A stretch of 64,000 nucleotides of DNA from contig BAABWY010000002.1 in NCBI GenBank assembly GCA_040367435.1, positions 310,001 through 374,000 of the forward strand, given 5' to 3'. Below are positions 1-64,000 of the stretch, in pieces. The DNA comes from Hyphomicrobiales bacterium 4NK60-0047b (GTDB lineage Bacteria > Pseudomonadota > Alphaproteobacteria > Rhizobiales > HXMU1428-3). Numbering within the stretch: position 1 is the stretch's first letter; each line of letters opens with the position of its first letter. The notes beneath the pieces are model-generated. The model saw only the letters and a program-made list of their open reading frames with translations. It made no database searches and had not been told where the DNA came from. The position numbers and the translations under genes were made by a program.

Positions 1-570
1 ATCACTAGTAACAGCCTCAACCTTAGATGAAAGACTTGAGATTTGTTGCTTTAGGCCTTCAGCTTGGTTATTTTCAGAAAAATTTTGTAATTGTTTCTCA
101 AAGCCATTAAGTCGGCTCGCAAGTGTGGAGCTATTTTGAATTTCACCTGATGTTACCAATTGCGGCATAAATTGCTGACCAACCAGCGCCAATACCGCAC
201 CAATTATCGCAGCAAATAATGTTTTAAAAAATGAACCCGAAGATTTCTTTTGCTGAGAGAGAACAAGTTTAGTGATTTGATCAGCTGTGAGTTCAGTGTC
301 TACATCTTCAGGCTTTAAGTTTTCAGGCCCTAAGTCTGCTTTTTCTCCATCTGGAGAAGACGCCGTTTCCTCGGAATTTTTCTGTGTCTCATATTTAGAA
401 GAGTCTTTTTTAGAAACTTCTTTCTTCTCGGCCTCAGTATCCATCTTGGCTTCTTTATCTGTTGAGCTATCTTCAATAGCTTCAGAACTGACTTTTTCAG
501 CTTTTAAATCCAAAGTAGCAGCCGGTTTCTTAGTTCGGTTTCTACCCCGGTTTTGATCACGCCTGACCAT
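1..570 (-). CDS. Mitofilin-like inner-membrane protein (partial, N-terminal 190 codons)
   Basis: The frame opens with ATG at 568-570 on the minus strand and runs off the left edge of the window, so the stop is missing. The visible part starts with a basic stretch (MVRRDQNRGRNRTKK). A long Lys/Glu/Ser-rich, low-complexity cytoplasmic segment follows, then one hydrophobic helix at about residues 112-133 and the beginning of a coiled coil (LASRLNGFEKQL and onward). That architecture, directly downstream of hemC-hemD, is the one known for the COG4223 mitofilin-related proteins of alphaproteobacteria, which lie in the hemC-hemD-hemY neighbourhood and relate to the mitochondrial cristae protein Mic60. 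The assignment is from architecture and neighbours, since the conserved C-terminal domain lies outside the window. Confidence 0.75.
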   Translation of the reverse strand, partial: MVRRDQNRGRNRTKKPAATLDLKAEKVSSEAIEDSSTDKEAKMDTEAEKKEVSKKDSSKYETQKNSEETASSPDGEKADLGPENLKPEDVDTELTADQITKLVLSQQKKSSGSFFKTLFAAIIGAVLALVGQQFMPQLVTSGEIQNSSTLASRLNGFEKQLQNFSENNQAEGLKQQISSLSSKVEAVTSD

Positions 571-878
571 ATTTAACTCCAAACAAAATTAACAAACAAA
601 AAGAACCCAATGATTATACTCTTAATATAATCACTTGTACCCGATCTGAAAATGGCTATTCAGAAAATATTTACTTCCCCAATAGAGAAACAAAAAAATA
701 AAATCAGGACATATGAAAATAAGAGACTGAACAAGGAACTCTACCGAGAAAATAAGGCTCAAATATAAAATATTCGTCACCAAACATCATTTTATTTCAA
801 TATATTAACGGGCATATTAAAGAAATATGCCTTTATATGAGGCAAAATAGAGTATTCTGACCATTCAAGAGGAGAACC
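571..878. other. Gene-free gap between hemD and the mitofilin-like gene
   Basis: A 308 bp AT-rich gap. The only structure I see is a small hairpin at about 812-831 (GGCATATT paired with AATATGCC) without a convincing T-tract on the minus strand. It lies downstream of hemD and upstream of the mitofilin-like gene, so it probably carries that gene's own promoter, but I could not define one. Confidence 0.4.
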
Positions 879-1676
879 CTACTCCCTCAATGTTTCTTTG
901 ATACAATCAATCATACGTGATTGAGACGGAAATGAAGAAACATCAACAAAAGGAAGCTCAATCCCAAGCTGCTGATCAACCAACTCACATTTCAAAACAT
1001 CAGCAACCGTCTCAGAGAGACAAAAATGCTGAATATTTACCACATGTTGTTTAAGGTCATAAAGCTTCATCAAAGAACTATAAACCCGCGCTGTTCGGGG
1101 AGACATAAGAACAACGGCCCCTATTTCATTGTTTTTTAGCTCGTTAATCAATTCTGATGATAACTCATTCGCTTCCTTCATTTGATAACAAATAACATCT
1201 TCAAACTGATGCTTCATAGGCGTATGATCAGATTCAAACTCAACTTTTAAAGCAAACGACTGTTCATCTCCGCGTAAATTAACAATGCGTTTTGAAATAC
1301 CATCATCACAACCTTGATCATATTCACGAATAAGCGGTAGTAAACCTTCAGCCCGCCCTGGTCCAACTCGTACATCTTTAAAACCAATCAACCGTGCCAA
1401 CTCTCCCGTCGCCTTTCCAACAGTAAAAAAGGGCAGGTGAGTATATTTTTCAAAATCTTTCATTTGAGAAAAAGCACGGACCCCATTTCGGCTCGTCGCC
1501 ACCAAAGCACCAACAGGAGGAGAGTTCAAAAACAACTGAGGATCAAGATCTAAAAATTCAACATCAAGCAAAGAATAGAAAGTTGGAGTAACAGAAACAG
1601 CCAGGTCAGCAGCCTCAAGCTCTTCACAAAATCTTCGAGCATCTAATTCTGGTCGCGTGATCCATATCTTAAACAA
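879..1676 (-). CDS. hemD: Uroporphyrinogen-III synthase
   Basis: A 265-residue protein. It would cyclise hydroxymethylbilane to uroporphyrinogen III, the last common step of tetrapyrrole synthesis in the cytosol. The N-terminus (IWITRPELDARRF) and the ATSRNGVRAF segment near residue 60 are typical of the HemD family, and the length is usual. HemD is poorly conserved, so its place directly after hemC, 95 bp away on the same strand, carries weight. The start is TTG, with GGAG about 11 nt upstream; no better in-frame ATG lies nearby. Confidence 0.88.
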   Translation of the reverse strand: MFKIWITRPELDARRFCEELEAADLAVSVTPTFYSLLDVEFLDLDPQLFLNSPPVGALVATSRNGVRAFSQMKDFEKYTHLPFFTVGKATGELARLIGFKDVRVGPGRAEGLLPLIREYDQGCDDGISKRIVNLRGDEQSFALKVEFESDHTPMKHQFEDVICYQMKEANELSSELINELKNNEIGAVVLMSPRTARVYSSLMKLYDLKQHVVNIQHFCLSETVADVLKCELVDQQLGIELPFVDVSSFPSQSRMIDCIKETLRE

Positions 1677-1771
1677 ATTTAAAAGATCTCCACAAATGGT
1701 ACTCAGCTCAAAGCCTATTAGAAAGTCGACAACTTATATTGGCCTTTGTTATACTAAGAGGTCTAGCCCCC

Positions 1772-2698
1772 CTACTCAACAAGGGACGCTAAAAATTCTG
1801 GTCCAGCTTTTTCAATCAAGCTTTGAGCGCTCTCAATTCCGATCTCAGTCGCTTTGTCAATCGAGCCTTTACGGTCATCAAAAAAAGAACGCTCTCCATT
1901 ATGAGCTAAAATTTCACCTCGAAAGCGGATCTGATCATCTTCTATTTCAGCCAAAGCTGCAATAGGTGTACGACAAGATCCATCAAGCTTCCTTAAAAAA
2001 GCACGCTCAGCAGTGACACAAATTTCTGTCTCTTTATCATTCAATACAGCAACAAGCGGTTCAACACGCTCATCGCCAGTGCGGCATTCAATGCCAATCG
2101 CCCCTTGAGCTACAGCTGGCAACATCACATCTGTCTCAATAGAGGCAGTAAGTTCGCCCAACAGTCCCAAACGTCTCAACCCGGCTACAGCCAAAAATGT
2201 AGCAGCCACTTCACCGCGCTCCAACTTCTCCAATCGTGTTTGAACAGACCCTCTAAACGTCACGACCTCCAAATCAGGGCGTCTCTTTTTGACCTGAGCT
2301 TGTCGCCGCAAACTCGACGTTCCAACAACTGCCCCTTGCGGCAATTCATCAATATTTGAAACAGTACGACTAATAAACCCATCACGTACATCTTCGCGCG
2401 GTAAATGAGCAGTTATACGGAGTTCATCAATCAACTGAGTTTGGACATCCTTCATAGAATGAACAGCCAGGTCAATCGAACCATCTAACAAAGCCTGCTC
2501 AATCTCTTTGGTAAAAAGTCCCTTGCCACCAAAATCTCTCAAAGCCTTATCTTGAATGCGATCTCCTTCAGTGGAAATCACTTTAATCTCAATCTTATCT
2601 TCAGCTATGTCATGGGCCTTCATTAAACGCTTACGAGTTTCATAAGCTTGCGCCAATGCAAGCGGACTACCACGTGTGCCGATCTTAAGTTTCGTCAT
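1772..2698 (-). CDS. hemC: Hydroxymethylbilane synthase (porphobilinogen deaminase)
   Basis: It joins four porphobilinogen units into hydroxymethylbilane, the substrate of the HemD encoded next door. The protein begins MTKLKIGTRGSPLALAQA and carries the AVHSMKDVQT segment with the catalytic aspartate. Near the C-terminus, LDGSCRTPIAA holds the cysteine that binds the dipyrromethane cofactor. I chose the ATG at 2698 (308 aa). The longer frame back to 2785 adds 29 residues unlike the family, whereas AAGGAG lies about 11 nt before 2698. It is divergent from tsaD. Confidence 0.95.
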   Translation of the reverse strand: MTKLKIGTRGSPLALAQAYETRKRLMKAHDIAEDKIEIKVISTEGDRIQDKALRDFGGKGLFTKEIEQALLDGSIDLAVHSMKDVQTQLIDELRITAHLPREDVRDGFISRTVSNIDELPQGAVVGTSSLRRQAQVKKRRPDLEVVTFRGSVQTRLEKLERGEVAATFLAVAGLRRLGLLGELTASIETDVMLPAVAQGAIGIECRTGDERVEPLVAVLNDKETEICVTAERAFLRKLDGSCRTPIAALAEIEDDQIRFRGEILAHNGERSFFDDRKGSIDKATEIGIESAQSLIEKAGPEFLASLVE

Positions 2699-2909
2699 GA
2701 GATTAAAAACACTCCTTAAAGCAACAAATGGGGTCACCGCCCCTAAAATAGTCTCATAGCACATCACAATATGAAAATAGAACACCCAAAACCTATGTTT
2801 TCTGTGATCTGTGCTAAATAATAGCCGAGCTTAGTTCGTTTTATCCTGTGTTTGAGAAGAAAGGTAAAAAAAAACTTGCCCTTACCTCTCTGAATGATAT
2901 TTCAAGATC

Positions 2910-4022
2910 ATGAATAACAAACCTTTAAAAGATCTAGACCCAATAAAAGTTTTAGCTATTGAAACCAGCTGTGATGAAACAGCTGCAAGTGTGATAGAGC
3001 GCCATCCTGATGGGTCTGGTAAAATTCTTTCCAATATAGTCCGTACTCAACTGGAAGAACATGCCGCCTTTGGTGGGGTCGTGCCTGAAATTGCCGCACG
3101 CGCTCATTGTGAAGCGTTGGACAAGATTATCAAAGCCGCCATGCTTGAAGCAGACTGCGAGTTTAAAGACCTAGACGCAATCGGCGCGTCAAGCGGCCCA
3201 GGGCTCATTGGCGGATTGCTGGTTGGCACAATGACAGCAAAAGCAATCGCCTCAGTTCACAAACTCCCTTACATAGGGGTTAATCATTTGGCTGGGCACG
3301 CACTCACTGCTGGCTTAACCAATCAAACAAAACCACCCTACCTTTTGCTTTTGGTCTCTGGTGGCCATACTCAATTACTCTGGATTGAAGCTGTTGGTAA
3401 ATACACCCGCATTGGCAGTACCATTGATGATGCCCTTGGTGAAGCCTTTGATAAAACCGCAAAACTATTAGGGCTTGGTTATCCAGGCGGTCCAGAAGTT
3501 GAAAAATGGGCCAAGGAAGGAAATGAAAACCGCTTCAAACTACCCTCACCATTAAAGGGGCGTAAAGAACCAAATTTTTCTTTCTCTGGCCTGAAAACCG
3601 CTTTAAGGCAACAAGCTGAAAAATTACAGCCTTTGTCAGATCAAGACATACACGACCTTTGTGCTTCCTTTCAAAAAGCCCTGATTTCAAGTGTGATGGA
3701 TAGAGTGAAAATGGCGCTTCTCCAGTTGGATAAGCAATTTCCAATAAATGAGGAAAGAAAATTTGTTGTCGCCGGCGGCGTTGCAGCCAATCAAAAACTA
3801 AAATCTGAGTTAGAAAAATTTAGCGAAACACATAATCTAACTTTAATAGTCCCACCGCCCGCATTATGTACAGATAACGCTGCTATGATCGCCTGGGCAG
3901 CAGCCGAACAATTTGCAAACGGTCAAAGTGACCCTCTGTCTACACCTGTCCGATCTAGGTGGCCCTTGGATGAAAATGCAAAACCAATTCTCGGCTCTGG
4001 GAAAGCCGGTACAAAAGCGTGA
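2910..4022 (+). CDS. tsaD: tRNA N6-threonylcarbamoyladenosine transferase TsaD
   Basis: This is the catalytic subunit that transfers threonylcarbamoyl to A37 of ANN-decoding tRNAs, working with TsaB and TsaE. Visible motifs are IETSCDET near the N-terminus, VVPEIAARAH, the metal-binding HLAGHA, SGGHTQLLW in the ATPase core, and GGVAANQKL near residue 290. At 370 aa the length is normal. It is divergent from hemC and followed by gpsA, the usual alphaproteobacterial arrangement. The 125 bp between tsaD and gpsA holds short REPs. Confidence 0.96.
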   Translation: MNNKPLKDLDPIKVLAIETSCDETAASVIERHPDGSGKILSNIVRTQLEEHAAFGGVVPEIAARAHCEALDKIIKAAMLEADCEFKDLDAIGASSGPGLIGGLLVGTMTAKAIASVHKLPYIGVNHLAGHALTAGLTNQTKPPYLLLLVSGGHTQLLWIEAVGKYTRIGSTIDDALGEAFDKTAKLLGLGYPGGPEVEKWAKEGNENRFKLPSPLKGRKEPNFSFSGLKTALRQQAEKLQPLSDQDIHDLCASFQKALISSVMDRVKMALLQLDKQFPINEERKFVVAGGVAANQKLKSELEKFSETHNLTLIVPPPALCTDNAAMIAWAAAEQFANGQSDPLSTPVRSRWPLDENAKPILGSGKAGTKA

Positions 4023-4032
4023 AGAATATAAA

Positions 4033-4092
4033 GCGGATGCCCGCGACGGTTGCTGGTAGGCAACTGAAGGAGCATTTAAAAATCACCTGAAG
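4033..4092 (+). repeat. Short REP nested within a split short REP (tsaD-gpsA gap)
   Basis: The inner hairpin at 4043-4073 has arms GGTTGC and GCAAC around TGGTAG, followed by TGAAGGAGC. It is flanked by what looks like the 5' half (GCGGATGC, 4033-4040) and the 3' tail (ACCTGAAGC, about 4084-4092) of another copy. It belongs to the short REP family repeated from here to 63.9 kb. The outer copy is degenerate, so the nesting is an inference. Confidence 0.65.
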
Positions 4093-4102
4093 CAAATAGA
4101 CC

Positions 4103-4130
4103 TGCGGATGCATAGTGGGCATCTGAAGCA
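4103..4130 (+). repeat. Short REP upstream of gpsA
   Basis: Outer arms TGC (4103-4105) and GCA (4128-4130), inner arms GATGC and GCATC, loop ATAGTGG and bulge TGAA. The inner arms differ from the common GTTGC/GCAAC type but pair just as well. It ends 17 nt before the gpsA start codon and probably lies in the tsaD-gpsA transcript. Confidence 0.85.
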
Positions 4131-4147
4131 AAAAGAAAGACATCGAA

Positions 4148-5149
4148 ATGAGCACATATAAAAATATTGGTGTTGTTGGCGGCGGCGCCTGGGGAACTGC
4201 TCTAGCGCAATCAGCTTGTTTAGCTGGATGCAACGTCACACTATGGGCTCGCGAAGAAGATACTGTAAACAACATCAATCAAAACCATGTAAATACTGCG
4301 TTCCTAAAAGACGTCCCGCTAGATCAGAAACTCACCGCAACAACAAGTTTGGCAGAAATAGCAAAACAAGACGCCATTCTAATCGTCACGCCAGCTCAAT
4401 TTGTAAGAGCCGTCTTAATCGATTTAGTGCCTTTTTTAAAATCCTCCAATACACCTCTTATCATATGTGCAAAAGGCATAGAGCAAAGCTCATCCAAATT
4501 AATGACAGATGTCATTGCCGAGACAATACCAAATGCAACACCAGCCATACTGTCAGGGCCAAGCTTTGCAAGCGATGTGGCCAAAGGCCTACCAACAGCT
4601 GTCACCCTCGCTGCTAAAGATAAAACTCTAGGCAAAGAACTGGCCAATGCCCTTAGTCACAAAGCGCTCCGCCCCTATTGGACTGATGACCTCATTGGTG
4701 TTCAAATTGGCGGTGCTATTAAGAATGTCCTCGCCATAGCAGCAGGCATAGTAATGGGACAAAATTTAGGGGCCAGTGCCCATGCCAGCTTAATCTCAAG
4801 AGGTTTTGCTGAACTAAGCCGTTTTGGTGAAAGCTATGGAGCTAAGAGAGAAACAATGATGGGACTTTCAGGCCTTGGGGATTTAGTTCTAACCTGCTCA
4901 AGTCCACAATCAAGAAACATGTCCTTAGGCATTGAACTCGGTAAAGGCAAAACCCTGGATGAAGTCCTGGCCAGCAGAAATTCTGTTAGTGAAGGTGTCT
5001 ACACAGCGTCAGCCGTTGTTGAAATAAGCCGTCAGAGAAATTTTGAAATGCCCATTTCAGAAGCTGTAGAAGCCATCGTCACAAATAAACAGTCCGTCAA
5101 TGACGCAATCACCAAGCTATTGTCCCGCCCTTTAAAAGAAGAGATTTAA
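4148..5149 (+). CDS. gpsA: NAD(P)-dependent glycerol-3-phosphate dehydrogenase
   Basis: It reduces dihydroxyacetone phosphate to sn-glycerol-3-phosphate for phospholipid synthesis in the cytosol. The Rossmann motif VGGGAWGTALAQ is at residues 8-19. GPSFASDVAKGLPTAV near residue 140 and GGAIKNVLAIAAG near 195, with the catalytic lysine, match the family. At 333 aa it is full length. It follows tsaD on the same strand and was probably co-transcribed with it before or despite the REP-filled gap. Confidence 0.96.
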   Translation: MSTYKNIGVVGGGAWGTALAQSACLAGCNVTLWAREEDTVNNINQNHVNTAFLKDVPLDQKLTATTSLAEIAKQDAILIVTPAQFVRAVLIDLVPFLKSSNTPLIICAKGIEQSSSKLMTDVIAETIPNATPAILSGPSFASDVAKGLPTAVTLAAKDKTLGKELANALSHKALRPYWTDDLIGVQIGGAIKNVLAIAAGIVMGQNLGASAHASLISRGFAELSRFGESYGAKRETMMGLSGLGDLVLTCSSPQSRNMSLGIELGKGKTLDEVLASRNSVSEGVYTASAVVEISRQRNFEMPISEAVEAIVTNKQSVNDAITKLLSRPLKEEI

Positions 5150-5180
5150 TTTCGAAAATCATTACATGCCAAAATAAAAA

Positions 5181-5208
5181 AACTGCGGAGCTAAAAAGCC
5201 CCGCAGTT
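5181..5208 (-). terminator. Intrinsic terminator of ompW
   Basis: AACTGCGG (5181-5188) pairs with CCGCAGTT (5201-5208). Read on the minus strand the hairpin is followed by a run of T residues (the A-run at about 5171-5182), so it best serves the minus-strand ompW gene ending at 5287. It could also stop gpsA transcripts, though the plus side has no T-tract. Confidence 0.8.
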
Positions 5209-5286
5209 CCAATCATTAGAAAAAGAAGACTGCAATCAAACTTTTTCTAATTCCAGTATTCTTCTCTATAAATTTAGTGCGTTAGC

Positions 5287-5976
5287 TTAGAAACGATACC
5301 CCAAACCAACACCGAAAATCCATGGGTCAACATCAATATCTGCACGAACCGGAATTGCACCTAAATTTGTCTTAGCATCAACATTCAGCCATGTCTTTTT
5401 AACATCAACATTGAGATACCAATTGTCTCTAACCTGAATATCAACACCTGCTTGCAGTGAAAAACCGAAACCATTGTCAATTTTCAAACCGTTAAAACCA
5501 GTTGCATTACCTTCACTGAAGATCAAACTATAATTAACACCTGCACCAACATAAGGTTTTATCCCATTTCCAATATCAAAATGATACTGCAACATCAAGT
5601 GCGGTGGAATAATATAGAAATCACCAACATCTACACCAGTAAGACTTCCAGAACCCTCAACATCATGCTTTGAAATCGCTAAAACAAGTTCCAAAGCAAT
5701 ATTCTTAGTTAAAAAATAAGTAATATCCAGTTCTGGTACATATCGATCATCAATATCAAGACCAGCAGTTGGTGCAGCTGCACCATTAATACTAACATCA
5801 GTGTCAGTATCAGGTAAAATCCCTAAAGCCCGTACACGAATAAGCCATTTGGCATAATTTTCTTCAACCGGCGTCATTTCACTGGCATTAACTGATGACT
5901 TAATGCCATCAACACTAAAAACACCTATGCCAATTAATAAAGCGATTGCATAAGCTATAAAACTATTTCTCTTCAT
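5287..5976 (-). CDS. ompW: OmpW-family outer-membrane beta-barrel protein
   Basis: A 229-residue precursor. A signal peptide is visible (KRNSFIAYAIALLIGIGVF and onward, probable cleavage near residue 32). The mature part has alternating hydrophobic strands typical of an eight-stranded barrel and the C-terminal aromatic ending FGVGLGYRF that the Bam machinery recognises. PELDITYFLTKNIALEL and the GAGVNYSLIF segment match the OmpW family (PF03922), small porins for hydrophobic compounds. The gene is monocistronic, with a terminator at 5181-5208 and an FNR/FixK-type box upstream, which suggests oxygen-responsive control as known for enterobacterial ompW. Confidence 0.88.
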   Translation of the reverse strand: MKRNSFIAYAIALLIGIGVFSVDGIKSSVNASEMTPVEENYAKWLIRVRALGILPDTDTDVSINGAAAPTAGLDIDDRYVPELDITYFLTKNIALELVLAISKHDVEGSGSLTGVDVGDFYIIPPHLMLQYHFDIGNGIKPYVGAGVNYSLIFSEGNATGFNGLKIDNGFGFSLQAGVDIQVRDNWYLNVDVKKTWLNVDAKTNLGAIPVRADIDVDPWIFGVGLGYRF

Positions 5977-6053
5977 AATATGTCCCCTCTTGAAAAGAGC
6001 TTTAAAATAAGGTCAAGCTTCAAGATGGTTTTCATATCCCCGATCGAAAATCT

Positions 6054-6067
6054 TTGAGAAATATCAA
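6054..6067. promoter_or_regulatory. FNR/FixK-type box upstream of ompW
   Basis: TTGAGAAATATCAA is a near-perfect dyad and matches the FNR/FixK consensus TTGAT-N4-ATCAA at all but one half-site base. It lies 78-91 bp before the ompW start codon, a plausible distance for an activator site with a short 5' UTR. That oxygen control applies is inferred from the motif and from what is known of ompW in other bacteria. Confidence 0.6.
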
Positions 6068-6223
6068 TACTGAAAATTTCTATACGGATAATAAAACCAA
6101 ATTACTTAAAGCCTCACCCTAATTCCACCAAGCTTTCATAGAGACGTGTGAGAAAACAATGCGGCATTTAGTTAAACTAAAGTATAAAAGTTTTTCTGAT
6201 GCAATTTGGCATCTATTTTAATT

Positions 6224-6328
6224 TTAACTGATAACTCGGTATTCAGTTACTCTCCAAATTGCAAAGATAAGAGCCAGTGGAATTAAAAAAAATGCCACGA
6301 GAAATATCGCGGCATTGAAAAAACGCAT
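6224..6328 (-). CDS. Possible 34-residue single-span membrane peptide
   Basis: A short minus-strand frame from ATG (6326-6328) to TAA (6224-6226). It encodes a highly hydrophobic segment (AAIFLVAFFLIPLALIFAIW) followed by a charged tail (RVTEYRVIS). It looks like a single-pass helix with a positively charged end, as in many bacterial small membrane proteins. There is no strong Shine-Dalgarno sequence, and part of the frame overlaps a hairpin at about 6289-6318 that resembles a terminator. It may be chance. Confidence 0.25.
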   Translation of the reverse strand: MRFFNAAIFLVAFFLIPLALIFAIWRVTEYRVIS

Positions 6329-6574
6329 GAGAGATTCGTTTTTTTGCTAATGAATGATCAGATAAAGTTACCCATGAGGATGGAATAATAACTCATAAAT
6401 TGATTAAACATGCTGTTGTTAATCGTAAATAATGGCTTTCCTTATATAAAGAGATCCAAAATCACTGAAGCATTCATCGCTTAAATAAGTGTTCCAAAAT
6501 TGCCAAACATAAACAATGTGACAAATAGCTAAAATCAATTCTTTTTTAACCCTCCGAAAATAAAAATCAAAAAA

Positions 6575-6644
6575 ATGCGGCAATGCAGCATTTTTTACTT
6601 GCATTGCTGCGATGCAGCGTATATATACAATGCAGACGCAGCAT
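6575..6644 (+). promoter_or_regulatory. Phasin promoter overlapped by TGC-rich PhaR-type sites
   Basis: A TTGCAT -35 (6599-6604) and a TATATA -10 (6622-6627) are separated by 17 bp. Three clusters of TGC/GCA repeats surround and fill the promoter: ATGCGGCAATGCAGCA at 6575-6590, TGCATTGCTGCGATGCAG at 6600-6617 and AATGCAGACGCAGCAT at 6629-6644. PhaR of Paracoccus and Rhodobacter is known to bind such TGC/GCAG tracts and repress phaP. Here phaR is the next gene, so repression relieved by polyhydroxyalkanoate granules is the likely logic. Confidence 0.65.
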
Positions 6645-6680
6645 AAATAGGGCAGACACCCAAATTCGGAGATGATCAAA

Positions 6681-7097
6681 ATGACTAAATTACAAACACC
6701 AGATTTCGCAAAAGCTTTCGAAAACCTTTTCGCTTCAGCAGACACATCAGCTTTTAATGACGTTTTCAAAAACGCAGCTGAATTCAACAGCAAAATTAGC
6801 GACATCGCTATTAAAGCAGCTGAAAAAAATGCAGAACTTAGCCAAGCTTGGACAAAAGAAACACTAAGCAAATTAGAAACAGTAGCTAAACCTGCAACAG
6901 ATCCTAAAGAATACGCTCAAGTGATTTCAGAATTCACAACAGCTCAAGCTAAAGCAACTCCTGAGCATATCACAGCATTCGCTGAAGTAGCTAAACAAGC
7001 TCAAATGGACACAATGGAAGTTCTTCTTTCAGCTGGCCAAGAAGCTCAAACTAAAGCTACAACAGCTACTAAAAAGACAACAAGAAAAGCTTCTTAA
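6681..7097 (+). CDS. phaP: Phasin (polyhydroxyalkanoate granule surface protein)
   Basis: A 138-residue, Ala/Lys/Glu/Gln-rich, entirely helical protein without membrane spans. It shows the AWTKETLSKLETVAK and QAKATPEHITAFAE heptad-like pattern of the phasin family (PF09361) and ends in a basic KKTTRKAS tail. Phasins coat intracellular polyester granules and control their size. I start at the ATG at 6681, which sits 9 nt after GGAG; an ATG at 6672 directly abuts that GGAG and is unlikely. The promoter region carries PhaR-type sites and phaR follows. Confidence 0.85.
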   Translation: MTKLQTPDFAKAFENLFASADTSAFNDVFKNAAEFNSKISDIAIKAAEKNAELSQAWTKETLSKLETVAKPATDPKEYAQVISEFTTAQAKATPEHITAFAEVAKQAQMDTMEVLLSAGQEAQTKATTATKKTTRKAS

Positions 7098-7136
7098 GTC
7101 TTTATAAAAGTTTTTCCTTCCCAGAGGATCACTTCA

Positions 7137-7170
7137 AGTGGGCGCATCTAAAAAGGTGTGCCCACTTTTT
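7137..7170 (+). terminator. Intrinsic terminator after the phasin gene
   Basis: AGTGGGC (7137-7143) pairs with GCCCACT (7160-7166) and is followed by a T run. It separates the abundant phasin message from phaR, which has its own upstream region. Confidence 0.85.
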
Positions 7171-7280
7171 CTTTGTTGCACCAAAGCTCAAGGTCTGACA
7201 GAGTTATCGCTGAATGCTGCACCGCAACAAAGTTTGTGGTAAAATAATTCATTGTATAACTATCATTACCGGAGCCTTCC

Positions 7281-7946
7281 ATGACAAGTGAAAACGAAAC
7301 CATCCTAATCAAACGTTATGCAAGCCGGCGTCTATATAATACAATGATCAGCGATTACGTAACATTAGACGAAATCGCACAATATATAAGAGATGGCAAA
7401 GACGTAAAAATCGTTGATAGAAAATCAGGTGATGATTTAACAAGACAATACTTAATGCAAATCATCACAGATTACGAAAGCCGTGGTGAAAACGTCCTAC
7501 CAATAAATGTTCTCACAGATATTGTCCGTTCATATAATGATCAGGCACAAAGTTTCATTCCTGACTTTCTCTCACAATCATATGAGATGCTTAAGCAGCA
7601 GCAAAAAGAAGTTATATCTAACTTCTCACAAAACATCCCAGATAGCCTCAATCCATTAAACAACCTTCCCAAAATGGAAGGGTTTGATCAATGGCAAAAA
7701 ATGCAGGCAAATTTCCTAAATCAAATGATGGGTCCAATTGCAACAAGCATGGGCACATCAATGGGAAATAACAGAAGCGAAGAACAACCTGAGAGTGATG
7801 TAGAAGAAGAAGAAAAGAACACTTCAGATAAAGCCCAAAAAAGAAAATCTACAAAAAAAACCTCTGCCGAAAAAGATAAAGATCAAGATATTGAAGCTAT
7901 GAAAAAACAATTGGCCGAGCTGCAATCCAAATTGCAAGATATGTAA
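7281..7946 (+). CDS. phaR: Polyhydroxyalkanoate synthesis repressor PhaR
   Basis: A 221-residue regulator. The N-terminal domain (about 1-70, IKRYASRRLYNTMISDYVTLDEIAQYI split over several helices) is the PHB/PHA accumulation regulator DNA-binding domain, followed by the PHB_acc region near residues 80-130. A Met/Asn-rich linker and an acidic, then Lys-rich, coiled tail (QDIEAMKKQLAELQSKLQDM) end the protein. PhaR binds the granules and, when free, represses phasin. A TGC-rich stretch (TGCTGCACCGCA, about 7215-7226) upstream suggests autoregulation. The start has GGAG 6 nt ahead. Confidence 0.92.
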   Translation: MTSENETILIKRYASRRLYNTMISDYVTLDEIAQYIRDGKDVKIVDRKSGDDLTRQYLMQIITDYESRGENVLPINVLTDIVRSYNDQAQSFIPDFLSQSYEMLKQQQKEVISNFSQNIPDSLNPLNNLPKMEGFDQWQKMQANFLNQMMGPIATSMGTSMGNNRSEEQPESDVEEEEKNTSDKAQKRKSTKKTSAEKDKDQDIEAMKKQLAELQSKLQDM

Positions 7947-7998
7947 AGAGCAAAAACTCAATCACTAAAATAAGAAGTGATGTTTTTTGCTCTTTTTA
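7947..7998 (+). terminator. Terminator-like hairpin after phaR
   Basis: AGAGCAAAAA at the 5' side pairs with TTTTTTGCTCT at the 3' side, with an inner AATCACT/AAGTGAT stem, and is followed by TTTTTATC. It is a long A-T capped hairpin consistent with termination of phaR. Confidence 0.7.
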
Positions 7999-8015
7999 TC
8001 TCTTTTATTTAATTC

Positions 8016-8058
8016 CTAGAGCATCTCATTAAATTCGATTTAAAGTGACATGCTCTAG
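8016..8058. repeat. AGAGCAT-type inverted repeat (copy 1)
   Basis: CTAGAGCAT (8016-8024) and ATGCTCTAG (8050-8058) are perfect 9-bp inverted arms around an AT-rich interior. Two further copies occur in the window (29234-29274 and 50269-50311). Similar AGAGCAT palindromes are common intergenic repeats in rhizobial genomes. Confidence 0.8.
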
Positions 8059-8078
8059 TTTTAAAAACCGTAACGATC

Positions 8079-8474
8079 TTAAAAATAAAGAGATCCAATT
8101 AAGCTCGCTCCTGCAATAACAGCAAACAAACCAAACAAATTATAAACTTTGCTCGACAAATTAAGCTTGGCAAAAAAGCCAAGAAATTGACGGCGAACAG
8201 CCAGCAATAAAAACCCTTCGACAAGCATGGCCCAGCCAACAAATGAGACCAATGAGGCTGTAAAGCTAGACCAATCATTATGTAGTCTGACAACCACAAC
8301 ACCTAATGCAAAAACCAAAATAGCTCCAATATATCCAAGAGCAGGGTTTTCATAAAACTCATCAAGCATAGACTGATATTCATCTCCATCCAGAAGCAAA
8401 CCTATCCCGGCTGCAACAAGATAAAGTCCAAACATAAACGCAAGATAATCAGTTAAATTGAGTGAACTAAACAT
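8079..8474 (-). CDS. Small four-helix membrane protein of unknown function
   Basis: A 131-residue protein with four hydrophobic segments (LAFMFGLYLVAAGIGLLL, YIGAILVFALGVVVV, LVSFVGWAMLVEGFLLLAV and FGLFAVIAGASLIGSLYF) joined by short loops. An RRQFLGFFAKL basic loop lies before the last helix. I do not recognise a named family. The start chosen is the ATG at 8474, preceded by GGAGGTG at good spacing; the frame could open 11 codons earlier without such a site. It is monocistronic between phaR and a cupin gene. Confidence 0.65.
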   Translation of the reverse strand: MFSSLNLTDYLAFMFGLYLVAAGIGLLLDGDEYQSMLDEFYENPALGYIGAILVFALGVVVVRLHNDWSSFTASLVSFVGWAMLVEGFLLLAVRRQFLGFFAKLNLSSKVYNLFGLFAVIAGASLIGSLYF

Positions 8475-8678
8475 AACAACCACCTCCAAAAAAGACCTAG
8501 ATAACAACCTAAAGAGAACAGTTCAAACCATGTTAAATTCTAAAATTTTAAATGAAGAGAACCACTCCTCATAACTAATATATAAGATCAAAAGTCATTT
8601 TTTTAAGATCTCAAAAACCAATTTTACCACAAATCAATAACAAGCAAACCAGTTATAGTTTAGAATTATTCCAAATAT

Positions 8679-9182
8679 TTATTTTTTCTCACCTACCTTG
8701 GGATGACCAATATCATCCAGATCAACCAGATCAGCAGCTTGACCTTTATTTCTATATATTCGTTTTTTTAATCGAGGATAATCACCCACGTCGTGAGCTA
8801 AACGCTCTCCTACTACAATAGCTTTTAAAACCTCATCTCCATCGTTGACTAAGTGGTGAGCCTCTCCACCAGCCCGGTAACCAATAAAATCACCACACCC
8901 AACTGAGAACTTTTCTTCACCAATATGGGCCGTAGCTGAGCCTTCTAAAATATAAACACATTCATCCTCATAATAATGCTTGTGATGCTCCGTCGAAACA
9001 CAACCAACCGGCACTTCAATAATATGAAACCCAAATCCGGTTAGACCCGTTAAATCACCCAAGGACTTATTAACCCTCTTAGCGTTGTCATTTAGAAAAT
9101 GCGTCTTCTCCAATCCTGCCATTTCATTAATTTCAGATTTAGTGATGATGTATTTATCTGTTTTTATATCTTTTTCTGTCAT
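8679..9182 (-). CDS. Cupin-domain protein
   Basis: A 167-residue soluble protein with a conserved single-stranded beta-helix core. The first cupin motif is visible as EHHKHYYEDECVYILEG (metal-ligand His, His and Glu) near residues 64-80. The second motif lies around GDFIGYRAGGEAHHLVN near 97-113. The tail (GHPKVGEKK) is charged. Such proteins are often sugar- or small-molecule-binding enzymes of unknown substrate. The start has GAGG upstream. It is flanked by the parB terminator and shares no obvious operon partner. Confidence 0.8.
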   Translation of the reverse strand: MTEKDIKTDKYIITKSEINEMAGLEKTHFLNDNAKRVNKSLGDLTGLTGFGFHIIEVPVGCVSTEHHKHYYEDECVYILEGSATAHIGEEKFSVGCGDFIGYRAGGEAHHLVNDGDEVLKAIVVGERLAHDVGDYPRLKKRIYRNKGQAADLVDLDDIGHPKVGEKK

Positions 9183-9221
9183 CGACCTAACCTCACATCT
9201 AATCAGTAACTGCCCATAAAA

Positions 9222-9257
9222 AAAGTGGACACTTTAACTTCCAAAAGTGCCCACTTC
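9222..9257 (-). terminator. Terminator of the parAB operon
   Basis: A hairpin of AAGTGGACACTTT and AAAGTGCCCACTT lies between the parB stop (9282) and the cupin gene, with A/T runs on both sides. The stem has one mismatch. Confidence 0.7.
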
Positions 9258-9281
9258 AAAAACGTAAAACAGTAGAAAGTC

Positions 9282-10169
9282 TTAGGTTACTGTTTTCTTC
9301 AACAAACGATTACGAATTTCATCAAGCTGCTCAAAATTAGTATACCGAATACGTAACTCACCATTCTCACCAGAACCAAGTTTCACTTGAACTTTCAGTC
9401 CAAGTGAATCAGTAAGCTCTTTTTCAAATGCTTTCGTATCCGCATCTTTTTCACGGCCCTTAGTCGATTTACCTTGAGCACCTTTTAGTCCAGTTTGTAC
9501 AAGTGCCTCAGCATCACGAACACTTAAACCCTTTGAGATAATCTCTTTCACATACTCTTCAGCATTTTCAACACCAACCAAACACCGAGCATGTCCTGCA
9601 GAAATATCACCATTGCGGACATAGCCTTGAATACCTTCAGACAGCTTTAACAAACGAAGCATGTTCGCCACGTGTGAGCGAGACTTACCAATCACACTTG
9701 AAAGCTCATCCTGCGTATAACTAAACCGGTCAACAAGCTCTTGATAACCTAAAGCTTCTTCAACAGCATTGAGATCAGCTCTTTGAACATTTTCAATGAT
9801 AGCAATCTCAAGTAGTTGGCGATCCGTTAAGTCTCGCACAACAACCGGAACAGATGTTAATTCAGCCTTTTGCGAAGCTCGCCAGCGACGTTCACCAGCA
9901 ACAATTTCAAATCCACCTTCAAGTCCATTTGAAGGCCGAACGATAAGCGGTTGCACAAGTCCCTTTGTGCGAATGGAGTTCGCTAGATCTTCAAGATCTG
10001 CATCCACAAAATCTTTACGTGGATTTAAATGTGAAGGACGAACTTGTTCAATTGGAACAACTCTATGCTCACCCTCAGTTGGTAAAGGTGTTCCCTCAGA
10101 TGGTGCCACATCCCCAATCAAAGAAGCAATTCCACGGCCCAGTCTATTCTTTTGTGCATTTGCAGACAT
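9282..10169 (-). CDS. parB: Chromosome-partitioning protein ParB
   Basis: A 295-residue parS-binding CTPase. Its N-terminus carries the NRLGRGIASLIGD box that stimulates ParA. The central GERRWRAS box belongs to the CTP-binding fold, and the helix-turn-helix (SSVIGKSRSHVANMLRLLKL) reads parS. The C-terminal segment would dimerise. I use the ATG at 10169 (MSANAQKNRLGRG); a GTG ten codons earlier has no Shine-Dalgarno sequence. parA lies immediately upstream, and its targets, the parS sites, cluster between 11.7 and 16.3 kb. Confidence 0.95.
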   Translation of the reverse strand: MSANAQKNRLGRGIASLIGDVAPSEGTPLPTEGEHRVVPIEQVRPSHLNPRKDFVDADLEDLANSIRTKGLVQPLIVRPSNGLEGGFEIVAGERRWRASQKAELTSVPVVVRDLTDRQLLEIAIIENVQRADLNAVEEALGYQELVDRFSYTQDELSSVIGKSRSHVANMLRLLKLSEGIQGYVRNGDISAGHARCLVGVENAEEYVKEIISKGLSVRDAEALVQTGLKGAQGKSTKGREKDADTKAFEKELTDSLGLKVQVKLGSGENGELRIRYTNFEQLDEIRNRLLKKTVT

Positions 10170-10273
10170 AAAAGTCTCTGCCTTTCTAAATTCGCTCACT
10201 TTTCAAGTAAGTCTTTGTTTTTAATTGCAATTAAGTAGACGCTATCATAGCGGCCTCATTAAAGTGGAGAATT

Positions 10274-11119
10274 CTAAGCAGCCATATATTTTTTCTCACG
10301 CTCAATAATTTCAGACGCAAGCTTAATATAAGAATGCGCACCAGAAGATTTATGATCGTAAAGCAAAATCGGTTGCCCAAAACTCGGCGCTTCCGCAATT
10401 CGAATGTTGCGTGGAATCACTGAGTTATAAACCTTATCACCAAAGAAGTTTCGAACCTCACTGGCCACTTCATTAGAAAGGTTAGTGCGCCCATCATGCA
10501 TGGTCAAAACCACACCTTGAATATAAAGGTCAGGGTTTACTGCTGCCCGCACTTCTTCAATCGAGTTCGCAAGTTGAACAATTCCCTCAAGTGCAAAAAA
10601 TTCACATTGAACAGGACACAAAATAGATTGCGCAGCTGCCATAGAATTAATTGTCAAAATATTTAAACTCGGAGGGCAATCAATAAGCACATAACTTACC
10701 CGCTCCTCTTTAACCTTGGCAGCTTCCGCAATTTGTAACCGCGAAATCGCCTCGCGCAAACGAAAGGCACGATCAGGAACGCCGGCTAATTCAGCCTCTA
10801 GTCCAGCTAAGTCTTGGGTTGAGGGAACAACTGAAAGGTTCGGAACTCTTGTTTGCACACAAGCCTGAGTTAGTAGCGCTTCTCGGCGCAATACATCGCA
10901 AATAGAAACTGAACGCTGATCTTCATCAACCCCAAGTCCCGTACTCGCATTTCCTTGTGGATCAATATCAATAATGATAACGCGCTCACCAACAGCGGCA
11001 AGCGCAGTACCTAAATTAATCGCAGTAGTCGTTTTGCCAACACCGCCTTTTTGGTTGGCCAATGCCATAACCCGCACATTCTGCGGCTCATTAGCTGGTG
11101 AAGAGATCTGTCCGTTCAC
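10274..11119 (-). CDS. parA: Chromosome-partitioning ATPase ParA
   Basis: A 281-residue deviant Walker-type ATPase that moves ParB-parS complexes on the nucleoid. The signature NQKGGVGKTTTAINLG is at about residues 23-38 with the intermolecular lysine (KGGVGKT). Walker A' IIDIDPQG and Walker B VLIDCPPS follow. It starts with GTG, preceded by AAGGAG at 7 nt. It precedes parB by about 104 bp, as one operon in the rsmG-parA-parB order typical of alphaproteobacteria. Confidence 0.95.
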   Translation of the reverse strand: MNGQISSPANEPQNVRVMALANQKGGVGKTTTAINLGTALAAVGERVIIIDIDPQGNASTGLGVDEDQRSVSICDVLRREALLTQACVQTRVPNLSVVPSTQDLAGLEAELAGVPDRAFRLREAISRLQIAEAAKVKEERVSYVLIDCPPSLNILTINSMAAAQSILCPVQCEFFALEGIVQLANSIEEVRAAVNPDLYIQGVVLTMHDGRTNLSNEVASEVRNFFGDKVYNSVIPRNIRIAEAPSFGQPILLYDHKSSGAHSYIKLASEIIEREKKYMAA

Positions 11120-11168
11120 CGGAATGCTCCTTTAATCAGGCCGCTATGCGTATCTCGCAAAAAAAAGT

Positions 11169-11822
11169 CTACGACCTCGGTTTAATATCATTAAGTTTCA
11201 CTATACGCCCCAAAGGATCAGTTAGACTCTTATAAGTCTCGTGGCTAAAGGTCCAATCCTGTGATGCCTCTTCAATCTCTGCACTTGTACCTTTTCCTTT
11301 AAGAAAGATACCCTTCGCACCCTTTTCAAACAGAGCCTGTCCAAAAGTCAAAAGAGTATTGAGAGGTTTGAGGGCTCGTGCAGTAACAACATCGATAGAA
11401 GAGATGGTACTCTCAATTGCAAAAACTTCAATTCTACAATTATGAATTTCCACATGCGCGCCAGTTTGTCTGGCAACATCCTTTAAAAACGAGCACTTAC
11501 GAGAATTGGATTCAACCAAATGAACGCAAGAACCTGGTCTCTCCATGAGTAAAATGCCCAAAACCAGCCCAGGAAAGCCACCTCCAGCTCCCATATCGAC
11601 AATAATTTTCGCCGAATCAAGATATTTGAACACCTGTGCGCTATCAGCAAAATGCCGATGCCAAACCTCATCTAGGGTATTAGGAGCAACTAAATTTTGC
11701 GCTTTCTGCCACTTAACAAGCAAACGTTCATAGGTTTCTAACCGCTCAACTGTTTCACGTGAAACATCAAATTGAGTTTGAAACTCTTCAGGCCCACTGA
11801 TCCTCAGATTCTTGATAATCAC
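11169..11822 (-). CDS. rsmG: 16S rRNA (guanine-N7) methyltransferase RsmG
   Basis: It methylates G527 of 16S rRNA using S-adenosylmethionine. The SAM-binding loop IIVDMGAGGGFPGLVLGI is near residue 70, and FLKGKG near 175 is typical of the family. The residues VSRETVERLETY near the N-terminus are encoded by DNA that also contains a perfect parS palindrome (11751-11766), as known in Caulobacter and its relatives. The start appears to be GTG at 11822. It lies 49 bp upstream of parA in the same direction. Confidence 0.94.
   Translation of the reverse strand: MIIKNLRISGPEEFQTQFDVSRETVERLETYERLLVKWQKAQNLVAPNTLDEVWHRHFADSAQVFKYLDSAKIIVDMGAGGGFPGLVLGILLMERPGSCVHLVESNSRKCSFLKDVARQTGAHVEIHNCRIEVFAIESTISSIDVVTARALKPLNTLLTFGQALFEKGAKGIFLKGKGTSAEIEEASQDWTFSHETYKSLTDPLGRIVKLNDIKPRS
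11751..11766. promoter_or_regulatory. parS site 1 (inside rsmG)
   Basis: A perfect 16-bp palindrome, TGTTTCACGTGAAACA, matches the universal parS consensus bound by ParB. It lies within the coding sequence of rsmG and encodes VSRET on the minus strand. Confidence 0.95.
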
Positions 11823-12068
11823 CCGCCACTAACATCCTTTAAATTTTCAAGCTGAATTTACAAAAAAGCTATATCACATATTAAGTTCAGGGTAAAAAAT
11901 AATGAATGGAAAGTACCAAAAAGTAACTTTTACGCTATCAAGAGTCTACTCCAAATTTCATAAGATACTTATATTGTGATCAGGTATAGCCAGCGTCTTA
12001 GTCTTTAAAGAAATGAACCAAATATCCTGCCAAAGCTACTAATGTTTAAAGAGCAACAGGAGGATATT
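11823..12068. other. Intergenic region between rsmG and the small secreted-protein gene
   Basis: A 246 bp AT-rich gap between divergent genes. It must hold the promoters for both directions. I see no inverted repeat or recognisable operator in it. Confidence 0.4.
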
Positions 12069-12398
12069 ATGAACAATAAAATTTCTATTTTCACAGCAGT
12101 AACAGTGGTGAGTTTTATGATCAGTTCGAACTCAATACCTGCCTCTGCAGGAGTTGTTTGTAAGGGGATGGTATGGGGTGAAGCCTTTAGTCCATCAAAA
12201 CCCATGGCAAGAATTAAAGCCCGTATGGCCTGGAAAGCAAATGCCGGACCTGGATGGAACAATACTGCCCTTGCTAAACAGAAATCACGTGTATGTCGCA
12301 AAGAAAATCAAAATCATGGACATGGCGCTGCAAAACATAAATGGCGTTGTGTGTTTAAGGGCCGCCCATGCAAAAAGCTCGGTATTTCAGGTCAATAA
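12069..12398 (+). CDS. Small secreted basic Cys-containing protein of unknown function
   Basis: A 109-residue precursor. ATG at 12069 follows a strong AGGAGG at 5 nt. The signal peptide runs through KISIFTAVTVVSFMISS to a cleavage near IPASAG. The mature protein is basic, His/Lys-rich and has four cysteines (VVCKG, RVCRKE, WRCVFKG, RPCKK), which could form two disulphides. I recognise no family. Confidence 0.7.
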   Translation: MNNKISIFTAVTVVSFMISSNSIPASAGVVCKGMVWGEAFSPSKPMARIKARMAWKANAGPGWNNTALAKQKSRVCRKENQNHGHGAAKHKWRCVFKGRPCKKLGISGQ

Positions 12399-12479
12399 AA
12401 TAACAACTAAATTATGAGGAAAATTCAATTATCAATTGTCTCACACACTTTAACAAAACTTAGAGATAGGACGACTTGA

Positions 12480-12974
12480 ATGACTATTGAAATTTCACCA
12501 ATTACCGAGCACGATATTAATGGCTACCATCAGCTATTAGATATTGTAGCCAGGGAGCGCCAATATATAAGTTTCCTAAAAGCACCTCCACTAGAACATA
12601 CTAAAGCTTTTATCTTACATAGTATTTCCCAAAACTATCCGCAATTTGTAGCGAAAATTGACCAACAAATTATTGGTTGGTGTGACACATTACCTAAAAA
12701 TCAAGAAATTTACTCCCACTCTGCGATTTTAGGAATGGGAATACTGCCAGAGTTTCGCAAGAATGGTGTAGGTACAGCGCTAATTGAAGCCACCCTTAAA
12801 AAAGCTTTCGAGCAGAAAATTATCAGGATCGAATTGGCTGTTTTTTCGGACAACCAACCTGCCATCCAACTCTATAAAAATTTTGGTTTTATTATTGAAG
12901 GAGAGCTCAAAAATGATGTTCGAATTGACGATCAATTCAAGAATTCTTTGGTAATGGCAATAGTCCGAAAGTAA
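12480..12974 (+). CDS. GNAT-family N-acetyltransferase
   Basis: A 164-residue protein with the GCN5-related fold. The acetyl-CoA pyrophosphate loop is visible as GILPEFRKNGVGTALIEATL (motif A, RxxGxG/A) near residues 97-116, followed by IELAVFSDNQPAIQLYKNFGF (motif B) around 127-147. The likely activity is acetylation of a small molecule or protein amine; the substrate cannot be told. It resembles the RimI/YhbS-like group. Confidence 0.88.
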   Translation: MTIEISPITEHDINGYHQLLDIVARERQYISFLKAPPLEHTKAFILHSISQNYPQFVAKIDQQIIGWCDTLPKNQEIYSHSAILGMGILPEFRKNGVGTALIEATLKKAFEQKIIRIELAVFSDNQPAIQLYKNFGFIIEGELKNDVRIDDQFKNSLVMAIVRK

Positions 12975-13060
12975 CCCATTTTAAACTAGCCTCTACAATG
13001 GCTAGAAAATCCGTAAAGAATTAAAAGCGGCCTCATAAAGCGTCGCATCTAAAAAACAAA

Positions 13061-13076
13061 TGTTTCACGTGAATCA
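13061..13076. promoter_or_regulatory. parS-like site 2
   Basis: TGTTTCACGTGAATCA differs from the parS palindrome at one base of the right arm. It is intergenic, just downstream of mnmG. The same AATCA variant recurs at 15490 and 15643. Confidence 0.8.
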
Positions 13077-13108
13077 TAAACAAGGCTCTAGAGCCTATAC
13101 CCAAACCT

Positions 13109-15001
13109 TTAAGCTGATTTCTTATCAGAGGTAGAAGCTTTTGATTTTCCAGCTCGCTTCAAATGAGCCAAAACCAGCATCAAAGCAGCCGGTGTCATTC
13201 CATCAATACGCCCAGCTTGCGCCAATGTCTCAGGGGCATGTTTTTCAAGCTTAGTACGAAGCTCCGTTGAAAGTCCTGAAATCCCCTCATAGGAAAAACC
13301 TGCTGGTATAGACAAAGCCTCATCCCGGCGCAGAGCTGCAATATCCGCCTCTTGCCGCTCTAAATAAACCGCATAGCGTGCTTCAATAATAACCTGCTCA
13401 GCTGTATTCGTTTCTAATGATCTAATTTCAGGCCAAATGCCTGATAAATCATCTATTGAAACGCCCTTATAAGAAAGCAATTCAAACGCTGTCCGGTGAC
13501 GGCCATCTTTCTTGATGGAAATTCCATGGGTCTCCGCTTCATTAGGTGTCAAACTCAGAGATTTAAGAAGGTCAATACCCTTCGAAATCTGATCTTGTTT
13601 CACGTGAAACAATGCTGCTCGCTCATCACTAACAAGCCCAAACTCAATACCAACAGGTGTTAAGCGCTGATCAGCATTATCAGAGCGCAATCTCAGGCGA
13701 TATTCAGCACGAGATGTGAACATACGATAAGGCTCTGTAACCCCTCTCGTCACTAAGTCATCAATCATCACGCCCATATAACCATCAGCACGGCTAATTT
13801 TAAACTCGCGATCTGATCCATTCGCTTTCAAGCCTGCATTAACACCCGCAATTAAGCCCTGAGCTCCAGCTTCTTCATAACCAGTTGTTCCATTAATCTG
13901 CCCAGCCAAAAATAGACCAGGGATCTTTTGAACTTCTAACGTTTGAGAAAGCTCGCGTGGATCAACATAATCATACTCAATCGCATAACCTGCTTGTGCA
14001 ATACGAACATCCTCAAGCCCTTTCATAGTCTTTAGGAAGGCAAGCTGCACGTCTTCTGGTAATGAAGTTGATAGTCCGTTGGGATAAATAAGCTCACTAT
14101 TCAGCCCCTCTGGCTCTAAAAACACCTGATGCGCCGACCGTTCCTTAAAACGAACCACCTTATCTTCAATAGAAGGACAATAGCGTGGCCCAACACCTTC
14201 AATCTGCCCTGTATACATAGGCGCTTGATCAAGATTAGACGTAATCAAATCATGCGTCTCTTCATTGGTATGAGTGATATGACAGCTAATTTGCGGTATT
14301 GTGATCTCTGAATTCAGAAATGAAAATGGTTCAGCTGGGTCATCACCAGGCTGTTCTTCTAAAATATCCCAATTGATGGATGCTTTATAAAGCCGTGCAG
14401 GTGTCCCTGTCTTAAGGCGGCCAATGCGTAAGCCAGTATCATAAAGCCGATCAGCCAGCTTAATCGCTGGCGCCTCACCAATACGCCCAGCTGGTGTGCG
14501 CTCAGTTCCTCTGTGAATTTCACCTCGAAGAAACGTCCCTGTCGTTAAAACAACAGCTCCTGCTCTATAAGTTTCACCATCTCCCGTAATCACACCAACA
14601 CAAGTGCCATCTTCAATGATCAAATCATCAACAGGCTGCGAGATTACATAGAGGTTATCCTGCGCTAAAATCTCTTCCTGCATAGCTGCACGGTATAAAT
14701 CACGATCAGCCTGAGCGCGTGGCCCTTGCACAGCAGGCCCCTTAGAGCGGTTAAGCACACGAAATTGAATACCAGCTTTATCAGTAACGCGCCCCATCAG
14801 CCCATCAAGTGCATCAATTTCGCGAACCAAATGTCCTTTGCCCAAACCACCAATTGCAGGATTACATGACATCTCACCAATCGTCTCAAACTTATGAGTG
14901 ATGAGGGCTGTCTTGGCACCCATACGTGCAGAAGCACTCGCAGCCTCAGTACCCGCATGGCCACCACCAACAACAATAACATCAAAAGGACCACGTTCCA
15001 T
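13109..15001 (-). CDS. mnmG: tRNA uridine-5-carboxymethylaminomethyl modification enzyme MnmG
   Basis: It works with MnmE to build the cmnm5 group on U34 of several tRNAs, using FAD and NADH. The FAD-binding motif [14 protein letters not shown] lies at residues 8-21. [20 protein letters not shown] and the [16 protein letters not shown] segment are diagnostic. I take the ATG at 15001 (630 aa, the family length), preceded by GAAGGA at about 6 nt; the frame extends to 15148 with residues unlike the family. A parS site lies inside the gene at 13596-13611. Confidence 0.95.
13596..13611. promoter_or_regulatory. parS site 3 (inside mnmG)
   Basis: Perfect palindrome TGTTTCACGTGAAACA within mnmG, where it encodes the LFHVKQ residues on the minus strand. 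Confidence 0.95.
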
Positions 15002-15489
15002 ATTAAGTCCTTCAGCGTTTGGCTCATGAAGCAAAGTCATGTGCGAAAATTCCTTCAAATCATAAAAATAAAATGCAAGCTTGAGAGCAATGAACTCATC
15101 ATTGTCTAAATATATCTCAGCTTGAAACAAAGCTCTTTCATTCATCATTATAAATTCAGTTGATCAGTAAGATCTGACAAATTTATAAGAGAGCTCTAAA
15201 ACCAGTCTTTATAGTCTAACTGACCAATCCAATCAACAAAACTCATTCAGGCCATATAACTATATCAGAGAACATAAGAAAAATTGAAAGTGATAAGGAG
15301 CATTATATTAAACATCGTTCAATATAATTGACTGATTAATCTAGAATGAAGTCTTTATTAATTTAGAGATCTAAGATTTGTTTCAAGTGAGTCAATTTCC
15401 AAAAGGAAATCTGATACGATATTTAATAAGTCCAAATGTCTTTATAAAGTTTATGCTCAAATGAAATAAAATGAGGCAAGCCTTTTAAC

Positions 15490-15505
15490 TGTTTCACGTG
15501 AATCA
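15490..15505. promoter_or_regulatory. parS-like site 4
   Basis: TGTTTCACGTGAATCA, one mismatch to the perfect palindrome, in the mnmG-mnmE gap. Confidence 0.8.
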
Positions 15506-15642
15506 TTTACTGAAACAAACATCACCTTTGGCAATTAAACCAGATCACTCTTTTCTCTGCTTGCCGACTAAGATTTTGGCAAATTAATTCGTTCAAAAAA
15601 TAGCAAGTTCATTCATCTGAAAAGACATTCGACTGGGCCTAT

Positions 15643-15658
15643 TGTTTCACGTGAATCA
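15643..15658. promoter_or_regulatory. parS-like site 5
   Basis: TGTTTCACGTGAATCA, the same variant as sites 2 and 4. Confidence 0.8.
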
Positions 15659-15816
15659 TATCTCGATTTTTAAATTATCACTAACATCAAGAACGCTTAA
15701 AAATTAAGAATTCATGGATAAGTGATGTTACGAAATCCTGAGCTCTCCAATTAAATTGTATCCAAATATTTCATAAAAAATTTCTTTATCGGCAAACTAA
15801 CTAAAAAGAAAATTTT

Positions 15817-15832
15817 TGTTTCACGTGAAACT
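15817..15832. promoter_or_regulatory. parS site 6
   Basis: TGTTTCACGTGAAACT matches the consensus at 15 of 16 positions. Confidence 0.88.
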
Positions 15833-16150
15833 CCGTAACATTCAATTATGCGAATATAAAAACTAATGAAGTCCTATAGGCGGCCTCATTAAAAGAGCCT
15901 TATCGATGACTATGCTAAATTAACCATTTGTTAATATTTAAAAGTCGTACTCATCCCTCCCCACACTCAATTTTTAGACCTATCAGAATAGTCAAACTTC
16001 ATGATTGCAAAGGTCAAGCCCCATCATTGTTTCACGTTAAAACATAAAATTTGAAAAAATCTGATCTCAACCCAACGGAAATCACAGGAATCCGATCCTT
16101 AAAGTTTAGAAAATTTCGGGCGGAAAAATGGAATCTTTCTTCCAAAAAAT

Positions 16151-16204
16151 GGGGAGGGAGTCAAAAAAAGTGGGGAGGGAGTCCCATTTGCTAGGGAGGG
16201 AGTC
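16151..16204 (+). repeat. Three iteron-like direct repeats, 21-bp period
   Basis: GGGGAGGGAGTC at 16151-16162 and 16172-16183, and AGGGAGGGAGTC at 16193-16204, start exactly 21 bp (two helical turns) apart. Inverted partial copies (CCCTCCCCA at about 15955 and CCTCCCCACCA at about 16234) flank them. Each direct copy ends in GAGTC, a GANTC site for the alphaproteobacterial CcrM methylase. Confidence 0.75.
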
Positions 16205-16255
16205 AATTTTGTTCTGATTTTGGCGAAAAGATTCCTCCCCACCACGGAATTTTCA

Positions 16256-16271
16256 TGTTTCACGTGAAACA
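16256..16271. promoter_or_regulatory. parS site 7
   Basis: Perfect palindrome TGTTTCACGTGAAACA, about 90 bp downstream of the mnmE stop codon. Confidence 0.95.
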
Positions 16272-16362
16272 ATCACATTGGAGACTCAATTGAAATAAAG
16301 TAGGAAGCACATGAAAATTCTGTTGCATTTAAGACTCACTCTTACTCGCCCTACATATCACT

Positions 16363-17697
16363 CTATTTTCCAATGCAAAATTCAATAAAGATTTTATCAA
16401 GCACATCTTCAACATCAACCTTGCCAACAAGACGGCCCAAGGAAAATGCTGCCTGTCTCAAATCTTCAGCTCTAAGCTCTGTATCAGCAAGGTCACCTTC
16501 AATAAAACTCCCAAGGTCAAGTGAGCACTTTCTCAAAAGTTCACGGTGACGTTCACGGGTTATGACCACAGTCTCACCCTGCCCTAATCGTTCTTGTACA
16601 GTTATTGAAATTCGAGAAGTGAGCTTGTCCAAGCCCTTCCCTTCAGATGCAGAAATTTGCACATCCACCAGGTCTGATTTCTCATCTGGTACATTTGATA
16701 AATCACTCTTGTTCCAAACTTTCAAAACTGGAATTTGATCATTGAAATTTTCATCTGTTAATTGGAAATGAGGATCTGTTCCATCGATTAAAAACAAGAT
16801 TAATTCTGCTTTGTCAGCTTGCTCAAAAGAGCGACGAATGCCCTCAAGCTCAACCTTACTTTCAGTCTCACGAATGCCAGCAGTGTCAGTTATAATGACA
16901 GGCAGTCCTTCAATATCCAACCGAACTTCAATCACATCACGAGTAGTTCCTGCTTCATCAGAAACAATGGCAACATCACGTTTGGCAAGAGCATTTAAAA
17001 GACGAGATTTCCCAGCGTTTGGCGGGCCAACAATAACCACCCGAAATCCATCACGAACAATTTCACCGCGTGATCCGTCATTTAAATACTGATCGATTTT
17101 CCCTTGAAGAGCTTGAACAGTAGGAAGGGCCTCACCTGCAATATCTTCAGGCACATCCGCTTCATCAGAAAAATCTAGAGCAGATTCAACAAGCGCAATT
17201 GCATAAATTAAATCTGTGCGCCAAGTTTCATAGAGCTTAGATGTCTCTCCCCCAAGCTGAGTAAGAGCTTGAGACTTTTGCCCCAAAGTGTCAGCTGCAA
17301 TTAAATCAGCTAAGCCTTCAACCTCGATTAAATCCAATTTACCATTTTCGAACCCGCGGCGAGAGAACTCACCACGTTCAGCCATACGACAATTTGGAAA
17401 GGAACTCAGCTTAGCCAAAACCGAACTAATAACAGCCCGGCCGCCATGGATGTGAAATTCAACAACATCCTCACCAGTAAAACTACGCGGTCCTTTAAAA
17501 TAAAGAACTAAAGCTTCATCAAGAACCGAATTATCATCAGGGTCTATCAACTGGGATAAATGCGCCACTCGATCCTGAGGTATTTTCCTACAGAGTGATG
17601 TAGTAATATTTGGAACCTCAGGTCCAGATACGCGAATAACAGCAACCCCAGTTGGCCCAGCGCCACTAGATAAAGCATAAATGGTTTCCAAACTCAT
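16363..17697 (-). CDS. mnmE: tRNA modification GTPase MnmE
   Basis: Partner of MnmG in U34 modification. The N-terminal domain (about 1-115) holds ALSSGAGPTGVAVIRVSG and the EFHIHGG folate-binding region. The G domain follows with GPPNAGKSRLLNAL (P-loop, near 227), DTAGIRE and NKSD. The C-terminal helical domain ends in the required FCIGK, whose cysteine takes part in the reaction. I start at the ATG at 17697 (444 aa). It lies upstream of mnmG in the same direction, separated by the parS region. Confidence 0.95.
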   Translation of the reverse strand: MSLETIYALSSGAGPTGVAVIRVSGPEVPNITTSLCRKIPQDRVAHLSQLIDPDDNSVLDEALVLYFKGPRSFTGEDVVEFHIHGGRAVISSVLAKLSSFPNCRMAERGEFSRRGFENGKLDLIEVEGLADLIAADTLGQKSQALTQLGGETSKLYETWRTDLIYAIALVESALDFSDEADVPEDIAGEALPTVQALQGKIDQYLNDGSRGEIVRDGFRVVIVGPPNAGKSRLLNALAKRDVAIVSDEAGTTRDVIEVRLDIEGLPVIITDTAGIRETESKVELEGIRRSFEQADKAELILFLIDGTDPHFQLTDENFNDQIPVLKVWNKSDLSNVPDEKSDLVDVQISASEGKGLDKLTSRISITVQERLGQGETVVITRERHRELLRKCSLDLGSFIEGDLADTELRAEDLRQAAFSLGRLVGKVDVEDVLDKIFIEFCIGK

Positions 17698-17866
17698 TCG
17701 ATTCCCCAAAAAAGATAAAAACACTAAATCAAACCACGAAAGTCTAATTTAAAATCATTCTAAAGAAAACTAGTCTTCATATATAATGATCTTTCATTTC
17801 ACATGGAAGCTATCTAGTACTATACAGAAATTATAAAATTGCCATTAACTAAAGGTTTCATCACCC

Positions 17867-19915
17867 ATGTCTCTGCCCGGAACACAAACTCTTAATCAAC
17901 TCGCACAAGAAACCAGTCCCTATCTCCTGGCACACAAAGATAACCCGGTTCACTGGTGGCCCTGGGGTGAAGAGGCTTTAGAAGAAGCTAAAAAAACAAA
18001 TAAACCAATTATGATATCCATTGGCTATGCGGCCTGTCATTGGTGTCACGTTATGGCAGATGAAAGTTTCGCTGACCAAGATACTGCTGAACTGATGAAC
18101 GAAAAATTCGTCAATATCAAAGTAGATAGAGAAGAACGACCAGATATCGATCATATTTACATGAGCGCCCTGGCAGAACTCGGCGAACAAACCGGCTGGC
18201 CACTAACTATGTTTCTAACGCCAGAAGGAAAGCCCTATTGGGGCGGGACATATTTCCCAGCTATTCAAGGAGATGGACGCCCCTCTTTCAAGCAAGCCTT
18301 AGAATTCGCTGAAACCATCTTCAAGAAGGATAAAGAGGCCGTAAAGCAAAATTCAGAAAGCCTCACACAACTCATTGCAGCCGAGCGTCCTAAAATGATG
18401 GGGCCAGATATCTCAGATGATATCCTCCTCAACATCAACCAGCGCCTCGGTGATATGATGGACGGCAAACATGGCGGCTTAAGAGGCGCCCCAAAATTTC
18501 CTCAATATCCTATTTTTAATTTACTATGGCGGATCGGTCTAAGATTTAAACAAGACAGAGCAAAAACCGCTGTCGAAGCCCTCCTTCACTCTGTGTTCCA
18601 AGGCGGTATATACGATCATTTAGGCGGTGGTCTCGCCCGCTATGCAACAGATGAAAAATGGCTAGTCCCTCATTTTGAAAAAATGCTGTCTGATAATGCC
18701 CTAATGCTCGAACTGGCCATCAACGTATATAAAGAGAAAAAAACACCCCTTCTAAAGCAAAGAATAGAAGAGATTATCACTTGGCTTGAAAGAGAGATGC
18801 TCACTTCTGAAGGAGCTTTCGCCACATCACAAGATGCAGACAGTGAAGGAACCGAAGGTAAATTTTATGTTTGGACAGTAGATGAAATTAAAGAGCTCTT
18901 AAAAGATGAGTATGACTTCTTTGCGGAACATTACGATGTTACCGAAGAAGGGAACTGGGAAAATAAAAACATACTAAATCGTTTAAAATCGGCAAATTGG
19001 CTATCAGATGAAGACGAAGCTCGCTTGAGCAAATCCAGAGAGATCTTATTGTCTGCCCGCAATCAAAGAGTGAAACCAAACTTAGACGATAAAATACTGG
19101 CCGATTGGAACGGCATGGCAATCACATCCCTCACTCTCGCATCAGACACATTGGACAAACCTCAATGGCGAGACCTTGCCATTAATGCTTATAACTTCAT
19201 CAAAAACGCAATGGATACGAGCAAGGGCCTTCACCATTCATACCGTTTAGGCAAATGCTCAAGCCCTGCGATCTACAGTGATTATGCTCAGATGATCAAA
19301 GCAGCCTTGTGCCTTTATAATTCAACTGGCAACAAAAACTACATTAATGATGCTATTAAATGGACAGCAGCGCTAAACGAAGATTTTTGGTGTGGAGAGT
19401 TTGGTGGTTATTTCATCACAGGTAAAAATCGAAACGATGTCATCATACGCGGGAAAACCGGTAGCGACGAAGCAACGCCAAATGGCAACGCTATAATGAT
19501 GTCTAATTTAATGGCTCTCTATCTTCTAACAAACGAAGAAAATTACAGAGAAAAAGCTAAAAAAATCGTTCAGTGTTTTGGAAATGCCATCGCAAAAAAT
19601 ATCTTCTCTCATGTCAGTCTTTTAGCCGGCTCAATTGATATTTTAGCAGCAGCACATATTGTAATTATCAAAACAGAAAAAGAAGACACTATTGCAGATG
19701 AAATGATTAGAGCAATTAAACAAGCCCCCGTGTCAGGCATTATAATTCAATCCATTGAACAAACAGAAACGCTCCCGGAAAACTCACCAATAAAAGAAAA
19801 AAAATTGGTTGGCGATCAAACAACAGCTTATATTTGTGTGGGTCAAACCTGCCAACCACCAGTAACAAATAAAAAAGATCTAATAGATAATTTAGTCAAA
19901 GCTAAGCAAGCGTAA
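17867..19915 (+). CDS. DUF255 thioredoxin-fold protein (YyaL/SSP411 family)
   Basis: A 682-residue protein. The N-terminal 170 residues form a thioredoxin-like domain with the CHWCHVM active-site-like motif near residue 57. QTGWPLTMFLTPEGKPYWGGTYFPA near 107-131 is typical of the family. The rest is an alpha/alpha-barrel of the six-hairpin glycosidase type, seen as repeated GGIYDHLGGGLARYA, WLVPHFEKMLSDNA and DADSEGTEGKFY motifs. The family is widely conserved, but its reaction is not established to my knowledge. The gene is alone, divergent from mnmE. Confidence 0.9.
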   Translation: MSLPGTQTLNQLAQETSPYLLAHKDNPVHWWPWGEEALEEAKKTNKPIMISIGYAACHWCHVMADESFADQDTAELMNEKFVNIKVDREERPDIDHIYMSALAELGEQTGWPLTMFLTPEGKPYWGGTYFPAIQGDGRPSFKQALEFAETIFKKDKEAVKQNSESLTQLIAAERPKMMGPDISDDILLNINQRLGDMMDGKHGGLRGAPKFPQYPIFNLLWRIGLRFKQDRAKTAVEALLHSVFQGGIYDHLGGGLARYATDEKWLVPHFEKMLSDNALMLELAINVYKEKKTPLLKQRIEEIITWLEREMLTSEGAFATSQDADSEGTEGKFYVWTVDEIKELLKDEYDFFAEHYDVTEEGNWENKNILNRLKSANWLSDEDEARLSKSREILLSARNQRVKPNLDDKILADWNGMAITSLTLASDTLDKPQWRDLAINAYNFIKNAMDTSKGLHHSYRLGKCSSPAIYSDYAQMIKAALCLYNSTGNKNYINDAIKWTAALNEDFWCGEFGGYFITGKNRNDVIIRGKTGSDEATPNGNAIMMSNLMALYLLTNEENYREKAKKIVQCFGNAIAKNIFSHVSLLAGSIDILAAAHIVIIKTEKEDTIADEMIRAIKQAPVSGIIIQSIEQTETLPENSPIKEKKLVGDQTTAYICVGQTCQPPVTNKKDLIDNLVKAKQA

Positions 19916-19967
19916 ATAAAAACAATCTCATTTAGTTTACGTTTCTAATCATATGCCCCTAAACGGT

Positions 19968-20363
19968 TTAACCCATTTGTGCCCGAGCCAATTGGGTTAA
20001 ACCATTATAGCCCCAACTATCTCCAGCAACTTCATGTATCACCACATAACTCGCTTCAGCTATAGGTCCTATGATCTCTTTAAGCATCAAAGTGCTTTGT
20101 CTAATCATCTCAGACTTTTCTTCAGCAGTATTCGTCCCCTGTGTCACTTTAATATCCATATAAACAGCTGAATTTGATGACATACTCATCGGCGTTGAAC
20201 CAATAGCCCAATCTCCAGCCTCATAATGATCAATCCGCACTGAAGTAAGTTCCTCTTTTTTATGCATCACCTCATTCATAAGTCTTGTTGTTTCTTTAAA
20301 TAATCCCTCTCTCTGTTCCTCTGTAAGCTTAGAACCAGAATGAGTAATATTAATAAACGGCAT
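19968..20363 (-). CDS. Tautomerase-superfamily protein
   Basis: A 131-residue protein beginning MPFINITHSG. After loss of Met, Pro-1 would act as the catalytic base, as in 4-oxalocrotonate tautomerase and its relatives. The length and the tail (HEVAGDSWGYNGLTQLARAQ) match the long-form tautomerases related to cis-CaaD/MSAD-like sequences. AAAGGAG lies 7 nt before the start. It is divergent from a LysR regulator 128 bp away, which probably controls it. Confidence 0.85.
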   Translation of the reverse strand: MPFINITHSGSKLTEEQREGLFKETTRLMNEVMHKKEELTSVRIDHYEAGDWAIGSTPMSMSSNSAVYMDIKVTQGTNTAEEKSEMIRQSTLMLKEIIGPIAEASYVVIHEVAGDSWGYNGLTQLARAQMG

Positions 20364-20490
20364 GGCTAGTCTCCTTTCTTAAACACTGTTTTAAAAAAGC
20401 TAACCCACATAAAAAGATAATAATAGTTTATTGTTTTTAAGAATTAGATTAATATAATTAATCTATAAAGATGGAATTGAGTTTAAAAAT

Positions 20491-21369
20491 ATGGCCTTGA
20501 ATCTAGACATGGATTGCTTACGCACATTCATAACAATTAATAATCTTGGAAGTTTTGCAGATGCTGCAGACCATCTTCATCGCACAGCTCCCGCTATTAG
20601 TCTGCAAATCAAGCGTTTAGAGGAACAACTCGGCACAAAGGTTTTTCAAAAATCAGGCCGCAAAATGGTCCTAAGCAACGCTGGAGAAAGTCTGCTCCAT
20701 AAAGCGCAACAAATACTTGATATAAATGATGAAATATTTTTACGTTTATCCAAAAAGCCATTAAAGGGCCGAATAGCGCTCGGGGTAATTCAAGATTATG
20801 CGGATAAATTCTTACCCTTCATCTTAAATAAATTTAAGGCATCACATCCAGATGTTCACATCACAGTCCTTGTAGACAGCACAAAAAATTTAACATCACA
20901 AATCAAAAAGGGAACACTGGATCTTGCAATCGCAATTGATAATAAATCAAATTTAAATAAAGAAAAATTAAAGCAAGAAAAAACCATTTGGCTCTCGAAA
21001 CCTTCTCTTGAATTCAACACAAACAAGCCACTTCCCCTGGTTGTTTTAGACACACCCTGCACATTTAGAGAAAATGCAATTGAAGCATTAAACAAACAAA
21101 AAAGAAGTTGGGAAATTGTTTTTACAAGTCCAAGTCTATCAGGTCTTTATGCCGCCATAGAAGCAGGGCTCGGCATAACAGCTCGGACCAAACTTTCATA
21201 TAGTGACAATATAGGGCAAACCACCAAAGCTCTTAAGTTACCCAAGCTCCCAACCATTGATTTCGTAATTTATGAAAAAAAGAAACAAACTGAAAGCACA
21301 ACAATGTTCAAAAAAATCATACAAAGCGAAAGCCTGAAAATGTATAGACAAAGTACAGATACTCTCTAG
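20491..21369 (+). CDS. LysR-family transcriptional regulator
   Basis: A 292-residue regulator. The winged HTH occupies residues 1-65 (DCLRTFITINNLGSFADAAD and IKRLEEQLGTKVFQKSGRKM), and the periplasmic-binding-like effector domain runs from about 90. It is divergently transcribed from the tautomerase gene, the classic arrangement for a LysR protein and its target. The inducer is unknown; the C-terminal tail is unusually Lys/Thr-rich. Confidence 0.9.
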   Translation: MALNLDMDCLRTFITINNLGSFADAADHLHRTAPAISLQIKRLEEQLGTKVFQKSGRKMVLSNAGESLLHKAQQILDINDEIFLRLSKKPLKGRIALGVIQDYADKFLPFILNKFKASHPDVHITVLVDSTKNLTSQIKKGTLDLAIAIDNKSNLNKEKLKQEKTIWLSKPSLEFNTNKPLPLVVLDTPCTFRENAIEALNKQKRSWEIVFTSPSLSGLYAAIEAGLGITARTKLSYSDNIGQTTKALKLPKLPTIDFVIYEKKKQTESTTMFKKIIQSESLKMYRQSTDTL

Positions 21370-21445
21370 CCTTGCCATAAAGTTTTCATAAGCTTAATGT
21401 ACAAAGTTTGATTTTATAAATGGATTTAGAAAAACTAGTGGTCTC

Positions 21446-21898
21446 ATGGAACTCTACACACAAATCGCAGCTCTACCATATGTCTTCATCAAAGATGAAC
21501 TTTTGATTTGTTTGATCACATCAAGAGAAACCAAACGGTTGGTTATACCAAAAGGCTGGCCAAAACTAGGTGTATCATCTCATCAAATGGCACGAATTGA
21601 AGCTGAAGAAGAAGCAGGCCTAATAGGGCAAATTTCAAAAGACACCATTGGCACATATAATTATAGAAAAAAATTACACACATTTGCTAACATCACTTGT
21701 GAAGTAGAGATTTATCCTCTTCATGTTTCTCACCAACTTATGGATTTTCCTGAAAACAAACAACGCAGCATTCACTGGTTTAACCCCATAGAAGCGTCAA
21801 ATAGAGTTGAAGAAAAAGAATTCTCAGAAATTCTTTTAGAAATCGAAGGAAAACTAACCAACTCACATAAAAAAATAAAGACAAAAAAAGCCAGTTGA
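21446..21898 (+). CDS. NUDIX-fold protein with a degenerate Nudix box
   Basis: A 150-residue protein of the group related to diphosphoinositol-polyphosphate hydrolases (VIPKGWPKLGVSSHQMARIE, then AEEEAGLIGQI). The canonical box is GX5EX7REUXEEXGU. Here the first Glu is replaced (by Ser in the GVSSHQ region) and the Arg of REUXEE is Ile, while EAEEEAG keeps the metal-binding glutamates. It may bind rather than hydrolyse its substrate, or use altered metal coordination. The tail is Lys-rich. It lies downstream of lysR with a 76 bp gap. Confidence 0.8.
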   Translation: MELYTQIAALPYVFIKDELLICLITSRETKRLVIPKGWPKLGVSSHQMARIEAEEEAGLIGQISKDTIGTYNYRKKLHTFANITCEVEIYPLHVSHQLMDFPENKQRSIHWFNPIEASNRVEEKEFSEILLEIEGKLTNSHKKIKTKKAS

Positions 21899-22003
21899 AT
21901 GCACAAGACTTCACTTAAAGTTTTCAATAAATAGATAGCATCACATCAAATTTCCCTGTAAATAGACAAAACTCTAAAAGTCTAGGTCGGGGGGACCAAC
22001 AGA

Positions 22004-23533
22004 ATGGTAGATGACAAAAGTCATACTAATAAAGACAAAATTTCTATACAAAAACCTTCACTAGACAAAGATCTCAACAAAATCAGCAAATTAGAAGACG
22101 CGACCCGGTATTCGTCTCGCCATCTTAATTCTTCAGGTATCGCATTTCTATTTCTCGTCACCGCCGGTATAGTCGCAGCGACCTTACTTCCAAATGAACC
22201 ACATTCCTTTATCATTATTGTCGCAGCAATCATCGGTGGTTATATGGCACTTAATATCGGTGCAAATGATGTTGCTAACAATGTAGGTCCAGCTGTTGGC
22301 TCCAAAGCCCTCACTATGTTCGGCGCCCTTATCATTGCAGCTGTGTTTGAAAGTGCTGGTGCCTTACTTGCAGGCGGAGATGTTGTAAAAACCATTGCTA
22401 AAGGCATAATTGACCCCTCATTGGTAAAAGATAGCCAAACCTTCATATGGGCTATGATGGCAGCCCTCCTTTCATCAGCTCTCTGGGTAAATCTGGCAAC
22501 CTATTTAAGAGCACCCGTATCAACAACACACTCAGTTGTAGGTGGTGTAATGGGTGGCGGCATCGCCGCTGTAGGCTTCAATGCGGTAAATTGGTCAACA
22601 ATGTCAGCAATTGCCGCCAGCTGGGTCATCTCCCCGTTTCTCGGCGGCCTTATCGCAGCCATCATATTAGCATTCATCAAAACATTCATCATCTACCGGG
22701 AAGACAAAATAAAAGCGGCCCGCTTTTGGTTACCAATTCTCATATCATTAATGGCCGGTGTTTTCTCAGCTTACTTAATGACGAAAGGCCTAAAAAAGAT
22801 CTGGCGCCCGTCAAGCAATGAAATCATGATTTACTCTTCACTCATTTTCATCGCTGTCTATTTAATCATGTTGCCAACAATAAAAAAACAATCTGAAAAT
22901 ATGGCAAATAGAAACCAGTCTCTTCGGACCTTGTTTCACTTCCCCCTAATCTGTTCAGCTGCACTGCTTTCCTTTGCTCATGGTGCAAATGATGTGGCAA
23001 ATGCCGTGGGGCCATTAGCTGCCATTCTACATGCCGTACAATTTGAAAACATCTCAGCCACTGTACGCATTCCATCATGGGTCATGCTCATAGGAGCCGT
23101 AGGTATTAGCTTAGGCTTGCTATTATACGGACCTCATCTAATTAAGATGGTCGGAGAACAAATCACCAAAATGAACCCAATGCGTGCCTTCTCTGTTGCC
23201 CTAGCAGCTGCCATCACGGTGATTATTGCTTCCGCATTTGGTCTACCGGTAAGCTCAACTCACATCGCAGTCGGCGCAGTTTTTGGTGTTGGCTTCTTTC
23301 GTGAATATTATACAGCGAAAAGTAAGCGAAGAAAAAAATTCATTAAAAAGAATCCAAAAACCACCAAATCCGAAACAGAATTCAATATTGTAAAAAAAGA
23401 AATCCAAAGAAGAAAATTGGTAAGACGCTCTCACTTCATGGTCATTGTAACCGCCTGGGTCGTCACCGTGCCAGCAGCAGCAGTGTTGTCAGCGACCATC
23501 TTCTTTATTCTGAATACGTTCGCCAGATACTAG
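22004..23533 (+). CDS. PiT-family inorganic phosphate transporter
   Basis: A 509-residue integral membrane protein with about ten helices. The two inverted PiT signatures are visible: NIGANDVANNVGPAVGSKAL near residue 84 and HGANDVANAVGPLAAI near 327. Other conserved parts are RAPVSTTHSVVGGVMG and GLPVSSTHIAVGAVFGVGF. It imports metal-phosphate or phosphate using H+ or Na+. The cytoplasmic tail loop is Lys/Arg-rich. No PhoU-like gene is adjacent. The stop codon runs directly into short REP/LSR remnants. Confidence 0.94.
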   Translation: MVDDKSHTNKDKISIQKPSLDKDLNKISKLEDATRYSSRHLNSSGIAFLFLVTAGIVAATLLPNEPHSFIIIVAAIIGGYMALNIGANDVANNVGPAVGSKALTMFGALIIAAVFESAGALLAGGDVVKTIAKGIIDPSLVKDSQTFIWAMMAALLSSALWVNLATYLRAPVSTTHSVVGGVMGGGIAAVGFNAVNWSTMSAIAASWVISPFLGGLIAAIILAFIKTFIIYREDKIKAARFWLPILISLMAGVFSAYLMTKGLKKIWRPSSNEIMIYSSLIFIAVYLIMLPTIKKQSENMANRNQSLRTLFHFPLICSAALLSFAHGANDVANAVGPLAAILHAVQFENISATVRIPSWVMLIGAVGISLGLLLYGPHLIKMVGEQITKMNPMRAFSVALAAAITVIIASAFGLPVSSTHIAVGAVFGVGFFREYYTAKSKRRKKFIKKNPKTTKSETEFNIVKKEIQRRKLVRRSHFMVIVTAWVVTVPAAAVLSATIFFILNTFARY

Positions 23534-23570
23534 CGCGTTCCGCTTATAGATAAATTCAACAAAGCGATTT

Positions 23571-23655
23571 GCACTGCACCTCATAGGGCGGCACTAGTGC
23601 GGTTGTTATGTGGGCAACTGAAACACCAAGATAGCCATTGCCCGTGAGAGAAAAT
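23571..23655 (+). repeat. LSR copy L: truncated, with a short REP in its fourth hairpin
   Basis: The segment TTTGCACTGCACCTCATAGG at about 23568-23587 matches the third-hairpin/linker part of copy K, and 23640-23655 carries the invariant 3' end GCCCGTGAGAGAAAAT. Between them, in the place of hairpin 4, is a short REP (23597-23626; outer arms GTG and CAC, inner GTTG and CAAC). GGGC before it and GCCC after it keep the closing stem. The 5' half of the element is missing. Confidence 0.7.
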
Positions 23656-23667
23656 TAAGACCTAGAC

Positions 23668-24252
23668 TCACTCAACGTTTAACCATCCCCGATAAGCAAT
23701 CAAACGGCCTAGAAATGGCACAGACAAGTCAATGTCAAAAGCATAGCGCCCTTCATTATCTAAAAACTCTTTTGTCTCGCTTCGGGGTGCAAAAAACTTT
23801 GGCAAGGGAATGTTGAAAAACCACCAACGATCGATGCACCAAACAACTGTTTGCTCTTCAACTGTTAAAACAATTCCAAAGCACAAGGGACCAAATCGTT
23901 CTCTTAAATAAAACCCATCTTCATTGGTTTCATTTTTATCATCCAAATACAAAACAGTACTAAAAAAACTTTGTCCAAAATACCTGGACCAACTTTCTCC
24001 CAAACCTTGTTTCTCAATCACTAACTTTACAGGAACCTTAGAGGACGGTGGTAATCGAAGTAACGTAGCAAGCCCCTGTAAAATCAAACTTTCTCCGCGA
24101 ATAACTTCCGCTTCACCTTCATATACATGATGCCCAGTCGCAGTATGAAAAATTTTCCACGGCCTCGGCATAGCCTGAAATTCGGTTGAGAACAGTCTTT
24201 GAAATAAAGATAACTGATTTATTGAAGTCTCATTCTCAGTAAGTTCATCCAT
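23668..24252 (-). CDS. DUF4166 domain protein
   Basis: A 194-residue protein with the DUF4166 layout: LFQRLFSTEFQAMPRPWKIF at the start, a central LRLPPSSKVPVKLVIEK, WSRYFGQSFFST, and RYAFDIDLSVPFLGRLIAYRGWL at the end. Its function is unknown to me. Its start overlaps the end of the DCC-family gene by 8 bp, so the two are translationally coupled. In other bacteria DUF4166 is often joined to thiol-oxidoreductase or saccharopine-dehydrogenase-like genes. Confidence 0.85.
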   Translation of the reverse strand: MDELTENETSINQLSLFQRLFSTEFQAMPRPWKIFHTATGHHVYEGEAEVIRGESLILQGLATLLRLPPSSKVPVKLVIEKQGLGESWSRYFGQSFFSTVLYLDDKNETNEDGFYLRERFGPLCFGIVLTVEEQTVVWCIDRWWFFNIPLPKFFAPRSETKEFLDNEGRYAFDIDLSVPFLGRLIAYRGWLNVE

Positions 24253-24706
24253 CCTGTCCCACCAATCTCTTATTTAATTCAGCAGTAGGAACAAGGCATA
24301 CATCCTGTTTCCCAAACAATGCATAACGATTTTTAGCAACCCGTTCATAGAGAAAATTGAGCAAAACCTTGGGTAAAATTTTGAAGAAAGATAAAAGCCG
24401 CCATGGATAACCAACAACATTAAAAACACAAAACGCTGCAAACATCTTCTCATACAGCTGCCCATCGACAATCACTAAATTAGTTTCATAATTTTCAGGG
24501 TCTAAATTATAGTGATTATAGAGAGCTCGCCCTAACTCAGATTGAGCTGTTGTAAACACAAATTGTTCTTCTTTATCTCGAGCTAAAACCCATTGTGCAA
24601 AAAAAGAACACAAAACACAGACCCCATCAAAAACAATCAATGGCCGTTTTCCATCCCAATCATAAAGCTCTAACCCATTCATATAACTATAAGATTCGCG
24701 TTTCAC
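24245..24706 (-). CDS. DCC-family thiol-disulphide oxidoreductase (YuxK-like)
   Basis: A 153-residue protein with the DxxCxxC pattern near residues 26-33 (VFDGVCVLCSFFAQW), the hallmark of the DCC1/YuxK family with a thioredoxin-like fold. GYPWRLLSFFKILPK and RYALFGKQDVCLVPT also fit. The reaction is unproven. It forms a two-gene operon with the downstream DUF4166 gene, overlapping by 8 bp. Confidence 0.88.
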   Translation of the reverse strand: MKRESYSYMNGLELYDWDGKRPLIVFDGVCVLCSFFAQWVLARDKEEQFVFTTAQSELGRALYNHYNLDPENYETNLVIVDGQLYEKMFAAFCVFNVVGYPWRLLSFFKILPKVLLNFLYERVAKNRYALFGKQDVCLVPTAELNKRLVGQDG

Positions 24707-24921
24707 AGTTGCTCCCTCTCAAAAGTGAAAAATAAAAAAACATGCCCTGCGTCAGAATGTCGCAAATTTAAATCGTGACAAGGTCTAATTCAATCGCTAA
24801 AAACCGCCCCGCTGCTTAAAAAAGGCTGCGTCATCCTCTAACGGCGTTTTCAAGTCACTAAGCAGTGAACTTAAAATAACAAGTTTACTATCACTGATTT
24901 TAACTTCACAAAGAAGAGATA

Positions 24922-25524
24922 ATGTTCAAAAAAACAATCCTTACCGGGATCATCGGCGCAGCGATGTTCGTCATGCTGTCTGCCGTTCCATCTGCAAACG
25001 TGTTTACAACTCAAGCCCAAGCTGCTGGCACTGGATGTCTACCAGCCAGCATCAAAAGCCGCTTACACCAAATTAAAAAAAAATTTGGCAAAATCCGTAT
25101 CGTATCAGCACACCGCCCAGGCGCGCGCATTGCTGGTAGCGGCAAACGCAGCTATCACGCGTCATGTCGTGCTGTAGATTTCCACCCACCACGTGGTAAA
25201 TATCGCGCTGTCGCAAACTGGCTCAAAAAAGTACACAAAGGCGGCGTTGGTACATATAGCTGCGGCATGCACCATATTCACATTGATAACGGACCAAGAG
25301 TTCGCTTCCATCATTGTGTAAACAAGCATGGATCTCCCCTCAGAAAAGGACGTAAAAAACGTTACTATTCAAAAAAGAAATACAAAAATAAAAAACGTTA
25401 CGCTAAGCGCAAAAGTCATAAAAAACATTATTCACTTGGTGCTAAACATAAGAGTGCTAAACATAAAACCTATTACCCAGCACCAAAAAGCGTTTATAAA
25501 AAAACATATGTTATTTATAACTAA
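24922..25524 (+). CDS. Secreted M15/YcbK-like peptidoglycan peptidase with a Lys-rich tail
   Basis: A 200-residue precursor with a signal peptide (FKKTILTGIIGAAMFVMLSA, probable cut after QAQA near residue 35). The core (about 40-135) shows SAHRPGARIAG, SYHASCRAVDFHP and HHIHIDNG, placing zinc ligands as His, Asp and His, as in the M15 D-Ala-D-Ala peptidase / YcbK group. The last 65 residues are very rich in Lys, Tyr and His (KKRYYSKKKYKNKKRYAKRK), likely a wall- or polymer-binding tail. A terminator follows. Confidence 0.8.
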   Translation: MFKKTILTGIIGAAMFVMLSAVPSANVFTTQAQAAGTGCLPASIKSRLHQIKKKFGKIRIVSAHRPGARIAGSGKRSYHASCRAVDFHPPRGKYRAVANWLKKVHKGGVGTYSCGMHHIHIDNGPRVRFHHCVNKHGSPLRKGRKKRYYSKKKYKNKKRYAKRKSHKKHYSLGAKHKSAKHKTYYPAPKSVYKKTYVIYN

Positions 25525-25536
25525 AAGATTAAATAC

Positions 25537-25573
25537 ATTAGGTCACATTCGAAAAAATGTGGCCTAATTTTTT
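25537..25573 (+). terminator. Intrinsic terminator after the M15-like gene
   Basis: ATTAGGTCACATT (25537-25549) pairs with AATGTGGCCTAAT (25556-25568), with one mismatch, followed by a T run. Confidence 0.9.
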
Positions 25574-25697
25574 ATACATATTATCTGACAGCTTCTTACA
25601 AGTTCTTTTAATCTTTACTCAGATCTAGCACTTTCTGACACCCGCCAATTTTCAATTCACCTATGATTTATGAAACAACATTCATAGGAGAACAATC

Positions 25698-26276
25698 ATG
25701 AAACTACTCATCACTTTGGTATTAGGAAGTTTAAGTCTCTCACTTATTTCCAGCTGTTTTGCCGCAGAATATAAAGACCAATATGGAACGACAAATCCAA
25801 TAGAGGAAAGCATCGAGTTTCAATTAGAAAATTTAAAAACATCCCCTCACAATGGAACACTCACAGTCCTATGCTGGAAAGCTCACGAATTGAGAAAAGC
25901 CAGTATGAATAATAGAGCTCTTCCAGTTCTTTTAGAATGCGCAAAAAGAGGACACGACATATCAATGCTAGATTTAGCAAGTATGTATGAAACAGGCGCT
26001 GGTGTTAAAAGAAGTAATCAACAAGCTGCTAAATGGCTCAAAAAATCAAGCGATCGTGGTTTCAGCACAGCTCAGCTATATTATGGAATAGCTCTGCTAA
26101 CCGGCAAAGGTGTTAAACAAAACATAGCTGAAGGCAAAGCACTCATTCATAGGGCAGCTGCACAAGCAGATCACCTGGCTATCAATCTCATCAATTCAAA
26201 TTATGATATTGAAAGCATCATTCCAGATGGTGATGTAAAATCAAACCAAACAGCTAAAACACACAATATAAATTAA
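25698..26276 (+). CDS. Periplasmic Sel1-repeat protein
   Basis: A 192-residue precursor with an N-terminal signal peptide ending near SSCFAAEY. A lipobox is not clear: SSC is followed by F, so signal peptidase I at CFA-A is also possible. At least two Sel1-like (SLR) repeats are visible: ISMLDLASMYETGAGVKRSN and STAQLYYGIALLTGKGVKQN, each followed by QAAKWL or AEGKALI. Sel1 repeats mediate protein contacts, often in envelope stress or exopolysaccharide regulation. Monocistronic, with a terminator hairpin downstream. Confidence 0.85.
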   Translation: MKLLITLVLGSLSLSLISSCFAAEYKDQYGTTNPIEESIEFQLENLKTSPHNGTLTVLCWKAHELRKASMNNRALPVLLECAKRGHDISMLDLASMYETGAGVKRSNQQAAKWLKKSSDRGFSTAQLYYGIALLTGKGVKQNIAEGKALIHRAAAQADHLAINLINSNYDIESIIPDGDVKSNQTAKTHNIN

Positions 26277-26292
26277 GAAAAAAAGCCCTCAC

Positions 26293-26336
26293 TTGAAAAA
26301 GAGTTTGTAAAATTATTGTTCAAACTCTTTTTTCAA
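26293..26336 (+). terminator. Terminator-like hairpin after the Sel1 gene
   Basis: TTGAAAAAGAGTTTG (26293-26307) pairs with CAAACTCTTTTTTCAA (26321-26336) with a single bulge. Confidence 0.7.
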
Positions 26337-26434
26337 AATCAAACTCCATTACAAGCCCACCATAGAATATTTTACAAGTTCCAAAAAAGGAGTAAGGTCT
26401 CCACCAATAATAAACAATCTTTAAAAGGTGAAAC

Positions 26435-26824
26435 TTGCTCAACTCACTAACCCTTATATTATGCTGTCAACTGGCTGGTGAACTCACCGTAAAAGCCACA
26501 GGCATAACCGCACCAGGCCCCGTCATCGGCATGCTCTTTTTACTGGTCATCTTATTATTAAAAGGGTCCGTTCAAAACGAACTAGAAACAACAGCAAATA
26601 GCCTATTAAACAATCTCTCTCTTTTGTTCGTCCCTGCCGGTGTTGGTTTAATGCTGCACTTTCAACTCATCGGAAAAGAATGGCTTCCAATCACAATTTC
26701 ACTAATCGTCAGCACCATCCTAACCATCGCAATAACCGGACTAATGATGGTTTGGCTAAGCAATGACAACAGCGATGAAACTTTAAGTAAGCAAAACAAT
26801 AAAAATAAAGGCTTAAACGAATGA
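26435..26824 (+). CDS. lrgA: LrgA/CidA-family holin-like protein
   Basis: A 129-residue protein with four membrane helices. LCCQLAGELTVKATGITAPG and PVIGMLFLLVILLLKGSV match the start of the CidA/LrgA family (PF03788), and NNLSLLFVPAGVGLMLHF is its conserved third segment. With LrgB it is implicated in murein hydrolase control or pyruvate/metabolite export. The start is TTG at 26435 with AGG 7 nt upstream. The stop overlaps the lrgB start (ATGA). Confidence 0.88.
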   Translation: MLNSLTLILCCQLAGELTVKATGITAPGPVIGMLFLLVILLLKGSVQNELETTANSLLNNLSLLFVPAGVGLMLHFQLIGKEWLPITISLIVSTILTIAITGLMMVWLSNDNSDETLSKQNNKNKGLNE

Positions 26825-27537
26825 ATGAGTTCGGTGAAATTTGGGTCTACTTGAGAACCAACCCTCTCATGCACCTCACCCTCACATTGGTAGCCTATCA
26901 AATAGGAAACTGGATTTATAAAAAAACAAATCTAAACCCGCTTTTCAATCCAGTGCTAATCGCAATGATCATCATAGTGCCCGTATTGCTAATTTCAAAA
27001 ACAAGTTACGCAGACTATTTTCAAGGTGCTCAGTTTGTACATTTTCTATTAGGCCCAGCTACAGTGGCTCTAGCCATCCCTCTCTACCAGCAATTCGAAA
27101 AAGTGAAACAATCAGCCTTTGCGATTACAGTTAGTATTTTATCCGGCTCCATAACAGCCATGCTGTCAGCCATTTTTATAGGAAAATTGCTAAACAGCTC
27201 AACCACAGCCCTCATATCATTAGCCCCAAAATCAACCACCACACCTGTTGCTATGGGCATCACCGAACAATTGGGTGGCCTGCCATCACTAACAGCCATC
27301 TTAGTAATTTTGACGGGGATACTTGGCGCTATGATTGGGCCGCTTATTTTAAATTTTCTAGGAATAAAAAACAAAAAAGCAAGAGGTCTTGCAATTGGAA
27401 CTGCCAGTCATGGCATAGGAACAGCCAGAGCTTACCAAATCAATAAAACAGCCGGAACATTCGCAGGTCTGGCTATGGGCCTTAACGCCCTTGCCACAGC
27501 ACTACTATTGCCACTTTTATGGCATTGGCTATTTTAA
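26821..27537 (+). CDS. lrgB: LrgB/CidB-family membrane protein
   Basis: A 238-residue protein with about seven helices. It shows the family features FNPVLIAMIIIVPVLL, GPATVALAIPLYQQ, SLAPKSTTTPVAMGI and GTASHGIGTARAYQI (PF04172). It is translationally coupled to lrgA by a 4-bp overlap. Its 3' end overlaps the 3' end of the convergent GGDEF gene by 4 bp, so no terminator lies between them. Confidence 0.92.
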   Translation: MNEFGEIWVYLRTNPLMHLTLTLVAYQIGNWIYKKTNLNPLFNPVLIAMIIIVPVLLISKTSYADYFQGAQFVHFLLGPATVALAIPLYQQFEKVKQSAFAITVSILSGSITAMLSAIFIGKLLNSSTTALISLAPKSTTTPVAMGITEQLGGLPSLTAILVILTGILGAMIGPLILNFLGIKNKKARGLAIGTASHGIGTARAYQINKTAGTFAGLAMGLNALATALLLPLLWHWLF

Positions 27538-28595
27538 ATCGCCAATTCATAGTAATCAGGTTTAGATGCCACCTTAAATTGGTTTCGTCCCTGCTCCTTG
27601 GCTTCATACATCCTCATATCAACAAGCTTAATAAAAGCAGCAACATCTGTATTAGATTTAGGAAAAATAGTAGCAGCTCCAATGCTAACGGTCGTATCCA
27701 AAGCACCAATATCAGTTTTCATCTTTAAATTTTGAACAGCTGACATCAATCGTTCTAAAGCTAAGTATAAATCCCGTTTTTCACATCCAGGCAAAATGAT
27801 CAAAAATTCTTCACCACCCCAGCGACTAACAACATCAAAAGTTCTAAGTGAACCAAGCAAAGTCTCAGAAACTTTTTGCAAAACCTGATCACCAATACAA
27901 TGACCAAAACTATCATTAATCTGCTTAAAGTGATCAATATCAACCATAGCAACAGAAAGAGGTGTTCCGCGTCTAACGGCATAATCCCATTCACGGTCTA
28001 GTAAATTTTGACCACCCGCTCTATTCCATAGACGAGTTAATGGATCAATCAAAGCTGCCCGTTCAGCTTCCTTTAAATCGTGAATGAGAGAAGAGTGTGC
28101 CTCGGTTAAAGCAATATTATTTAACTCAGATTGAACCATGGCAGCCAAATCGCTTAGTAACAAAATTTGATCATCAGTCATCTCTCTTGGCGCTTGGTCA
28201 ATGGCACACAAACTACCAATACGAAAATTATCACCTAACGTTAAAGGACAGCCCGCATAAAACCGAATTTTAGGGTCACTAGTCACCAATGGATTATCAA
28301 AAAATCTCTCATCTTTTAGGGCATCTGGAACAATCAATACCTCTTCTTGAAGAATAGTATGTCCACAAAAAGATACTTTTCTTGATGTCTCAGAAACATC
28401 TAAACCTTGAATAGATTTGAACCACTGCCGCTCACTATCAATCAATGAAATCGCAGCAATAGGAACATCAAGTGCCTGACAAACAATCCGTGTTATTCTC
28501 TCAAAACGTTCCTCAATCGGCGTATCTAACAGATGTAATTTTTTTAAAAACTTGAGACGCTTTTCTTCATCAATCGTATTATCTGGCTCAATCAT
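27534..28595 (-). CDS. GAF-GGDEF diguanylate cyclase
   Basis: A 353-residue cytosolic protein. The GAF domain covers about residues 20-160 (IVCQALDVPIAAISLID and FCGHTILQEEVLIVPDAL). A short coiled linker leads to the GGDEF domain (from about 185). The active-site loop is RWGGEEFLI with the inhibitory RxxD site (RTFD) five residues before it, so it should make cyclic di-GMP and be product-inhibited. I use the ATG at 28595; the frame opens slightly earlier with a TTG. Convergent with lrgB. Confidence 0.93.
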   Translation of the reverse strand: MIEPDNTIDEEKRLKFLKKLHLLDTPIEERFERITRIVCQALDVPIAAISLIDSERQWFKSIQGLDVSETSRKVSFCGHTILQEEVLIVPDALKDERFFDNPLVTSDPKIRFYAGCPLTLGDNFRIGSLCAIDQAPREMTDDQILLLSDLAAMVQSELNNIALTEAHSSLIHDLKEAERAALIDPLTRLWNRAGGQNLLDREWDYAVRRGTPLSVAMVDIDHFKQINDSFGHCIGDQVLQKVSETLLGSLRTFDVVSRWGGEEFLIILPGCEKRDLYLALERLMSAVQNLKMKTDIGALDTTVSIGAATIFPKSNTDVAAFIKLVDMRMYEAKEQGRNQFKVASKPDYYELAI

Positions 28596-28687
28596 TAAAT
28601 ATCCCAAAATTCACTTAGAGCAATAAAATAACTTGCTAAATCAGTTAGATATAAAATTAAAATTCTTAAATATAGTCAATCCTCAGT

Positions 28688-29137
28688 CTACGCATTTTTT
28701 CTGAAAAGATCAAAATTAAGAAAAGCAGCTACACTAACCCAAAGCAAATAAGGAATAAAAAGATAAGAAGCGACAGGAACGAGTTGGTAGGAGAAAATAA
28801 TAAATAACAAAATAACGAGCCATAAAATTAAAATGTCAATCAACCCAAGAAACATTTTCTTACGGGCAAAAAATATAAAAGACCAAGCCATGTTTAAAAT
28901 CAGCTGTAATACCCAGAGAAAAAGAAGAAATCCAGCGCCGTGTTCTTCCCAAACAAACCAGCCAGCAAAAGCAATAAAAATATAAAGAACACTCCAAACC
29001 ACGGGAAACATCCAGTTAGGTGGTGTCCAACTTGACTTATTTAAAGAGGCATACCACTCACCAGGTTTAAATAAACTACCGGTTGATGCAGCAGCCAAGA
29101 CAAGCAACACAAAAATGAAAAGAGAAAGATAAGCCAT
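28688..29137 (-). CDS. tspO: TspO/MBR-family membrane protein
   Basis: A 149-residue protein with five helices. The conserved SSWTPPNWMFPVVWSVLYI near residue 40 and the WSFIFFARKKMFLGL and LVPYLLW-like regions (here YLFIPYLLWVSVAAFLN) are diagnostic of TspO. These proteins bind porphyrins or cholesterol; in Rhodobacter TspO regulates tetrapyrrole-dependent genes. The start is the ATG at 29137. Confidence 0.9.
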   Translation of the reverse strand: MAYLSLFIFVLLVLAAASTGSLFKPGEWYASLNKSSWTPPNWMFPVVWSVLYIFIAFAGWFVWEEHGAGFLLFLWVLQLILNMAWSFIFFARKKMFLGLIDILILWLVILLFIIFSYQLVPVASYLFIPYLLWVSVAAFLNFDLFRKNA

Positions 29138-29233
29138 AATCAAATTTCCCGCCCAAAAAAATCACTAAACACGAGCATTCCACCTTAAAGTGAGCACCGG
29201 TTTTAGGATAAAAGGAATGGTTCAACAAAAAAT

Positions 29234-29274
29234 TAGAGCATTTCTTTGAATTCATCAAAAAGAGGAATGCTCTA
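29234..29274. repeat. AGAGCAT-type inverted repeat (copy 2)
   Basis: TAGAGCATTTC (29234-29244) and GGAATGCTCTA (29264-29274) pair, with one G-T, around a second small dyad (TTTGAATTCATCAAA). Same family as 8016-8058 and 50269-50311. Confidence 0.8.
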
Positions 29275-29315
29275 GAAAATATAGCTTACAGGATTTTTTA
29301 AAGATGTCGAAATCA

Positions 29316-30374
29316 TCATCCATTTAAAAATTTATCTGTGAGGCCAGCAAAAATAAACATGGTAACAAGCGAGACCAACGCTGTGAGAGATAAAACCGAA
29401 ACACCCGAGAGCCCAGCCCCGACACTACAACCAACGGCCAGCACCCCACCAAATCCCATTAAAGTCGCCCCAATTAAATAACGCACAAATCCGCTTTCTT
29501 TCGTAAAGAAAGCAAACTTAAACTCTTGAGCAATCAATGAAGCCAATAATGATCCGATAAAAACGCCACCTATCATTCCAATTTCAAAACCAGGCTTAAA
29601 AGGAATGAAAGCAAATAAGCTATTTAAAGCTTCAACCGATGGACCAATAAAACTAACAGATTCAATACGAACAATATCAAAAGAAACAGACGCATGTAGT
29701 CCGGTTAAAACCCAACCTAAAATAACAGCCAATCCAACACCAAAAGCTGTCACAAATTGCCATATGCTAAGGCGAGCTTTCACTCCAAGATAAAACGCAA
29801 AGCAAAGCAAAATCAGCCCAAAAGCTAGACCAGACCCCTCAGGCAAATAAAGAGACATATCTCGAACTGAAGGTGAGATGGAAAACAATCCTACAATAAA
29901 TGAACGAGAAGGTGCCAAAAACCCACGAATGGTTTGCTCAGCCGCAATCGCGATGAGAAACCAACTTAGCAAAGCACGAAAGTTACCTGTTGCTGATAAA
30001 ATCAACAATCGGCTCGCACAACCACGGGCCAAAATCATTCCAATACCAAAAATCGCTCCCCCAATAAGAGCACCAGATAAAGAACCAGAAGCATTCAAAT
30101 ACCCAATTTTTGAAATATCTATTGATTGATTAAAAAGCTGAAGTTGAGTGAGAAAAAATGCAAATGAAAAAGCTAAAAGCCAAATTGGAACCATACGTCC
30201 CTTTTGATTACGCCAAAATTCAACAACCGCAGATCGCAAACAAAAACGACTTTGTTGAGCAAAAACACCAAACAAAGAACCAACAAACAAGCCAATATAA
30301 AAAGAAGAATAATCAGCTCCTAAAAATTCTGTCCAAGCTTCAAATTCACTAATCATCAAACGATCCAAACCCAT
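29316..30374 (-). CDS. YeeE/YedE-family sulphur transporter
   Basis: A 352-residue membrane protein with nine or ten helices. The pseudo-repeated signature is visible as FGIGMILARGCASRLLI near residue 110 and MGFGGVLAVGCSVGAGLSG near 315. Each has the cysteine that, in the thiosulphate transporter TsuA, takes part in thiosulphate relay. QQSRFCLRSAVVEF near residue 40 is the third conserved cysteine region. No TusA/SirA-like partner is adjacent, so the exact substrate is open. Confidence 0.9.
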   Translation of the reverse strand: MGLDRLMISEFEAWTEFLGADYSSFYIGLFVGSLFGVFAQQSRFCLRSAVVEFWRNQKGRMVPIWLLAFSFAFFLTQLQLFNQSIDISKIGYLNASGSLSGALIGGAIFGIGMILARGCASRLLILSATGNFRALLSWFLIAIAAEQTIRGFLAPSRSFIVGLFSISPSVRDMSLYLPEGSGLAFGLILLCFAFYLGVKARLSIWQFVTAFGVGLAVILGWVLTGLHASVSFDIVRIESVSFIGPSVEALNSLFAFIPFKPGFEIGMIGGVFIGSLLASLIAQEFKFAFFTKESGFVRYLIGATLMGFGGVLAVGCSVGAGLSGVSVLSLTALVSLVTMFIFAGLTDKFLNG

Positions 30375-30410
30375 AAAAATAATATAAAATGCTTCTGAAA
30401 TATCTTACCC

Positions 30411-30528
30411 AAGAAGGGAGTGCTCTACTTCAGAGCACGCACATGGCGCTGCCAAGCGCCCGGCGCAAGCGCCGCACCGTCGGAGGGCTTTTCGCGCCTA
30501 ACGCGAAAAAATTGCCCGTGAGACAAAA
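30411..30528 (+). repeat. LSR copy A (full length)
   Basis: Hairpin 1 GTGCTCT/AGAGCAC, hairpin 2 GGCGCT/AGCGCC, hairpin 3 CGGCGC/GCGCCG with a two-base loop, and hairpin 4 TTTTCGCG/CGCGAAAA. A closing stem GGGC/GCCC follows, then the 3' end GTGAGA. It is the most divergent full copy, and yet every stem remains paired. It lies between rho and the yeeE gene, antisense to both. Confidence 0.85.
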
Positions 30529-30661
30529 TAAAGCATAACTTAAAATTCAAAAAAAATGATATGCCCTAAAGAAAAAAGGGAAATTAAATAGTTATGAGAG
30601 ATTAGTCAAATATTCAATATTCTCTAAGTAAAATAGATGGAGAGTAAAAAAAGATAAAAAA

Positions 30662-30688
30662 AACGCCCGGAAGATTATTCCAGGCGTT
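30662..30688 (-). terminator. Intrinsic terminator of rho
   Basis: Read on the minus strand, AACGCC and GGCGTT, plus an inner GGAA/TTCC, form a hairpin followed by a long T run (the A-rich stretch at 30646-30663). It ends the rho transcript about 35 bp after the stop codon. Confidence 0.88.
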
Positions 30689-30717
30689 ATTCATTTAAAA
30701 AAAATAATAATAATGCT

Positions 30718-31980
30718 CTAAGCGTTCATACTATCAAAGAAATCATCATTGCCTTTAGTTCCCTTTAATTTATCAATCAGGAACTCAATACCATCCATTG
30801 GTCCCATAGGGTTTAAGATCCGGCGTAAGACATACATCTTCTTCAATTGCTCATCAGGTACAAGCAATTCTTCTTTCCGTGTACCAGACTTAGCAATATC
30901 AATCGCAGGGAACACCCGCTTATCAGCAACCTTACGATCAAGAATAACCTCAGAGTTACCAGTACCCTTAAATTCTTCAAAGATAACTTCATCCATACGG
31001 CTACCCGTATCAATAAGAGCTGTTGCAATAATAGTAAGAGATCCACCCTCTTCAATATTCCGAGCTGCACCAAAGAAGCGTTTCGGTCGTTGCAAAGCAT
31101 TTGAATCAACACCGCCTGTTAGAACCTTGCCAGAAGAAGGAACAACTGTGTTATAAGCTCTGCCAAGCCGCGTAATCGAATCAAGTAAAATCACAACATC
31201 ACGCTTATGCTCAACAAGACGTTTAGCTTTTTCAATCACCATCTCAGAAACCTGAACGTGACGCGATGGCGGCTCATCAAAGGTAGAAGAAACAACTTCA
31301 CCTTGCACAGAGCGCTGCATATCCGTCACTTCCTCAGGACGTTCATCAATAAGAAGCACAATCACATAACATTCAGGATGGTTCGTTGTAATTGAATGAG
31401 CAATATTTTGTAGAAGAACTGTTTTACCAGTACGAGGCGGCGCCACAATCAAAGCCCGTTGGCCTTTACCCATTGGTGAGACAATGTCGATCACGCGAGC
31501 AGACATATCTTCTGTTGGTTCTTCAATTTCCATCTTAAGCCACTCATCAGGATAGAGCGGTGTTAAATTATCAAAATGGATTTTATGTTTGCCTTTATCC
31601 GGCTCTTCAAAATTAATGAGGTTAACTTTTAAAAGAGCGAAATAACGCTCACCTTCTTTAGGACTACGAATTTGTCCTTCAATCGTATCACCTGTTCGCA
31701 AACCAAAACGACGTATTTGACTAGGGCTGACATAAATATCATCTGGCCCAGGTAAATAATTAGCATCAGGCGATCTTAAAAAACCAAAACCATCTTGCAA
31801 AATCTCAACAACACCAGTGCCAATAATTTCAATATTATTGGAAGCAAGTTGTTTTAAAATAGCAAACATCAATTCCTGTTTGCGCATAGAACTGGCATTC
31901 TCAACTTCAACTTCTTCAGCGAAGGTTAAAAGTTCAGTAGGTGTTTTGACTTTAAGGTCCTGGAGTTTCATTTGATCCAT
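30718..31980 (-). CDS. rho: Transcription termination factor Rho
   Basis: A 420-residue RNA-dependent ATPase that terminates transcription. The N-terminal Rho domain starts [18 protein letters not shown], the cold-shock-like RNA-binding domain holds [20 protein letters not shown], and the ATPase has the P-loop [15 protein letters not shown] near residue 178 followed by [24 protein letters not shown] and [20 protein letters not shown] are strongly conserved. I use the ATG at 31980, 8 nt after GGAG; the frame upstream encodes hydrophobic residues foreign to Rho. It is followed by its own terminator. Confidence 0.96.
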
Positions 31981-32222
31981 GGAAAGGACTCCAAAAAGGA
32001 TGAGAGTGATTAAGGTGAGGATGCTTAAGTAGTGGTAAAGTGCTAAAACTGAATATAAAATCAGATAAAAACACAACGCCAATAATTAGGTCTACTTACA
32101 CATATTTAATGAGAGTTACGATAAGATCATTAATTTTTAGTTGACATGACCTTAACAAAATATACGCCTCTAGAAAAGGGGCCATTCGAGCTAAAAAGTG
32201 ATTAATCCAGGCTAATTAACCA

Positions 32223-32660
32223 TTAAAACGGTTTAAAAATCACCAAAATCACAATAATGATCATCAAGACAGTCGGCACTTCATTGATGATTCGAAAAAA
32301 TTTATCTGTTCGATCAGAACGATCTTCAGCAAACTCTCGTCGATATTTAGCCAACATCATATGAGCGATGGTAAGAAACACAACCAGAAGCAATTTTACA
32401 TGAAACCACGGTTCACTTAAAAACCCTTGCAAATATCCAGTGAGTAATCCTGCCACCCAACTAACAATCATAGCCGGATTCATAATAAACCGAAGCAACC
32501 GATATTCCATCACTTTAAGAGTTTCAGAAAGCTCAGAACTTCTCTTCGTCCCAGAGTGATAAACATAAAGACGAGGAAGATATAAAAGCCCAGCCATCCA
32601 TGAAATCACTGCAATGATATGAACAACTTTGGTTAAATCTGCCCAAAAAGAAAGATCCAT
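32223..32660 (-). CDS. hemJ: Protoporphyrinogen IX oxidase HemJ
   Basis: A 145-residue membrane protein with four helices. LTKVVHIIAVISWMAGLLYL near the N-terminus holds the haem-ligating histidine of HemJ. LPRLYVYHSG, RLLRFIMNPAMIVSWVAGLL and WFHVKLLLVV also match (UPF0093/HemJ). It oxidises protoporphyrinogen to protoporphyrin in bacteria without HemG or HemY. It sits between hemE and rho, the usual alphaproteobacterial site, 33 bp after hemE, so hemE-hemJ are likely one operon. Confidence 0.93.
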   Translation of the reverse strand: MDLSFWADLTKVVHIIAVISWMAGLLYLPRLYVYHSGTKRSSELSETLKVMEYRLLRFIMNPAMIVSWVAGLLTGYLQGFLSEPWFHVKLLLVVFLTIAHMMLAKYRREFAEDRSDRTDKFFRIINEVPTVLMIIIVILVIFKPF

Positions 32661-32693
32661 AATCAACTCTCAAAAATGATAAAAAACTAAAAC

Positions 32694-33731
32694 TTATCTG
32701 CGAACTAATTTAATAAACTGCTCTACATGTTCAAGCGGCGTAAATTGCTGAATACCATGTCCTAAATTTACAATAAACGGTCCACCAGTCCAAGCTTCAA
32801 AAACCATATCCACCTGTCGTTTTAAAGCATCTCCTCCGGCCATTAAAGCCAAACTGTCAACATTACCTTGAACAGTTACCTTAGATTGTAAATGATCCCG
32901 CGCCCATTTTGGATCAATAGTTTCATCTATGCTGACACCTTGAACATCAATAGCTTCAATATAACGACTATAAAGAGGCCCAGCGCCACGAGGAAATCCG
33001 ATAATTGGAATATGAGGATATTTAGCACGAAGAGCATCAACAATCCGAACAGTTGGCGCAATCACCCAGCGCTCAAATTGATCGACGGGTAAACTTCCAG
33101 CCCAACTATCAAACAATTGCAAAGCTTCAGCCCCAGCTTCAACCTGACGAGACAAATAATCAATGGAAGCTTCAACCAATATATCCATTAAAGCCTGAAA
33201 AAATTCAGGGTCTGAATAAGCAACCGATCTAGCCGGTGCTTGATTAACTGTTCCCTGCCCAGCAACGATATAAGTTGCCACAGTCCAGGGAGAACCGCAA
33301 AATCCGATTAATGCCGTCTCATTTGGTAAACCAGCTCTAATCAATTTAACAGTTTCAGCAATTGAATTAAATTTTTCATCAACCTTTGAAAGATCTAACT
33401 GTTTTAACTCTTCCAAATTTGTAATCGGATTTAATCTAGGACCTTCCCCTGTTTCAAATCTTACATCTTGTCCAAGAGCGTCAGGAACAACTAGAATATC
33501 TGCAAACAAAATAGATGCATCAAACCCGAACCGTCTTATCGGTTGTAATGTGACCTCACAAGCTAGCTCTGGATTATAGCAAAGTTTTAAAAAACTACCT
33601 GCTTGTTCCCTCACCTTGCGATATTCATCCAAATATCGTCCAGCTTGTCTCATCATCCAAAGAGGAGGCTCATTTAAAACTTCACCTTGGAGAGCTTTTA
33701 GAAAAATTTTATCTTCAATTTTTGTCATCAT
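32694..33731 (-). CDS. hemE: Uroporphyrinogen decarboxylase
   Basis: It removes four carboxylates from uroporphyrinogen III to give coproporphyrinogen III. PPLWMMRQAGRYLDEYRKVR near residue 20 is the substrate-binding signature. GFCGSPWTVATYI and IGFPRGAGPLY are the other conserved parts. At 345 aa it is full length. It is the first gene left of the probable origin, transcribed away from it, as in Caulobacter. Confidence 0.96.
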   Translation of the reverse strand: MMTKIEDKIFLKALQGEVLNEPPLWMMRQAGRYLDEYRKVREQAGSFLKLCYNPELACEVTLQPIRRFGFDASILFADILVVPDALGQDVRFETGEGPRLNPITNLEELKQLDLSKVDEKFNSIAETVKLIRAGLPNETALIGFCGSPWTVATYIVAGQGTVNQAPARSVAYSDPEFFQALMDILVEASIDYLSRQVEAGAEALQLFDSWAGSLPVDQFERWVIAPTVRIVDALRAKYPHIPIIGFPRGAGPLYSRYIEAIDVQGVSIDETIDPKWARDHLQSKVTVQGNVDSLALMAGGDALKRQVDMVFEAWTGGPFIVNLGHGIQQFTPLEHVEQFIKLVRR

Positions 33732-34195
33732 TACAATTCTTTTGGTTTCGCTAGCCTTCTTATCCGATGAGCTGAGCGACTTTTCAATATAAAAATAAAA
33801 GAATCTTTTTTAAAAACAGTAGTAGTTTTTATTATGCAGTGGATTGTGAATATTAAAAATAATTGAACTCTTTTTCACAAATTATCCAAGCTACAAAGTT
33901 TTTAAAATTAAAATTTTTTGAAAAAGAGTTAAAAGAAAACTCAGAAAAGAAATTAGTTTAGTGGATTCAATATAATTAGATCACAAAATAAAAGTGAATG
34001 ATATGTGGCAAATAATGTGCAAAACTATGAGGATAAATTCGTCACAAAAATAATAAATAACAAGTAGTGCAAAACTCATAAAAATTTAATTCACAAGCGA
34101 TACTTTGTGGGTAACTTTTTGGATTATTGTTAATTTTGTGGGAATAAAATAAACACCCCCAATCAGTGTGGGGATAACATAAGACTTATCAACAT
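33732..34195. other. Probable chromosomal replication origin (oriC)
   Basis: A 464-bp, very AT-rich gap between hemE and ppsR, the pair that flanks the Caulobacter origin (hemE-RP001). DnaA-box-like 9-mers against TTATCCACA are: TTTTTCACA (33871), TTATCCAAG (33882), TGTGGCAAA (34004, reverse), TGAGGATAA (34028, reverse, 8/9), TGTGGGTAA (34106, reverse, 8/9) and TTATCAACA (34186, 8/9). Gene direction changes from mostly minus to mostly plus across this gap. Inferred, but from three independent signs. Confidence 0.82.
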
Positions 34196-35020
34196 ATGTT
34201 AACAGGTAATCCAAAATTCTTTCATTTGCATCTCGTTTCAGACGCAACAGGTGAAACATTAACGGCAATGTCAAAAGCCGTCACAGTTCAATATCCTGGT
34301 ATAAGAGCAATAGAGCATATTCATCCCCTTGTCAGAACCAAAAGACAACTAAATAGAGTTTGCCAAATCATTGAGGCACAACCAGGTATTGTCTTGCATA
34401 CAATTATAAATACAGAATTATCAGCTGAACTAGATAAACTTTGTAGCGAACTTAATATCCCAAGTATCGCAATTTTAAATCCAATCTTACAAGTTTTCGG
34501 CTCCTACTTAGGAGCTCCCTCGCAGCCAACAGTTGGTGGTCAACATAATCTAGATGCTGAGTATTTTAGCCGTATTGATGCATTAAACTTCACCCTGATG
34601 CATGATGATGGTCAATTACCTGAAAATTTAGATGATGCTGACCTTTTACTCATTGGTATTAGCCGTACATCAAAAACTCCAACAAGCATTTACCTAGCAA
34701 ATAAGGGGTTTAAAACGACAAATTTACCACTTGTCCCATCACTCCCTTTGCCAGAAATTTTAGAAAAACCAACAACGGCATTTATCGTTGGACTGATTGC
34801 AAGTGCTGATAGAATAGCCCAGGTGAGGCAAAACAGAGTTATAGAAATGGGTGATAGTGATTTAAGTGACTATGTTGATAGAGATACAATTGCTCAGGAA
34901 ATTACATTTACCCGCCGTTTATGTAGCCGTCATGGCTGGCCAATTATTGATGTCACTCGTAGGTCAATTGAAGAAACAGCCGCTGCGGTCATTAAATTAT
35001 ACAGTGATAATAAGCGATAG
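34196..35020 (+). CDS. ppsR: Pyruvate, phosphate dikinase / PEP synthase regulatory protein
   Basis: A 274-residue bifunctional kinase-phosphorylase of the DUF299 (PDRP) family, which uses ADP to phosphorylate, and Pi to reactivate, its target dikinase. The N-terminus FHLHLVSDATGETL and the P-loop GISRTSKTPTSIYLANKGFK near residue 158 are diagnostic. The gene is the RP001 homologue that marks the origin in alphaproteobacteria. Its start codon directly follows the last DnaA-like box. Confidence 0.93.
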   Translation: MLTGNPKFFHLHLVSDATGETLTAMSKAVTVQYPGIRAIEHIHPLVRTKRQLNRVCQIIEAQPGIVLHTIINTELSAELDKLCSELNIPSIAILNPILQVFGSYLGAPSQPTVGGQHNLDAEYFSRIDALNFTLMHDDGQLPENLDDADLLLIGISRTSKTPTSIYLANKGFKTTNLPLVPSLPLPEILEKPTTAFIVGLIASADRIAQVRQNRVIEMGDSDLSDYVDRDTIAQEITFTRRLCSRHGWPIIDVTRRSIEETAAAVIKLYSDNKR

Positions 35021-35060
35021 AATTCAAAATTAAGATATAAAAATGAAGTGAGTAAATCTT

Positions 35061-35669
35061 ATGTTTGAACAAAAGACAAAAATCATTTTAGCTTCAAATA
35101 GTAAAATACGGGCAGAATTGCTTGAAAATACCGGCCTTTCATTTGAAATTCAGCCAGCAAATGTTGATGAAGCTGCTATACGAGAAATTTTTAAAACAGA
35201 AGAAATGGACCCTGCTGATGTAGCTGAAGTTTTAGCTGAAACCAAGGCAACAGAAATTTCAAAACAAAATCCAGATGCTTTAATTATTGGGTGCGATCAA
35301 ATCCTGGCGCTGGGTGATGAAATTTTCGAAAAACCAAAAAATAGAGATGATGCTCAAAGCACACTTTTTAAATTAAGAGGAAAAACTCATACGCTTATTT
35401 CAGCAGTTGTTCTGGTCAAGAATAATGAAGTCATCTGGCGCTATAGTGAGAATGCAAATTTAAAAATGCATGAATTTTCTCCTGAATTTTTAGGTCAATA
35501 TATGGCCCTTTGTGGTGATAAAATTCTCTCATCCGTCGGTGCTTACCAACTCGAAAGTTTCGGCATCCATTTGTTTGAAGAAATAAAAGGTGATTATTTT
35601 ACTGTCCTCGGATTTCCAATCCTCGCCCTGTTAAAATTCCTACGCTCCAAAGGCTATACTAAATCATGA
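35061..35669 (+). CDS. maf: Maf-like nucleotide pyrophosphatase
   Basis: A 202-residue house-cleaning enzyme that hydrolyses non-canonical or modified nucleoside triphosphates. ILASNSKIRAELLENTGL at the N-terminus and IIGCDQILALGDEIFEKPKN near residue 73 are the family signatures (SxSxxR is here SNSKIR). The stop overlaps the start of aroE by 4 bp, in the usual ppsR-maf-aroE-coaE-dnaQ run. Confidence 0.93.
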   Translation: MFEQKTKIILASNSKIRAELLENTGLSFEIQPANVDEAAIREIFKTEEMDPADVAEVLAETKATEISKQNPDALIIGCDQILALGDEIFEKPKNRDDAQSTLFKLRGKTHTLISAVVLVKNNEVIWRYSENANLKMHEFSPEFLGQYMALCGDKILSSVGAYQLESFGIHLFEEIKGDYFTVLGFPILALLKFLRSKGYTKS

Positions 35670-36496
35670 CAACAAAAATTAATGCTGGAGTTATCGGCTG
35701 GCCGATTAAGCAATCTCGCTCACCTTTAATCCATGGCCATTGGTTACAAAAAAATCAAATTGACGGAACATATGAAAAAATTGCCGTGGACCCAGAGAGA
35801 TTAGAAAGCTTCATAAAAAGCCTAAAACAAAACAATTTATCTGGCCTCAATGTAACCGTTCCTCACAAAGAAATGGTTTTTAAATTTGCCGATCATGTAA
35901 CTGATGAGGCAAAAGCTATAGGTGCTGCTAATACACTTTGGTTTGAAAATGATAAATTAATTGCAGGAAATACAGATGCTTATGGATTTATTACACATCT
36001 AAAACAAAGCGCCCCATCTTGGCAAATCAATAAACCAGCCATGATATTAGGCGCTGGTGGTGCTGCCAGAGCCATTCTTTATGCTCTATTAAATGAGGGT
36101 GTTCCTGAGATTAAATTAACAAACAGAACAAAGAAGCGCGCAGAAAATCTAGCCAAAGAATTCGGCCCAAAAATTAAAGTCATTGAGTGGGAAGAAAAAG
36201 AAAATCATTTAGATGATTGTGGTTTATTAGTAAATTCAACGAGTTTAGGGATGACTGGAAGTGCTCCCTTGGACATGAATATTAACTCTCTACCAAAAAT
36301 AGCCACCTGTTATGACATCGTCTATGCCCCACTAGAAACTCAAATGCTAAAAGACGCAAATTCATTGGGGCTCGGTACAGTTGATGGCTTAGGGATGTTA
36401 TTACACCAAGCCGTCCCAGGCTTTGAAAAATGGTTTGGCTTTCGCCCAACTGTTACAGATGAACTACGTCAAATCATTTTAAACGATCTTAGATAA
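35666..36496 (+). CDS. aroE: Shikimate dehydrogenase
   Basis: It reduces 3-dehydroshikimate with NADPH in aromatic amino acid synthesis. The substrate part is KQSRSPLIHGHWLQ near residue 14, with the catalytic lysine in NVTVPHKE. The nucleotide-binding loop is GAGGAARAILYAL near 127, and VNSTSLGMTG follows near 190. At 276 aa it is normal. Coupled to maf by overlap. Confidence 0.94.
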   Translation: MTTKINAGVIGWPIKQSRSPLIHGHWLQKNQIDGTYEKIAVDPERLESFIKSLKQNNLSGLNVTVPHKEMVFKFADHVTDEAKAIGAANTLWFENDKLIAGNTDAYGFITHLKQSAPSWQINKPAMILGAGGAARAILYALLNEGVPEIKLTNRTKKRAENLAKEFGPKIKVIEWEEKENHLDDCGLLVNSTSLGMTGSAPLDMNINSLPKIATCYDIVYAPLETQMLKDANSLGLGTVDGLGMLLHQAVPGFEKWFGFRPTVTDELRQIILNDLR

Positions 36497-36508
36497 AGAG
36501 TAAAAAAT

Positions 36509-37135
36509 ATGCTGATCATTGGTCTCACTGGCTCCATTGCGATGGGAAAATCGACCGTAGCCAAAATGCTTGAAAAAAATGGTATTCCAATGATCAGTGC
36601 TGACCAAATTGTACATGATCTTTATGAAAAAGAAGCTGTTTCATTAATCGAAAAAGCCTTTCCAGGCACAACAGAGAATAATCAAGTGAACAGGGAAAAA
36701 CTCCTTGGATTAATTATAGAAGAAGAAGACGGTTTTAGAAAACTAGAAAAATTAATTCATCCTCTTGTCCGCCAAAAAGAGTGGGAGTTTATCAAAGAAA
36801 ATAAAGAAAAAGGCTCTGATCTGGTCGCCATAGAAATCCCTCTTCTTTTTGAAACAGGAGCTGATGAATTAATGGATGCAGTTTTACTTGCAAGCTCTCC
36901 ATCCGAGGTTCAAAAACAAAGAGTTATGGCCAGACCCGGTATGACGGAAGAAAAATTCAAAACACTTCTCGCCAAGCAAATGCCTGATGCAGAAAAAAGA
37001 GAAAAAGCCGACTTTATTGTTGATACATCCTGTTCTCTGGAAGAAACAGAAGATCAGTTGAAACAAATTATTGCTATAATTAAAAAGAATAAATCAAAAG
37101 CTTATGATCTTTGGCTGAATAGTGCAGATGCATAG
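36509..37135 (+). CDS. coaE: Dephospho-CoA kinase
   Basis: It phosphorylates dephospho-CoA, the last step of coenzyme A synthesis. The P-loop is GLTGSIAMGKSTVAKML at residues 5-21; ISADQIVHDLY, HPLVR and IPLLFETG follow. The last residues (SADA) and the TAG stop appear to lie in a degenerate short REP (37123-37150), so the C-terminal end is probably repeat-derived. It lies 12 bp after aroE. Confidence 0.94.
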   Translation: MLIIGLTGSIAMGKSTVAKMLEKNGIPMISADQIVHDLYEKEAVSLIEKAFPGTTENNQVNREKLLGLIIEEEDGFRKLEKLIHPLVRQKEWEFIKENKEKGSDLVAIEIPLLFETGADELMDAVLLASSPSEVQKQRVMARPGMTEEKFKTLLAKQMPDAEKREKADFIVDTSCSLEETEDQLKQIIAIIKKNKSKAYDLWLNSADA

Positions 37136-37150
37136 TGAGCAATCTAAGTA
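37123..37150 (+). repeat. Degenerate short REP at the 3' end of coaE
   Basis: TGCAGATGCATAGTGAGCA, then ATCTAAG, matches the short REP subtype seen at 4103 and 57681 (TGC, GATGC, TAGTG, GC and ATC blocks). It overlaps the final codons and stop of coaE. Confidence 0.6.
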
Positions 37151-37163
37151 AAATTAAACTGTA

Positions 37164-37278
37164 CGAAGAAGGAGCTCAGCCCTTTCGCGCTGAGGGACAT
37201 GGCAGCGTGAGCTGCCCGGCGCAAGCGCCGCCCCTCGGAGGCCTATGAGCTTCAGTTCATAGAATAGCCGTGAGAGAT
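37164..37278 (+). repeat. LSR copy B (full length)
   Basis: Hairpin 1 CTCAGC/GCTGAG, linker GGACATG, hairpin 2 GCAGC/GCTGC, hairpin 3 CGGCGC/GCGCCG, linker CTCGGAGG, hairpin 4 CTATGA/TCATAG, closing stem GGC/GCC and 3' end GTGAGAGA. Lies between coaE and dnaQ in the sense orientation. Confidence 0.92.
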
Positions 37279-37302
37279 AGAGAGTGAAATTATTCAGCGA
37301 TT

Positions 37303-37350
37303 AAGTCCGTAGGTAACAGCGACGGTTGCCTAGTGGGCAACTGAAGGAGC
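37303..37350 (+). repeat. 48-bp repeat unit containing a short REP, before dnaQ
   Basis: It is 46/48 identical to 44813-44860. The right part (37321-37350) is a short REP with GGTTGC, a TAGTGG loop and GCAAC, ending TGAAGGAGC. Its AAGGAG (37344-37349) lies 7 nt before the dnaQ ATG and is the only plausible Shine-Dalgarno sequence for that gene. Confidence 0.85.
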
Positions 37351-37356
37351 ACTAAA

Positions 37357-38052
37357 ATGAGAGAAATTGTACTTGATACAGAGACAACAGGTTTCAATGC
37401 TGATGGAGATGATAAAATCATTGAAATTGGCTGTGTTGAACTCATCAATTATATCCCATCAGGTGAAAACTATCACATCTATATCAACCCAAAGCGCGAT
37501 GTTCCAATTGAAGCTCAAAATGTTCACGGGATTACAACCGAATTTTTAAAAGACAAACCCCTGTTTCGCGAAATTGCAGATGGTTTTTTAGAGTTCATCC
37601 AAGAAGACACTCTCATAATTCACAATGCGTCTTTTGACATTGGCTTTTTAAACGCGGAATTAAAAAGAGTAAGACGCCCTATTCTTGAAATGAGCCGCGT
37701 GCTGGATACGTTGGCACTCGCAAGAAGAAAGTATCCAGCAGGCCCAAACAGTCTTGATGCCTTATGCCGCCGTTATAATATTGATAACTCAAACCGAACG
37801 TACCACGGTGCATTACTCGATAGTGAATTACTAGCTGAAGTCTATTTGGAATTAAGTGGTCAAAAACAAGCCAAACTTGAACTGGCCAATGAGAAAAAAT
37901 CAAGTGATGATCAGTTCATTAGTGAAGGTTCAAATAAAATCCAAGCAAGAGAAAATCAACTTCCCTCAAGGCTAACCACTGAAGAAGACACAGCCCATCA
38001 AGAATTTTTAAACAGCTTCAAAACAGACCCTCTTTGGAACAAATATTCTTAA
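37357..38052 (+). CDS. dnaQ: DNA polymerase III epsilon subunit (proofreading exonuclease)
   Basis: A 231-residue 3'-5' exonuclease of the DEDDh group. ExoI is LDTETTGFN (residues 6-14), ExoII IIHNASFDIGFLN near 88, and ExoIII YHGALLDSELLAEVYLEL near 147 with the catalytic His and Asp. The C-terminal tail (LTTEEDTAHQEFLNSF) is likely the contact with the alpha subunit. The start is fixed by AAGGAG at 7 nt, which is part of a short REP. It ends the origin-proximal operon. Confidence 0.94.
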   Translation: MREIVLDTETTGFNADGDDKIIEIGCVELINYIPSGENYHIYINPKRDVPIEAQNVHGITTEFLKDKPLFREIADGFLEFIQEDTLIIHNASFDIGFLNAELKRVRRPILEMSRVLDTLALARRKYPAGPNSLDALCRRYNIDNSNRTYHGALLDSELLAEVYLELSGQKQAKLELANEKKSSDDQFISEGSNKIQARENQLPSRLTTEEDTAHQEFLNSFKTDPLWNKYS

Positions 38053-38054
38053 AA

Positions 38055-38110
38055 TACCGCCCCTCAAAGTGCGCCGCTGCTACGCATTGGAATAGCTTGT
38101 GAGAGAAAAC
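38055..38110 (+). repeat. LSR copy M (3' remnant)
   Basis: Only the 3' third is present: ACCGCCCCTC, a loose hairpin 4 (GTGCG/CGCAT), GGAATAGC and the end TTGTGAGAGAAAAC. It lies directly after the dnaQ stop and about 18 bp before copy C. Confidence 0.65.
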
Positions 38111-38128
38111 ATCTCATAGTTCACAACA

Positions 38129-38290
38129 CGAAGAAGGAGCTCAGCCCTTTTCGGGTTGAGGGACATGGCGAAGCGCTAGCATAGCGCGGTGCACAAGATC
38201 AGCACGAGTGGAGCTTTGCGAGTACGGATAAGCTGATCGCAAGAAAATACCGCCCTAACGGAGGTCCTGCCGCTTTTAGTGGCAGAATAG
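38129..38290 (+). repeat. LSR copy C with a foreign hairpin inserted in hairpin 3
   Basis: The 5' end CGAAGAAGGAG, hairpin 1 (CTCAGCCC/GGGTTGAG) and GGACATGGC are normal. At hairpin 3 an insert of about 60 bp, with its own 7-bp stem GATCAGC/GCTGATC (about 38198-38238), interrupts the repeat before it resumes with CCGCCCTAACGGAGG and hairpin 4 (CTGCCGC/GTGGCAG). The 3' end is cut at GAATAG, where a short REP follows. Confidence 0.8.
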
Positions 38291-38292
38291 TA

Positions 38293-38324
38293 GGCGCGGT
38301 TGCTGATGGGCAACCTGAAGCGCC
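38293..38324 (+). repeat. Short REP joined to the 3' end of LSR copy C
   Basis: Outer arms GGCGC (38293-38297) and GCGCC (38320-38324), inner GGTTGC/GCAACC, loop TGATGG, bulge TGAA. It starts right after GAATAG-TAG and replaces the usual GCCGTGAGAGA of the large repeat. Confidence 0.9.
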
Positions 38325-38344
38325 ATTATAAAATTTGAGTTAAA

Positions 38345-38824
38345 TTAAGCATTACCTGCTGTTGCTTCAGTCTGTTTTCGCTGTTGGTAAAGACTGGCAA
38401 AATCAATCGGATCAAGTAAAAGCGGAGGAAATCCACCTTCATGCGTCATGTCTGAAACAATACGGCGTAAAAACGGGAAAAGAATAGACGGGCAGTTAAT
38501 TAGCAATAAAGGCTCAAGAGCATCAGCTGGAATATTCTTTACATTAAAAGCACCCGCATAAACCGCCTCAACAACATAAATGGCGCCATCATCATTCGTG
38601 GCGTTGCCTTTAAGCTCAATAGCGCTTTCATAAACATCTTCGTCAAGCTTTTTGACACTTACATTCAAATCAATTTGAAGGTTCGGGTTTTCACCAGGCG
38701 CTTTTAAGGACTTAGGCGCTTTTGGGCTTTCAAATGAAAAATCTTTTAAATATTGTCCAAGAACTTGAATACTTGGCTGTGCAGCACCGCCATCAGCACC
38801 CGCACCATTTTGTTCATCAGCCAT
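38345..38824 (-). CDS. secB: Protein-export chaperone SecB
   Basis: A 159-residue tetrameric chaperone that keeps preproteins unfolded for SecA. IQVLGQYLKDFSFESPKAP near residue 19, LNVSVKKLDEDVYE, and CPSILFPFLRRIVSDMTHEG-type residues near 110 are diagnostic, as is GGFPPLLLDPIDFASLY near the end. The N-terminal extension is Gly/Ala-rich. It is convergent with dnaQ. Confidence 0.95.
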   Translation of the reverse strand: MADEQNGAGADGGAAQPSIQVLGQYLKDFSFESPKAPKSLKAPGENPNLQIDLNVSVKKLDEDVYESAIELKGNATNDDGAIYVVEAVYAGAFNVKNIPADALEPLLLINCPSILFPFLRRIVSDMTHEGGFPPLLLDPIDFASLYQQRKQTEATAGNA

Positions 38825-39009
38825 TAGTTAGCACCTCTAAAATCATTGAAAAAATTGAAAAAAGACCAGTATGATCCTTATTCATCCAGCTAACACGCAA
38901 AGATCGTTTTGGCAAGAAACGAATGAAATTCAAATTTGACTTAATCAGATTTAGTTTATCTAGGCACTAAAAGTTAATAGAGTTTATTCAGCACTGATAA
39001 TCAAAAAAA

Positions 39010-39576
39010 TCAATTTACATTCATCGATAAAATAAGTTGGGTCGAAATACCAAATAGGGCCAAAAGACTAATACTCATAAATAGTCCCCGTAAATTTTCA
39101 TTTCCAGAAATGTAACTGTATGTATAGCCAAGACGAGCAAGCGGGAAGCTTAAGCACCAAATCCAGGTTGAAAGGTTCGAAGCCGAAACAAGTAATAAAA
39201 TGAAAGCTAGAGCAATAAAATAAATTGTATTTTCAGTAGTATTACGATGAGCATTATGTCTTTTTTCTATTTCCCTAACACCTACAATTGGAGCATCTTC
39301 AGGCGTCACATTATTTTTATCTCTCTCTTCAGGCGTAGCAAACATATTAAACTCAACTCGCGTAAGTTCAGTTGTTGTCATAAGCCAAGTATGATTGATA
39401 ATTAAAAGTAAAACAGCAATCGTGAATGCTTGAATTTGACTGATGTTAGGTAAGGCAACCAAAATCGGATTAATGTCTAGGATAAAAAAATTAACACCTA
39501 AAGCAATTAAAATAAGTACAAAAGGGTAAAGCGTAATCATGGTGATGACCGCTAATTTGTTCTTTTTTTCTTTCAT
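39010..39576 (-). CDS. MAPEG-family membrane protein
   Basis: A 188-residue protein with four helices, related to microsomal glutathione transferase-type proteins (PF01124). REIEKRHNAHRNTTENTIYF near residue 100 corresponds to the family's loop before helix 2, and FPLARLGYTYSYI near 145 is a good match to its RxxY region. The enzymatic role is unknown here. It lies 23 bp downstream of fxsA on the minus strand and is probably co-transcribed. Confidence 0.85.
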   Translation of the reverse strand: MKEKKNKLAVITMITLYPFVLILIALGVNFFILDINPILVALPNISQIQAFTIAVLLLIINHTWLMTTTELTRVEFNMFATPEERDKNNVTPEDAPIVGVREIEKRHNAHRNTTENTIYFIALAFILLLVSASNLSTWIWCLSFPLARLGYTYSYISGNENLRGLFMSISLLALFGISTQLILSMNVN

Positions 39577-39599
39577 AAAATAATTTCCAGCTAATAAAA

Positions 39600-40214
39600 T
39601 TACTTATGCTTATTCCCTAAATCTTCATTATCATTCCAGGGAGATCCTAAACGAGATTTATCAGAAGGTTTTTTAGATTTTTGAGTGTCTGCTTCAGTAA
39701 ACTCACCATCAATAATCGGCCCATCATCCATATCATTCATTGAATTAGAATGATCTCTTCTATGGTCGTCCTGAAAATGAGTATCTTGAAAGTCATCTGA
39801 GCTATGTTGTGAGTTAGTGCCAGAGAAGGAAGCACCATTGGCAAAAAATGTGGTGCGGGGCAAAATATATTTTTTAAAAACGGTCGTTGCTAAAGTACGC
39901 CTGAAGGGCGGAATAAAGAGTAAAAAACCAAAAATATCTGTGAAAAATCCTGGCGTAAGAAGCAAAGCACCGGCAATTGCCAAGCAAATTCCATCAATCA
40001 TCTCATCAACCGGGATCTTACCTTCTTGAATCATCGACTGAGTGCGAAATAGAACAGCCATACCCTGGTGACGCAAAAGCATAGATCCAGCAATGGCTGT
40101 CAAAATAACAACACCAAGCGTTGGCCATAGACCTATTAAAGAACCAATTTGCATAAAACCGATAATTTCAAGTATCGGAACAAACAAGAATAAAGCAAAA
40201 AAGACCAAACCCAT
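39600..40214 (-). CDS. fxsA: FxsA-family membrane protein
   Basis: A 204-residue protein with three or four helices. Its N-terminus (FLFVPILEIIGFMQIGSLIG) and the GALLLTPGFFTDIFGFLLFI and PPFRR segments define the FxsA/YtzA family. In E. coli FxsA limits phage F exclusion. The C-terminal third is hydrophilic and His/Asp/Asn-rich (NMNDMDDGPIIDGEF). It is divergent from the Tim44-like gene. Confidence 0.9.
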   Translation of the reverse strand: MGLVFFALFLFVPILEIIGFMQIGSLIGLWPTLGVVILTAIAGSMLLRHQGMAVLFRTQSMIQEGKIPVDEMIDGICLAIAGALLLTPGFFTDIFGFLLFIPPFRRTLATTVFKKYILPRTTFFANGASFSGTNSQHSSDDFQDTHFQDDHRRDHSNSMNDMDDGPIIDGEFTEADTQKSKKPSDKSRLGSPWNDNEDLGNKHK

Positions 40215-40566
40215 CAGGTAAAAACCTCAGTTAAACGGTAAATTACATCAAATATAGAATTTAAAGAGTTATAAATTATATAAACTTAGATTCTTCTTTT
40301 TAAAGTGTTGAATGAACGAATAAATCTCACAATCAAATCCAAGTCATATATTTGCCAAAGCAAAGAATAATGATAAGAAAGATGACTGTCAGTTTTTATA
40401 TCAGAAATCAAAATGATGAAATAAAACACTTTCCTACATAAGAGACATATGGAAAATAAGAACAAACAACTTATATATTATGTCACATTGTATAATCAAC
40501 GAACAATGATCATCTGATCATTGAAAATTTTAAGACGAAACGACCAAATAGGGTACAGGCAAAAAA
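40215..40566. other. Divergent promoter region between fxsA and the Tim44-like gene
   Basis: A 352-bp AT-rich gap. It carries a perfect 9-bp inverted repeat, CAATGATCA-TC-TGATCATTG, at 40504-40523, ending 43 bp before the Tim44-like ATG. No repeat element is present. Confidence 0.55.
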
Positions 40567-41283
40567 ATGGACAATAACGGCTTGGATATTGTTAGTGTAA
40601 TATTTTTAGGTATAGCAGTCGTGATATTTTTATATCTACGCAGCATTCTAGGTAGCCGAACAGGCAATGAACGTCCCTATAATCCAGATACATCTGATCA
40701 AACACAGTCAAAACGAGATGACAATGTTGTCTCAATGCCAAATCATCATCGTGAAAACAGAGAACAAGCACCTGAACAACCTGAAGTCGATATTGATGAT
40801 CAAATTAGAAAATACGCTCAAGATGAGACTGTTTTAAGCACTGGCCTGCATGAAATTGCAAATGCAGATAAGAATTTTGACCCAGAACAATTTATGCAAG
40901 GTGCTGAACGTGCCTATGAAATGATCATCACTGCATTTTCAGAAGGTGACAAACGAACCTTAAAAAAACTACTTGCTAAAGACGTATTAACCGGGTTTTC
41001 AGCTGCGATTGATGAGCGTGAAAGCAAAGGTCAAAGCATGGCAACTCAATTCATAGGGTTTGATAAAGCTACAATGCTGGAAGCTGAAATTGATAATAAA
41101 CAATCAGAAATCACAGTGAAGTTTAAGTCGTCTCTTATCAGAACAGTCTATGGCTCTGAAGGTGAAATCATTGAAGGTGATGAAAAAGAAATAGATAAAG
41201 TCACAGATATTTGGACATTTGCTCGCGCAGCAAATGGCCGCGATCCAAACTGGAAATTGATCGCAACTGAATCAGAATCATAA
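40567..41283 (+). CDS. Tim44-like inner-membrane protein
   Basis: A 238-residue protein. One N-terminal membrane helix (VSVIFLGIAVVIFLYLRSIL) is followed by a charged linker and a Tim44-like domain from about residue 95 (FMQGAERAYEMIITAFSEG, TLKKLLAKDVLTGFSAAIDE and VTDIWTFARAANGRDPNWKL). This domain is shared with the mitochondrial import motor subunit. In alphaproteobacteria the gene regularly lies between fxsA/secB and mltA, as here, and it is annotated as the Tim44/TimA family adaptor. It is 4 bp from mltA. Confidence 0.9.
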   Translation: MDNNGLDIVSVIFLGIAVVIFLYLRSILGSRTGNERPYNPDTSDQTQSKRDDNVVSMPNHHRENREQAPEQPEVDIDDQIRKYAQDETVLSTGLHEIANADKNFDPEQFMQGAERAYEMIITAFSEGDKRTLKKLLAKDVLTGFSAAIDERESKGQSMATQFIGFDKATMLEAEIDNKQSEITVKFKSSLIRTVYGSEGEIIEGDEKEIDKVTDIWTFARAANGRDPNWKLIATESES

Positions 41284-41287
41284 AAAA

Positions 41288-42559
41288 ATGGAAAAAAGCC
41301 GGTTTCCTCTTCTTTTAAAACGTTTAAGAGAAAACAATTTTTTAAAAAAAAGAGGATTTGTTATGGGGGGACTGGCTGGCTTTATTCTTGGATTTTTCTC
41401 ACTCCTGTTTTTCTACCCAGATTACAGTACGAACAATCGTTCAGAAATTAACGAGCAAAAAGCTTCAAAACGAATACTTAAATTGAAGGTAAAAAGAAGA
41501 ACAATGAAGCTAAGACCCGTTAGGTTTCAAACGTTGCGTGGCTGGCAACAAGATGATCATTTAGCAGCCTTCAAAGCATTTCAAAAAAGTTGCAGATATT
41601 TTCTTACCAAACAACTTCGCTCCCACTCATCAGTTAATCTCAAGCGATTTGAAATTTGCAAAAAAGCAGTACGCTTGAATTTAACTCACAAATCTCAAGC
41701 AAAAAAATTCTTCGAAACGAACTTTCGGCCCCACCGTGTTCTATCATCCAGATCTCTTCTCACGGGCTATTATGAACCCGAAATCAAGGGCTCAAGGATA
41801 AGGTCAGATGAGTACAATATCCCCGTATATAAGCGTCCGACAGATTTGGTATCTCTTATCAATGATAAGGACCGTGCTGCAAAAAACCATCAACTCACCT
41901 TCATGCGCAAAAAGGGTGAAAAACTCGAGCCGTTCCCAACAAGAGAAATGATCGAAGAAGGTGCCTTAAATAACAAAGGCCTTGAGCTTTTGTTTTTAAA
42001 AGATCAGGTTGATAGTTTCTTTATGCACATTCAAGGGTCTGCACGTATTAAACTGGATGACGGATCATACATTCGAATTGGCTATGACGGTAAAAATGGT
42101 CATCCCTATTCATCAATCGGCCAACATTTGAAAAAGGCCTATAAGTTCAGCGGTGAGCAATTAAAATTAGAATCTGTGAAACAATGGCTACGGGACAATA
42201 AGTCAGAAGGCCAAAAGGTCATGTGGCATAATAAGTCATATATTTTCTTTCGCGAATTGAATGATGCACAAGCAGCTGACGGCCCTTTGGGCGCTGAAGG
42301 CGTGAACCTTAGCCCACGTAGAAGCTTGGCTGTTGATGGCAGCTATCATCAGTTAGGGCTTCCGATCTGGCTAGATGTTGGCAGTTTAAGCCATCACGGA
42401 AATTCAGGCTTTCATCATTTGATGATTGCACAAGATGTTGGGTCCGCTATTAAAGGACCAGTACGCGGTGACATATATTGGGGCTCAGGCGACAAAGCCG
42501 GACTCTTAGCCGGTGGCACAAAGCACAAAGGCCAATTCACAATCCTTTTACCGCGTTAA
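41288..42559 (+). CDS. mltA: Membrane-bound lytic murein transglycosylase A
   Basis: A 423-residue enzyme that cuts the glycan strand with formation of 1,6-anhydromuramic acid. One N-terminal membrane anchor (about residues 25-47, GGLAGFILGFFSLLFF) replaces the usual lipoprotein signal. LLTGYYEPEIKGS and VDSFFMHIQGSARI belong to the MltA domain. The 3D domain near the C-terminus contains LPIWLDVG and AQDVGSAIKGPVRGDIYWGS with the catalytic Asp. It is adjacent to the Tim44-like gene and smr. Confidence 0.93.
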   Translation: MEKSRFPLLLKRLRENNFLKKRGFVMGGLAGFILGFFSLLFFYPDYSTNNRSEINEQKASKRILKLKVKRRTMKLRPVRFQTLRGWQQDDHLAAFKAFQKSCRYFLTKQLRSHSSVNLKRFEICKKAVRLNLTHKSQAKKFFETNFRPHRVLSSRSLLTGYYEPEIKGSRIRSDEYNIPVYKRPTDLVSLINDKDRAAKNHQLTFMRKKGEKLEPFPTREMIEEGALNNKGLELLFLKDQVDSFFMHIQGSARIKLDDGSYIRIGYDGKNGHPYSSIGQHLKKAYKFSGEQLKLESVKQWLRDNKSEGQKVMWHNKSYIFFRELNDAQAADGPLGAEGVNLSPRRSLAVDGSYHQLGLPIWLDVGSLSHHGNSGFHHLMIAQDVGSAIKGPVRGDIYWGSGDKAGLLAGGTKHKGQFTILLPR

Positions 42560-42613
42560 TAATTATACAAAAAAGCAATTATAATTCTCTAGTAATCTTA
42601 TATAATCATAAGT

Positions 42614-43462
42614 ATGTCTAAGAAAGATGATCATACAGGCCTCAGTTCTGAAGATGCCGCCCTATGGGAAAAAGTCACCAGAACTCTGTCTTCTTTTGGC
42701 TCAAAAGCAAAAAGTAAAAAAGATAAAATATCTTCAAAAACCCAGCCCAAAACAGCATCAGTTAGTGAAGCCCAAGATCAGTTAACGAACCAAGAAGACT
42801 TTGCAGCGCTTTTATCAGAACAACAAAGTTCTAAAGAACAAAATAGTGAAATCACAAACCAGGTTGCAATATCTGAAGATGAATTGAAAAGCACTTCAGT
42901 AAAACAAAATAAGAAAAATCCAACACCAGCACCAACAAGAGAAGATTTCGCCGCACTGCTAGATGATCCAAATGCAGTAATTTCTACTGATAAATCTGCT
43001 AAGTCAGAAAAAAACCAAAAAACCAAACCATTCATGCCTCCCTTTAGTCCGTCTACAAATCAAAGCCAGGATAAAAAATCACAACCAACCATCGAGAGCT
43101 TCAATCAAAGAGATGCACGAAATATTTCCTCTGGCAAACAAACCATCGATGCAGCCATTGATTTACATGGTTTGACACAAGCCCAGGCAGAAACAGCCTT
43201 AAAAACCTTTTTAAAGCGTGCTCACTTGGATAATAAAAAAACGGTTTTGGTGATTACCGGCAAAGGTCAGAGACGAAAATCAGACGAAAGATCCTTTGAG
43301 CTGGGGGCACCAGAGCCAGGAATTATTAAAAGATCAGTACCAAATTGGCTCGATGATATGCCAGATGTGGTTTTAAGCTACACCACCAGCCATTCAAGAC
43401 ATGGCGGTGAAGGCGCGCTGTATGTTCGCTTGAGACGCTTTTCAAAACCTGGTCAGTATTAA
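42614..43462 (+). CDS. Smr/MutS2-type domain protein
   Basis: A 282-residue protein. The first 175 residues are low-complexity (Ser/Lys/Gln/Thr-rich) and include two copies of an EDFAALL segment (NQEDFAALLSEQ, REDFAALLDDP). The C-terminal Smr domain is complete: AAIDLHGLTQAQAETAL, TVLVITGKGQRR, and SRHGGEGALYVRLRR. Smr domains are nicking nucleases or RNA endonucleases. It is in the mltA-smr order typical of Rhizobiales. Confidence 0.92.
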   Translation: MSKKDDHTGLSSEDAALWEKVTRTLSSFGSKAKSKKDKISSKTQPKTASVSEAQDQLTNQEDFAALLSEQQSSKEQNSEITNQVAISEDELKSTSVKQNKKNPTPAPTREDFAALLDDPNAVISTDKSAKSEKNQKTKPFMPPFSPSTNQSQDKKSQPTIESFNQRDARNISSGKQTIDAAIDLHGLTQAQAETALKTFLKRAHLDNKKTVLVITGKGQRRKSDERSFELGAPEPGIIKRSVPNWLDDMPDVVLSYTTSHSRHGGEGALYVRLRRFSKPGQY

Positions 43463-43550
43463 CCTCACAAATTCGTTATCAGCAGCCAATTTGATAAAAA
43501 ATTAACCTAGAAAATTGATAATGAGCTTCATAGACGCACTACTAAACAGT

Positions 43551-43651
43551 GCGGCTGCTAGTGCGGATGCTCTGTGGGCATCTGAAGCAAAGAAAAGGCA
43601 ACCTGAAGCGCAACTAAAACAGCGCGGTTGCTGGTGGGCAACCTGAAGCGC
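43551..43651 (+). repeat. Array of short REPs, one split by another
   Basis: An outer copy starts GCGGCTGCTAG (43551-43561) and resumes GGCAACCTGAAGCGC (43597-43611). Inserted after its loop TAG is a complete second copy (43562-43589; TGC/GCA outer arms, GATGC/GCATC inner). A third complete copy follows at 43622-43651 (GCGC outer arms, GGTTGC/GCAACC inner). The tail GGCAACCTGAAGCGCAAC is therefore seen twice. Confidence 0.85.
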
Positions 43652-43666
43652 AACTAAAAGAGAGCG

Positions 43667-44530
43667 ATGATATTAAGCAGTGCTGGCTTTGCACCAAACC
43701 TTACCAATCAAAATGGATTTCAGTCCAAAAGTAGTGGTGAAGGTGGAGAGCAAAATAAAAGTACAGAACGACTAAACAGTCAGGTCAATATCCAAAACGC
43801 TACAGAGCAAACTCTCTCTAGCGCCGTTTCTCCTGTTGTCAAATCAGAGAGCCTACAAAACAATCAAAATAAAAACATCAATAAAGAAGCAATTGAAAGT
43901 TCTCAATCGGGTCAGCTTTCAAAACAAAATTCAAGGCCGCTAGCGGCTCCTTCAGAAGCGTCCAGTAAATCAAACATAGGAGATGCCGAAGCTGCTGAAA
44001 AAAGCGGTCCAGAAGATCCTCAAGAATTAACTGAAGAAGAACAAAAACAAGTTGATGAATTAAAAAAGCGAGACGCTGAAGTGCGCGCCCATGAACAAGC
44101 GCACGCAGCCGTTGGTGGTTCCTATGCAAGTGCGCCAACCTATGAATTTCAGACGGGGCCTGACAATAAACAATATGCAGTAGGCGGTGAAGTTCAAATT
44201 GATGCAGCCCCTGTTCCAAATGACCCCAAAGCAACTATAGAAAAAATGGACATTGTCATCAGAGCAGCACTTGCCCCGCAAGAACCCTCAGCCCAAGATA
44301 AGAAAGTCGCTGCTGAAGCACAAAAAAACAGATCAGAAGCCCAAGCCGCATTGGCCAAACAACAACAATCCGAACTGAACGGTGATGACGAAGATGAAAG
44401 CCTAAAGGCTCAAACCACCAAATCAGAAGAGTTAAAAAAAGAAGCTGAAAACAAAGCTGCTAATAATAACGATCAAATACTTTCCGCCATTTTAGCCTAC
44501 AATTCTGCCTCAAATTTAGGCATTGGTTAG
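43667..44530 (+). CDS. SprA-related putative metalloprotease (CJM1_0395 family)
   Basis: A 287-residue protein. Residues 1-120 are disordered (Ser/Asn/Gln-rich). The conserved core follows: EEEQKQVDELKKRDAEVRAH, then EQAHAAVGGSY, in which HEQAH resembles a short metalloprotease zinc motif, and FQTGPDNKQYAVGGEVQID. APQEPSAQDKKVAAEAQKNR is also typical of this family (PF12118). The function is not established. The start lies 16 nt after a short REP, whose downstream purines (AGAGAG) may serve in initiation. Confidence 0.85.
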   Translation: MILSSAGFAPNLTNQNGFQSKSSGEGGEQNKSTERLNSQVNIQNATEQTLSSAVSPVVKSESLQNNQNKNINKEAIESSQSGQLSKQNSRPLAAPSEASSKSNIGDAEAAEKSGPEDPQELTEEEQKQVDELKKRDAEVRAHEQAHAAVGGSYASAPTYEFQTGPDNKQYAVGGEVQIDAAPVPNDPKATIEKMDIVIRAALAPQEPSAQDKKVAAEAQKNRSEAQAALAKQQQSELNGDDEDESLKAQTTKSEELKKEAENKAANNNDQILSAILAYNSASNLGIG

Positions 44531-44638
44531 ATTTCCTGCACATATTTTAAGAGATCATTCTGATCAAACTTATTCACACTTCACAACAAAAAAACTATGG
44601 CTTATAGAGAAAGAAATGAGAGTTTCTTCAGTATAGAA

Positions 44639-44670
44639 AATCCCTGTTTTCATAGGGGTTGTTTTGTGTG
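44639..44670 (+). terminator. Weak terminator after the SprA-related gene
   Basis: AATCCCT (44639-44645) pairs with AGGGGTT (44654-44660), followed by GTTTTG. About 110 bp after the stop codon. Confidence 0.5.
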
Positions 44671-44700
44671 CAATCGATCAAGAAACTTAAAGTAGCAAAA

Positions 44701-44783
44701 CGAAGAAGGAGTACTGCCCTTTTCAGGGCAGTAGGACATGACGCCTTTAGTGTGATTACTGGTCGGCAACCTGACGCACATAA
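44701..44783 (+). repeat. LSR copy D: 5' half fused to short REP sequence
   Basis: CGAAGAAGGAG, hairpin 1 (TACTGCCC/GGGCAGTA), GGACATG and the start of hairpin 2 (ACGCC) are intact to 44750. From TTTAG onward the sequence becomes a short REP-like stretch (GGTCGGCAACCTGACGCAC) and the remaining large-repeat hairpins are absent. Confidence 0.75.
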
Positions 44784-44812
44784 GAGTGAGCAAATTGAGT
44801 TATTGAGCTCTA

Positions 44813-44860
44813 AAGTCCGTAGGTAACAGCGACGGTTGCCTTGTGGGCAACAGAAGGAGC
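44813..44860 (+). repeat. 48-bp repeat unit containing a short REP, before the lipase gene
   Basis: Second copy of the unit at 37303-37350, differing at two positions. It ends CAGAAGGAGC, about 26 bp before the lipase start codon. Confidence 0.85.
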
Positions 44861-44885
44861 TTATAAAAGAGTGGAGTAAAAAGTA

Positions 44886-45938
44886 ATGTTAAATGTCACC
44901 GATCAGGTTTTAACAAAAGGTAATTCATCTCTGAGGTCAAAGGGTACATATCGGCCAAATAACAGCCGAGATAAATTTTCACTCGATAGTTTTACAACAC
45001 CGTCTTTCAGTTACAAAAAAGCACTCTCACTCGCAGAAGCCAGCAAACTAGCCTATGAAAATGAATCAATAATAAAAACCACAGCTGAAACTGGTTGGGG
45101 TTTTTCAAATTGCGATTTTATTACTGTCGGCAGCACGCAACTTTTCGTGGCTCAAACAGAGAATATCATCTTGGTAGCGTTCAGAGGAACGCAAAGCAAT
45201 CTGGAAGATTGGCTTGGCAATATGGATATTCGCACCGTCTCTAAAACTTATGGCAATGTCCATAAAGGCTTTGAAGCTCACTATGTAAATATCAAGCAAC
45301 AGTTAGAGACAATCCTTTCAAACTCAAATGCAGCAAATAAATCCATCTGGTTAACAGGTCATAGTTTAGGCGGCGCCATTGCAACCATCGCAGCAGCTGA
45401 ACTTATGTCTAGCTATGCTATTTCAGGTATTTATACCTTTGGCCAGCCTCGCGTTGGTTTTGAAGGTTTGAGAACATTCATGGAAACCAATTATGCCGAT
45501 AATTTTTTCCGGTTTGTAAATCAAGATGATCCAATCACTTTACTCCCCTGGAAAGGTGCAAGAGATTGGCAGGATGTTGGAAATCTCATTCATATGAGCG
45601 GAACAACAGCCATTTCACCGTCCATTCAAAAGTCTAGCAAGGTTGCTGGCGGTGCACCATCTCTGAGACCAACAGAGTTTCAAAATCTTCTAAAAACCAT
45701 CACGAAATTCAAGCAAGACCTAAAAGCAAAACGCTCAAGCTTCACCCGCCCAAAATTGCGCGATAAGCCAGTTGATTACAAATGGCCAATGGACAACACA
45801 AACAAATTTAAAAAGATAAAAGAAACAAAGATGAAAACTTTAAGCCAAATGAAAGGCCAGCACCTAAACGTCGACGACCACAGCCTAGACAACTACATCG
45901 CTGCCTTACATAAACTGAGTTTGATACAGGTTTCATAG
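44886..45938 (+). CDS. Class 3 lipase-like alpha/beta hydrolase
   Basis: A 350-residue protein. The lipase_3 domain spans about residues 70-240: VAFRGTQSNLEDWLGNMDI, VHKGFEAHYVNI, the nucleophile elbow WLTGHSLGGAIATIAAAEL near residue 160, and YTFGQPRVGFEG. FFRFVNQDDPITLLPW gives the catalytic Asp region and HMSG the His. No signal peptide is visible, which is unusual for this family; the tail (about 250-350) is Lys-rich. It may act on intracellular lipid or leave by another route. Confidence 0.9.
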   Translation: MLNVTDQVLTKGNSSLRSKGTYRPNNSRDKFSLDSFTTPSFSYKKALSLAEASKLAYENESIIKTTAETGWGFSNCDFITVGSTQLFVAQTENIILVAFRGTQSNLEDWLGNMDIRTVSKTYGNVHKGFEAHYVNIKQQLETILSNSNAANKSIWLTGHSLGGAIATIAAAELMSSYAISGIYTFGQPRVGFEGLRTFMETNYADNFFRFVNQDDPITLLPWKGARDWQDVGNLIHMSGTTAISPSIQKSSKVAGGAPSLRPTEFQNLLKTITKFKQDLKAKRSSFTRPKLRDKPVDYKWPMDNTNKFKKIKETKMKTLSQMKGQHLNVDDHSLDNYIAALHKLSLIQVS

Positions 45939-46240
45939 GGGCGATTCTTTTTTATGAGAACCTTTAAAGCTAATTAATCGTTAACAAAAAAGAACAAACA
46001 GCAAACATCATAATATTTGTCTTTTGTATAAACGAATAAAAAGATGAAATAAAACAAAATGTTAGAATTTAATCTGATAACACAGAAAAAAGTTTCCACA
46101 TATAATAAAAAAACGCTTGCAGTTTAACAAATAGTTCTCAACTATATGGTGTATCAAATATATCAGTTACTTAGGAATTTTTATTCCTAGTTCTGAGGCG
46201 TATCTTTAGTAAATTTGAGTAAGACAATTGGTAGGTTATT

Positions 46241-46379
46241 TCGGTCACCACCACGAGCGGTAACTCGTGTTAGGTTTGACCTAAATGTGGCGACCGATTG
46301 TTAATGGGATCTCTTATATCCAATCCCAGAATAACACTTGAATCTTACTTCCTAATGATTCGGTTGGTCAAGAGATCCC
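46241..46379 (+). ncRNA. Structured leader or small RNA upstream of the KTSC gene
   Basis: A three-way junction is visible. TCGGTC (46241-46246) pairs with GACCGA (46292-46297), CCAC (46248-46251) with GTGG (46287-46290), and the enclosed hairpins are CACGAG/CTCGTG (46252-46269) and TAGGT/ACCTA (46271-46283). It is followed by a 10-bp stem, GGGATCTCTT (46306-46315) with AAGAGATCCC (46370-46379). GGGAT could instead pair with ATCCC at 46323-46327, so two alternative folds exist. I recognise no known RNA family; a riboswitch, attenuator or independent RNA is possible. Confidence 0.55.
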
Positions 46380-46395
46380 TTCAAAAGTTAACAAA

Positions 46396-46411
46396 TATTC
46401 GAATTTCGAAT
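46396..46411. promoter_or_regulatory. ATTCGAA inverted repeat before the KTSC gene
   Basis: ATTCGAA-TT-TCGAAT forms a perfect dyad, 28 bp before the start codon of the KTSC gene. Possible operator. Confidence 0.45.
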
Positions 46412-46439
46412 AAGGCAATTTTGAATAGGATTAATTGAG

Positions 46440-46649
46440 ATGACACACGTAATTTCATCAAATTTAGATTTTGTTGAATATGATTCAACTTATTGCGAAC
46501 TCTTTATCACATTTAAATCAGGGAGTAAGTACGTGTATTTTAACGTCCCCGAATCTGTATATTGTGATTTGTTAAACGCGCCTTCAAAGGGAAAATATTT
46601 CAATAAAAATATTAAGCCTTTTTATCGTTATCAAAGAAGAGGATGGTAA
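46440..46649 (+). CDS. KTSC-domain small protein
   Basis: A 69-residue protein that is nearly all KTSC domain (PF13619). YCELFITFKSGSKYVYFNVP, VYCDLLNAPSKGKYFNKNIK and FYRYQRRGW are its core, the KGKYFNKNIK part being diagnostic. The domain is small, occurs in phages and mobile regions as well as chromosomes, and probably binds nucleic acid or protein. It is preceded by a folded leader and followed directly by a 59-codon gene. Confidence 0.85.
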   Translation: MTHVISSNLDFVEYDSTYCELFITFKSGSKYVYFNVPESVYCDLLNAPSKGKYFNKNIKPFYRYQRRGW

Positions 46650-46650
46650 A

Positions 46651-46830
46651 ATGAAGGGTCAAAAGACAAATCTTGAATTTCACAAGGTGATAGAAATCTG
46701 GAAAGAGTATAGTCATACCCTAAATCCAGATGAGGTTGCGCTAAATCTCAATTTACCTATCACGGAAGTATATAGAGTTATAAATGGTGAAATATATCCT
46801 GAGTCAAAACAAATATTTTTTAAAATATAA
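46651..46830 (+). CDS. 59-residue putative helix-turn-helix protein
   Basis: Starts one base after the KTSC stop, with GAGG 8 nt before the ATG, so it is likely translated from the same message. Residues LNPDEVALNLNLPITEVYRV look like a helix-turn-helix of the DNA-binding type (DEVALNLNLP as helix and turn, TEVYRVINGE as recognition helix). I recognise no family. Its tight spacing and ribosome site favour a real gene despite its size. Confidence 0.6.
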   Translation: MKGQKTNLEFHKVIEIWKEYSHTLNPDEVALNLNLPITEVYRVINGEIYPESKQIFFKI

Positions 46831-46868
46831 AGTCATGCTCTTCTTACCTAGTGACTAAACTACCTACA

Positions 46869-46985
46869 CGATGAAGGAGCCCAGCCCGACTTAGGGCTGG
46901 GGGACATGGCAGCTTGTCTGCCCGGCGCAAGCGCCGCCCATCGGAGGGCCTGCCGCTTCAGCGGCAGAATAGCCTGTGAGACAAA
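46869..46985 (+). repeat. LSR copy E (full length)
   Basis: 5' end CGATGAAGGAG, hairpin 1 CCCAGCCC/GGGCTGGG, GGACATG, hairpin 2 GGCAG/CTGCC, hairpin 3 CGGCGC/GCGCCG, hairpin 4 CTGCCGC/GCGGCAG, then GAATAGCCTGTGAGA. In the convergent gap between the KTSC pair and hslU; it ends just before the hslU stop codon. Confidence 0.9.
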
Positions 46986-48299
46986 TTACAAAATAAATTT
47001 CGACAAGTCGGTGTTTTTCGCCAAGTCGCCAATGTTTTTCTGAACAAAGTCACCATCAATAGTCACGGTGTCTCCATCCATATCAGAGGCATTAAAACTC
47101 AGTTCATCGAGAACCCGCTCCATCACTGTCATGAGACGACGCGCACCAATGTTTTCAACATTCGCGTTCACCGCCACAGCAATATCAGCCAGAGCATCAA
47201 TGGCGTCATCAGTAAACTCGAGCGTTAAGCCTTCCGTTTTCATCAAAGCGGTATATTGCTTGATTAAGCTGGCCTTTGGTTCAGTTAAAATCCGTCTGAA
47301 ATCATTGCGCTCAAGCGCCCGAAGCTCGACGCGAATAGGAAGCCGGCCTTGAAGTTCTGGTAACAGATCAGAAGGCTTCGCCACATGAAACGCACCAGAG
47401 GCGATAAACAGAATATGGTCTGATTTCACCGGACCATATTTTGTTGAAACGGTTGTTCCTTCAATAAGCGGTAGTAGATCACGCTGCACGCCCTCACGAG
47501 AAACATCACCGCCGCGCTCTTGACGAGCACAGATTTTGTCAATCTCATCTAGAAAAACAATGCCGTCATTCTCAACCAGAGTAATTGCTTCTTGAGCGAT
47601 GGTTTCATCATCGATGAGCTTGTCAGATTCTTCTGCAATAAGCAGCTGATAAGAATCGCGAACAGTGGTGCGTTTGGTTTTTGTTTGCCCTTGAAAGGCC
47701 TTGCCAAGCATATCAGTAATATTAATCATGCCCATTTGCGCGCCCGGCATACCAGGAATATCAAAGTGCGGCATGCCGCCCCCCGTGTCAGCAACTTGCA
47801 CATCAATCTCTTTTTCATCCAATTGACCATCACGAAGTTTCCGGCGGAAATTCTCACGTGTCTCTGGTTTGGCGTCTTCACCTACTAAGGCATCAAGAAC
47901 TCGTTCTTCGGCATTAACATGCGCCTTGGCTTTGACTTCAGCACGTTTTTCATCGCGAATAATACTAATGCCAGCTTCAACCAAATCCCGAACGATTTGA
48001 TCAACATCCCGCCCAACATAGCCAACTTCAGTAAACTTCGTGGCTTCGATCTTGATAAAAGGAGCGTTTGCTAATTTCGCAAGACGGCGTGAGATTTCTG
48101 TTTTACCAACACCCGTTGGGCCGATCATCAGAATGTTTTTAGGCAAAACCTCTTCACGCATCTCATCGTCAAGCTGCTTGCGTCTCCAACGATTACGAAG
48201 CGCAATCGCAACGGCGCGCTTGGCAGCAGCCTGGCCAATGATATGGCGGTCAAGTTCTGAAACAATTTCTTTTGGTAAATAATCTTTAGATTTTGTCAT
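46986..48299 (-). CDS. hslU: HslU, ATPase subunit of the HslVU protease
   Basis: A 437-residue AAA+ unfoldase that feeds substrates into HslV. Walker A is [16 protein letters not shown] near residue 57, followed by [12 protein letters not shown]. Walker B is [13 protein letters not shown] near 250, and [12 protein letters not shown] is sensor-like. The intermediate I domain lies between about 110 and 240. The C-terminal end (DLSKFIL) is the tail that inserts into HslV. A membrane-protein gene separates it from hslV. Confidence 0.96.
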
Positions 48300-48320
48300 G
48301 GATAAGTCTAAACGCGTCCT

Positions 48321-49409
48321 TTAATTGGCAATAGGAGGAAGTTTTTCAAAGAATTTTTGAGATGGTAAAACATTGAACAAGGCTTTGCGCAAGCTATACC
48401 AACCCGTACCTAACGAGAGAATAAGAGCGGCTATTAAGATCATAGTGATGATCAAAGCTGCATTTCCTTCAAGATCAAATTTATAAATAATGAACCCAAG
48501 GGCTGCTGCTGCATAACCAAGAGACGATATAAGCAAAGCTCGGCGATCAATGATGAGCGCGACAAGTGAGAACAGCACGAACATGGAAAGAACAATGACG
48601 ACCATTAAATTAGGATTTGTCTCAGCTGTTGCTTCGTTGGCTGAAATCAATGGCTGCAAGCTCGTCCATAAAACGGAATGAGTGATGATAGGAGCAGCCA
48701 GCAAATGAAGCCAAAAACCCTGGTCACTGGTTCGCTTGGTGCGATGTGGGTCTTGAACGTCAAACCACATAGCTGCTGCAAAAACCGAAAGACCAATCGC
48801 TAAGGTTACCCAGCGCAAATAAGGGGTGATAATATCTTTACCAATCAGGGCCATGGAGCCAGCAAGGAAAAATACGGCGATTGATCCCGCAAATAATAAA
48901 ACAGAAAAAGGTAATTTAAACCGAAGGAAAAATGCACCCATCGCAATAACACCAAGGCCACATATGGAAATTATACCAAGCGGCGTTGCTTTGTTTGCAT
49001 TTTCTAGAAACAGAAACTCATAGCCATTGATTAAACTTTGCGAAACAAAATAAGCAAAGAAAATTGCAATGATTATACTTGGAAAATTGATGCGTTTGTA
49101 AGCAGTGAGCCACTCACCAAGAAGCCAAAAAATCAAAACAGCAGTCACAGGAGCGACAAAGTTCATAAAGTCATCTCCCTTGCCAACCAGAGCAACCGCA
49201 TATTTCAAGGCAAAGCCTAAGATGGCAACACCCATGCCAATGAAAATATCATTGAAAGAGCGAAAAAATCGCGGGGCTTCATCTTCTACAGTTTCGGCTT
49301 GAGAAGCAGATGCAGCTTCAGGAGATGCGAGTGACTTTAATTCTTTCAATTGAGCATCAGTGATGATGCCATCTTGAACGGCCTTCGCCAATTGGGCTTC
49401 ATTCAGCAT
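48321..49409 (-). CDS. Multi-span membrane protein (DUF2157-like) between hslV and hslU
   Basis: A 362-residue protein with about ten hydrophobic helices. Its soluble N-terminus ([20 protein letters not shown]) resembles the helical N-terminal motif of DUF2157-type proteins, followed by a Glu/Ala-rich linker and regular helices. I start at the ATG at 49409, which overlaps the end of hslV by 11 bp and therefore couples translation. Rhizobiales usually carry a GNAT gene or nothing between hslV and hslU, so this gene is unusual here. Its function is unknown. Confidence 0.75.
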
Positions 49410-49959
49410 CAAGGCTCTCCACAATCACATTATCATTGGTATAAACACAAATTTCACACGCAATCTTCATGGCGCGCCGTGCAATGTCCTCAGCGCTTAA
49501 ATCCTGATCAGCCAACGCTCTTGCAGCAGACAAGGCATAATTACCGCCAGAACCAATGCCCATCATGCCTTGTTCAGGCTCAAGCACATCGCCTGTGCCA
49601 GTGAGAACAAGTGTTGTTGATTTATCAGCTACAATCATCATGGCCTCGAGGCGGCGCAAATATCTGTCGGTGCGCCAATCTTTGGCCATTTCAACAGCTG
49701 CGCGCATAAGTTGCCCGGGATATTGCTCCAATTTGCCCTCTAGTCGCTCAAAAAGAGTGAAGGCATCAGCAGTCGCACCTGCAAAGCCGGCAATCACAGA
49801 ACCATTTCCAAGAGGGCGAACTTTTCTCGCATTCCCTTTAATCACAGTCGCGCCAAGGCTCACCTGGCCATCGCCAGCAATCACAACTTTATCACCTTTT
49901 CGAACGGTAACAATGGTGGTGCCACGCCAACCAGTTGGGTCATTATTCATCTCGGACAT
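49399..49959 (-). CDS. hslV: HslV, peptidase subunit of the HslVU protease
   Basis: A 186-residue threonine protease of proteasome fold. After a 13-residue propeptide ([13 protein letters not shown]) comes [20 protein letters not shown], so processing must expose Thr-1, as in other alphaproteobacterial Hsl[21 protein letters not shown] and [17 protein letters not shown] fit. GAGGG lies about 7 nt before the ATG. First gene of the hslV-DUF2157-hslU operon, divergent from hisB. Confidence 0.95.
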
Positions 49960-50208
49960 TAAAGGTCCCTCTCAATTAAACACTGTATAGGGGTTATCCC
50001 TAGATATTGGATGGAAATACGGCAAGGTCAAGGACTTGGCCAGATAAAAAGTTAGATAGATTAAGGTCTAAACCTAAAATCAGAGCTATTTATAGATTAG
50101 TTTCTTGTCCTGCAACAATGAAAAAGCCTAAAAATTAATTATTTACCAAATTTACTGGGTTATCACAAAGACAGAGTAATAAACTATATGATATGTAAGG
50201 TCTAAATT

Positions 50209-50256
50209 TAGAGCACAATCCGACCGGAGTACAACGAGGATCGGTAAAAATGTGCG
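50209..50256. repeat. Hairpin upstream of hisB with GCACA/TGTGC arms
   Basis: GCACA at 50212-50216 can pair with TGTGC at 50251-50255, and an inner CCGA (about 50219) with TCGG (about 50241). It precedes the AGAGCAT-type repeat copy 3 and may be a diverged relative. Confidence 0.4.
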
Positions 50257-50268
50257 CCAAACCAATGA

Positions 50269-50311
50269 CTAGAGCATTCAATCGGTTCCATTTGAAAAGA
50301 TTATGCTCTAG
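50269..50311. repeat. AGAGCAT-type inverted repeat (copy 3)
   Basis: CTAGAGCAT (50269-50277) and ATGCTCTAG (50303-50311) are perfect arms. It lies in the hslV-hisB divergent region, 35 bp before the hisB start. Confidence 0.82.
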
Positions 50312-50346
50312 CTATGGGGTTTAGATCCTATCTGGAGAAGAGTGAA

Positions 50347-50934
50347 ATGCGATCAGCGACAATAGAGCGTAAAACCAACGAAACAGAGATAAGCACTACC
50401 ATCAATCTTGATGGAACAGGTCAATATGACATTGAAACCGGTGTAGGCTTCTTTGACCACATGTTGGAACAATTGGCGCGTCACTCTTTGATGGACATCA
50501 CATTGCGCTGTAAAGGTGACTTACACATTGACCAGCACCACACAGTGGAAGATTGCGGCATTGCAATGGGCCAGGCATTTACGAAAGCGCTGGGCGAAAA
50601 GCAAGGCATTACGCGGTATGGTTCATGTGATTTGCCAATGGATGAAACGCTAACACGTGTGGCGCTGGATATTTCTGGCCGGCCGTTTTTAGTGTGGCAA
50701 GTTGAGTTCAGCAAAGACAAAATCGGCGATATGGACACAGAACTCTTCAGAGAATGGTTCCAGGCCTTTCACCAACATGCAGGAATTACCTTGCACGTAA
50801 CAAATCTTTACGGCGATAACAATCACCACATCGCCGAAAGCAGCTTTAAAGCCCTGGCCAGAGCCTTGCGTGTGGCCCTGACTATTGACGAAGCCCAAAA
50901 AGATAGAATACCTTCAACAAAAGGAACGCTTTAG
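50347..50934 (+). CDS. hisB: Imidazoleglycerol-phosphate dehydratase
   Basis: A 195-residue enzyme of histidine synthesis (dehydration of imidazole glycerol phosphate), manganese dependent. [17 protein letters not shown] and [19 protein letters not shown] hold the metal-binding histidines, and [16 protein letters not shown] follows near the end. I use the ATG at 50347, 9 nt after GGAG, which gives the family length. The stop TAG is the first triplet of a short REP half (50932-50948). Confidence 0.95.
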
Positions 50935-50948
50935 CGCGGTTGCTAGTT
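50932..50948 (+). repeat. 5' half of a short REP at the hisB stop codon
   Basis: TAGCGCGGTTGCTAGTT: the TAG, GCGC, GGTTGC and loop TAG of the short REP are present, and then the sequence diverges. The leading TAG is the hisB stop codon. Confidence 0.7.
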
Positions 50949-50995
50949 AAAATTTGAAGGTGCTCTAAAAGAGTTAAAACACAAAACAAGCTTTC

Positions 50996-51107
50996 CGATG
51001 AAGGAGCTCAGCCCATTTCGGGCTGAGGGACATGGCGTAGCCCGGTGCTTAGCACCGCCCCTCGGAGGGCCCGCAGCGAAGCTGCGGAATTGCCCGTGAG
51101 AGAGAAT
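50996..51107 (+). repeat. LSR copy F (full length)
   Basis: CGATGAAGGAG, hairpin 1 CTCAGCCC/GGGCTGAG, GGACATG, a minimal hairpin 2 (GGC/GCC), hairpin 3 CGGTGC/GCACCG, CTCGGAGG, closing stem GGGC/GCCC around hairpin 4 CCGCAGC/GCTGCGG, and GTGAGAGAGAAT. Its last purines (GAGAGAGA) abut the start codon of the DUF2628 gene at 51108. It shares the upstream word CAAGCTTTCCGA with copy I. Confidence 0.92.
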
Positions 51108-51575
51108 ATGCAAACTTATACAATACATGCCCCAATGGAAGATAGTCGCTCATTAGAAGAACGCGCACTAGACTATCAATTCATAAAAGAAGGCTTTTCA
51201 ATGTGGGCTGCACTTTTCGGCCCATTTTGGTTACTGATGAAAGGCATGTGGCTTGAAACTCTAGGTTATTTTCTGGCTGCCATCGGCTTGGGCTTAGCCC
51301 TGCAACTGTTAGGCTTCAATGAAGAAGCCATCTCAGCTTTCATATGGGTCGCGAATTTCATATTCGCTCTCTTCGCGCGCGATATTGAGCGTTTGCATTA
51401 TGAAAGAAGTGGGTTTAATTTAATCGGAGTGGTCAATGGCAAAACGAAAGATGAGTGCGAAGCCCGCTATTTTCGTTCATCTAATTTTCGTGTCTTAAAT
51501 CCAAATGAAAAAGATCAAAACAATCAAACTCAAATTCAGACAAACAATAATAATAAAGAGGTCTTAGAGACATGA
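51108..51575 (+). CDS. DUF2628 membrane protein
   Basis: A 155-residue protein. After MQTYTIHAPMEDSRSLEERA comes the DUF2628 core with FIKEGFSMWAALFGPFWLL, a helical hairpin in the membrane, and IWVANFIFALFARDIERLHY. The tail is Asn/Gln/Asp-rich. In Rhizobiales this gene stands between hisB and hisH, and it overlaps the start of hisH by 4 bp (ATGA). The start chosen (51108) comes right after LSR copy F, whose GAGAGAGA end is the only ribosome-site-like sequence. Confidence 0.85.
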   Translation: MQTYTIHAPMEDSRSLEERALDYQFIKEGFSMWAALFGPFWLLMKGMWLETLGYFLAAIGLGLALQLLGFNEEAISAFIWVANFIFALFARDIERLHYERSGFNLIGVVNGKTKDECEARYFRSSNFRVLNPNEKDQNNQTQIQTNNNNKEVLET

Positions 51576-52252
51576 CCTGTGTCATCATTGACTACGGCTC
51601 TGGCAATCTTCACTCCGCACTAAAATCTTTTGAACGAGCATCAAATGAAAGCGGTCTAAATAAATCCATCACCTTAAGCAACAAACCTGACGCTATCGCC
51701 AAAGCTGATCGCATCGTGTTGCCAGGCGTTGGCGCTTATGCAGATTGTCTAAGTGGCTTGGAGGCGATTGATGGTTTGAAAGACGCGCTTGAAGAAGCTG
51801 TGATTGAAAAGGGTCGCCCCTTTTTCGGCATTTGTGTTGGCATGCAGCTTATGAGCACTGAAGGCCATGAGTATAAAATCTCAAAAGGCCTAAACTGGAT
51901 CCCAGGTCTGGTCGAAGCCATTGAGCCAAACGACAAATCCTTAAAAATCCCCCACATGGGCTGGAACACGCTCTCTGTACGCCCCTTCAGTTGCCCACCA
52001 GCAACCGGGGCTGATACACATCCTGTTCTTAAAGACATCAAAACCGGTGAAGATGGCCTGCACGCTTATTTTGTCCATAGTTATCACTTCATACCAGATA
52101 ACCCAGCGCACATCTTAGCCACTACAGAGTATGGCGGCGAAATCACAGCCATGATCGCCAGAGATAATATGATCGGCACCCAGTTCCACCCAGAAAAATC
52201 TCAGACATTAGGCCTAAAACTGATCAGCAATTTCTTGCAGTGGAAGCCTTAA
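51572..52252 (+). CDS. hisH: HisH, glutamine amidotransferase subunit of IGP synthase, with a repeat-encoded insert
   Basis: A 226-residue class I amidotransferase that delivers ammonia to HisF. Catalytic Cys is in FFGICVGMQLM near residue 89, and the His-Glu pair is in GTQFHPEKSQ near 208. Between GWNTLSV and HPVLKDI, where relatives have only a few residues, there are about ten extra residues (RPFSCPPATGADT). Their DNA (51981-52011) is a short REP in reverse orientation. All catalytic motifs are intact, so the protein is probably functional. Confidence 0.95.
   Translation: MTCVIIDYGSGNLHSALKSFERASNESGLNKSITLSNKPDAIAKADRIVLPGVGAYADCLSGLEAIDGLKDALEEAVIEKGRPFFGICVGMQLMSTEGHEYKISKGLNWIPGLVEAIEPNDKSLKIPHMGWNTLSVRPFSCPPATGADTHPVLKDIKTGEDGLHAYFVHSYHFIPDNPAHILATTEYGGEITAMIARDNMIGTQFHPEKSQTLGLKLISNFLQWKP
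51981..52011 (-). repeat. Short REP inside the hisH coding sequence
   Basis: On the minus strand it reads GCCCC, GGTTGC, TGGTGG, GCAAC, TGAA, GGGGC. It differs from the intergenic copy at 58438-58469 by one substitution and one missing base. It is translated in frame as part of HisH. Confidence 0.92.
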
Positions 52253-52285
52253 TATAAAAACTCTAAAATGTAGATAGCAACTTAA

Positions 52286-52786
52286 ATGAATAACGACAAA
52301 CCAGAAAATAATACCCACCACCTGCTTGAGCTTTACAATTTAGCAATGACAAAGCTAAATCAGGAAGGAGATGGGGTTTGGGCAAGATTTAATATTTTAA
52401 TAGCTCTGAATATCACAATTGGAGCTGGTTACCTCTATGCTTTAAAAGAATTGTCCACATCTAAACTATTGGGGTTTGCATTAATAATCATAGCCTTAGT
52501 CGGCGGTTTTGTGGCCATTGTAACTTACAGGACTTTAGCTAAACTATGGTTATGGCATGAACATTGGAAAGAAAAAGTTAGAGAATTAGAAAATCATTTT
52601 CCCAAGAATGACGGATGGATTGGCTTATTAGGAAAGAACAAGAAGCCAACAACATTGAATAAAAAGCCTATAATGTTTACAGGTACACAACCTATAATTA
52701 TGGCATTTATTATTTCATGGAAAATAGCTTTAATAATTGGAATTTTATATTTTCTGGAATGTTTTCCGGACAAAAAAGTTTCATAG
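52286..52786 (+). CDS. Small membrane protein of unknown function between hisH and hisA
   Basis: A 166-residue protein with three hydrophobic helices: about residues 29-47 (FNILIALNITIGAGYLYAL), 53-75 (LLGFALIIIALVGGFVAIV) and a C-terminal one (IIMAFIISWKIALIIGILYF). A WHEHWKEKVRELENHF loop separates the second and third. The layout resembles RipA-type octameric membrane proteins, but I cannot confirm that. It interrupts the his operon and looks more AT-rich than hisH and hisA, which suggests acquisition. Confidence 0.65.
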   Translation: MNNDKPENNTHHLLELYNLAMTKLNQEGDGVWARFNILIALNITIGAGYLYALKELSTSKLLGFALIIIALVGGFVAIVTYRTLAKLWLWHEHWKEKVRELENHFPKNDGWIGLLGKNKKPTTLNKKPIMFTGTQPIIMAFIISWKIALIIGILYFLECFPDKKVS

Positions 52787-52891
52787 ACTGTGCTAAATAA
52801 CAAAAAATCCATATTGAATTTGAAATGTTGATAATTCCAAGTTACAAGCTAAGCTTTAAAACTATAACCCCCTAAAAAACAGGCTAGCCTG

Positions 52892-53617
52892 ATGATACTT
52901 TTCCCTGCGATTGATCTTAAAGATGGAAACTGTGTGCGCTTGATTAAAGGCGAGATGGACCAGGCAACAGTGTTTAACGAAAGCCCTGCTAACCAGGCCA
53001 AACAGTTTGAAGATCAAGGCTTTGAATATCTGCATATTGTGGATTTGAATGGTGCCTTTGCAGGTGAACCAGTTAACGGCCGCGCTGTTGATGAGATCTT
53101 GGCAACGATCAAAATGCCGACCCAATTGGGTGGTGGTATTAGAGATTTAAAAACCATCGAGATGTGGTTGGAAAAAGGCATTAGCCGCGTCATCCTTGGC
53201 ACTGTTGCTGTGAAAGATCCTGAGCTCGTCATTGAAGCTTGTAAAAAGTTCCCAGGGAAAATTGCAGTAGGCATTGATGCTAAAGATGGTTTTGTGGCTG
53301 TAGAAGGCTGGGCCGAAGTTTCTGAACTCAGCGTCATTGAGCTCGCGAAAAAGTTTGAAAACGCCGGCGTTGCCGCAATTATTTATACAGACATCGCAAG
53401 AGACGGCATCTTGGCAGGTCTGAATATGAAATCAACGGTCGAGCTTGCCAATGCGGTCTCCATTCCTGTGATTGCCTCAGGCGGTTTGGCGTCTATTGAC
53501 GATATCCATGAGTTAAGAAAGCCAGAAAACGCGATCCTGGAAGGCGCCATCTCCGGCCGCGCCCTCTATGACGGCCGCCTCGACCCAGCAGAAGCCTTAG
53601 CTGTGCTGAAAGCATAA
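52892..53617 (+). CDS. hisA: HisA, ProFAR isomerase
   Basis: A 241-residue (beta/alpha)8-barrel that isomerises ProFAR to [25 protein letters not shown] holds the first catalytic Asp near residue 8. [33 protein letters not shown] with the second Asp, and [13 protein letters not shown] are the phosphate-binding and core motifs. Length is normal. LSR copy G follows. Confidence 0.96.
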
Positions 53618-53652
53618 TTTTCAAGCACTGAAAAAAATATAAATTATCTATA

Positions 53653-53768
53653 CAAAGAAGGAGCATTGCCCTTTTTGGGCAATGGGACATGGCAGCTCGC
53701 GCTGCCCGGCGCGTTGCGCCGCACTTCGTAGGCCTGAGCGTAGCGAGGAATAGCCGTGAGAGAAAATA
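53653..53768 (+). repeat. LSR copy G (full length)
   Basis: Starts AAAGAAGGAG, hairpin 1 CATTGCCC/GGGCAATG, GGACATG, hairpin 2 GGCAGC/GCTGCC, hairpin 3 CGGCGC/GCGCCG with loop GTT, linker CTTCGTAGG, a weakened hairpin 4 (CCTGAGC/GCGAGG), then GAATAGCCGTGAGAGAAAA. Confidence 0.9.
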
Positions 53769-53838
53769 AACTTTCTTTCATAATGAATTCCTGTAAATTA
53801 AAGGCCAGGTTTAATGATATTGGTTCGGGGATTGATGA

Positions 53839-54732
53839 TTGTTGAATTTTAACTTTGTAGCAAAGGCCTTAATTATTTTAAGTCTGAGCCTATGTTTTAG
53901 TTTCACTAACATAAGTGATGGTCAATCCAAACAAAGTGCTCGAGATTTTAAAAAACAATTCCAAACCTTTACAAAATCAGATGATGGTCAAAAGGGAAAC
54001 TGGTTAGACAAAACCTCACCGTGGGCTCCTTACTTTAATTCAATAAACACTTTAGAGCGATCCAAAGAACAAATAAGTTGGGAGCAAGAAGGACGCTGCC
54101 AAAAAGTTACAACAGCTATTCAAGCTGCTTTCATTAAAGCTCATCCAAAACTGGCGGTCATTTTTTTTAAAGGGCCAATACGACTTAATTTTGAGCGAAC
54201 AATTATCCCCCATCACTCCCCTTCTTACAAACGATGCCAAATTTGGAAAAAGCTAAACTTGGTGATTGAAACAAGCAGGCGAGCAAATGTGAACTTAACC
54301 GACCCGTTGGTGAATTTACCTTACATATATTTAGGGGAAGAAAAGCCAACTAAAAAACCAAGCCAGAAAAAGATGAAACCTGAAGAAGTCAGGTTGTCTA
54401 AAATTTATAAAAAAGCGGTGATTGATCTTATCTCACTAGCAACTTGTAAAAACGATAAAATGGCTCTGAGAGATATAAACGAACTCGACAAAATGAGTTA
54501 TTCTAGAGTTTTTACTGAAACTGAGGCTTATTTTTTAGATGCGATTGCACAATCAATGTCAGTTAAAACAAACCTTTATCAAAATGTAAAAATACGGTTG
54601 AGTAAAAAATACTCGCAAGATCGAGCATCTTATGACCCTCAAAAACTTTTTTTTCTGCAAACCCATCTACAAAATAACGATATGGAAAAAGCAAAAAAGT
54701 TAGTTCCTAATCTTACTAGGCACTGTAGGTGA
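53839..54732 (+). CDS. Secreted protein of unknown function
   Basis: A 297-residue precursor with a signal peptide (LIILSLSLCFSFTNISDG). The mature protein is basic, with cysteines near GRCQKVT, KRCQIW, ATCKND and the last HCR. A repeated Lys/Pro-rich stretch (KPTKKPSQKKMKPEE) lies near residue 170. No known family is recognised. The start is uncertain: TTG at 53839, preceded by GGGG at about 9 nt, is the best candidate. It lies between LSR copies G and H within the disrupted his cluster. Confidence 0.6.
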   Translation: MLNFNFVAKALIILSLSLCFSFTNISDGQSKQSARDFKKQFQTFTKSDDGQKGNWLDKTSPWAPYFNSINTLERSKEQISWEQEGRCQKVTTAIQAAFIKAHPKLAVIFFKGPIRLNFERTIIPHHSPSYKRCQIWKKLNLVIETSRRANVNLTDPLVNLPYIYLGEEKPTKKPSQKKMKPEEVRLSKIYKKAVIDLISLATCKNDKMALRDINELDKMSYSRVFTETEAYFLDAIAQSMSVKTNLYQNVKIRLSKKYSQDRASYDPQKLFFLQTHLQNNDMEKAKKLVPNLTRHCR

Positions 54733-54766
54733 TTTTTGAGTATCTAAAAATGATAAGCTTGCTTTA

Positions 54767-54886
54767 CGAAGAAGGAGCATTGCCCTTTTCGGGCAATGGG
54801 ACATGACGCCGGGGGCGTCCGGCGCTTAGCGCCGCCTCTCGGAGGCTCATGAGCTTCAGCTCATGGAATAGCCGTGAGAGAAAAAA
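54767..54886 (+). repeat. LSR copy H (full length)
   Basis: CGAAGAAGGAG, hairpin 1 CATTGCCC/GGGCAATG, GGACATG, hairpin 2 GACGCC/GGCGTC, hairpin 3 CGGCGC/GCGCCG, CTCGGAGG, hairpin 4 TCATGAGC/GCTCATGG, then GAATAGCCGTGAGAGAAAA. Lies in a convergent gap, ending 8 bp before the stop codon of the minus-strand gene. Confidence 0.92.
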
Positions 54887-54894
54887 GTAAAATT

Positions 54895-55362
54895 TTATTT
54901 CATAAACGGTACCATACTGCGCATAACACAAACATAAAAAGAAAAATGGCACCAAAAGGGTGTGACGGTTTTTAACTTGCTGCATTTCTCAAAATCACTC
55001 AGGCACGTAAAAGGCTGACTATCAAATTTAATGGCCTCTTCTTTCGTAAAGGGCAGTTTGGCCTCAGCTCTTTTCTTGATGTTCTCAAGCCGCGTCAAAA
55101 TTTCTTTTTGGCTGTGCTTTGGGAGTGATAAAAAATTATCAACTGTAATCAAATCTCCATCAACCGCATTTTCGAGAGTGCGCAGTTGGGTTTCAAAAAC
55201 TTTTAGGTTAAATTTCTGAGCTTTTAAAATCTCCGGGGCAGATTTTTTCTCACTGGCTTTTTTGATGGTCTCAGCAAGCTTTTGTATGGCTGGTAATGAT
55301 ATTTTTCTTGTTTTCAAGCCTGATACGATTTCATCGTCTTTGACTTGTTTTTTCTTAGCCAT
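54895..55362 (-). CDS. Hypothetical Lys-rich helical protein
   Basis: A 155-residue protein without signal peptide. Most of it is a charged helical region (LAETIKKASEKKSAPEILKA, EILTRLENIKKRAEAKLPFT). The end is unusual, with three cysteines and aromatic residues (TCLSDFEKCSKL, WCHFSFYVCVM). I start at the ATG at 55362, which follows GGGAGGCC. No family recognised. It is the only minus-strand gene within the his region. Confidence 0.55.
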   Translation of the reverse strand: MAKKKQVKDDEIVSGLKTRKISLPAIQKLAETIKKASEKKSAPEILKAQKFNLKVFETQLRTLENAVDGDLITVDNFLSLPKHSQKEILTRLENIKKRAEAKLPFTKEEAIKFDSQPFTCLSDFEKCSKLKTVTPFWCHFSFYVCVMRSMVPFMK

Positions 55363-55537
55363 ATGGCCTCCCAAAAAAGAACTTCTTTTAAAATGATATG
55401 AATAATACCATTGGTGTTAGCTTAGATTTAAATTGAAAATATGAACCAGATCACAATCCATAACAAATAATTTGTTTCAGGCCAGAGCAATTGAAGGTTA
55501 TGCTGTCTAAAAAATAAGCAATCGCGAGGGCTGCCTA

Positions 55538-56767
55538 ATGTTAAAAACAACAACAGAACGAGTTGAGTTCACTGGAAGCACCGGAGAAAAAATCGCCGGC
55601 AAATTAGACAAACCCATAGGGCCCATTCGTACCTACGCTTTATACGCTCATTGTTTTACCTGTACAAAAGAGTTCATCGGATCACGTACAATTTGTGAGG
55701 CCTTGGCCAGTCACGGCATTGCTGTCCTTCGGTTTGATTTCACAGGGCTTGGCTCAAGTGGCGGGGATTTTGGGGAAACGAACTTCCTCTCAAATGTTCA
55801 AGACCTCATCGCAGCGTCTAAATTTATGGAAGATGAATTAGAAGCGCCATCCTTACTTATTGGGCATTCATTGGGCGGTGCCGCAGTCTTGTCAGCTGCA
55901 AAACATATTGATAGCGCAAAAGTCGTTATCTCTATTGCAGCCCCAGCTGATGCTGATCATGTAATTCACAATTTTGCAGATCACGTAGAAGAGATTGAAA
56001 CCAATGGATCGGCACAAGTGAAACTAGGCGGCAAAGAGCTGACCATCAGCAAGCAATTTCTAGAAGACCTCAGAGCACAAAATGTGACGCAAGGCCTCTC
56101 AGATGTTCGCAAAGCTTTTTTGATCATGCATTCACCAACAGATAATATGGTCGGGATTGAAAATGCAGGCCGAATATTCGCAGCCGCCAAACACCCAAAA
56201 AGTTTTGTGTCATTAGATGAAGCCGATCACTTGCTAACAAAACCAGAAGACGCAGCTTATGTTGCCGCGAATATCAACACATGGGCCAGCCGCTATTTAC
56301 CACGCCCAGAAGATAAGAGCCAAAAATGGGAAGGACATGTCCGTGTTTCGGAAACAAGGGCAAGTAAGTTCCAAAACTGGGTGCAAGCAGGGCCACACGG
56401 GTTTATGGCAGATGAACCTAAATCTTATGGGGGCACAGAAACTGGCCCAACCCCTTACAACTTGTTAGCTGCAGCGCTGGGTGCCTGTACAAATATGACC
56501 TTGCGCAATTATGCGAGTTTGAAAAACTTAGAGATCGGCCAAATAAATGTTGAAGTTGAATATAGCAAAATTCATATTGAAGATTGTAATGAATGCGAGC
56601 AAAGCGAAGGTGGAAAAATAGATCAATTTGATCGCCGTATTGAAATTAAAGGCCTGAGAGACCCTGAATTAGAACAAAAACTACTCTCAATAGCAGATCG
56701 ATGCCCTGTTCATAGAACATTGGAAAATCAAGCCCACATTGTAACAAATACAAAGAAAAAAACTTAA
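55538..56767 (+). CDS. Bifunctional alpha/beta hydrolase - OsmC fusion protein
   Basis: A 409-residue fusion. Residues 1-255 are an alpha/beta hydrolase with LLIGHSLGGAAVLSAA (nucleophile Ser near residue 112), HCFTCTKEFIGSRTICEAL, and the catalytic His in LDEADHLLTKPED. Residues 275-405 are an OsmC/Ohr domain with two peroxidatic-type cysteines: ALGACTNMTLRNYA and DRCPVHRTLEN. Such fusions are known in Alphaproteobacteria and are thought to handle acyl or organic peroxides, but the substrate is unproven. It separates hisA from hisF. Confidence 0.92.
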   Translation: MLKTTTERVEFTGSTGEKIAGKLDKPIGPIRTYALYAHCFTCTKEFIGSRTICEALASHGIAVLRFDFTGLGSSGGDFGETNFLSNVQDLIAASKFMEDELEAPSLLIGHSLGGAAVLSAAKHIDSAKVVISIAAPADADHVIHNFADHVEEIETNGSAQVKLGGKELTISKQFLEDLRAQNVTQGLSDVRKAFLIMHSPTDNMVGIENAGRIFAAAKHPKSFVSLDEADHLLTKPEDAAYVAANINTWASRYLPRPEDKSQKWEGHVRVSETRASKFQNWVQAGPHGFMADEPKSYGGTETGPTPYNLLAAALGACTNMTLRNYASLKNLEIGQINVEVEYSKIHIEDCNECEQSEGGKIDQFDRRIEIKGLRDPELEQKLLSIADRCPVHRTLENQAHIVTNTKKKT

Positions 56768-56901
56768 AAACACCTGATTTAATCATATCGAAAAAGAGTG
56801 CGATCTATATCACTGGTTTTACTTGTCAAAACCGGTCCTATGTTTGATAAGTAAGAAAATGGATGAAACCAAGTGTTCTAAATCAATACTGGAAAACTGA
56901 A

Positions 56902-57693
56902 ATGCTTAAAATTAGGGTAATTCCCTGCCTAGACGTTAAAGATGGCCGTGTGGTTAAAGGTGTAAACTTTGTTGATCTAATTGATGCAGGCGATCCAGTG
57001 GAAGCTGCAAAAGCCTATGACGCAGCTGGCGCTGATGAGCTCTGTTTTTTAGATATTACAGCATCATCCGATAATCGCGGAACCATTTTAGACGTCGTGC
57101 AAAGAACTGCTGAAAATTGTTTTATGCCTCTGACTGTTGGCGGCGGTGTAAGAGAAGTAGCTGACGTTCGCCGTTTACTGGAAGCAGGTGCAGATAAAGT
57201 CTCCATTAATACAGCAGCCGTACATAATCGTGATTTTGTAAATGCAGCTTCAGAAAAATTTGGCGCCCAATGCATTGTGATTGCCATAGATGCTAAAACT
57301 GTCTCTGAAGAGGGAGAGCCGTTGCGCTGGGAAATATTCACCCATGGCGGCAGAGAGCCAACAGGCATCGACGCTGTTGAATTTGCCAAAGATATGGTGG
57401 CAAGGGGCGCTGGTGAAATTCTTCTCACATCAATGGATAGAGACGGCACCCGTCAGGGCTTTAATCTACCTCTTACCAAAGCTATCTCGGACGCAGTTTC
57501 TGTGCCTGTCATAGCGTCCGGTGGTGTCGGCGATCTTGATCATCTGGTTGAGGGAGTAACTAAAGGAGGAGCAAGCGCAGTCTTAGCAGCGTCAATTTTT
57601 CACTTTGGGGACTATACAATCGGCGAAGCAAAGAGTTATATGGCAAAAAAAGGTATCGATATGCGCTTAGATGGGATCCATGCGGATGCTTAG
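56902..57693 (+). CDS. hisF: HisF, cyclase subunit of IGP synthase, with a repeat-derived tail
   Basis: A 263-residue barrel enzyme that makes IGP and AICAR with His[21 protein letters not shown] holds Asp-11-type catalysis, [35 protein letters not shown] with the second Asp, and [16 protein letters not shown] are present. I use the ATG at 56902 (MLKIRVIPC). The last residues (HADA) and the TAG stop are encoded by a short REP at 57681-57708, so the usual C-terminus has been rewritten by a repeat. Confidence 0.95.
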
Positions 57694-57708
57694 TGGGCAT
57701 CTGAAGCA
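57681..57708 (+). repeat. Short REP forming the 3' end of hisF
   Basis: TGC/GCA outer arms, GATGC/GCATC inner arms, loop TTAGTGG and bulge TGAA. The TAG in its loop (57691-57693) is the hisF stop codon. Confidence 0.9.
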
Positions 57709-57714
57709 TAGAAA

Positions 57715-57834
57715 TGCGGATGCTTAGCGCCGGTTTCTAGTGGGAAACCTGAAGGCTCATCAAAATGCGAGCAACCTGAAGCACAGAAAAGTGAATGTTT
57801 AGCAGCAGTTTCTAGAGAGTAATCGAAAGACACG
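57715..57834 (+). repeat. Short REP array after hisF, including a nested copy
   Basis: An outer 5' half (TGCGGATGCTTAG, 57715-57727) and an outer 3' part (GAGCAACCTGAAGCA, about 57769-57783) enclose a complete copy at 57729-57756 with changed but paired arms (GCC/GGC outer; GGTTTC/GAAACC inner; loop TAGTGG). A degenerate copy follows to about 57834. Confidence 0.8.
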
Positions 57835-57866
57835 CTAAAAAGATAGAAAATAAATAACAAGCTTTC

Positions 57867-58019
57867 CGAAGAAGGAGCTCAGCCATTTCCGGCCCTTCAG
57901 TTGCCCACCAGCAACTGGGTTACGGCTGAGGGACATGGCAGCAGAGCTGCCCGGCGCCTAGCGCCGCCTCTCGGAGGCCTATGAGCTTCGGCTCATAGAA
58001 TAGCCGTGAGAGAAAAGAG
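57867..58019 (+). repeat. LSR copy I with a short REP inside hairpin 1
   Basis: CGAAGAAGGAG, hairpin 1 CTCAGCC/GGCTGAG. Its loop is expanded by a reverse-oriented short REP (57893-57919, arms CAGTTGC/GCAACTG). Then come GGACATG, hairpin 2 GGCAGC/GCTGCC, hairpin 3 CGGCGC/GCGCCG, CTCGGAGG, hairpin 4 CTATGAGC/GCTCATAG, and GAATAGCCGTGAGAGAAAAGAG. Its 3' purines directly precede the hisE start codon at 58020. Confidence 0.93.
57893..57919 (-). repeat. Short REP nested in LSR copy I
   Basis: Reverse orientation; on the minus strand CCC, AGTTGC, TGGTGG, GCAACT, GAA, GGG. It lies in the loop of hairpin 1 and does not disturb the stem. Confidence 0.9.
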
Positions 58020-58343
58020 ATGACGGTAGGATCAACATTAGACCAGCTTAGTGATATCATTAAAGAGCGTAGAAGCTCTACTGCTGAGAAATCATATACA
58101 AAATCATTGATTGAAGCTGGAACGGGCAAATGCGCTAAGAAAATGGGCGAAGAAGCCGTTGAAGCTGTCATTGCTGCTGTGAGTGAAGATGATGACGCAT
58201 TTAAAGAAGAAACGGCAGATTTGCTGTATCATCTCTTAGTGCTTTTAGAGCAAAAAAATGTTTCTATGAAAGAGATTGAAGATATTTTAGCCTCTCGTAT
58301 GGGGTTATCTGGCCATGAGGAAAAAGCCCAGCGCACTCAATAA
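58020..58343 (+). CDS. hisE: Phosphoribosyl-ATP pyrophosphatase
   Basis: A 107-residue enzyme for the second step of histidine synthesis. TLDQLSDIIKERRSS, YTKSLIEAGTGKCAKKMGEE and AVEAVIAAVSEDDDAFKEET with the metal-binding Glu/Asp residues, followed by ADLLYHLLVLLEQKNV, are all conserved. The ATG is preceded by the GAGAGAAAAGAG end of LSR copy I, which has to serve as its ribosome site. Confidence 0.95.
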   Translation: MTVGSTLDQLSDIIKERRSSTAEKSYTKSLIEAGTGKCAKKMGEEAVEAVIAAVSEDDDAFKEETADLLYHLLVLLEQKNVSMKEIEDILASRMGLSGHEEKAQRTQ

Positions 58344-58387
58344 TGGGAAACTAGAATAGTACACTCCTCCAAAAGAGAATGTGGGTA

Positions 58388-58416
58388 GCGCGGTTGCTAG
58401 TGGGCAACTGAAGCGC
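58388..58416 (+). repeat. Short REP between hisE and coaA (first)
   Basis: GCGC outer arms (58388-58391, 58413-58416), GGTTGC/GCAAC inner arms, loop TAGTGG, bulge TGAA. Preceded by GTA, so that GTAG stands at the foot of the hairpin. Confidence 0.92.
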
Positions 58417-58437
58417 AAAAAATAAAGATCGGTTGCA

Positions 58438-58469
58438 GCCCCGGTTGCTAGTGGGCAACCTGAAGGGGC
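58438..58469 (+). repeat. Short REP between hisE and coaA (second)
   Basis: Outer arms GCCCC (58438-58442) and GGGGC (58465-58469), inner GGTTGC/GCAACC, loop TAGTGG, bulge TGAA. Close sister of the copy inside hisH. Confidence 0.93.
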
Positions 58470-58514
58470 AAAAAAAGAGTCAACCGAAGGAACACTAAAA
58501 AGGTCTCAATCGGT

Positions 58515-59468
58515 ATGCAAGACCCAATTGAACTAGATAAATCCCCCTATTTAATTATGCACCGCGATGAATGGGCGGAACAACGCCGTGACACGCCAAT
58601 GACGTTAAGTTCTGAGGATGTTGAGCGATTGGGTGGTTTATCAGAGCGTTTATCAACCACAGAAGTTGAAGAAATTTATCTCCCCCTTTCAAGGCTATTG
58701 AGTCTATATGTTTCGGCTTCTCAAGAATTACATATGGTAACCAACCGCTTTTTGGGCCAAAAACAGCAAAAAATGCCCTTTATCATAGGTATAGCGGGCT
58801 CTGTTGCCTGCGGAAAAAGCACAACGGCTAGGGTCCTAAAAGCATTGCTTGCCAGATGGCCAGATCACCCTATGGTTGATCTTATTTCCACGGATGGTTT
58901 CCTTCTTCCAAATAAGGTTCTAGAAGATCGAGACATTATGGATCGCAAAGGCTTTCCTGAAAGTTTTGATACGAAAAAATTATTATCCTTTTTAGCTGAT
59001 GTGAAAGCCGGTAAACCATCGGTAACAGCACCAGTTTATTCTCACTTTGCTTATGACATTTTAGAAGATCAAGAAGTGGTCATAGATAGACCTGATATTT
59101 TAATCGTTGAAGGTTTGAATGTGCTGCAGCCAGCCCGCTTGCCAAAAAATGGTAGCGGCATTCCTTTCGTGTCAGATTTTTTCGACATCTCAATTTATAT
59201 TGACGCTGAAACAGATCATATTCAAGACTGGTATGTTCAAAGGTTTTGGAGATTACGCGCCACAGCGTTTCGTGATCCTGCCTCATATTTTCATAAATAT
59301 TCGCTTTTAGAAGAAGATGAAGTGGTCAACACAGCCACTGGCATTTGGCAAAACATCAACCATAAAAACTTGGAAGAAAATATCCTTCCAACAAGGCAAA
59401 GAGCAGACCTTATTTTAAAAAAAGCGAAAGATCATTCGGTTGAAGAAGTAATGTTACGCAAGTTATAA
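58515..59468 (+). CDS. coaA: Type I pantothenate kinase
   Basis: A 317-residue kinase that commits pantothenate to coenzyme A. The P-loop is [20 protein letters not shown] near residue 92. [33 protein letters not shown], and [20 protein letters not shown]-type residues follow, with EGLNVLQ. The length is that of the CoaA family. It ends the his cluster as in other Rhizobiales. Confidence 0.95.
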
Positions 59469-59486
59469 AACTGCTAACGACATCAC

Positions 59487-60458
59487 TTACTTTTTCTTTT
59501 CTAATGAAATTTCACTGATCATTGGCAAATGGTCAGAGCCAATTGAAGGTCCTGCTTCAAAACGGTGTTTGTTGATTTTCCATAGATCACTATCTCTAAT
59601 AAACACATGATCAATTAAAAGGTGAGCAAACGGAAAATAAATGTCAGCATTTTTAGAGGGCCAAGACCGCTGAAGCCAGCCAAACTTTTTCAATTTGTTT
59701 TGCAGAGAAAATTTCAAAAGCACATCTGACCAGGGCGTCAAATTAAAATCACCGACAAGCAGAACAGGGTTATGAAGTGAATTTAGATAGCCTGATAACC
59801 ACTCGAGTGCTTCTGATTTAATCTGGGCATTAAAAGGCTTGTATAAATGAAGTGCAATCAGATCAATTCTAGTTTCACCAACCTTAAGCTCGCCATGAAT
59901 CATGGGCGGATTTTTGTCGCCAATTTCTCTGTGCTTAAAAGTTTTCAGTTCAAAGGGAAGTTTCGAAAAAATATAAATATAATTAGGACGTTTTAGAGTT
60001 TTATCATAAGGCCCTGAGTAAGGGTATTGAGATTTTAATGTGAAGACAGTTTCTTGAGTTATCCCTCGAAACTCTTCTAAAACAATAACATCCGGCTTTT
60101 CTTCATTGACATAATCAATGAATTTTTTTGCATTCTTGTTTTTATAATAAGCATTGAAATTAAGTAACTTAATTGTCTTCGTATTCTGGCTTTTTTCAGA
60201 TTGAGCAAGCGTTTCAGAAAAACTAGAATAAAGAATAAAACCATTAGAAAACAGCACGAGCAGAGCAACCAAGAGCCAAGCCGGTTTTCTAAGCCATAAA
60301 AAAACAAGAAAAGCAAAGCCAGCACAAACGAAATAATGCAATCTTAAATGATCGAATATATCGAAGGACTGGCTTTGAAAGGGACTAAATGAAATGAGTG
60401 TTAGGACGAAAATAATGATCGTCCCAAGACAAAAAATAAAAGAAACTGCTTTACGCAT
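59487..60458 (-). CDS. Membrane-anchored endonuclease/exonuclease/phosphatase-fold protein
   Basis: A 323-residue protein. Three N-terminal hydrophobic helices (residues 5-25, 40-57 and 60-80) precede an EEP domain: LLNFNAYYKNKNAKKFID, PDVIVLEEF with the metal Glu, LIALHLYKPF, LLVGDFNLTPWSD and IGSDHLPMISEI with the catalytic Asp-His. The active site should face the periplasm. The substrate is unknown; the layout is that of the YafD/DUF-like EEP proteins. Confidence 0.88.
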   Translation of the reverse strand: MRKAVSFIFCLGTIIIFVLTLISFSPFQSQSFDIFDHLRLHYFVCAGFAFLVFLWLRKPAWLLVALLVLFSNGFILYSSFSETLAQSEKSQNTKTIKLLNFNAYYKNKNAKKFIDYVNEEKPDVIVLEEFRGITQETVFTLKSQYPYSGPYDKTLKRPNYIYIFSKLPFELKTFKHREIGDKNPPMIHGELKVGETRIDLIALHLYKPFNAQIKSEALEWLSGYLNSLHNPVLLVGDFNLTPWSDVLLKFSLQNKLKKFGWLQRSWPSKNADIYFPFAHLLIDHVFIRDSDLWKINKHRFEAGPSIGSDHLPMISEISLEKKK

Positions 60459-60486
60459 CACACTCTCATTTCAAGCAAAAAATCTC

Positions 60487-61476
60487 TTATAACAATTCAT
60501 TCTTTTTAGCTAAGTCCACCAAATTGGCTTCTGGACGCGCCCCAATGTGAGAAATAATTTCACTGGCGGCCACCGCACCAAGAGAGCCGCAAATGTCTAG
60601 ATTTTTACCTTGCGTAAAGCCATATAAAAATCCAGCTGCATAAAGGTCACCAGCACCCGTTGTATCAACAACCGCTTCAACAGCAATGCTAGGCGCTGCC
60701 ATGGTTGCATTACCATGTAAAATCATAGAGCCTTTGGCACCTTGAGTAAGCGCCGCCAGCTCCACATCATGACGCACCTGATCAGCCGCATTCGAGAAAT
60801 CATCTGTTTGGTAAAGAGCTTTAATTTCATCTTCATTCGCAAAGAGAATATCAACATGGCTTTTGATAAATTTTAGAAAATCATCGCGGTGACGATCAAC
60901 ACAGAACCCATCTGACAATGAAAGAGCCACACGTTGCCCAGCCGAACTTGCAATTTCAGCAGCTTTAAAGAACGCTTCTTTCGCACGAGGCGGGTCAAAC
61001 AAATAGCCCTCTAAATACGTGATTTTGGCTGACTGAACTTGTTTTTCAGAAATTTCCTCAGGGCCAAGCTCAACACATGCACCAAGGTAGGTATTCATTG
61101 TCCGCTCACCATCTGGTGTCACGAATACAAGGCAACGAGCAGTTGGTGTATTGCCTTCATTAAATGGCGTGTCGAATTTTACGCCAATGGCATTGAGGTC
61201 ATGGGCAAAAACTTTACCGAATTGATCATCATCGACAACACCGATAAAACCGGTTTTACCACCAAAAGCACCAATCCCAGCGCACGTATTCGCAGCCGAC
61301 CCACCAGAAATCTCAACCGCTGGCCCCATCGCATCATAAAGACGATCAGCATCGGCAGCAGAGATCAACTGCATATGCCCCTTTGGCAAATCCAAATCTT
61401 GTAAAACTTTATCATCACATTTGGCAATAATATCAACAATAGCATTGCCAATTCCAAGTACATCAATATCAGACAT
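60487..61476 (-). CDS. Adenosine kinase (PfkB family)
   Basis: A 329-residue ribokinase-type sugar kinase. The N-terminus VLGIGNAIVDIIAKCDD, the GGSAANTCAGIGAFGGKTGF motif (substrate side), ANEDEIKALY, and DTTGAGDLYAAGFLYGFTQG with the catalytic Asp are seen. This form is annotated as adenosine kinase in alphaproteobacteria. It is preceded (on the minus strand) by about 220 bp containing an antisense LSR. Confidence 0.92.
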   Translation of the reverse strand: MSDIDVLGIGNAIVDIIAKCDDKVLQDLDLPKGHMQLISAADADRLYDAMGPAVEISGGSAANTCAGIGAFGGKTGFIGVVDDDQFGKVFAHDLNAIGVKFDTPFNEGNTPTARCLVFVTPDGERTMNTYLGACVELGPEEISEKQVQSAKITYLEGYLFDPPRAKEAFFKAAEIASSAGQRVALSLSDGFCVDRHRDDFLKFIKSHVDILFANEDEIKALYQTDDFSNAADQVRHDVELAALTQGAKGSMILHGNATMAAPSIAVEAVVDTTGAGDLYAAGFLYGFTQGKNLDICGSLGAVAASEIISHIGARPEANLVDLAKKNELL

Positions 61477-61696
61477 GTCACCCCGTCACTGAGCCAAATG
61501 CTCATTTCTAAAATTGAAAATTATTATTAAATTCCACCCGTTATAGGCCAGACAGCCCCCCATAAGTCAAGTCTTGAAAGGCGACTAGTCTCAAAGCTAG
61601 CCGAAAGTTTTACAAGGCAATCAATTAAAATACTCTCGGATAAAGGCGCAGTATTGTTTTTATGAATTAACCAAAACAATTTCTGAACCCTCATTA

Positions 61697-61822
61697 CGAA
61701 GAAGGAGTTCAGCCCATTTTCGGGTTGAGGGACATGGCGAAGCAACAGCGAAGCCCGGTGCAAGCACCGCCCCTCGGACGCCCAAGCGCCATAAGCGCTT
61801 GGAATAGCCGTGAGAGAGAGAG
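61697..61822 (+). repeat. LSR copy J (full length)
   Basis: CGAAGAAGGAG, hairpin 1 TTCAGCCC/GGGTTGAG, GGACATG, an enlarged hairpin 2 (GGCGAAGC ... GCGAAGCC region), hairpin 3 CGGTGC/GCACCG, CTCGGACG, hairpin 4 CCAAGCGC/GCGCTTGG, and GAATAGCCGTGAGAGA. It begins 221 bp from the adenosine kinase start and ends 3 bp from the nth stop codon, antisense to both. Confidence 0.9.
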
Positions 61823-61825
61823 ACC

Positions 61826-62476
61826 CTAGCTGACAACTTTCTCATCAAAATTACAAACATCAGCAACTTCACAACGTACACAAGCCGGTTTTCGCGCTTT
61901 GCAAATATAACGACCATGCAAAATCAGCCAGTGATGCGCATGGAGAAGGTAATCTTTCGGAACACGTTTTTCTAAAGCCAGTTCTACCTCAAGAACATTT
62001 TTACCGGGCGCTAAACCAGTTCTATTAGAGACCCGGTATATATGCGTATCAACAGCGATGGTCGGATGCCCAAATGCGACATTCATAACAACATTGGCAG
62101 TTTTGCGCCCAACTCCAGGTAATTTTTCAAGATCTTCCCTAGTTTGAGGCACTTGGCCCTCAAAATCATCCAGTATCATTTGCGACAGAGCAATGACATT
62201 CTTAGCCTTATTGCGATAAAGCCCAATAGTTTTGATGTGATCTATGAGTTTTTTTTCACCTAAGGCGACCATTTTTTCTGGCGTATCAGCAATTTTAAAA
62301 AGATCTTTCGTCGCTTTATTCACTCCAACATCCGTTGCCTGAGCAGAAAGAGCAACAGCAACAACCAATGTATAATCATTTGTATATTGAAGCTCGGTCT
62401 CAGGCTCAGGAAGAGCCGTAGATAGGCGTTCAAACAGAGTTTCTATTTGTTTTTTGGTGAGTTTTTTAATTGTCAT
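61826..62476 (-). CDS. nth: Endonuclease III
   Basis: A 216-residue DNA glycosylase/AP lyase for oxidised pyrimidines. The helix-hairpin-helix EKLPGVGRKTANVVMNVAFG contains the catalytic Lys, and IAVDTHIYRVSNR the catalytic Asp. The 4Fe-4S cluster ligands are present as C-x6-C-x2-C-x5-C (CKARKPACVRCEVADVC). Divergent from a DUF2244 gene, its usual neighbour in alphaproteobacteria. Confidence 0.95.
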   Translation of the reverse strand: MTIKKLTKKQIETLFERLSTALPEPETELQYTNDYTLVVAVALSAQATDVGVNKATKDLFKIADTPEKMVALGEKKLIDHIKTIGLYRNKAKNVIALSQMILDDFEGQVPQTREDLEKLPGVGRKTANVVMNVAFGHPTIAVDTHIYRVSNRTGLAPGKNVLEVELALEKRVPKDYLLHAHHWLILHGRYICKARKPACVRCEVADVCNFDEKVVS

Positions 62477-62545
62477 CTTTTGCCGCGCGAAATTGTGAAT
62501 GTCTCAAGACTTGCCAGATCGGTAACTCTGAATATACTGAACATT

Positions 62546-63121
62546 ATGAGCGATTTTACAAGACGAAATCCAGGGACAAATGAAAGAGATAATAAACTTT
62601 CCCCGCACTCTTCAGAAAAAAACGATGAAGAGAGCTCGAAAGTGAACACTCATGAGTTCTCAGCCATGCTCACTCCAAACCGCTCGTTAAGCCCAAAAGG
62701 CTTCATCATTTTTATGGTCTGCATTTCTGTGGTTTGCTTCACAACAGGGTTGGTTTTCACATTAGCAGGCGCTTGGCCTGTAATGGGATTTATGGGGCTT
62801 GATGTTTTACTGATCTATTTTGCGTTTCGAAAAAATTACAATGATTTAAAAATATTTGAAACAATAAGCCTGACCTCAAATGAACTGATATTAGAAAGAG
62901 TATACCCATCTGGTCGTAGTCAATCTTTTGAATATAATCCGTTCTGGGTCAAAGTTGGGATCAAGGAACATTCTAGCGGCGCCACAAAAATGCAGCTGAT
63001 TTCTCATGGCAAGGTTCTTAATTTTGGTAATTTTTTATCCGACGACGAACGCCGCGAATTCGCCTCCGTTTTAAACAGAGAAATCAACCTGGCCAAGAAA
63101 AGCCTAAATGCGAATATCTAG
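62546..63121 (+). CDS. DUF2244 membrane protein
   Basis: A 191-residue protein. An Asn/Ser/Glu-rich N-terminus is followed by two membrane helices (PKGFIIFMVCISVVCFTTG and FTLAGAWPVMGFMGLDVLL, then YFAFRKNYNDL). The C-terminal beta-rich domain has LTSNELILERVYPSGRSQSF and NPFWVKVGI. This is the DUF2244 pattern. Start chosen at the ATG at 62546 (MSDFTRRNPG). Function unknown; divergent from nth. Confidence 0.85.
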   Translation: MSDFTRRNPGTNERDNKLSPHSSEKNDEESSKVNTHEFSAMLTPNRSLSPKGFIIFMVCISVVCFTTGLVFTLAGAWPVMGFMGLDVLLIYFAFRKNYNDLKIFETISLTSNELILERVYPSGRSQSFEYNPFWVKVGIKEHSSGATKMQLISHGKVLNFGNFLSDDERREFASVLNREINLAKKSLNANI

Positions 63122-63163
63122 TGTCACACCATCGTAGCTCTACTAAATTATAAATAATAATAA

Positions 63164-63177
63164 ATGTGAGAGAAAAA
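63164..63177 (+). repeat. 3' end remnant of an LSR
   Basis: TGTGAGAGAAAAAA stands 14 bp before copy K and matches the invariant 3' end of the large repeat. It may be the trace of an older tandem copy. Confidence 0.45.
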
Positions 63178-63190
63178 ATCTATCTATACG

Positions 63191-63305
63191 AAGAAGGAGT
63201 ACTGCCCTCTTCAGGGCAGTAGGACATGACGCCATAGGCGTCCGGTGCTTAGCACCGCACCTCGTAGGCCCGCTGCATAACAGCGGAATAGCCGTGAGAG
63301 AAAAC
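63191..63305 (+). repeat. LSR copy K (full length)
   Basis: CGAAGAAGGAG, hairpin 1 TACTGCCC/GGGCAGTA, GGACATG, hairpin 2 GACGCC/GGCGTC, hairpin 3 CGGTGC/GCACCG, linker CTCGTAGG, hairpin 4 CCGCTG/CAGCGG, and GAATAGCCGTGAGAGAAAAC. In a convergent gap. Confidence 0.92.
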
Positions 63306-63306
63306 A

Positions 63307-63340
63307 AGCCGATTAAAAAATATTTATTTTTTAATCGGCT
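63307..63340 (-). terminator. Terminator overlapping the end of the SH3 gene
   Basis: AGCCGATTAAAAAATA (63307-63322) and TATTTTTTAATCGGCT (63325-63340) are perfect 16-bp arms. The stop codon of the SH3 gene (63324-63326) lies in the loop. The A/T-rich inner stem and flanks allow termination in both directions. Confidence 0.75.
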
Positions 63341-63860
63341 CTTGCTGGAATAAACCCCAGAGATGCTCTTGGCGTAGCCAACCCTTAATTTTTTTATTCA
63401 CTGCAACATGACACCAATCACCTGTGCAGGTAATTATGTGAACAATGACCCCCTTGCCAATCTTAGCAAGCGAAGTACTGTTTTTTGATGAGCTTTCAAA
63501 AAGAGAAAAATACTCAAGGGCTTTATCTTTTGGATTAAGGGTGACACCAGTGCGTCGGCGCGAAAGCAAGCTATGAAACACCCATCCCTTTGCCCCGGTT
63601 TGATCTTCAATCTCTCGCCAGTTTTCATATTCAGAAACGATTTTGACCGGCAGGCCGAGTTTATTAAACACCCATAAAATCTTATGGTTTTGTCCCGGTC
63701 CGCGGCGCACATTGACTAAATCAGATTTTAAACTAACAAAGCGAGGAACAGTTTCACCGCTCGGGCCAATGGTTCTCTCCAATGCATTTGCACTCTCACT
63801 CGAAGGGAGCGAAAGCAAAATCAGACAAATTGTAAAGAGGCAAGTAGTGAGACGGATCAT
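63324..63860 (-). CDS. Secreted bacterial SH3-domain protein
   Basis: A 178-residue precursor with a signal peptide (LTTCLFTICLILLSLPSSES, cut near residue 24). Two SH3-like (SH3_4/DUF1058) segments are visible: FVSLKSDLVNVRRGPGQNHK and LPVKIVSEYENWREIED, GAKGWVFHSLLSRRRTGV, then a second at VIVHIITCTGDWCHVAVNKK with GWLRQEHLWG. Such periplasmic proteins probably bind the cell wall. Its last codons lie within a terminator palindrome. Confidence 0.88.
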   Translation of the reverse strand: MIRLTTCLFTICLILLSLPSSESANALERTIGPSGETVPRFVSLKSDLVNVRRGPGQNHKILWVFNKLGLPVKIVSEYENWREIEDQTGAKGWVFHSLLSRRRTGVTLNPKDKALEYFSLFESSSKNSTSLAKIGKGVIVHIITCTGDWCHVAVNKKIKGWLRQEHLWGLFQQEPIKK

Positions 63861-63922
63861 AAAATAGCAAACTTAATCGTGTTAAATGATTGAGAAAAAC
63901 AGTAAAGCAGTGCATTATATCA

Positions 63923-63952
63923 GGCCGGTTGCTAAGTGGGCAACTAAAGGCC
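63923..63952 (+). repeat. Short REP near the right edge of the window
   Basis: Outer arms GGCC (63923-63926) and GGCC (63949-63952), inner GGTTGC/GCAAC, loop TAAGTGG. It lies upstream of the minus-strand SH3 gene. Confidence 0.88.
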
Positions 63953-64000
63953 AAATCAGGCACTAAACTAATAATATAACTATGACCTTAATAGGACAAT

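Follow-up and report, generated by a model that had tools for sequence, protein, structure and literature searches.

A REP-like hairpin repeat, nearly confined to one genus, lies in frame in the hisH gene of a Hyphomicrobiales bacterium

The window analysed here is a stretch of 64,000 nucleotides, positions 310001-374000 of contig C2 of Hyphomicrobiales bacterium 4NK60-0047b, the genome under study, which we term G000 among the eight same-genus genomes G000 to G007. It includes hisH, a short hairpin repeat that lies within the hisH reading frame, and further copies of the same repeat, which are given below in window coordinates with the kind of evidence in brackets.

51572-52252, + strand: hisH, glutamine amidotransferase subunit of imidazole glycerol phosphate synthase, 226 aa (ORF; Pfam GATase, 1.1e-19; the predicted model matches solved HisH, best Z 28.6)
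51981-52011, - strand: hairpin-repeat copy in frame in hisH, with an outer stem of 5 bp, inner stem GGTTGC/GCAACT, loop TGGTGG and 3' bulge GAA (sequence; R1 model; DNA fold)
51980-52012, + strand: HisH codons 137-147 (RPFSCPPATGA), supplied by the repeat; predicted coil (translation; pLDDT)
58438-58469, + strand: intergenic long-form copy, the reference used in the first-pass annotation (sequence)
58388-58416, + strand: intergenic short-form copy with a GCGC outer stem (sequence)
57732-57748, + strand: copy core with compensated inner stem GGTTTC/GAAACC (core search)
57900-57916, - strand: copy core in minority orientation, enclosed by a longer inverted repeat (core search)
43626-43642, + strand: long-form copy core (core search)
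38298-38314, + strand: copy core, 1 mismatch (core search)
4048-4064, + strand: copy core, 1 mismatch (core search)

The hisH gene lies on the + strand and the repeat copy on the - strand, and the hisH frame stays open through the repeat. The covariance model of the family, R1, scores 52.7 bits for this gene at locus L031, and DNA folding of positions 51978-52011 gives -10 kcal/mol, with a z score of -3.41. The first-pass annotation described the 31 bp at 51981-52011 as a minus-strand match to the 32-bp repeat at 58438-58469, apart from one substitution and one lost base, and proposed that the one-base change had restored the reading frame. The match itself stands, with one substitution in the loop and one C fewer, but the reading of a lost base does not. 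Among 211 scored copies from the G000 sample short and long forms are about equally frequent (99 and 105 copies, with 7 of neither form), so that the hisH copy has lost nothing; it even has an intergenic twin, a copy in locus L017 that is spanned by no long ORF and is identical to it at 29 of 29 central bases. Nor was a frame restored by that base. The net gain of the HisH loop is 10 residues (31 versus 21, measured from KIPHMGWN to the AYFVHSY strand), or 30 bp for a 31-bp element, which points to trimming at the junctions and not to a frame-restoring deletion within the repeat. The repeat does encode most of the extra HisH stretch between GWNTLSV and HPVLKDI, as had been claimed, with codons 137-147 inside it and D148 and T149 outside.

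Copies of the repeat share a common design, in which an inner stem GGTTGC/GCAACY encloses a loop TNGTGG and is followed by a 3' bulge of GAA or TGAA and a variable outer stem. The inner stem has 6 bp and the outer, on the far side of the bulge, up to 5 bp; the element is about 29-32 bp long. Its 17-base core occurs 377 times in the whole genome at up to two mismatches, compared with 2 occurrences of a reversed control, and 11 times in the window at up to three mismatches, where 0.34 are expected. Most of the counts below come from a G000 sample of 964,907 bases that holds 226 copies, 211 of them with no more than two mismatches; it was fetched partly around known copies and so is not random sequence. 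Searches of whole genomes with R1 scored about 150 candidates, and copies already known, the hisH one for example, are absent among the matches listed, so the counts from those searches are lower bounds. An A-rich tail is frequent, with AAAA no more than 14 bases from the foot in 148 of the 211 copies. Four or more contiguous outer pairs can form in 101 copies, and none or one in 74. A search of the window against Rfam returned nothing at gathering level.

Covariation in the stems was counted on short-form copies only (n=42), since mixed forms misalign at the one-base bulge. Pairing holds in 86.4% of the alignment cells overall, with 98.8% for the inner helix and 71.4% for the outer. The covariation score is 0.320, versus 0.110 in shuffled alignments and at most 0.086 in slid ones, while two of the five measures are not clearly above the shuffles (double-change pairs, 6 versus 4.8; further pair types, 20 versus 18.2). 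GC, CG, UA and AU pairs interchange at the same positions of the outer stem, and the inner stem has variants such as GGATGC/GCATC and GGTTTC/GAAAC. A group of 31 of the 211 copies sets GAC against GGAG in the outer stem, which would give tandem G.A / A.G mismatches in place of standard pairs.

The family is nearly genus-bound. All eight same-genus genomes carry the repeat, with 4 to 266 cores each at up to one mismatch; at the same threshold three of 33 other genomes have one core each, a level also reached by the reversed control. A search of the order with the covariance model, using stricter filters, yielded matches at E<=1e-4 in 9 of 199 genomes, of which seven belong to the genus and two to one other family, the latter with 1 and 3 matches.

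A search for HisH gave a match in 38 of the 41 genomes. The identical 31 bp are present in frame at the same place in hisH of five of the eight same-genus genomes (G000, G003, G006, G002 and G007). The site was unreadable in two others, G005, where the gene ends at a contig edge, and G001, which gave no HisH match. In G004, the most distant same-genus HisH read, a different insert with no recognised repeat occupies the site. From KIPHMGWN to AYFVHSY there are 31 residues in G000 and G003, 44 in both G004 and G006, and 52 in G007. In G002 the sequence read stops before the AYFVHSY strand, so that loop length among carriers (31-52 residues) was measured in four. The same loop has 20-23 residues in all 24 other-family loci read, and 18, 21 or 24 in the best 80 of 590 named HisH loci, two sets that may overlap, the named collection being one that may omit near records. 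The residues encoded by the repeat are absent from all 24 other-family loci and from the best 80 of the 590 named ones, which answers the concern, raised with the original observation, that relatives lacking the repeat might share them.

Two of the carriers, G006 (L033) and G002 (L061), have a further palindrome adjoining the repeat in hisH, GTCAGCTA.CGCTGAC, with C-G as the outermost pair in G006 and T-A in G002. This palindrome was considered as a second dispersed family and ruled out, its other matches being at control level. In G007, hisH carries a second, degenerate copy of the repeat itself (24.1 bits).

The predicted HisH model has a mean pLDDT of 93.9, and residues 141-150, which average 67, are modelled as coil. 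The solved structures nearest to it are HisH proteins (7ac8_B, Z 28.6, rmsd 1.5, 197 residues aligned), and together with a match to PF00117 they place the protein among the class I amidotransferases. The insert begins 6 residues past W131. This residue is aligned with Thermotoga HisH W123, which PMC12828452 describes as an interface residue that touches R249 of HisF.

The proposed search for translated copies elsewhere was fruitful, yielding an ORF with the Pfam domain DUF3419, a cobN-type gene and the end of a ctaA-like gene. The DUF3419 ORF, which we take to encode BtaA, holds tandem in-frame arrays of two to three copies in G000, G003, G006 and G002. It was found in 16 of 41 genomes and scored in 15. 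Ten of these, same-genus G004 and G005 among them, show the short form free of any insert, and in G007 the site is occupied by a different insert in which no repeat was recognised. The model of BtaA is weaker than that of HisH (mean pLDDT 78.9, 13 sequences), and residues 289-321 fall below 50 between better-modelled parts, as does the N-terminus (1-28). The cobN-type gene (PF02514) was matched in 22 of 26 genomes; G002 and G006 have copies in it, and 13 of the 15 loci scored have none, five of those 13 being from the same genus. On contig C11 of G000 (L249:9041-10135) a COX15-CtaA protein (PF02628, with the domain ending at 340 of 364 residues) takes its final residues and its stop codon from repeat copies. 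The spacings between coding copies (48; 48 + 57; 45; 36 + 48 bp) are all multiples of three (n=6), compared with 9 of 73 for spacings shorter than 80 bp elsewhere in the sample, although the coding-copy spacings share ancestry and so are not independent.

Most copies lie between genes. In the long stretches of the sample 101 of 115 copies fall outside called ORFs and 14 overlap one. Sorted by eye, these 14 comprise one in hisH, two in btaA, one at the ctaA-like end, four with three mismatches that were taken as chance hits (C2:318702, C1:206590, C1:296659 and C7:178523), some of them presumably in decarboxylase-like or pyrF-like ORFs, and six in short unrecognised ORFs or in sequence 5' of the likely start (C6, C7 twice, C9 twice and C10). 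Copies in recognised genes, again as judged by eye, number 4 of 211 (hisH, btaA twice and the ctaA-like end). By a crude ORF call, 80% of these long stretches is coding, and copies in genes are therefore strongly under-represented. Immediately upstream of the probable cobN start, repeat-like sequence was also seen by eye in G001 (L306), where it has a model match, and in G004 (L307), both of them species with few copies.

It is very probable, in our judgement, that a genus-specific REP-like hairpin entered hisH and was kept as an in-frame flexible loop, in an enzyme that still works as far as the sequence tells. The element would have inserted in an ancestor of G000, G003, G006, G002 and G007 and been retained there because it fell in a loop linking two core strands and left the frame intact, and HisH would have gained about 10 residues with no apparent loss of function. 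After insertion, in-frame tandem copies may have been gained or lost, and old inserts may decay into unrecognisable loops. The HisH, BtaA and CobN proteins with inserts are probably functional, because their frames are open and conservation extends on both sides of the insert and across species; the insert itself appears to be close to neutral. The suggestion that this family can write new protein segments without destroying an amidotransferase is on the whole supported.

Between G000 and G007 all 31 bases inside the repeat are identical, compared with 71% identity in hisH outside the repeat and 48% at third positions there, and only 2 of 614 windows of equal length outside the repeat are fully identical. 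Simple neutral decay does not predict such identity. That it persists despite a third-position difference of 52% points to gene conversion, later re-insertion or selection on the hairpin, each of which fits these two sequences alike.

The non-repeat inserts at the hisH site of G004 and at the btaA site of G007 suggest that loop growth may predate the repeat. It is a real possibility, if a somewhat improbable one, that the loop was first lengthened by unrelated DNA and that the repeat was later inserted, or gene-converted, onto a loop already dispensable, at a site that is a hotspot for any insert. The 44-residue loop of G004, the most distant HisH read in the genus, is of the kind expected from such a history, as are the other palindrome of G006 and G002 and the second repeat of G007 beside the hisH copy, and recent copying would account for the identity of G000 and G007. 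The G004 insert could, however, be a decayed repeat, and for btaA and cobN the empty state is seen directly in same-genus species. Domestication of the hisH copy, with selection on the mRNA or DNA hairpin or on the encoded peptide, for example through the tuning of mRNA stability or translation, we regard as unlikely. The preservation of 31 of 31 bases in so diverged a gene and the z score of the DNA fold are what it would predict, but gene conversion from the many genomic copies gives equal conservation, the loop is a coil of lower confidence, and G004 manages without the repeat.

Orientation of the copies is strongly biased. In the G000 sample 212 of 226 copies lie in the majority orientation of their own contig, the majority being read from the same data, and the hisH copy is one of the 14 in the minority. 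G003 has the same per-contig polarity among the matches listed, with five exceptions by count. All 70 of the neighbouring pairs less than 100 bp apart have the same orientation, head to tail. Polarity as a by-product of gene direction was judged insufficient, since the upstream neighbour is co-oriented with the repeat in 65 of 97 cases and the downstream neighbour in 53 of 97, yet each contig has an almost constant polarity. When third-position G-C skew is compared between + and - strand genes, the sign of the difference fits repeat orientation in 12 of 12 contigs (C1-C12 of 26, with C10 resting on one copy). Agreement with polarity is seen in 6 of the 12 for raw GC skew and in 3 for intergenic skew, and a link of repeat polarity to replication is therefore suggestive only; the intergenic disagreement could stem from unmasked degenerate G-rich copies. 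The GGTTGC strand of the repeat coincides with the C-rich strand of the contig, the one that is usually lagging-like.

The best reading of the family is that it is REP-like in the broad sense and works like the Rickettsia palindromic elements (RPEs). Its 377 cores, the location of 101 of 115 copies outside called ORFs and its covariation (0.320 versus 0.110 shuffled) are those of a REP broadly defined, and the hisH, btaA and cobN inserts are in frame and absent from outside homologues, in the manner of RPEs. It is set apart here from known families by comparison with their published descriptions. The parallel with Rickettsia drawn in the first-pass annotation is sound, in that PMC3767692 reports RPEs inserted in frame in genes, in solvent-exposed parts of proteins, with some orthologues that have an insert at the same site but no typical repeat. 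RPEs and Wolbachia palindromic elements are likewise alphaproteobacterial palindromes in frame in genes, and the non-repeat inserts of G004 and G007 have their counterpart there. Compared by size and habit only, RPEs differ in being described as 100-150 bp long (PMC3767692), against about 29-32 bp for the present repeat, which is also nearly genus-bound and mostly outside genes.

The CGTC REPs, found mainly in alphaproteobacteria, resemble the repeat as short palindromes without a dedicated transposase for which intragenic copies are known (PMC3733652), and the same source equates RPE-4 and RPE-6 with CGTC repeats. They have a stem of 8-9 bp and a loop of 4-5 (PMC3733652), whereas here a GAA/TGAA bulge splits a 6-bp stem from one of up to 5 bp, none of the 211 copies has CGTC at its foot on either strand, and neighbours run head to tail, an arrangement that PMC3733652 calls negligible for CGTC repeats. 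GTAG REPs and REPINs share with the repeat high copy number and imperfect intergenic hairpins, and in-frame insertion in genes has been reported (PMC6006769; PMC3733652, for REPs of several species). The present family differs in having no tag consensus (GTAG or GTGG lies at the hairpin foot in 6 of 211 copies on the upper strand and 38 of 211 on the lower), no opposed doublets (0 of 70 neighbouring pairs under 100 bp) and no Y1 transposase match in G000. PF01797, at E<=0.001, had no match in G000 or in six of the seven other same-genus genomes, all drafts in which a gene could have been missed, compared with matches in 5 of 14 control genomes. G003 alone of the eight has two Y1-type transposase genes (L317 and L318; C1:11499-15370). 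An R1 search of these two loci found no repeat copy, so that no RAYT gene flanked by repeats was seen in G003 or, for lack of a Y1 match, in G000. The results on tag, pair orientation and transposase place the family with neither the GTAG nor the CGTC REPs.

It is very unlikely that these are classical REPs moved by a RAYT (Y1) transposase now or formerly in the genome. Short imperfect hairpins in hundreds of copies, the 38 of 211 tagged lower-strand feet and the two Y1 genes of G003 would suit such an origin, but it has to contend with the lack of a PF01797 match in seven of eight same-genus drafts, even allowing for a missed gene, with Y1 loci free of the repeat, with the absence of a tag consensus and with the uniform orientation of all 70 neighbouring pairs. 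That the hisH match is a chance or convergent coding sequence is scarcely credible, as nothing was found in its favour and the 31 bp have an intergenic twin, share a family-wide structure and are absent from the comparators read outside the genus.

Two other systems bear on the arrangement of the copies. In Pseudomonas fluorescens SBW25 a few head-to-tail REP arrays are reported to have opposite orientation on opposite sides of the chromosome (PMC3116915); polarity there concerns a few arrays and here extends across dispersed copies. IS200/IS605 elements have imperfect subterminal hairpins, comparable to the hairpins seen here, and their insertion is tied to the lagging-strand template (PMC6006769), but for the present repeat no transposase was found and there is no defined target tetranucleotide, and it is far too short for a whole insertion sequence. 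The traits that set the family apart are the polarity of its dispersed copies, its head-to-tail arrays and its stem covariation.

The repeat may spread through single-stranded DNA in a manner tied to replication. This more weakly held step is suggested by a polarity that follows gene strand skew and by a structure that is conserved while the sequence of the outer stem is free. As a tentative and rather doubtful extension, non-autonomous hairpins might insert at the replication fork by way of single-stranded DNA, with no Y1 transposase involved. Fork-linked polarity and strict head-to-tail arrays would follow from this, and the hairpins would repeatedly write themselves into the loops of core enzymes, there to expand and shrink in frame-preserving units. 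Strand polarity without a known transposase raises a testable question of how such repeats move. In-frame palindromic inserts first became prominent in Rickettsia, an intracellular parasite, and here they occur in a genome of 3.5 Mb that has a cluster of histidine genes. The empty, single-copy and tandem states found across sister species offer a direct series for repeats turning into protein segments and perhaps then decaying.

Some copies are enclosed by a larger inverted repeat (about ATGTCC.TCAGCC ... GGCTGA), itself present in both orientations, as at 57870-57935 of the window and at C1:710825, C1:1135106 and C3:234424. By eye, 3 of the 10 minority copies with up to two mismatches sit in this larger inverted repeat.
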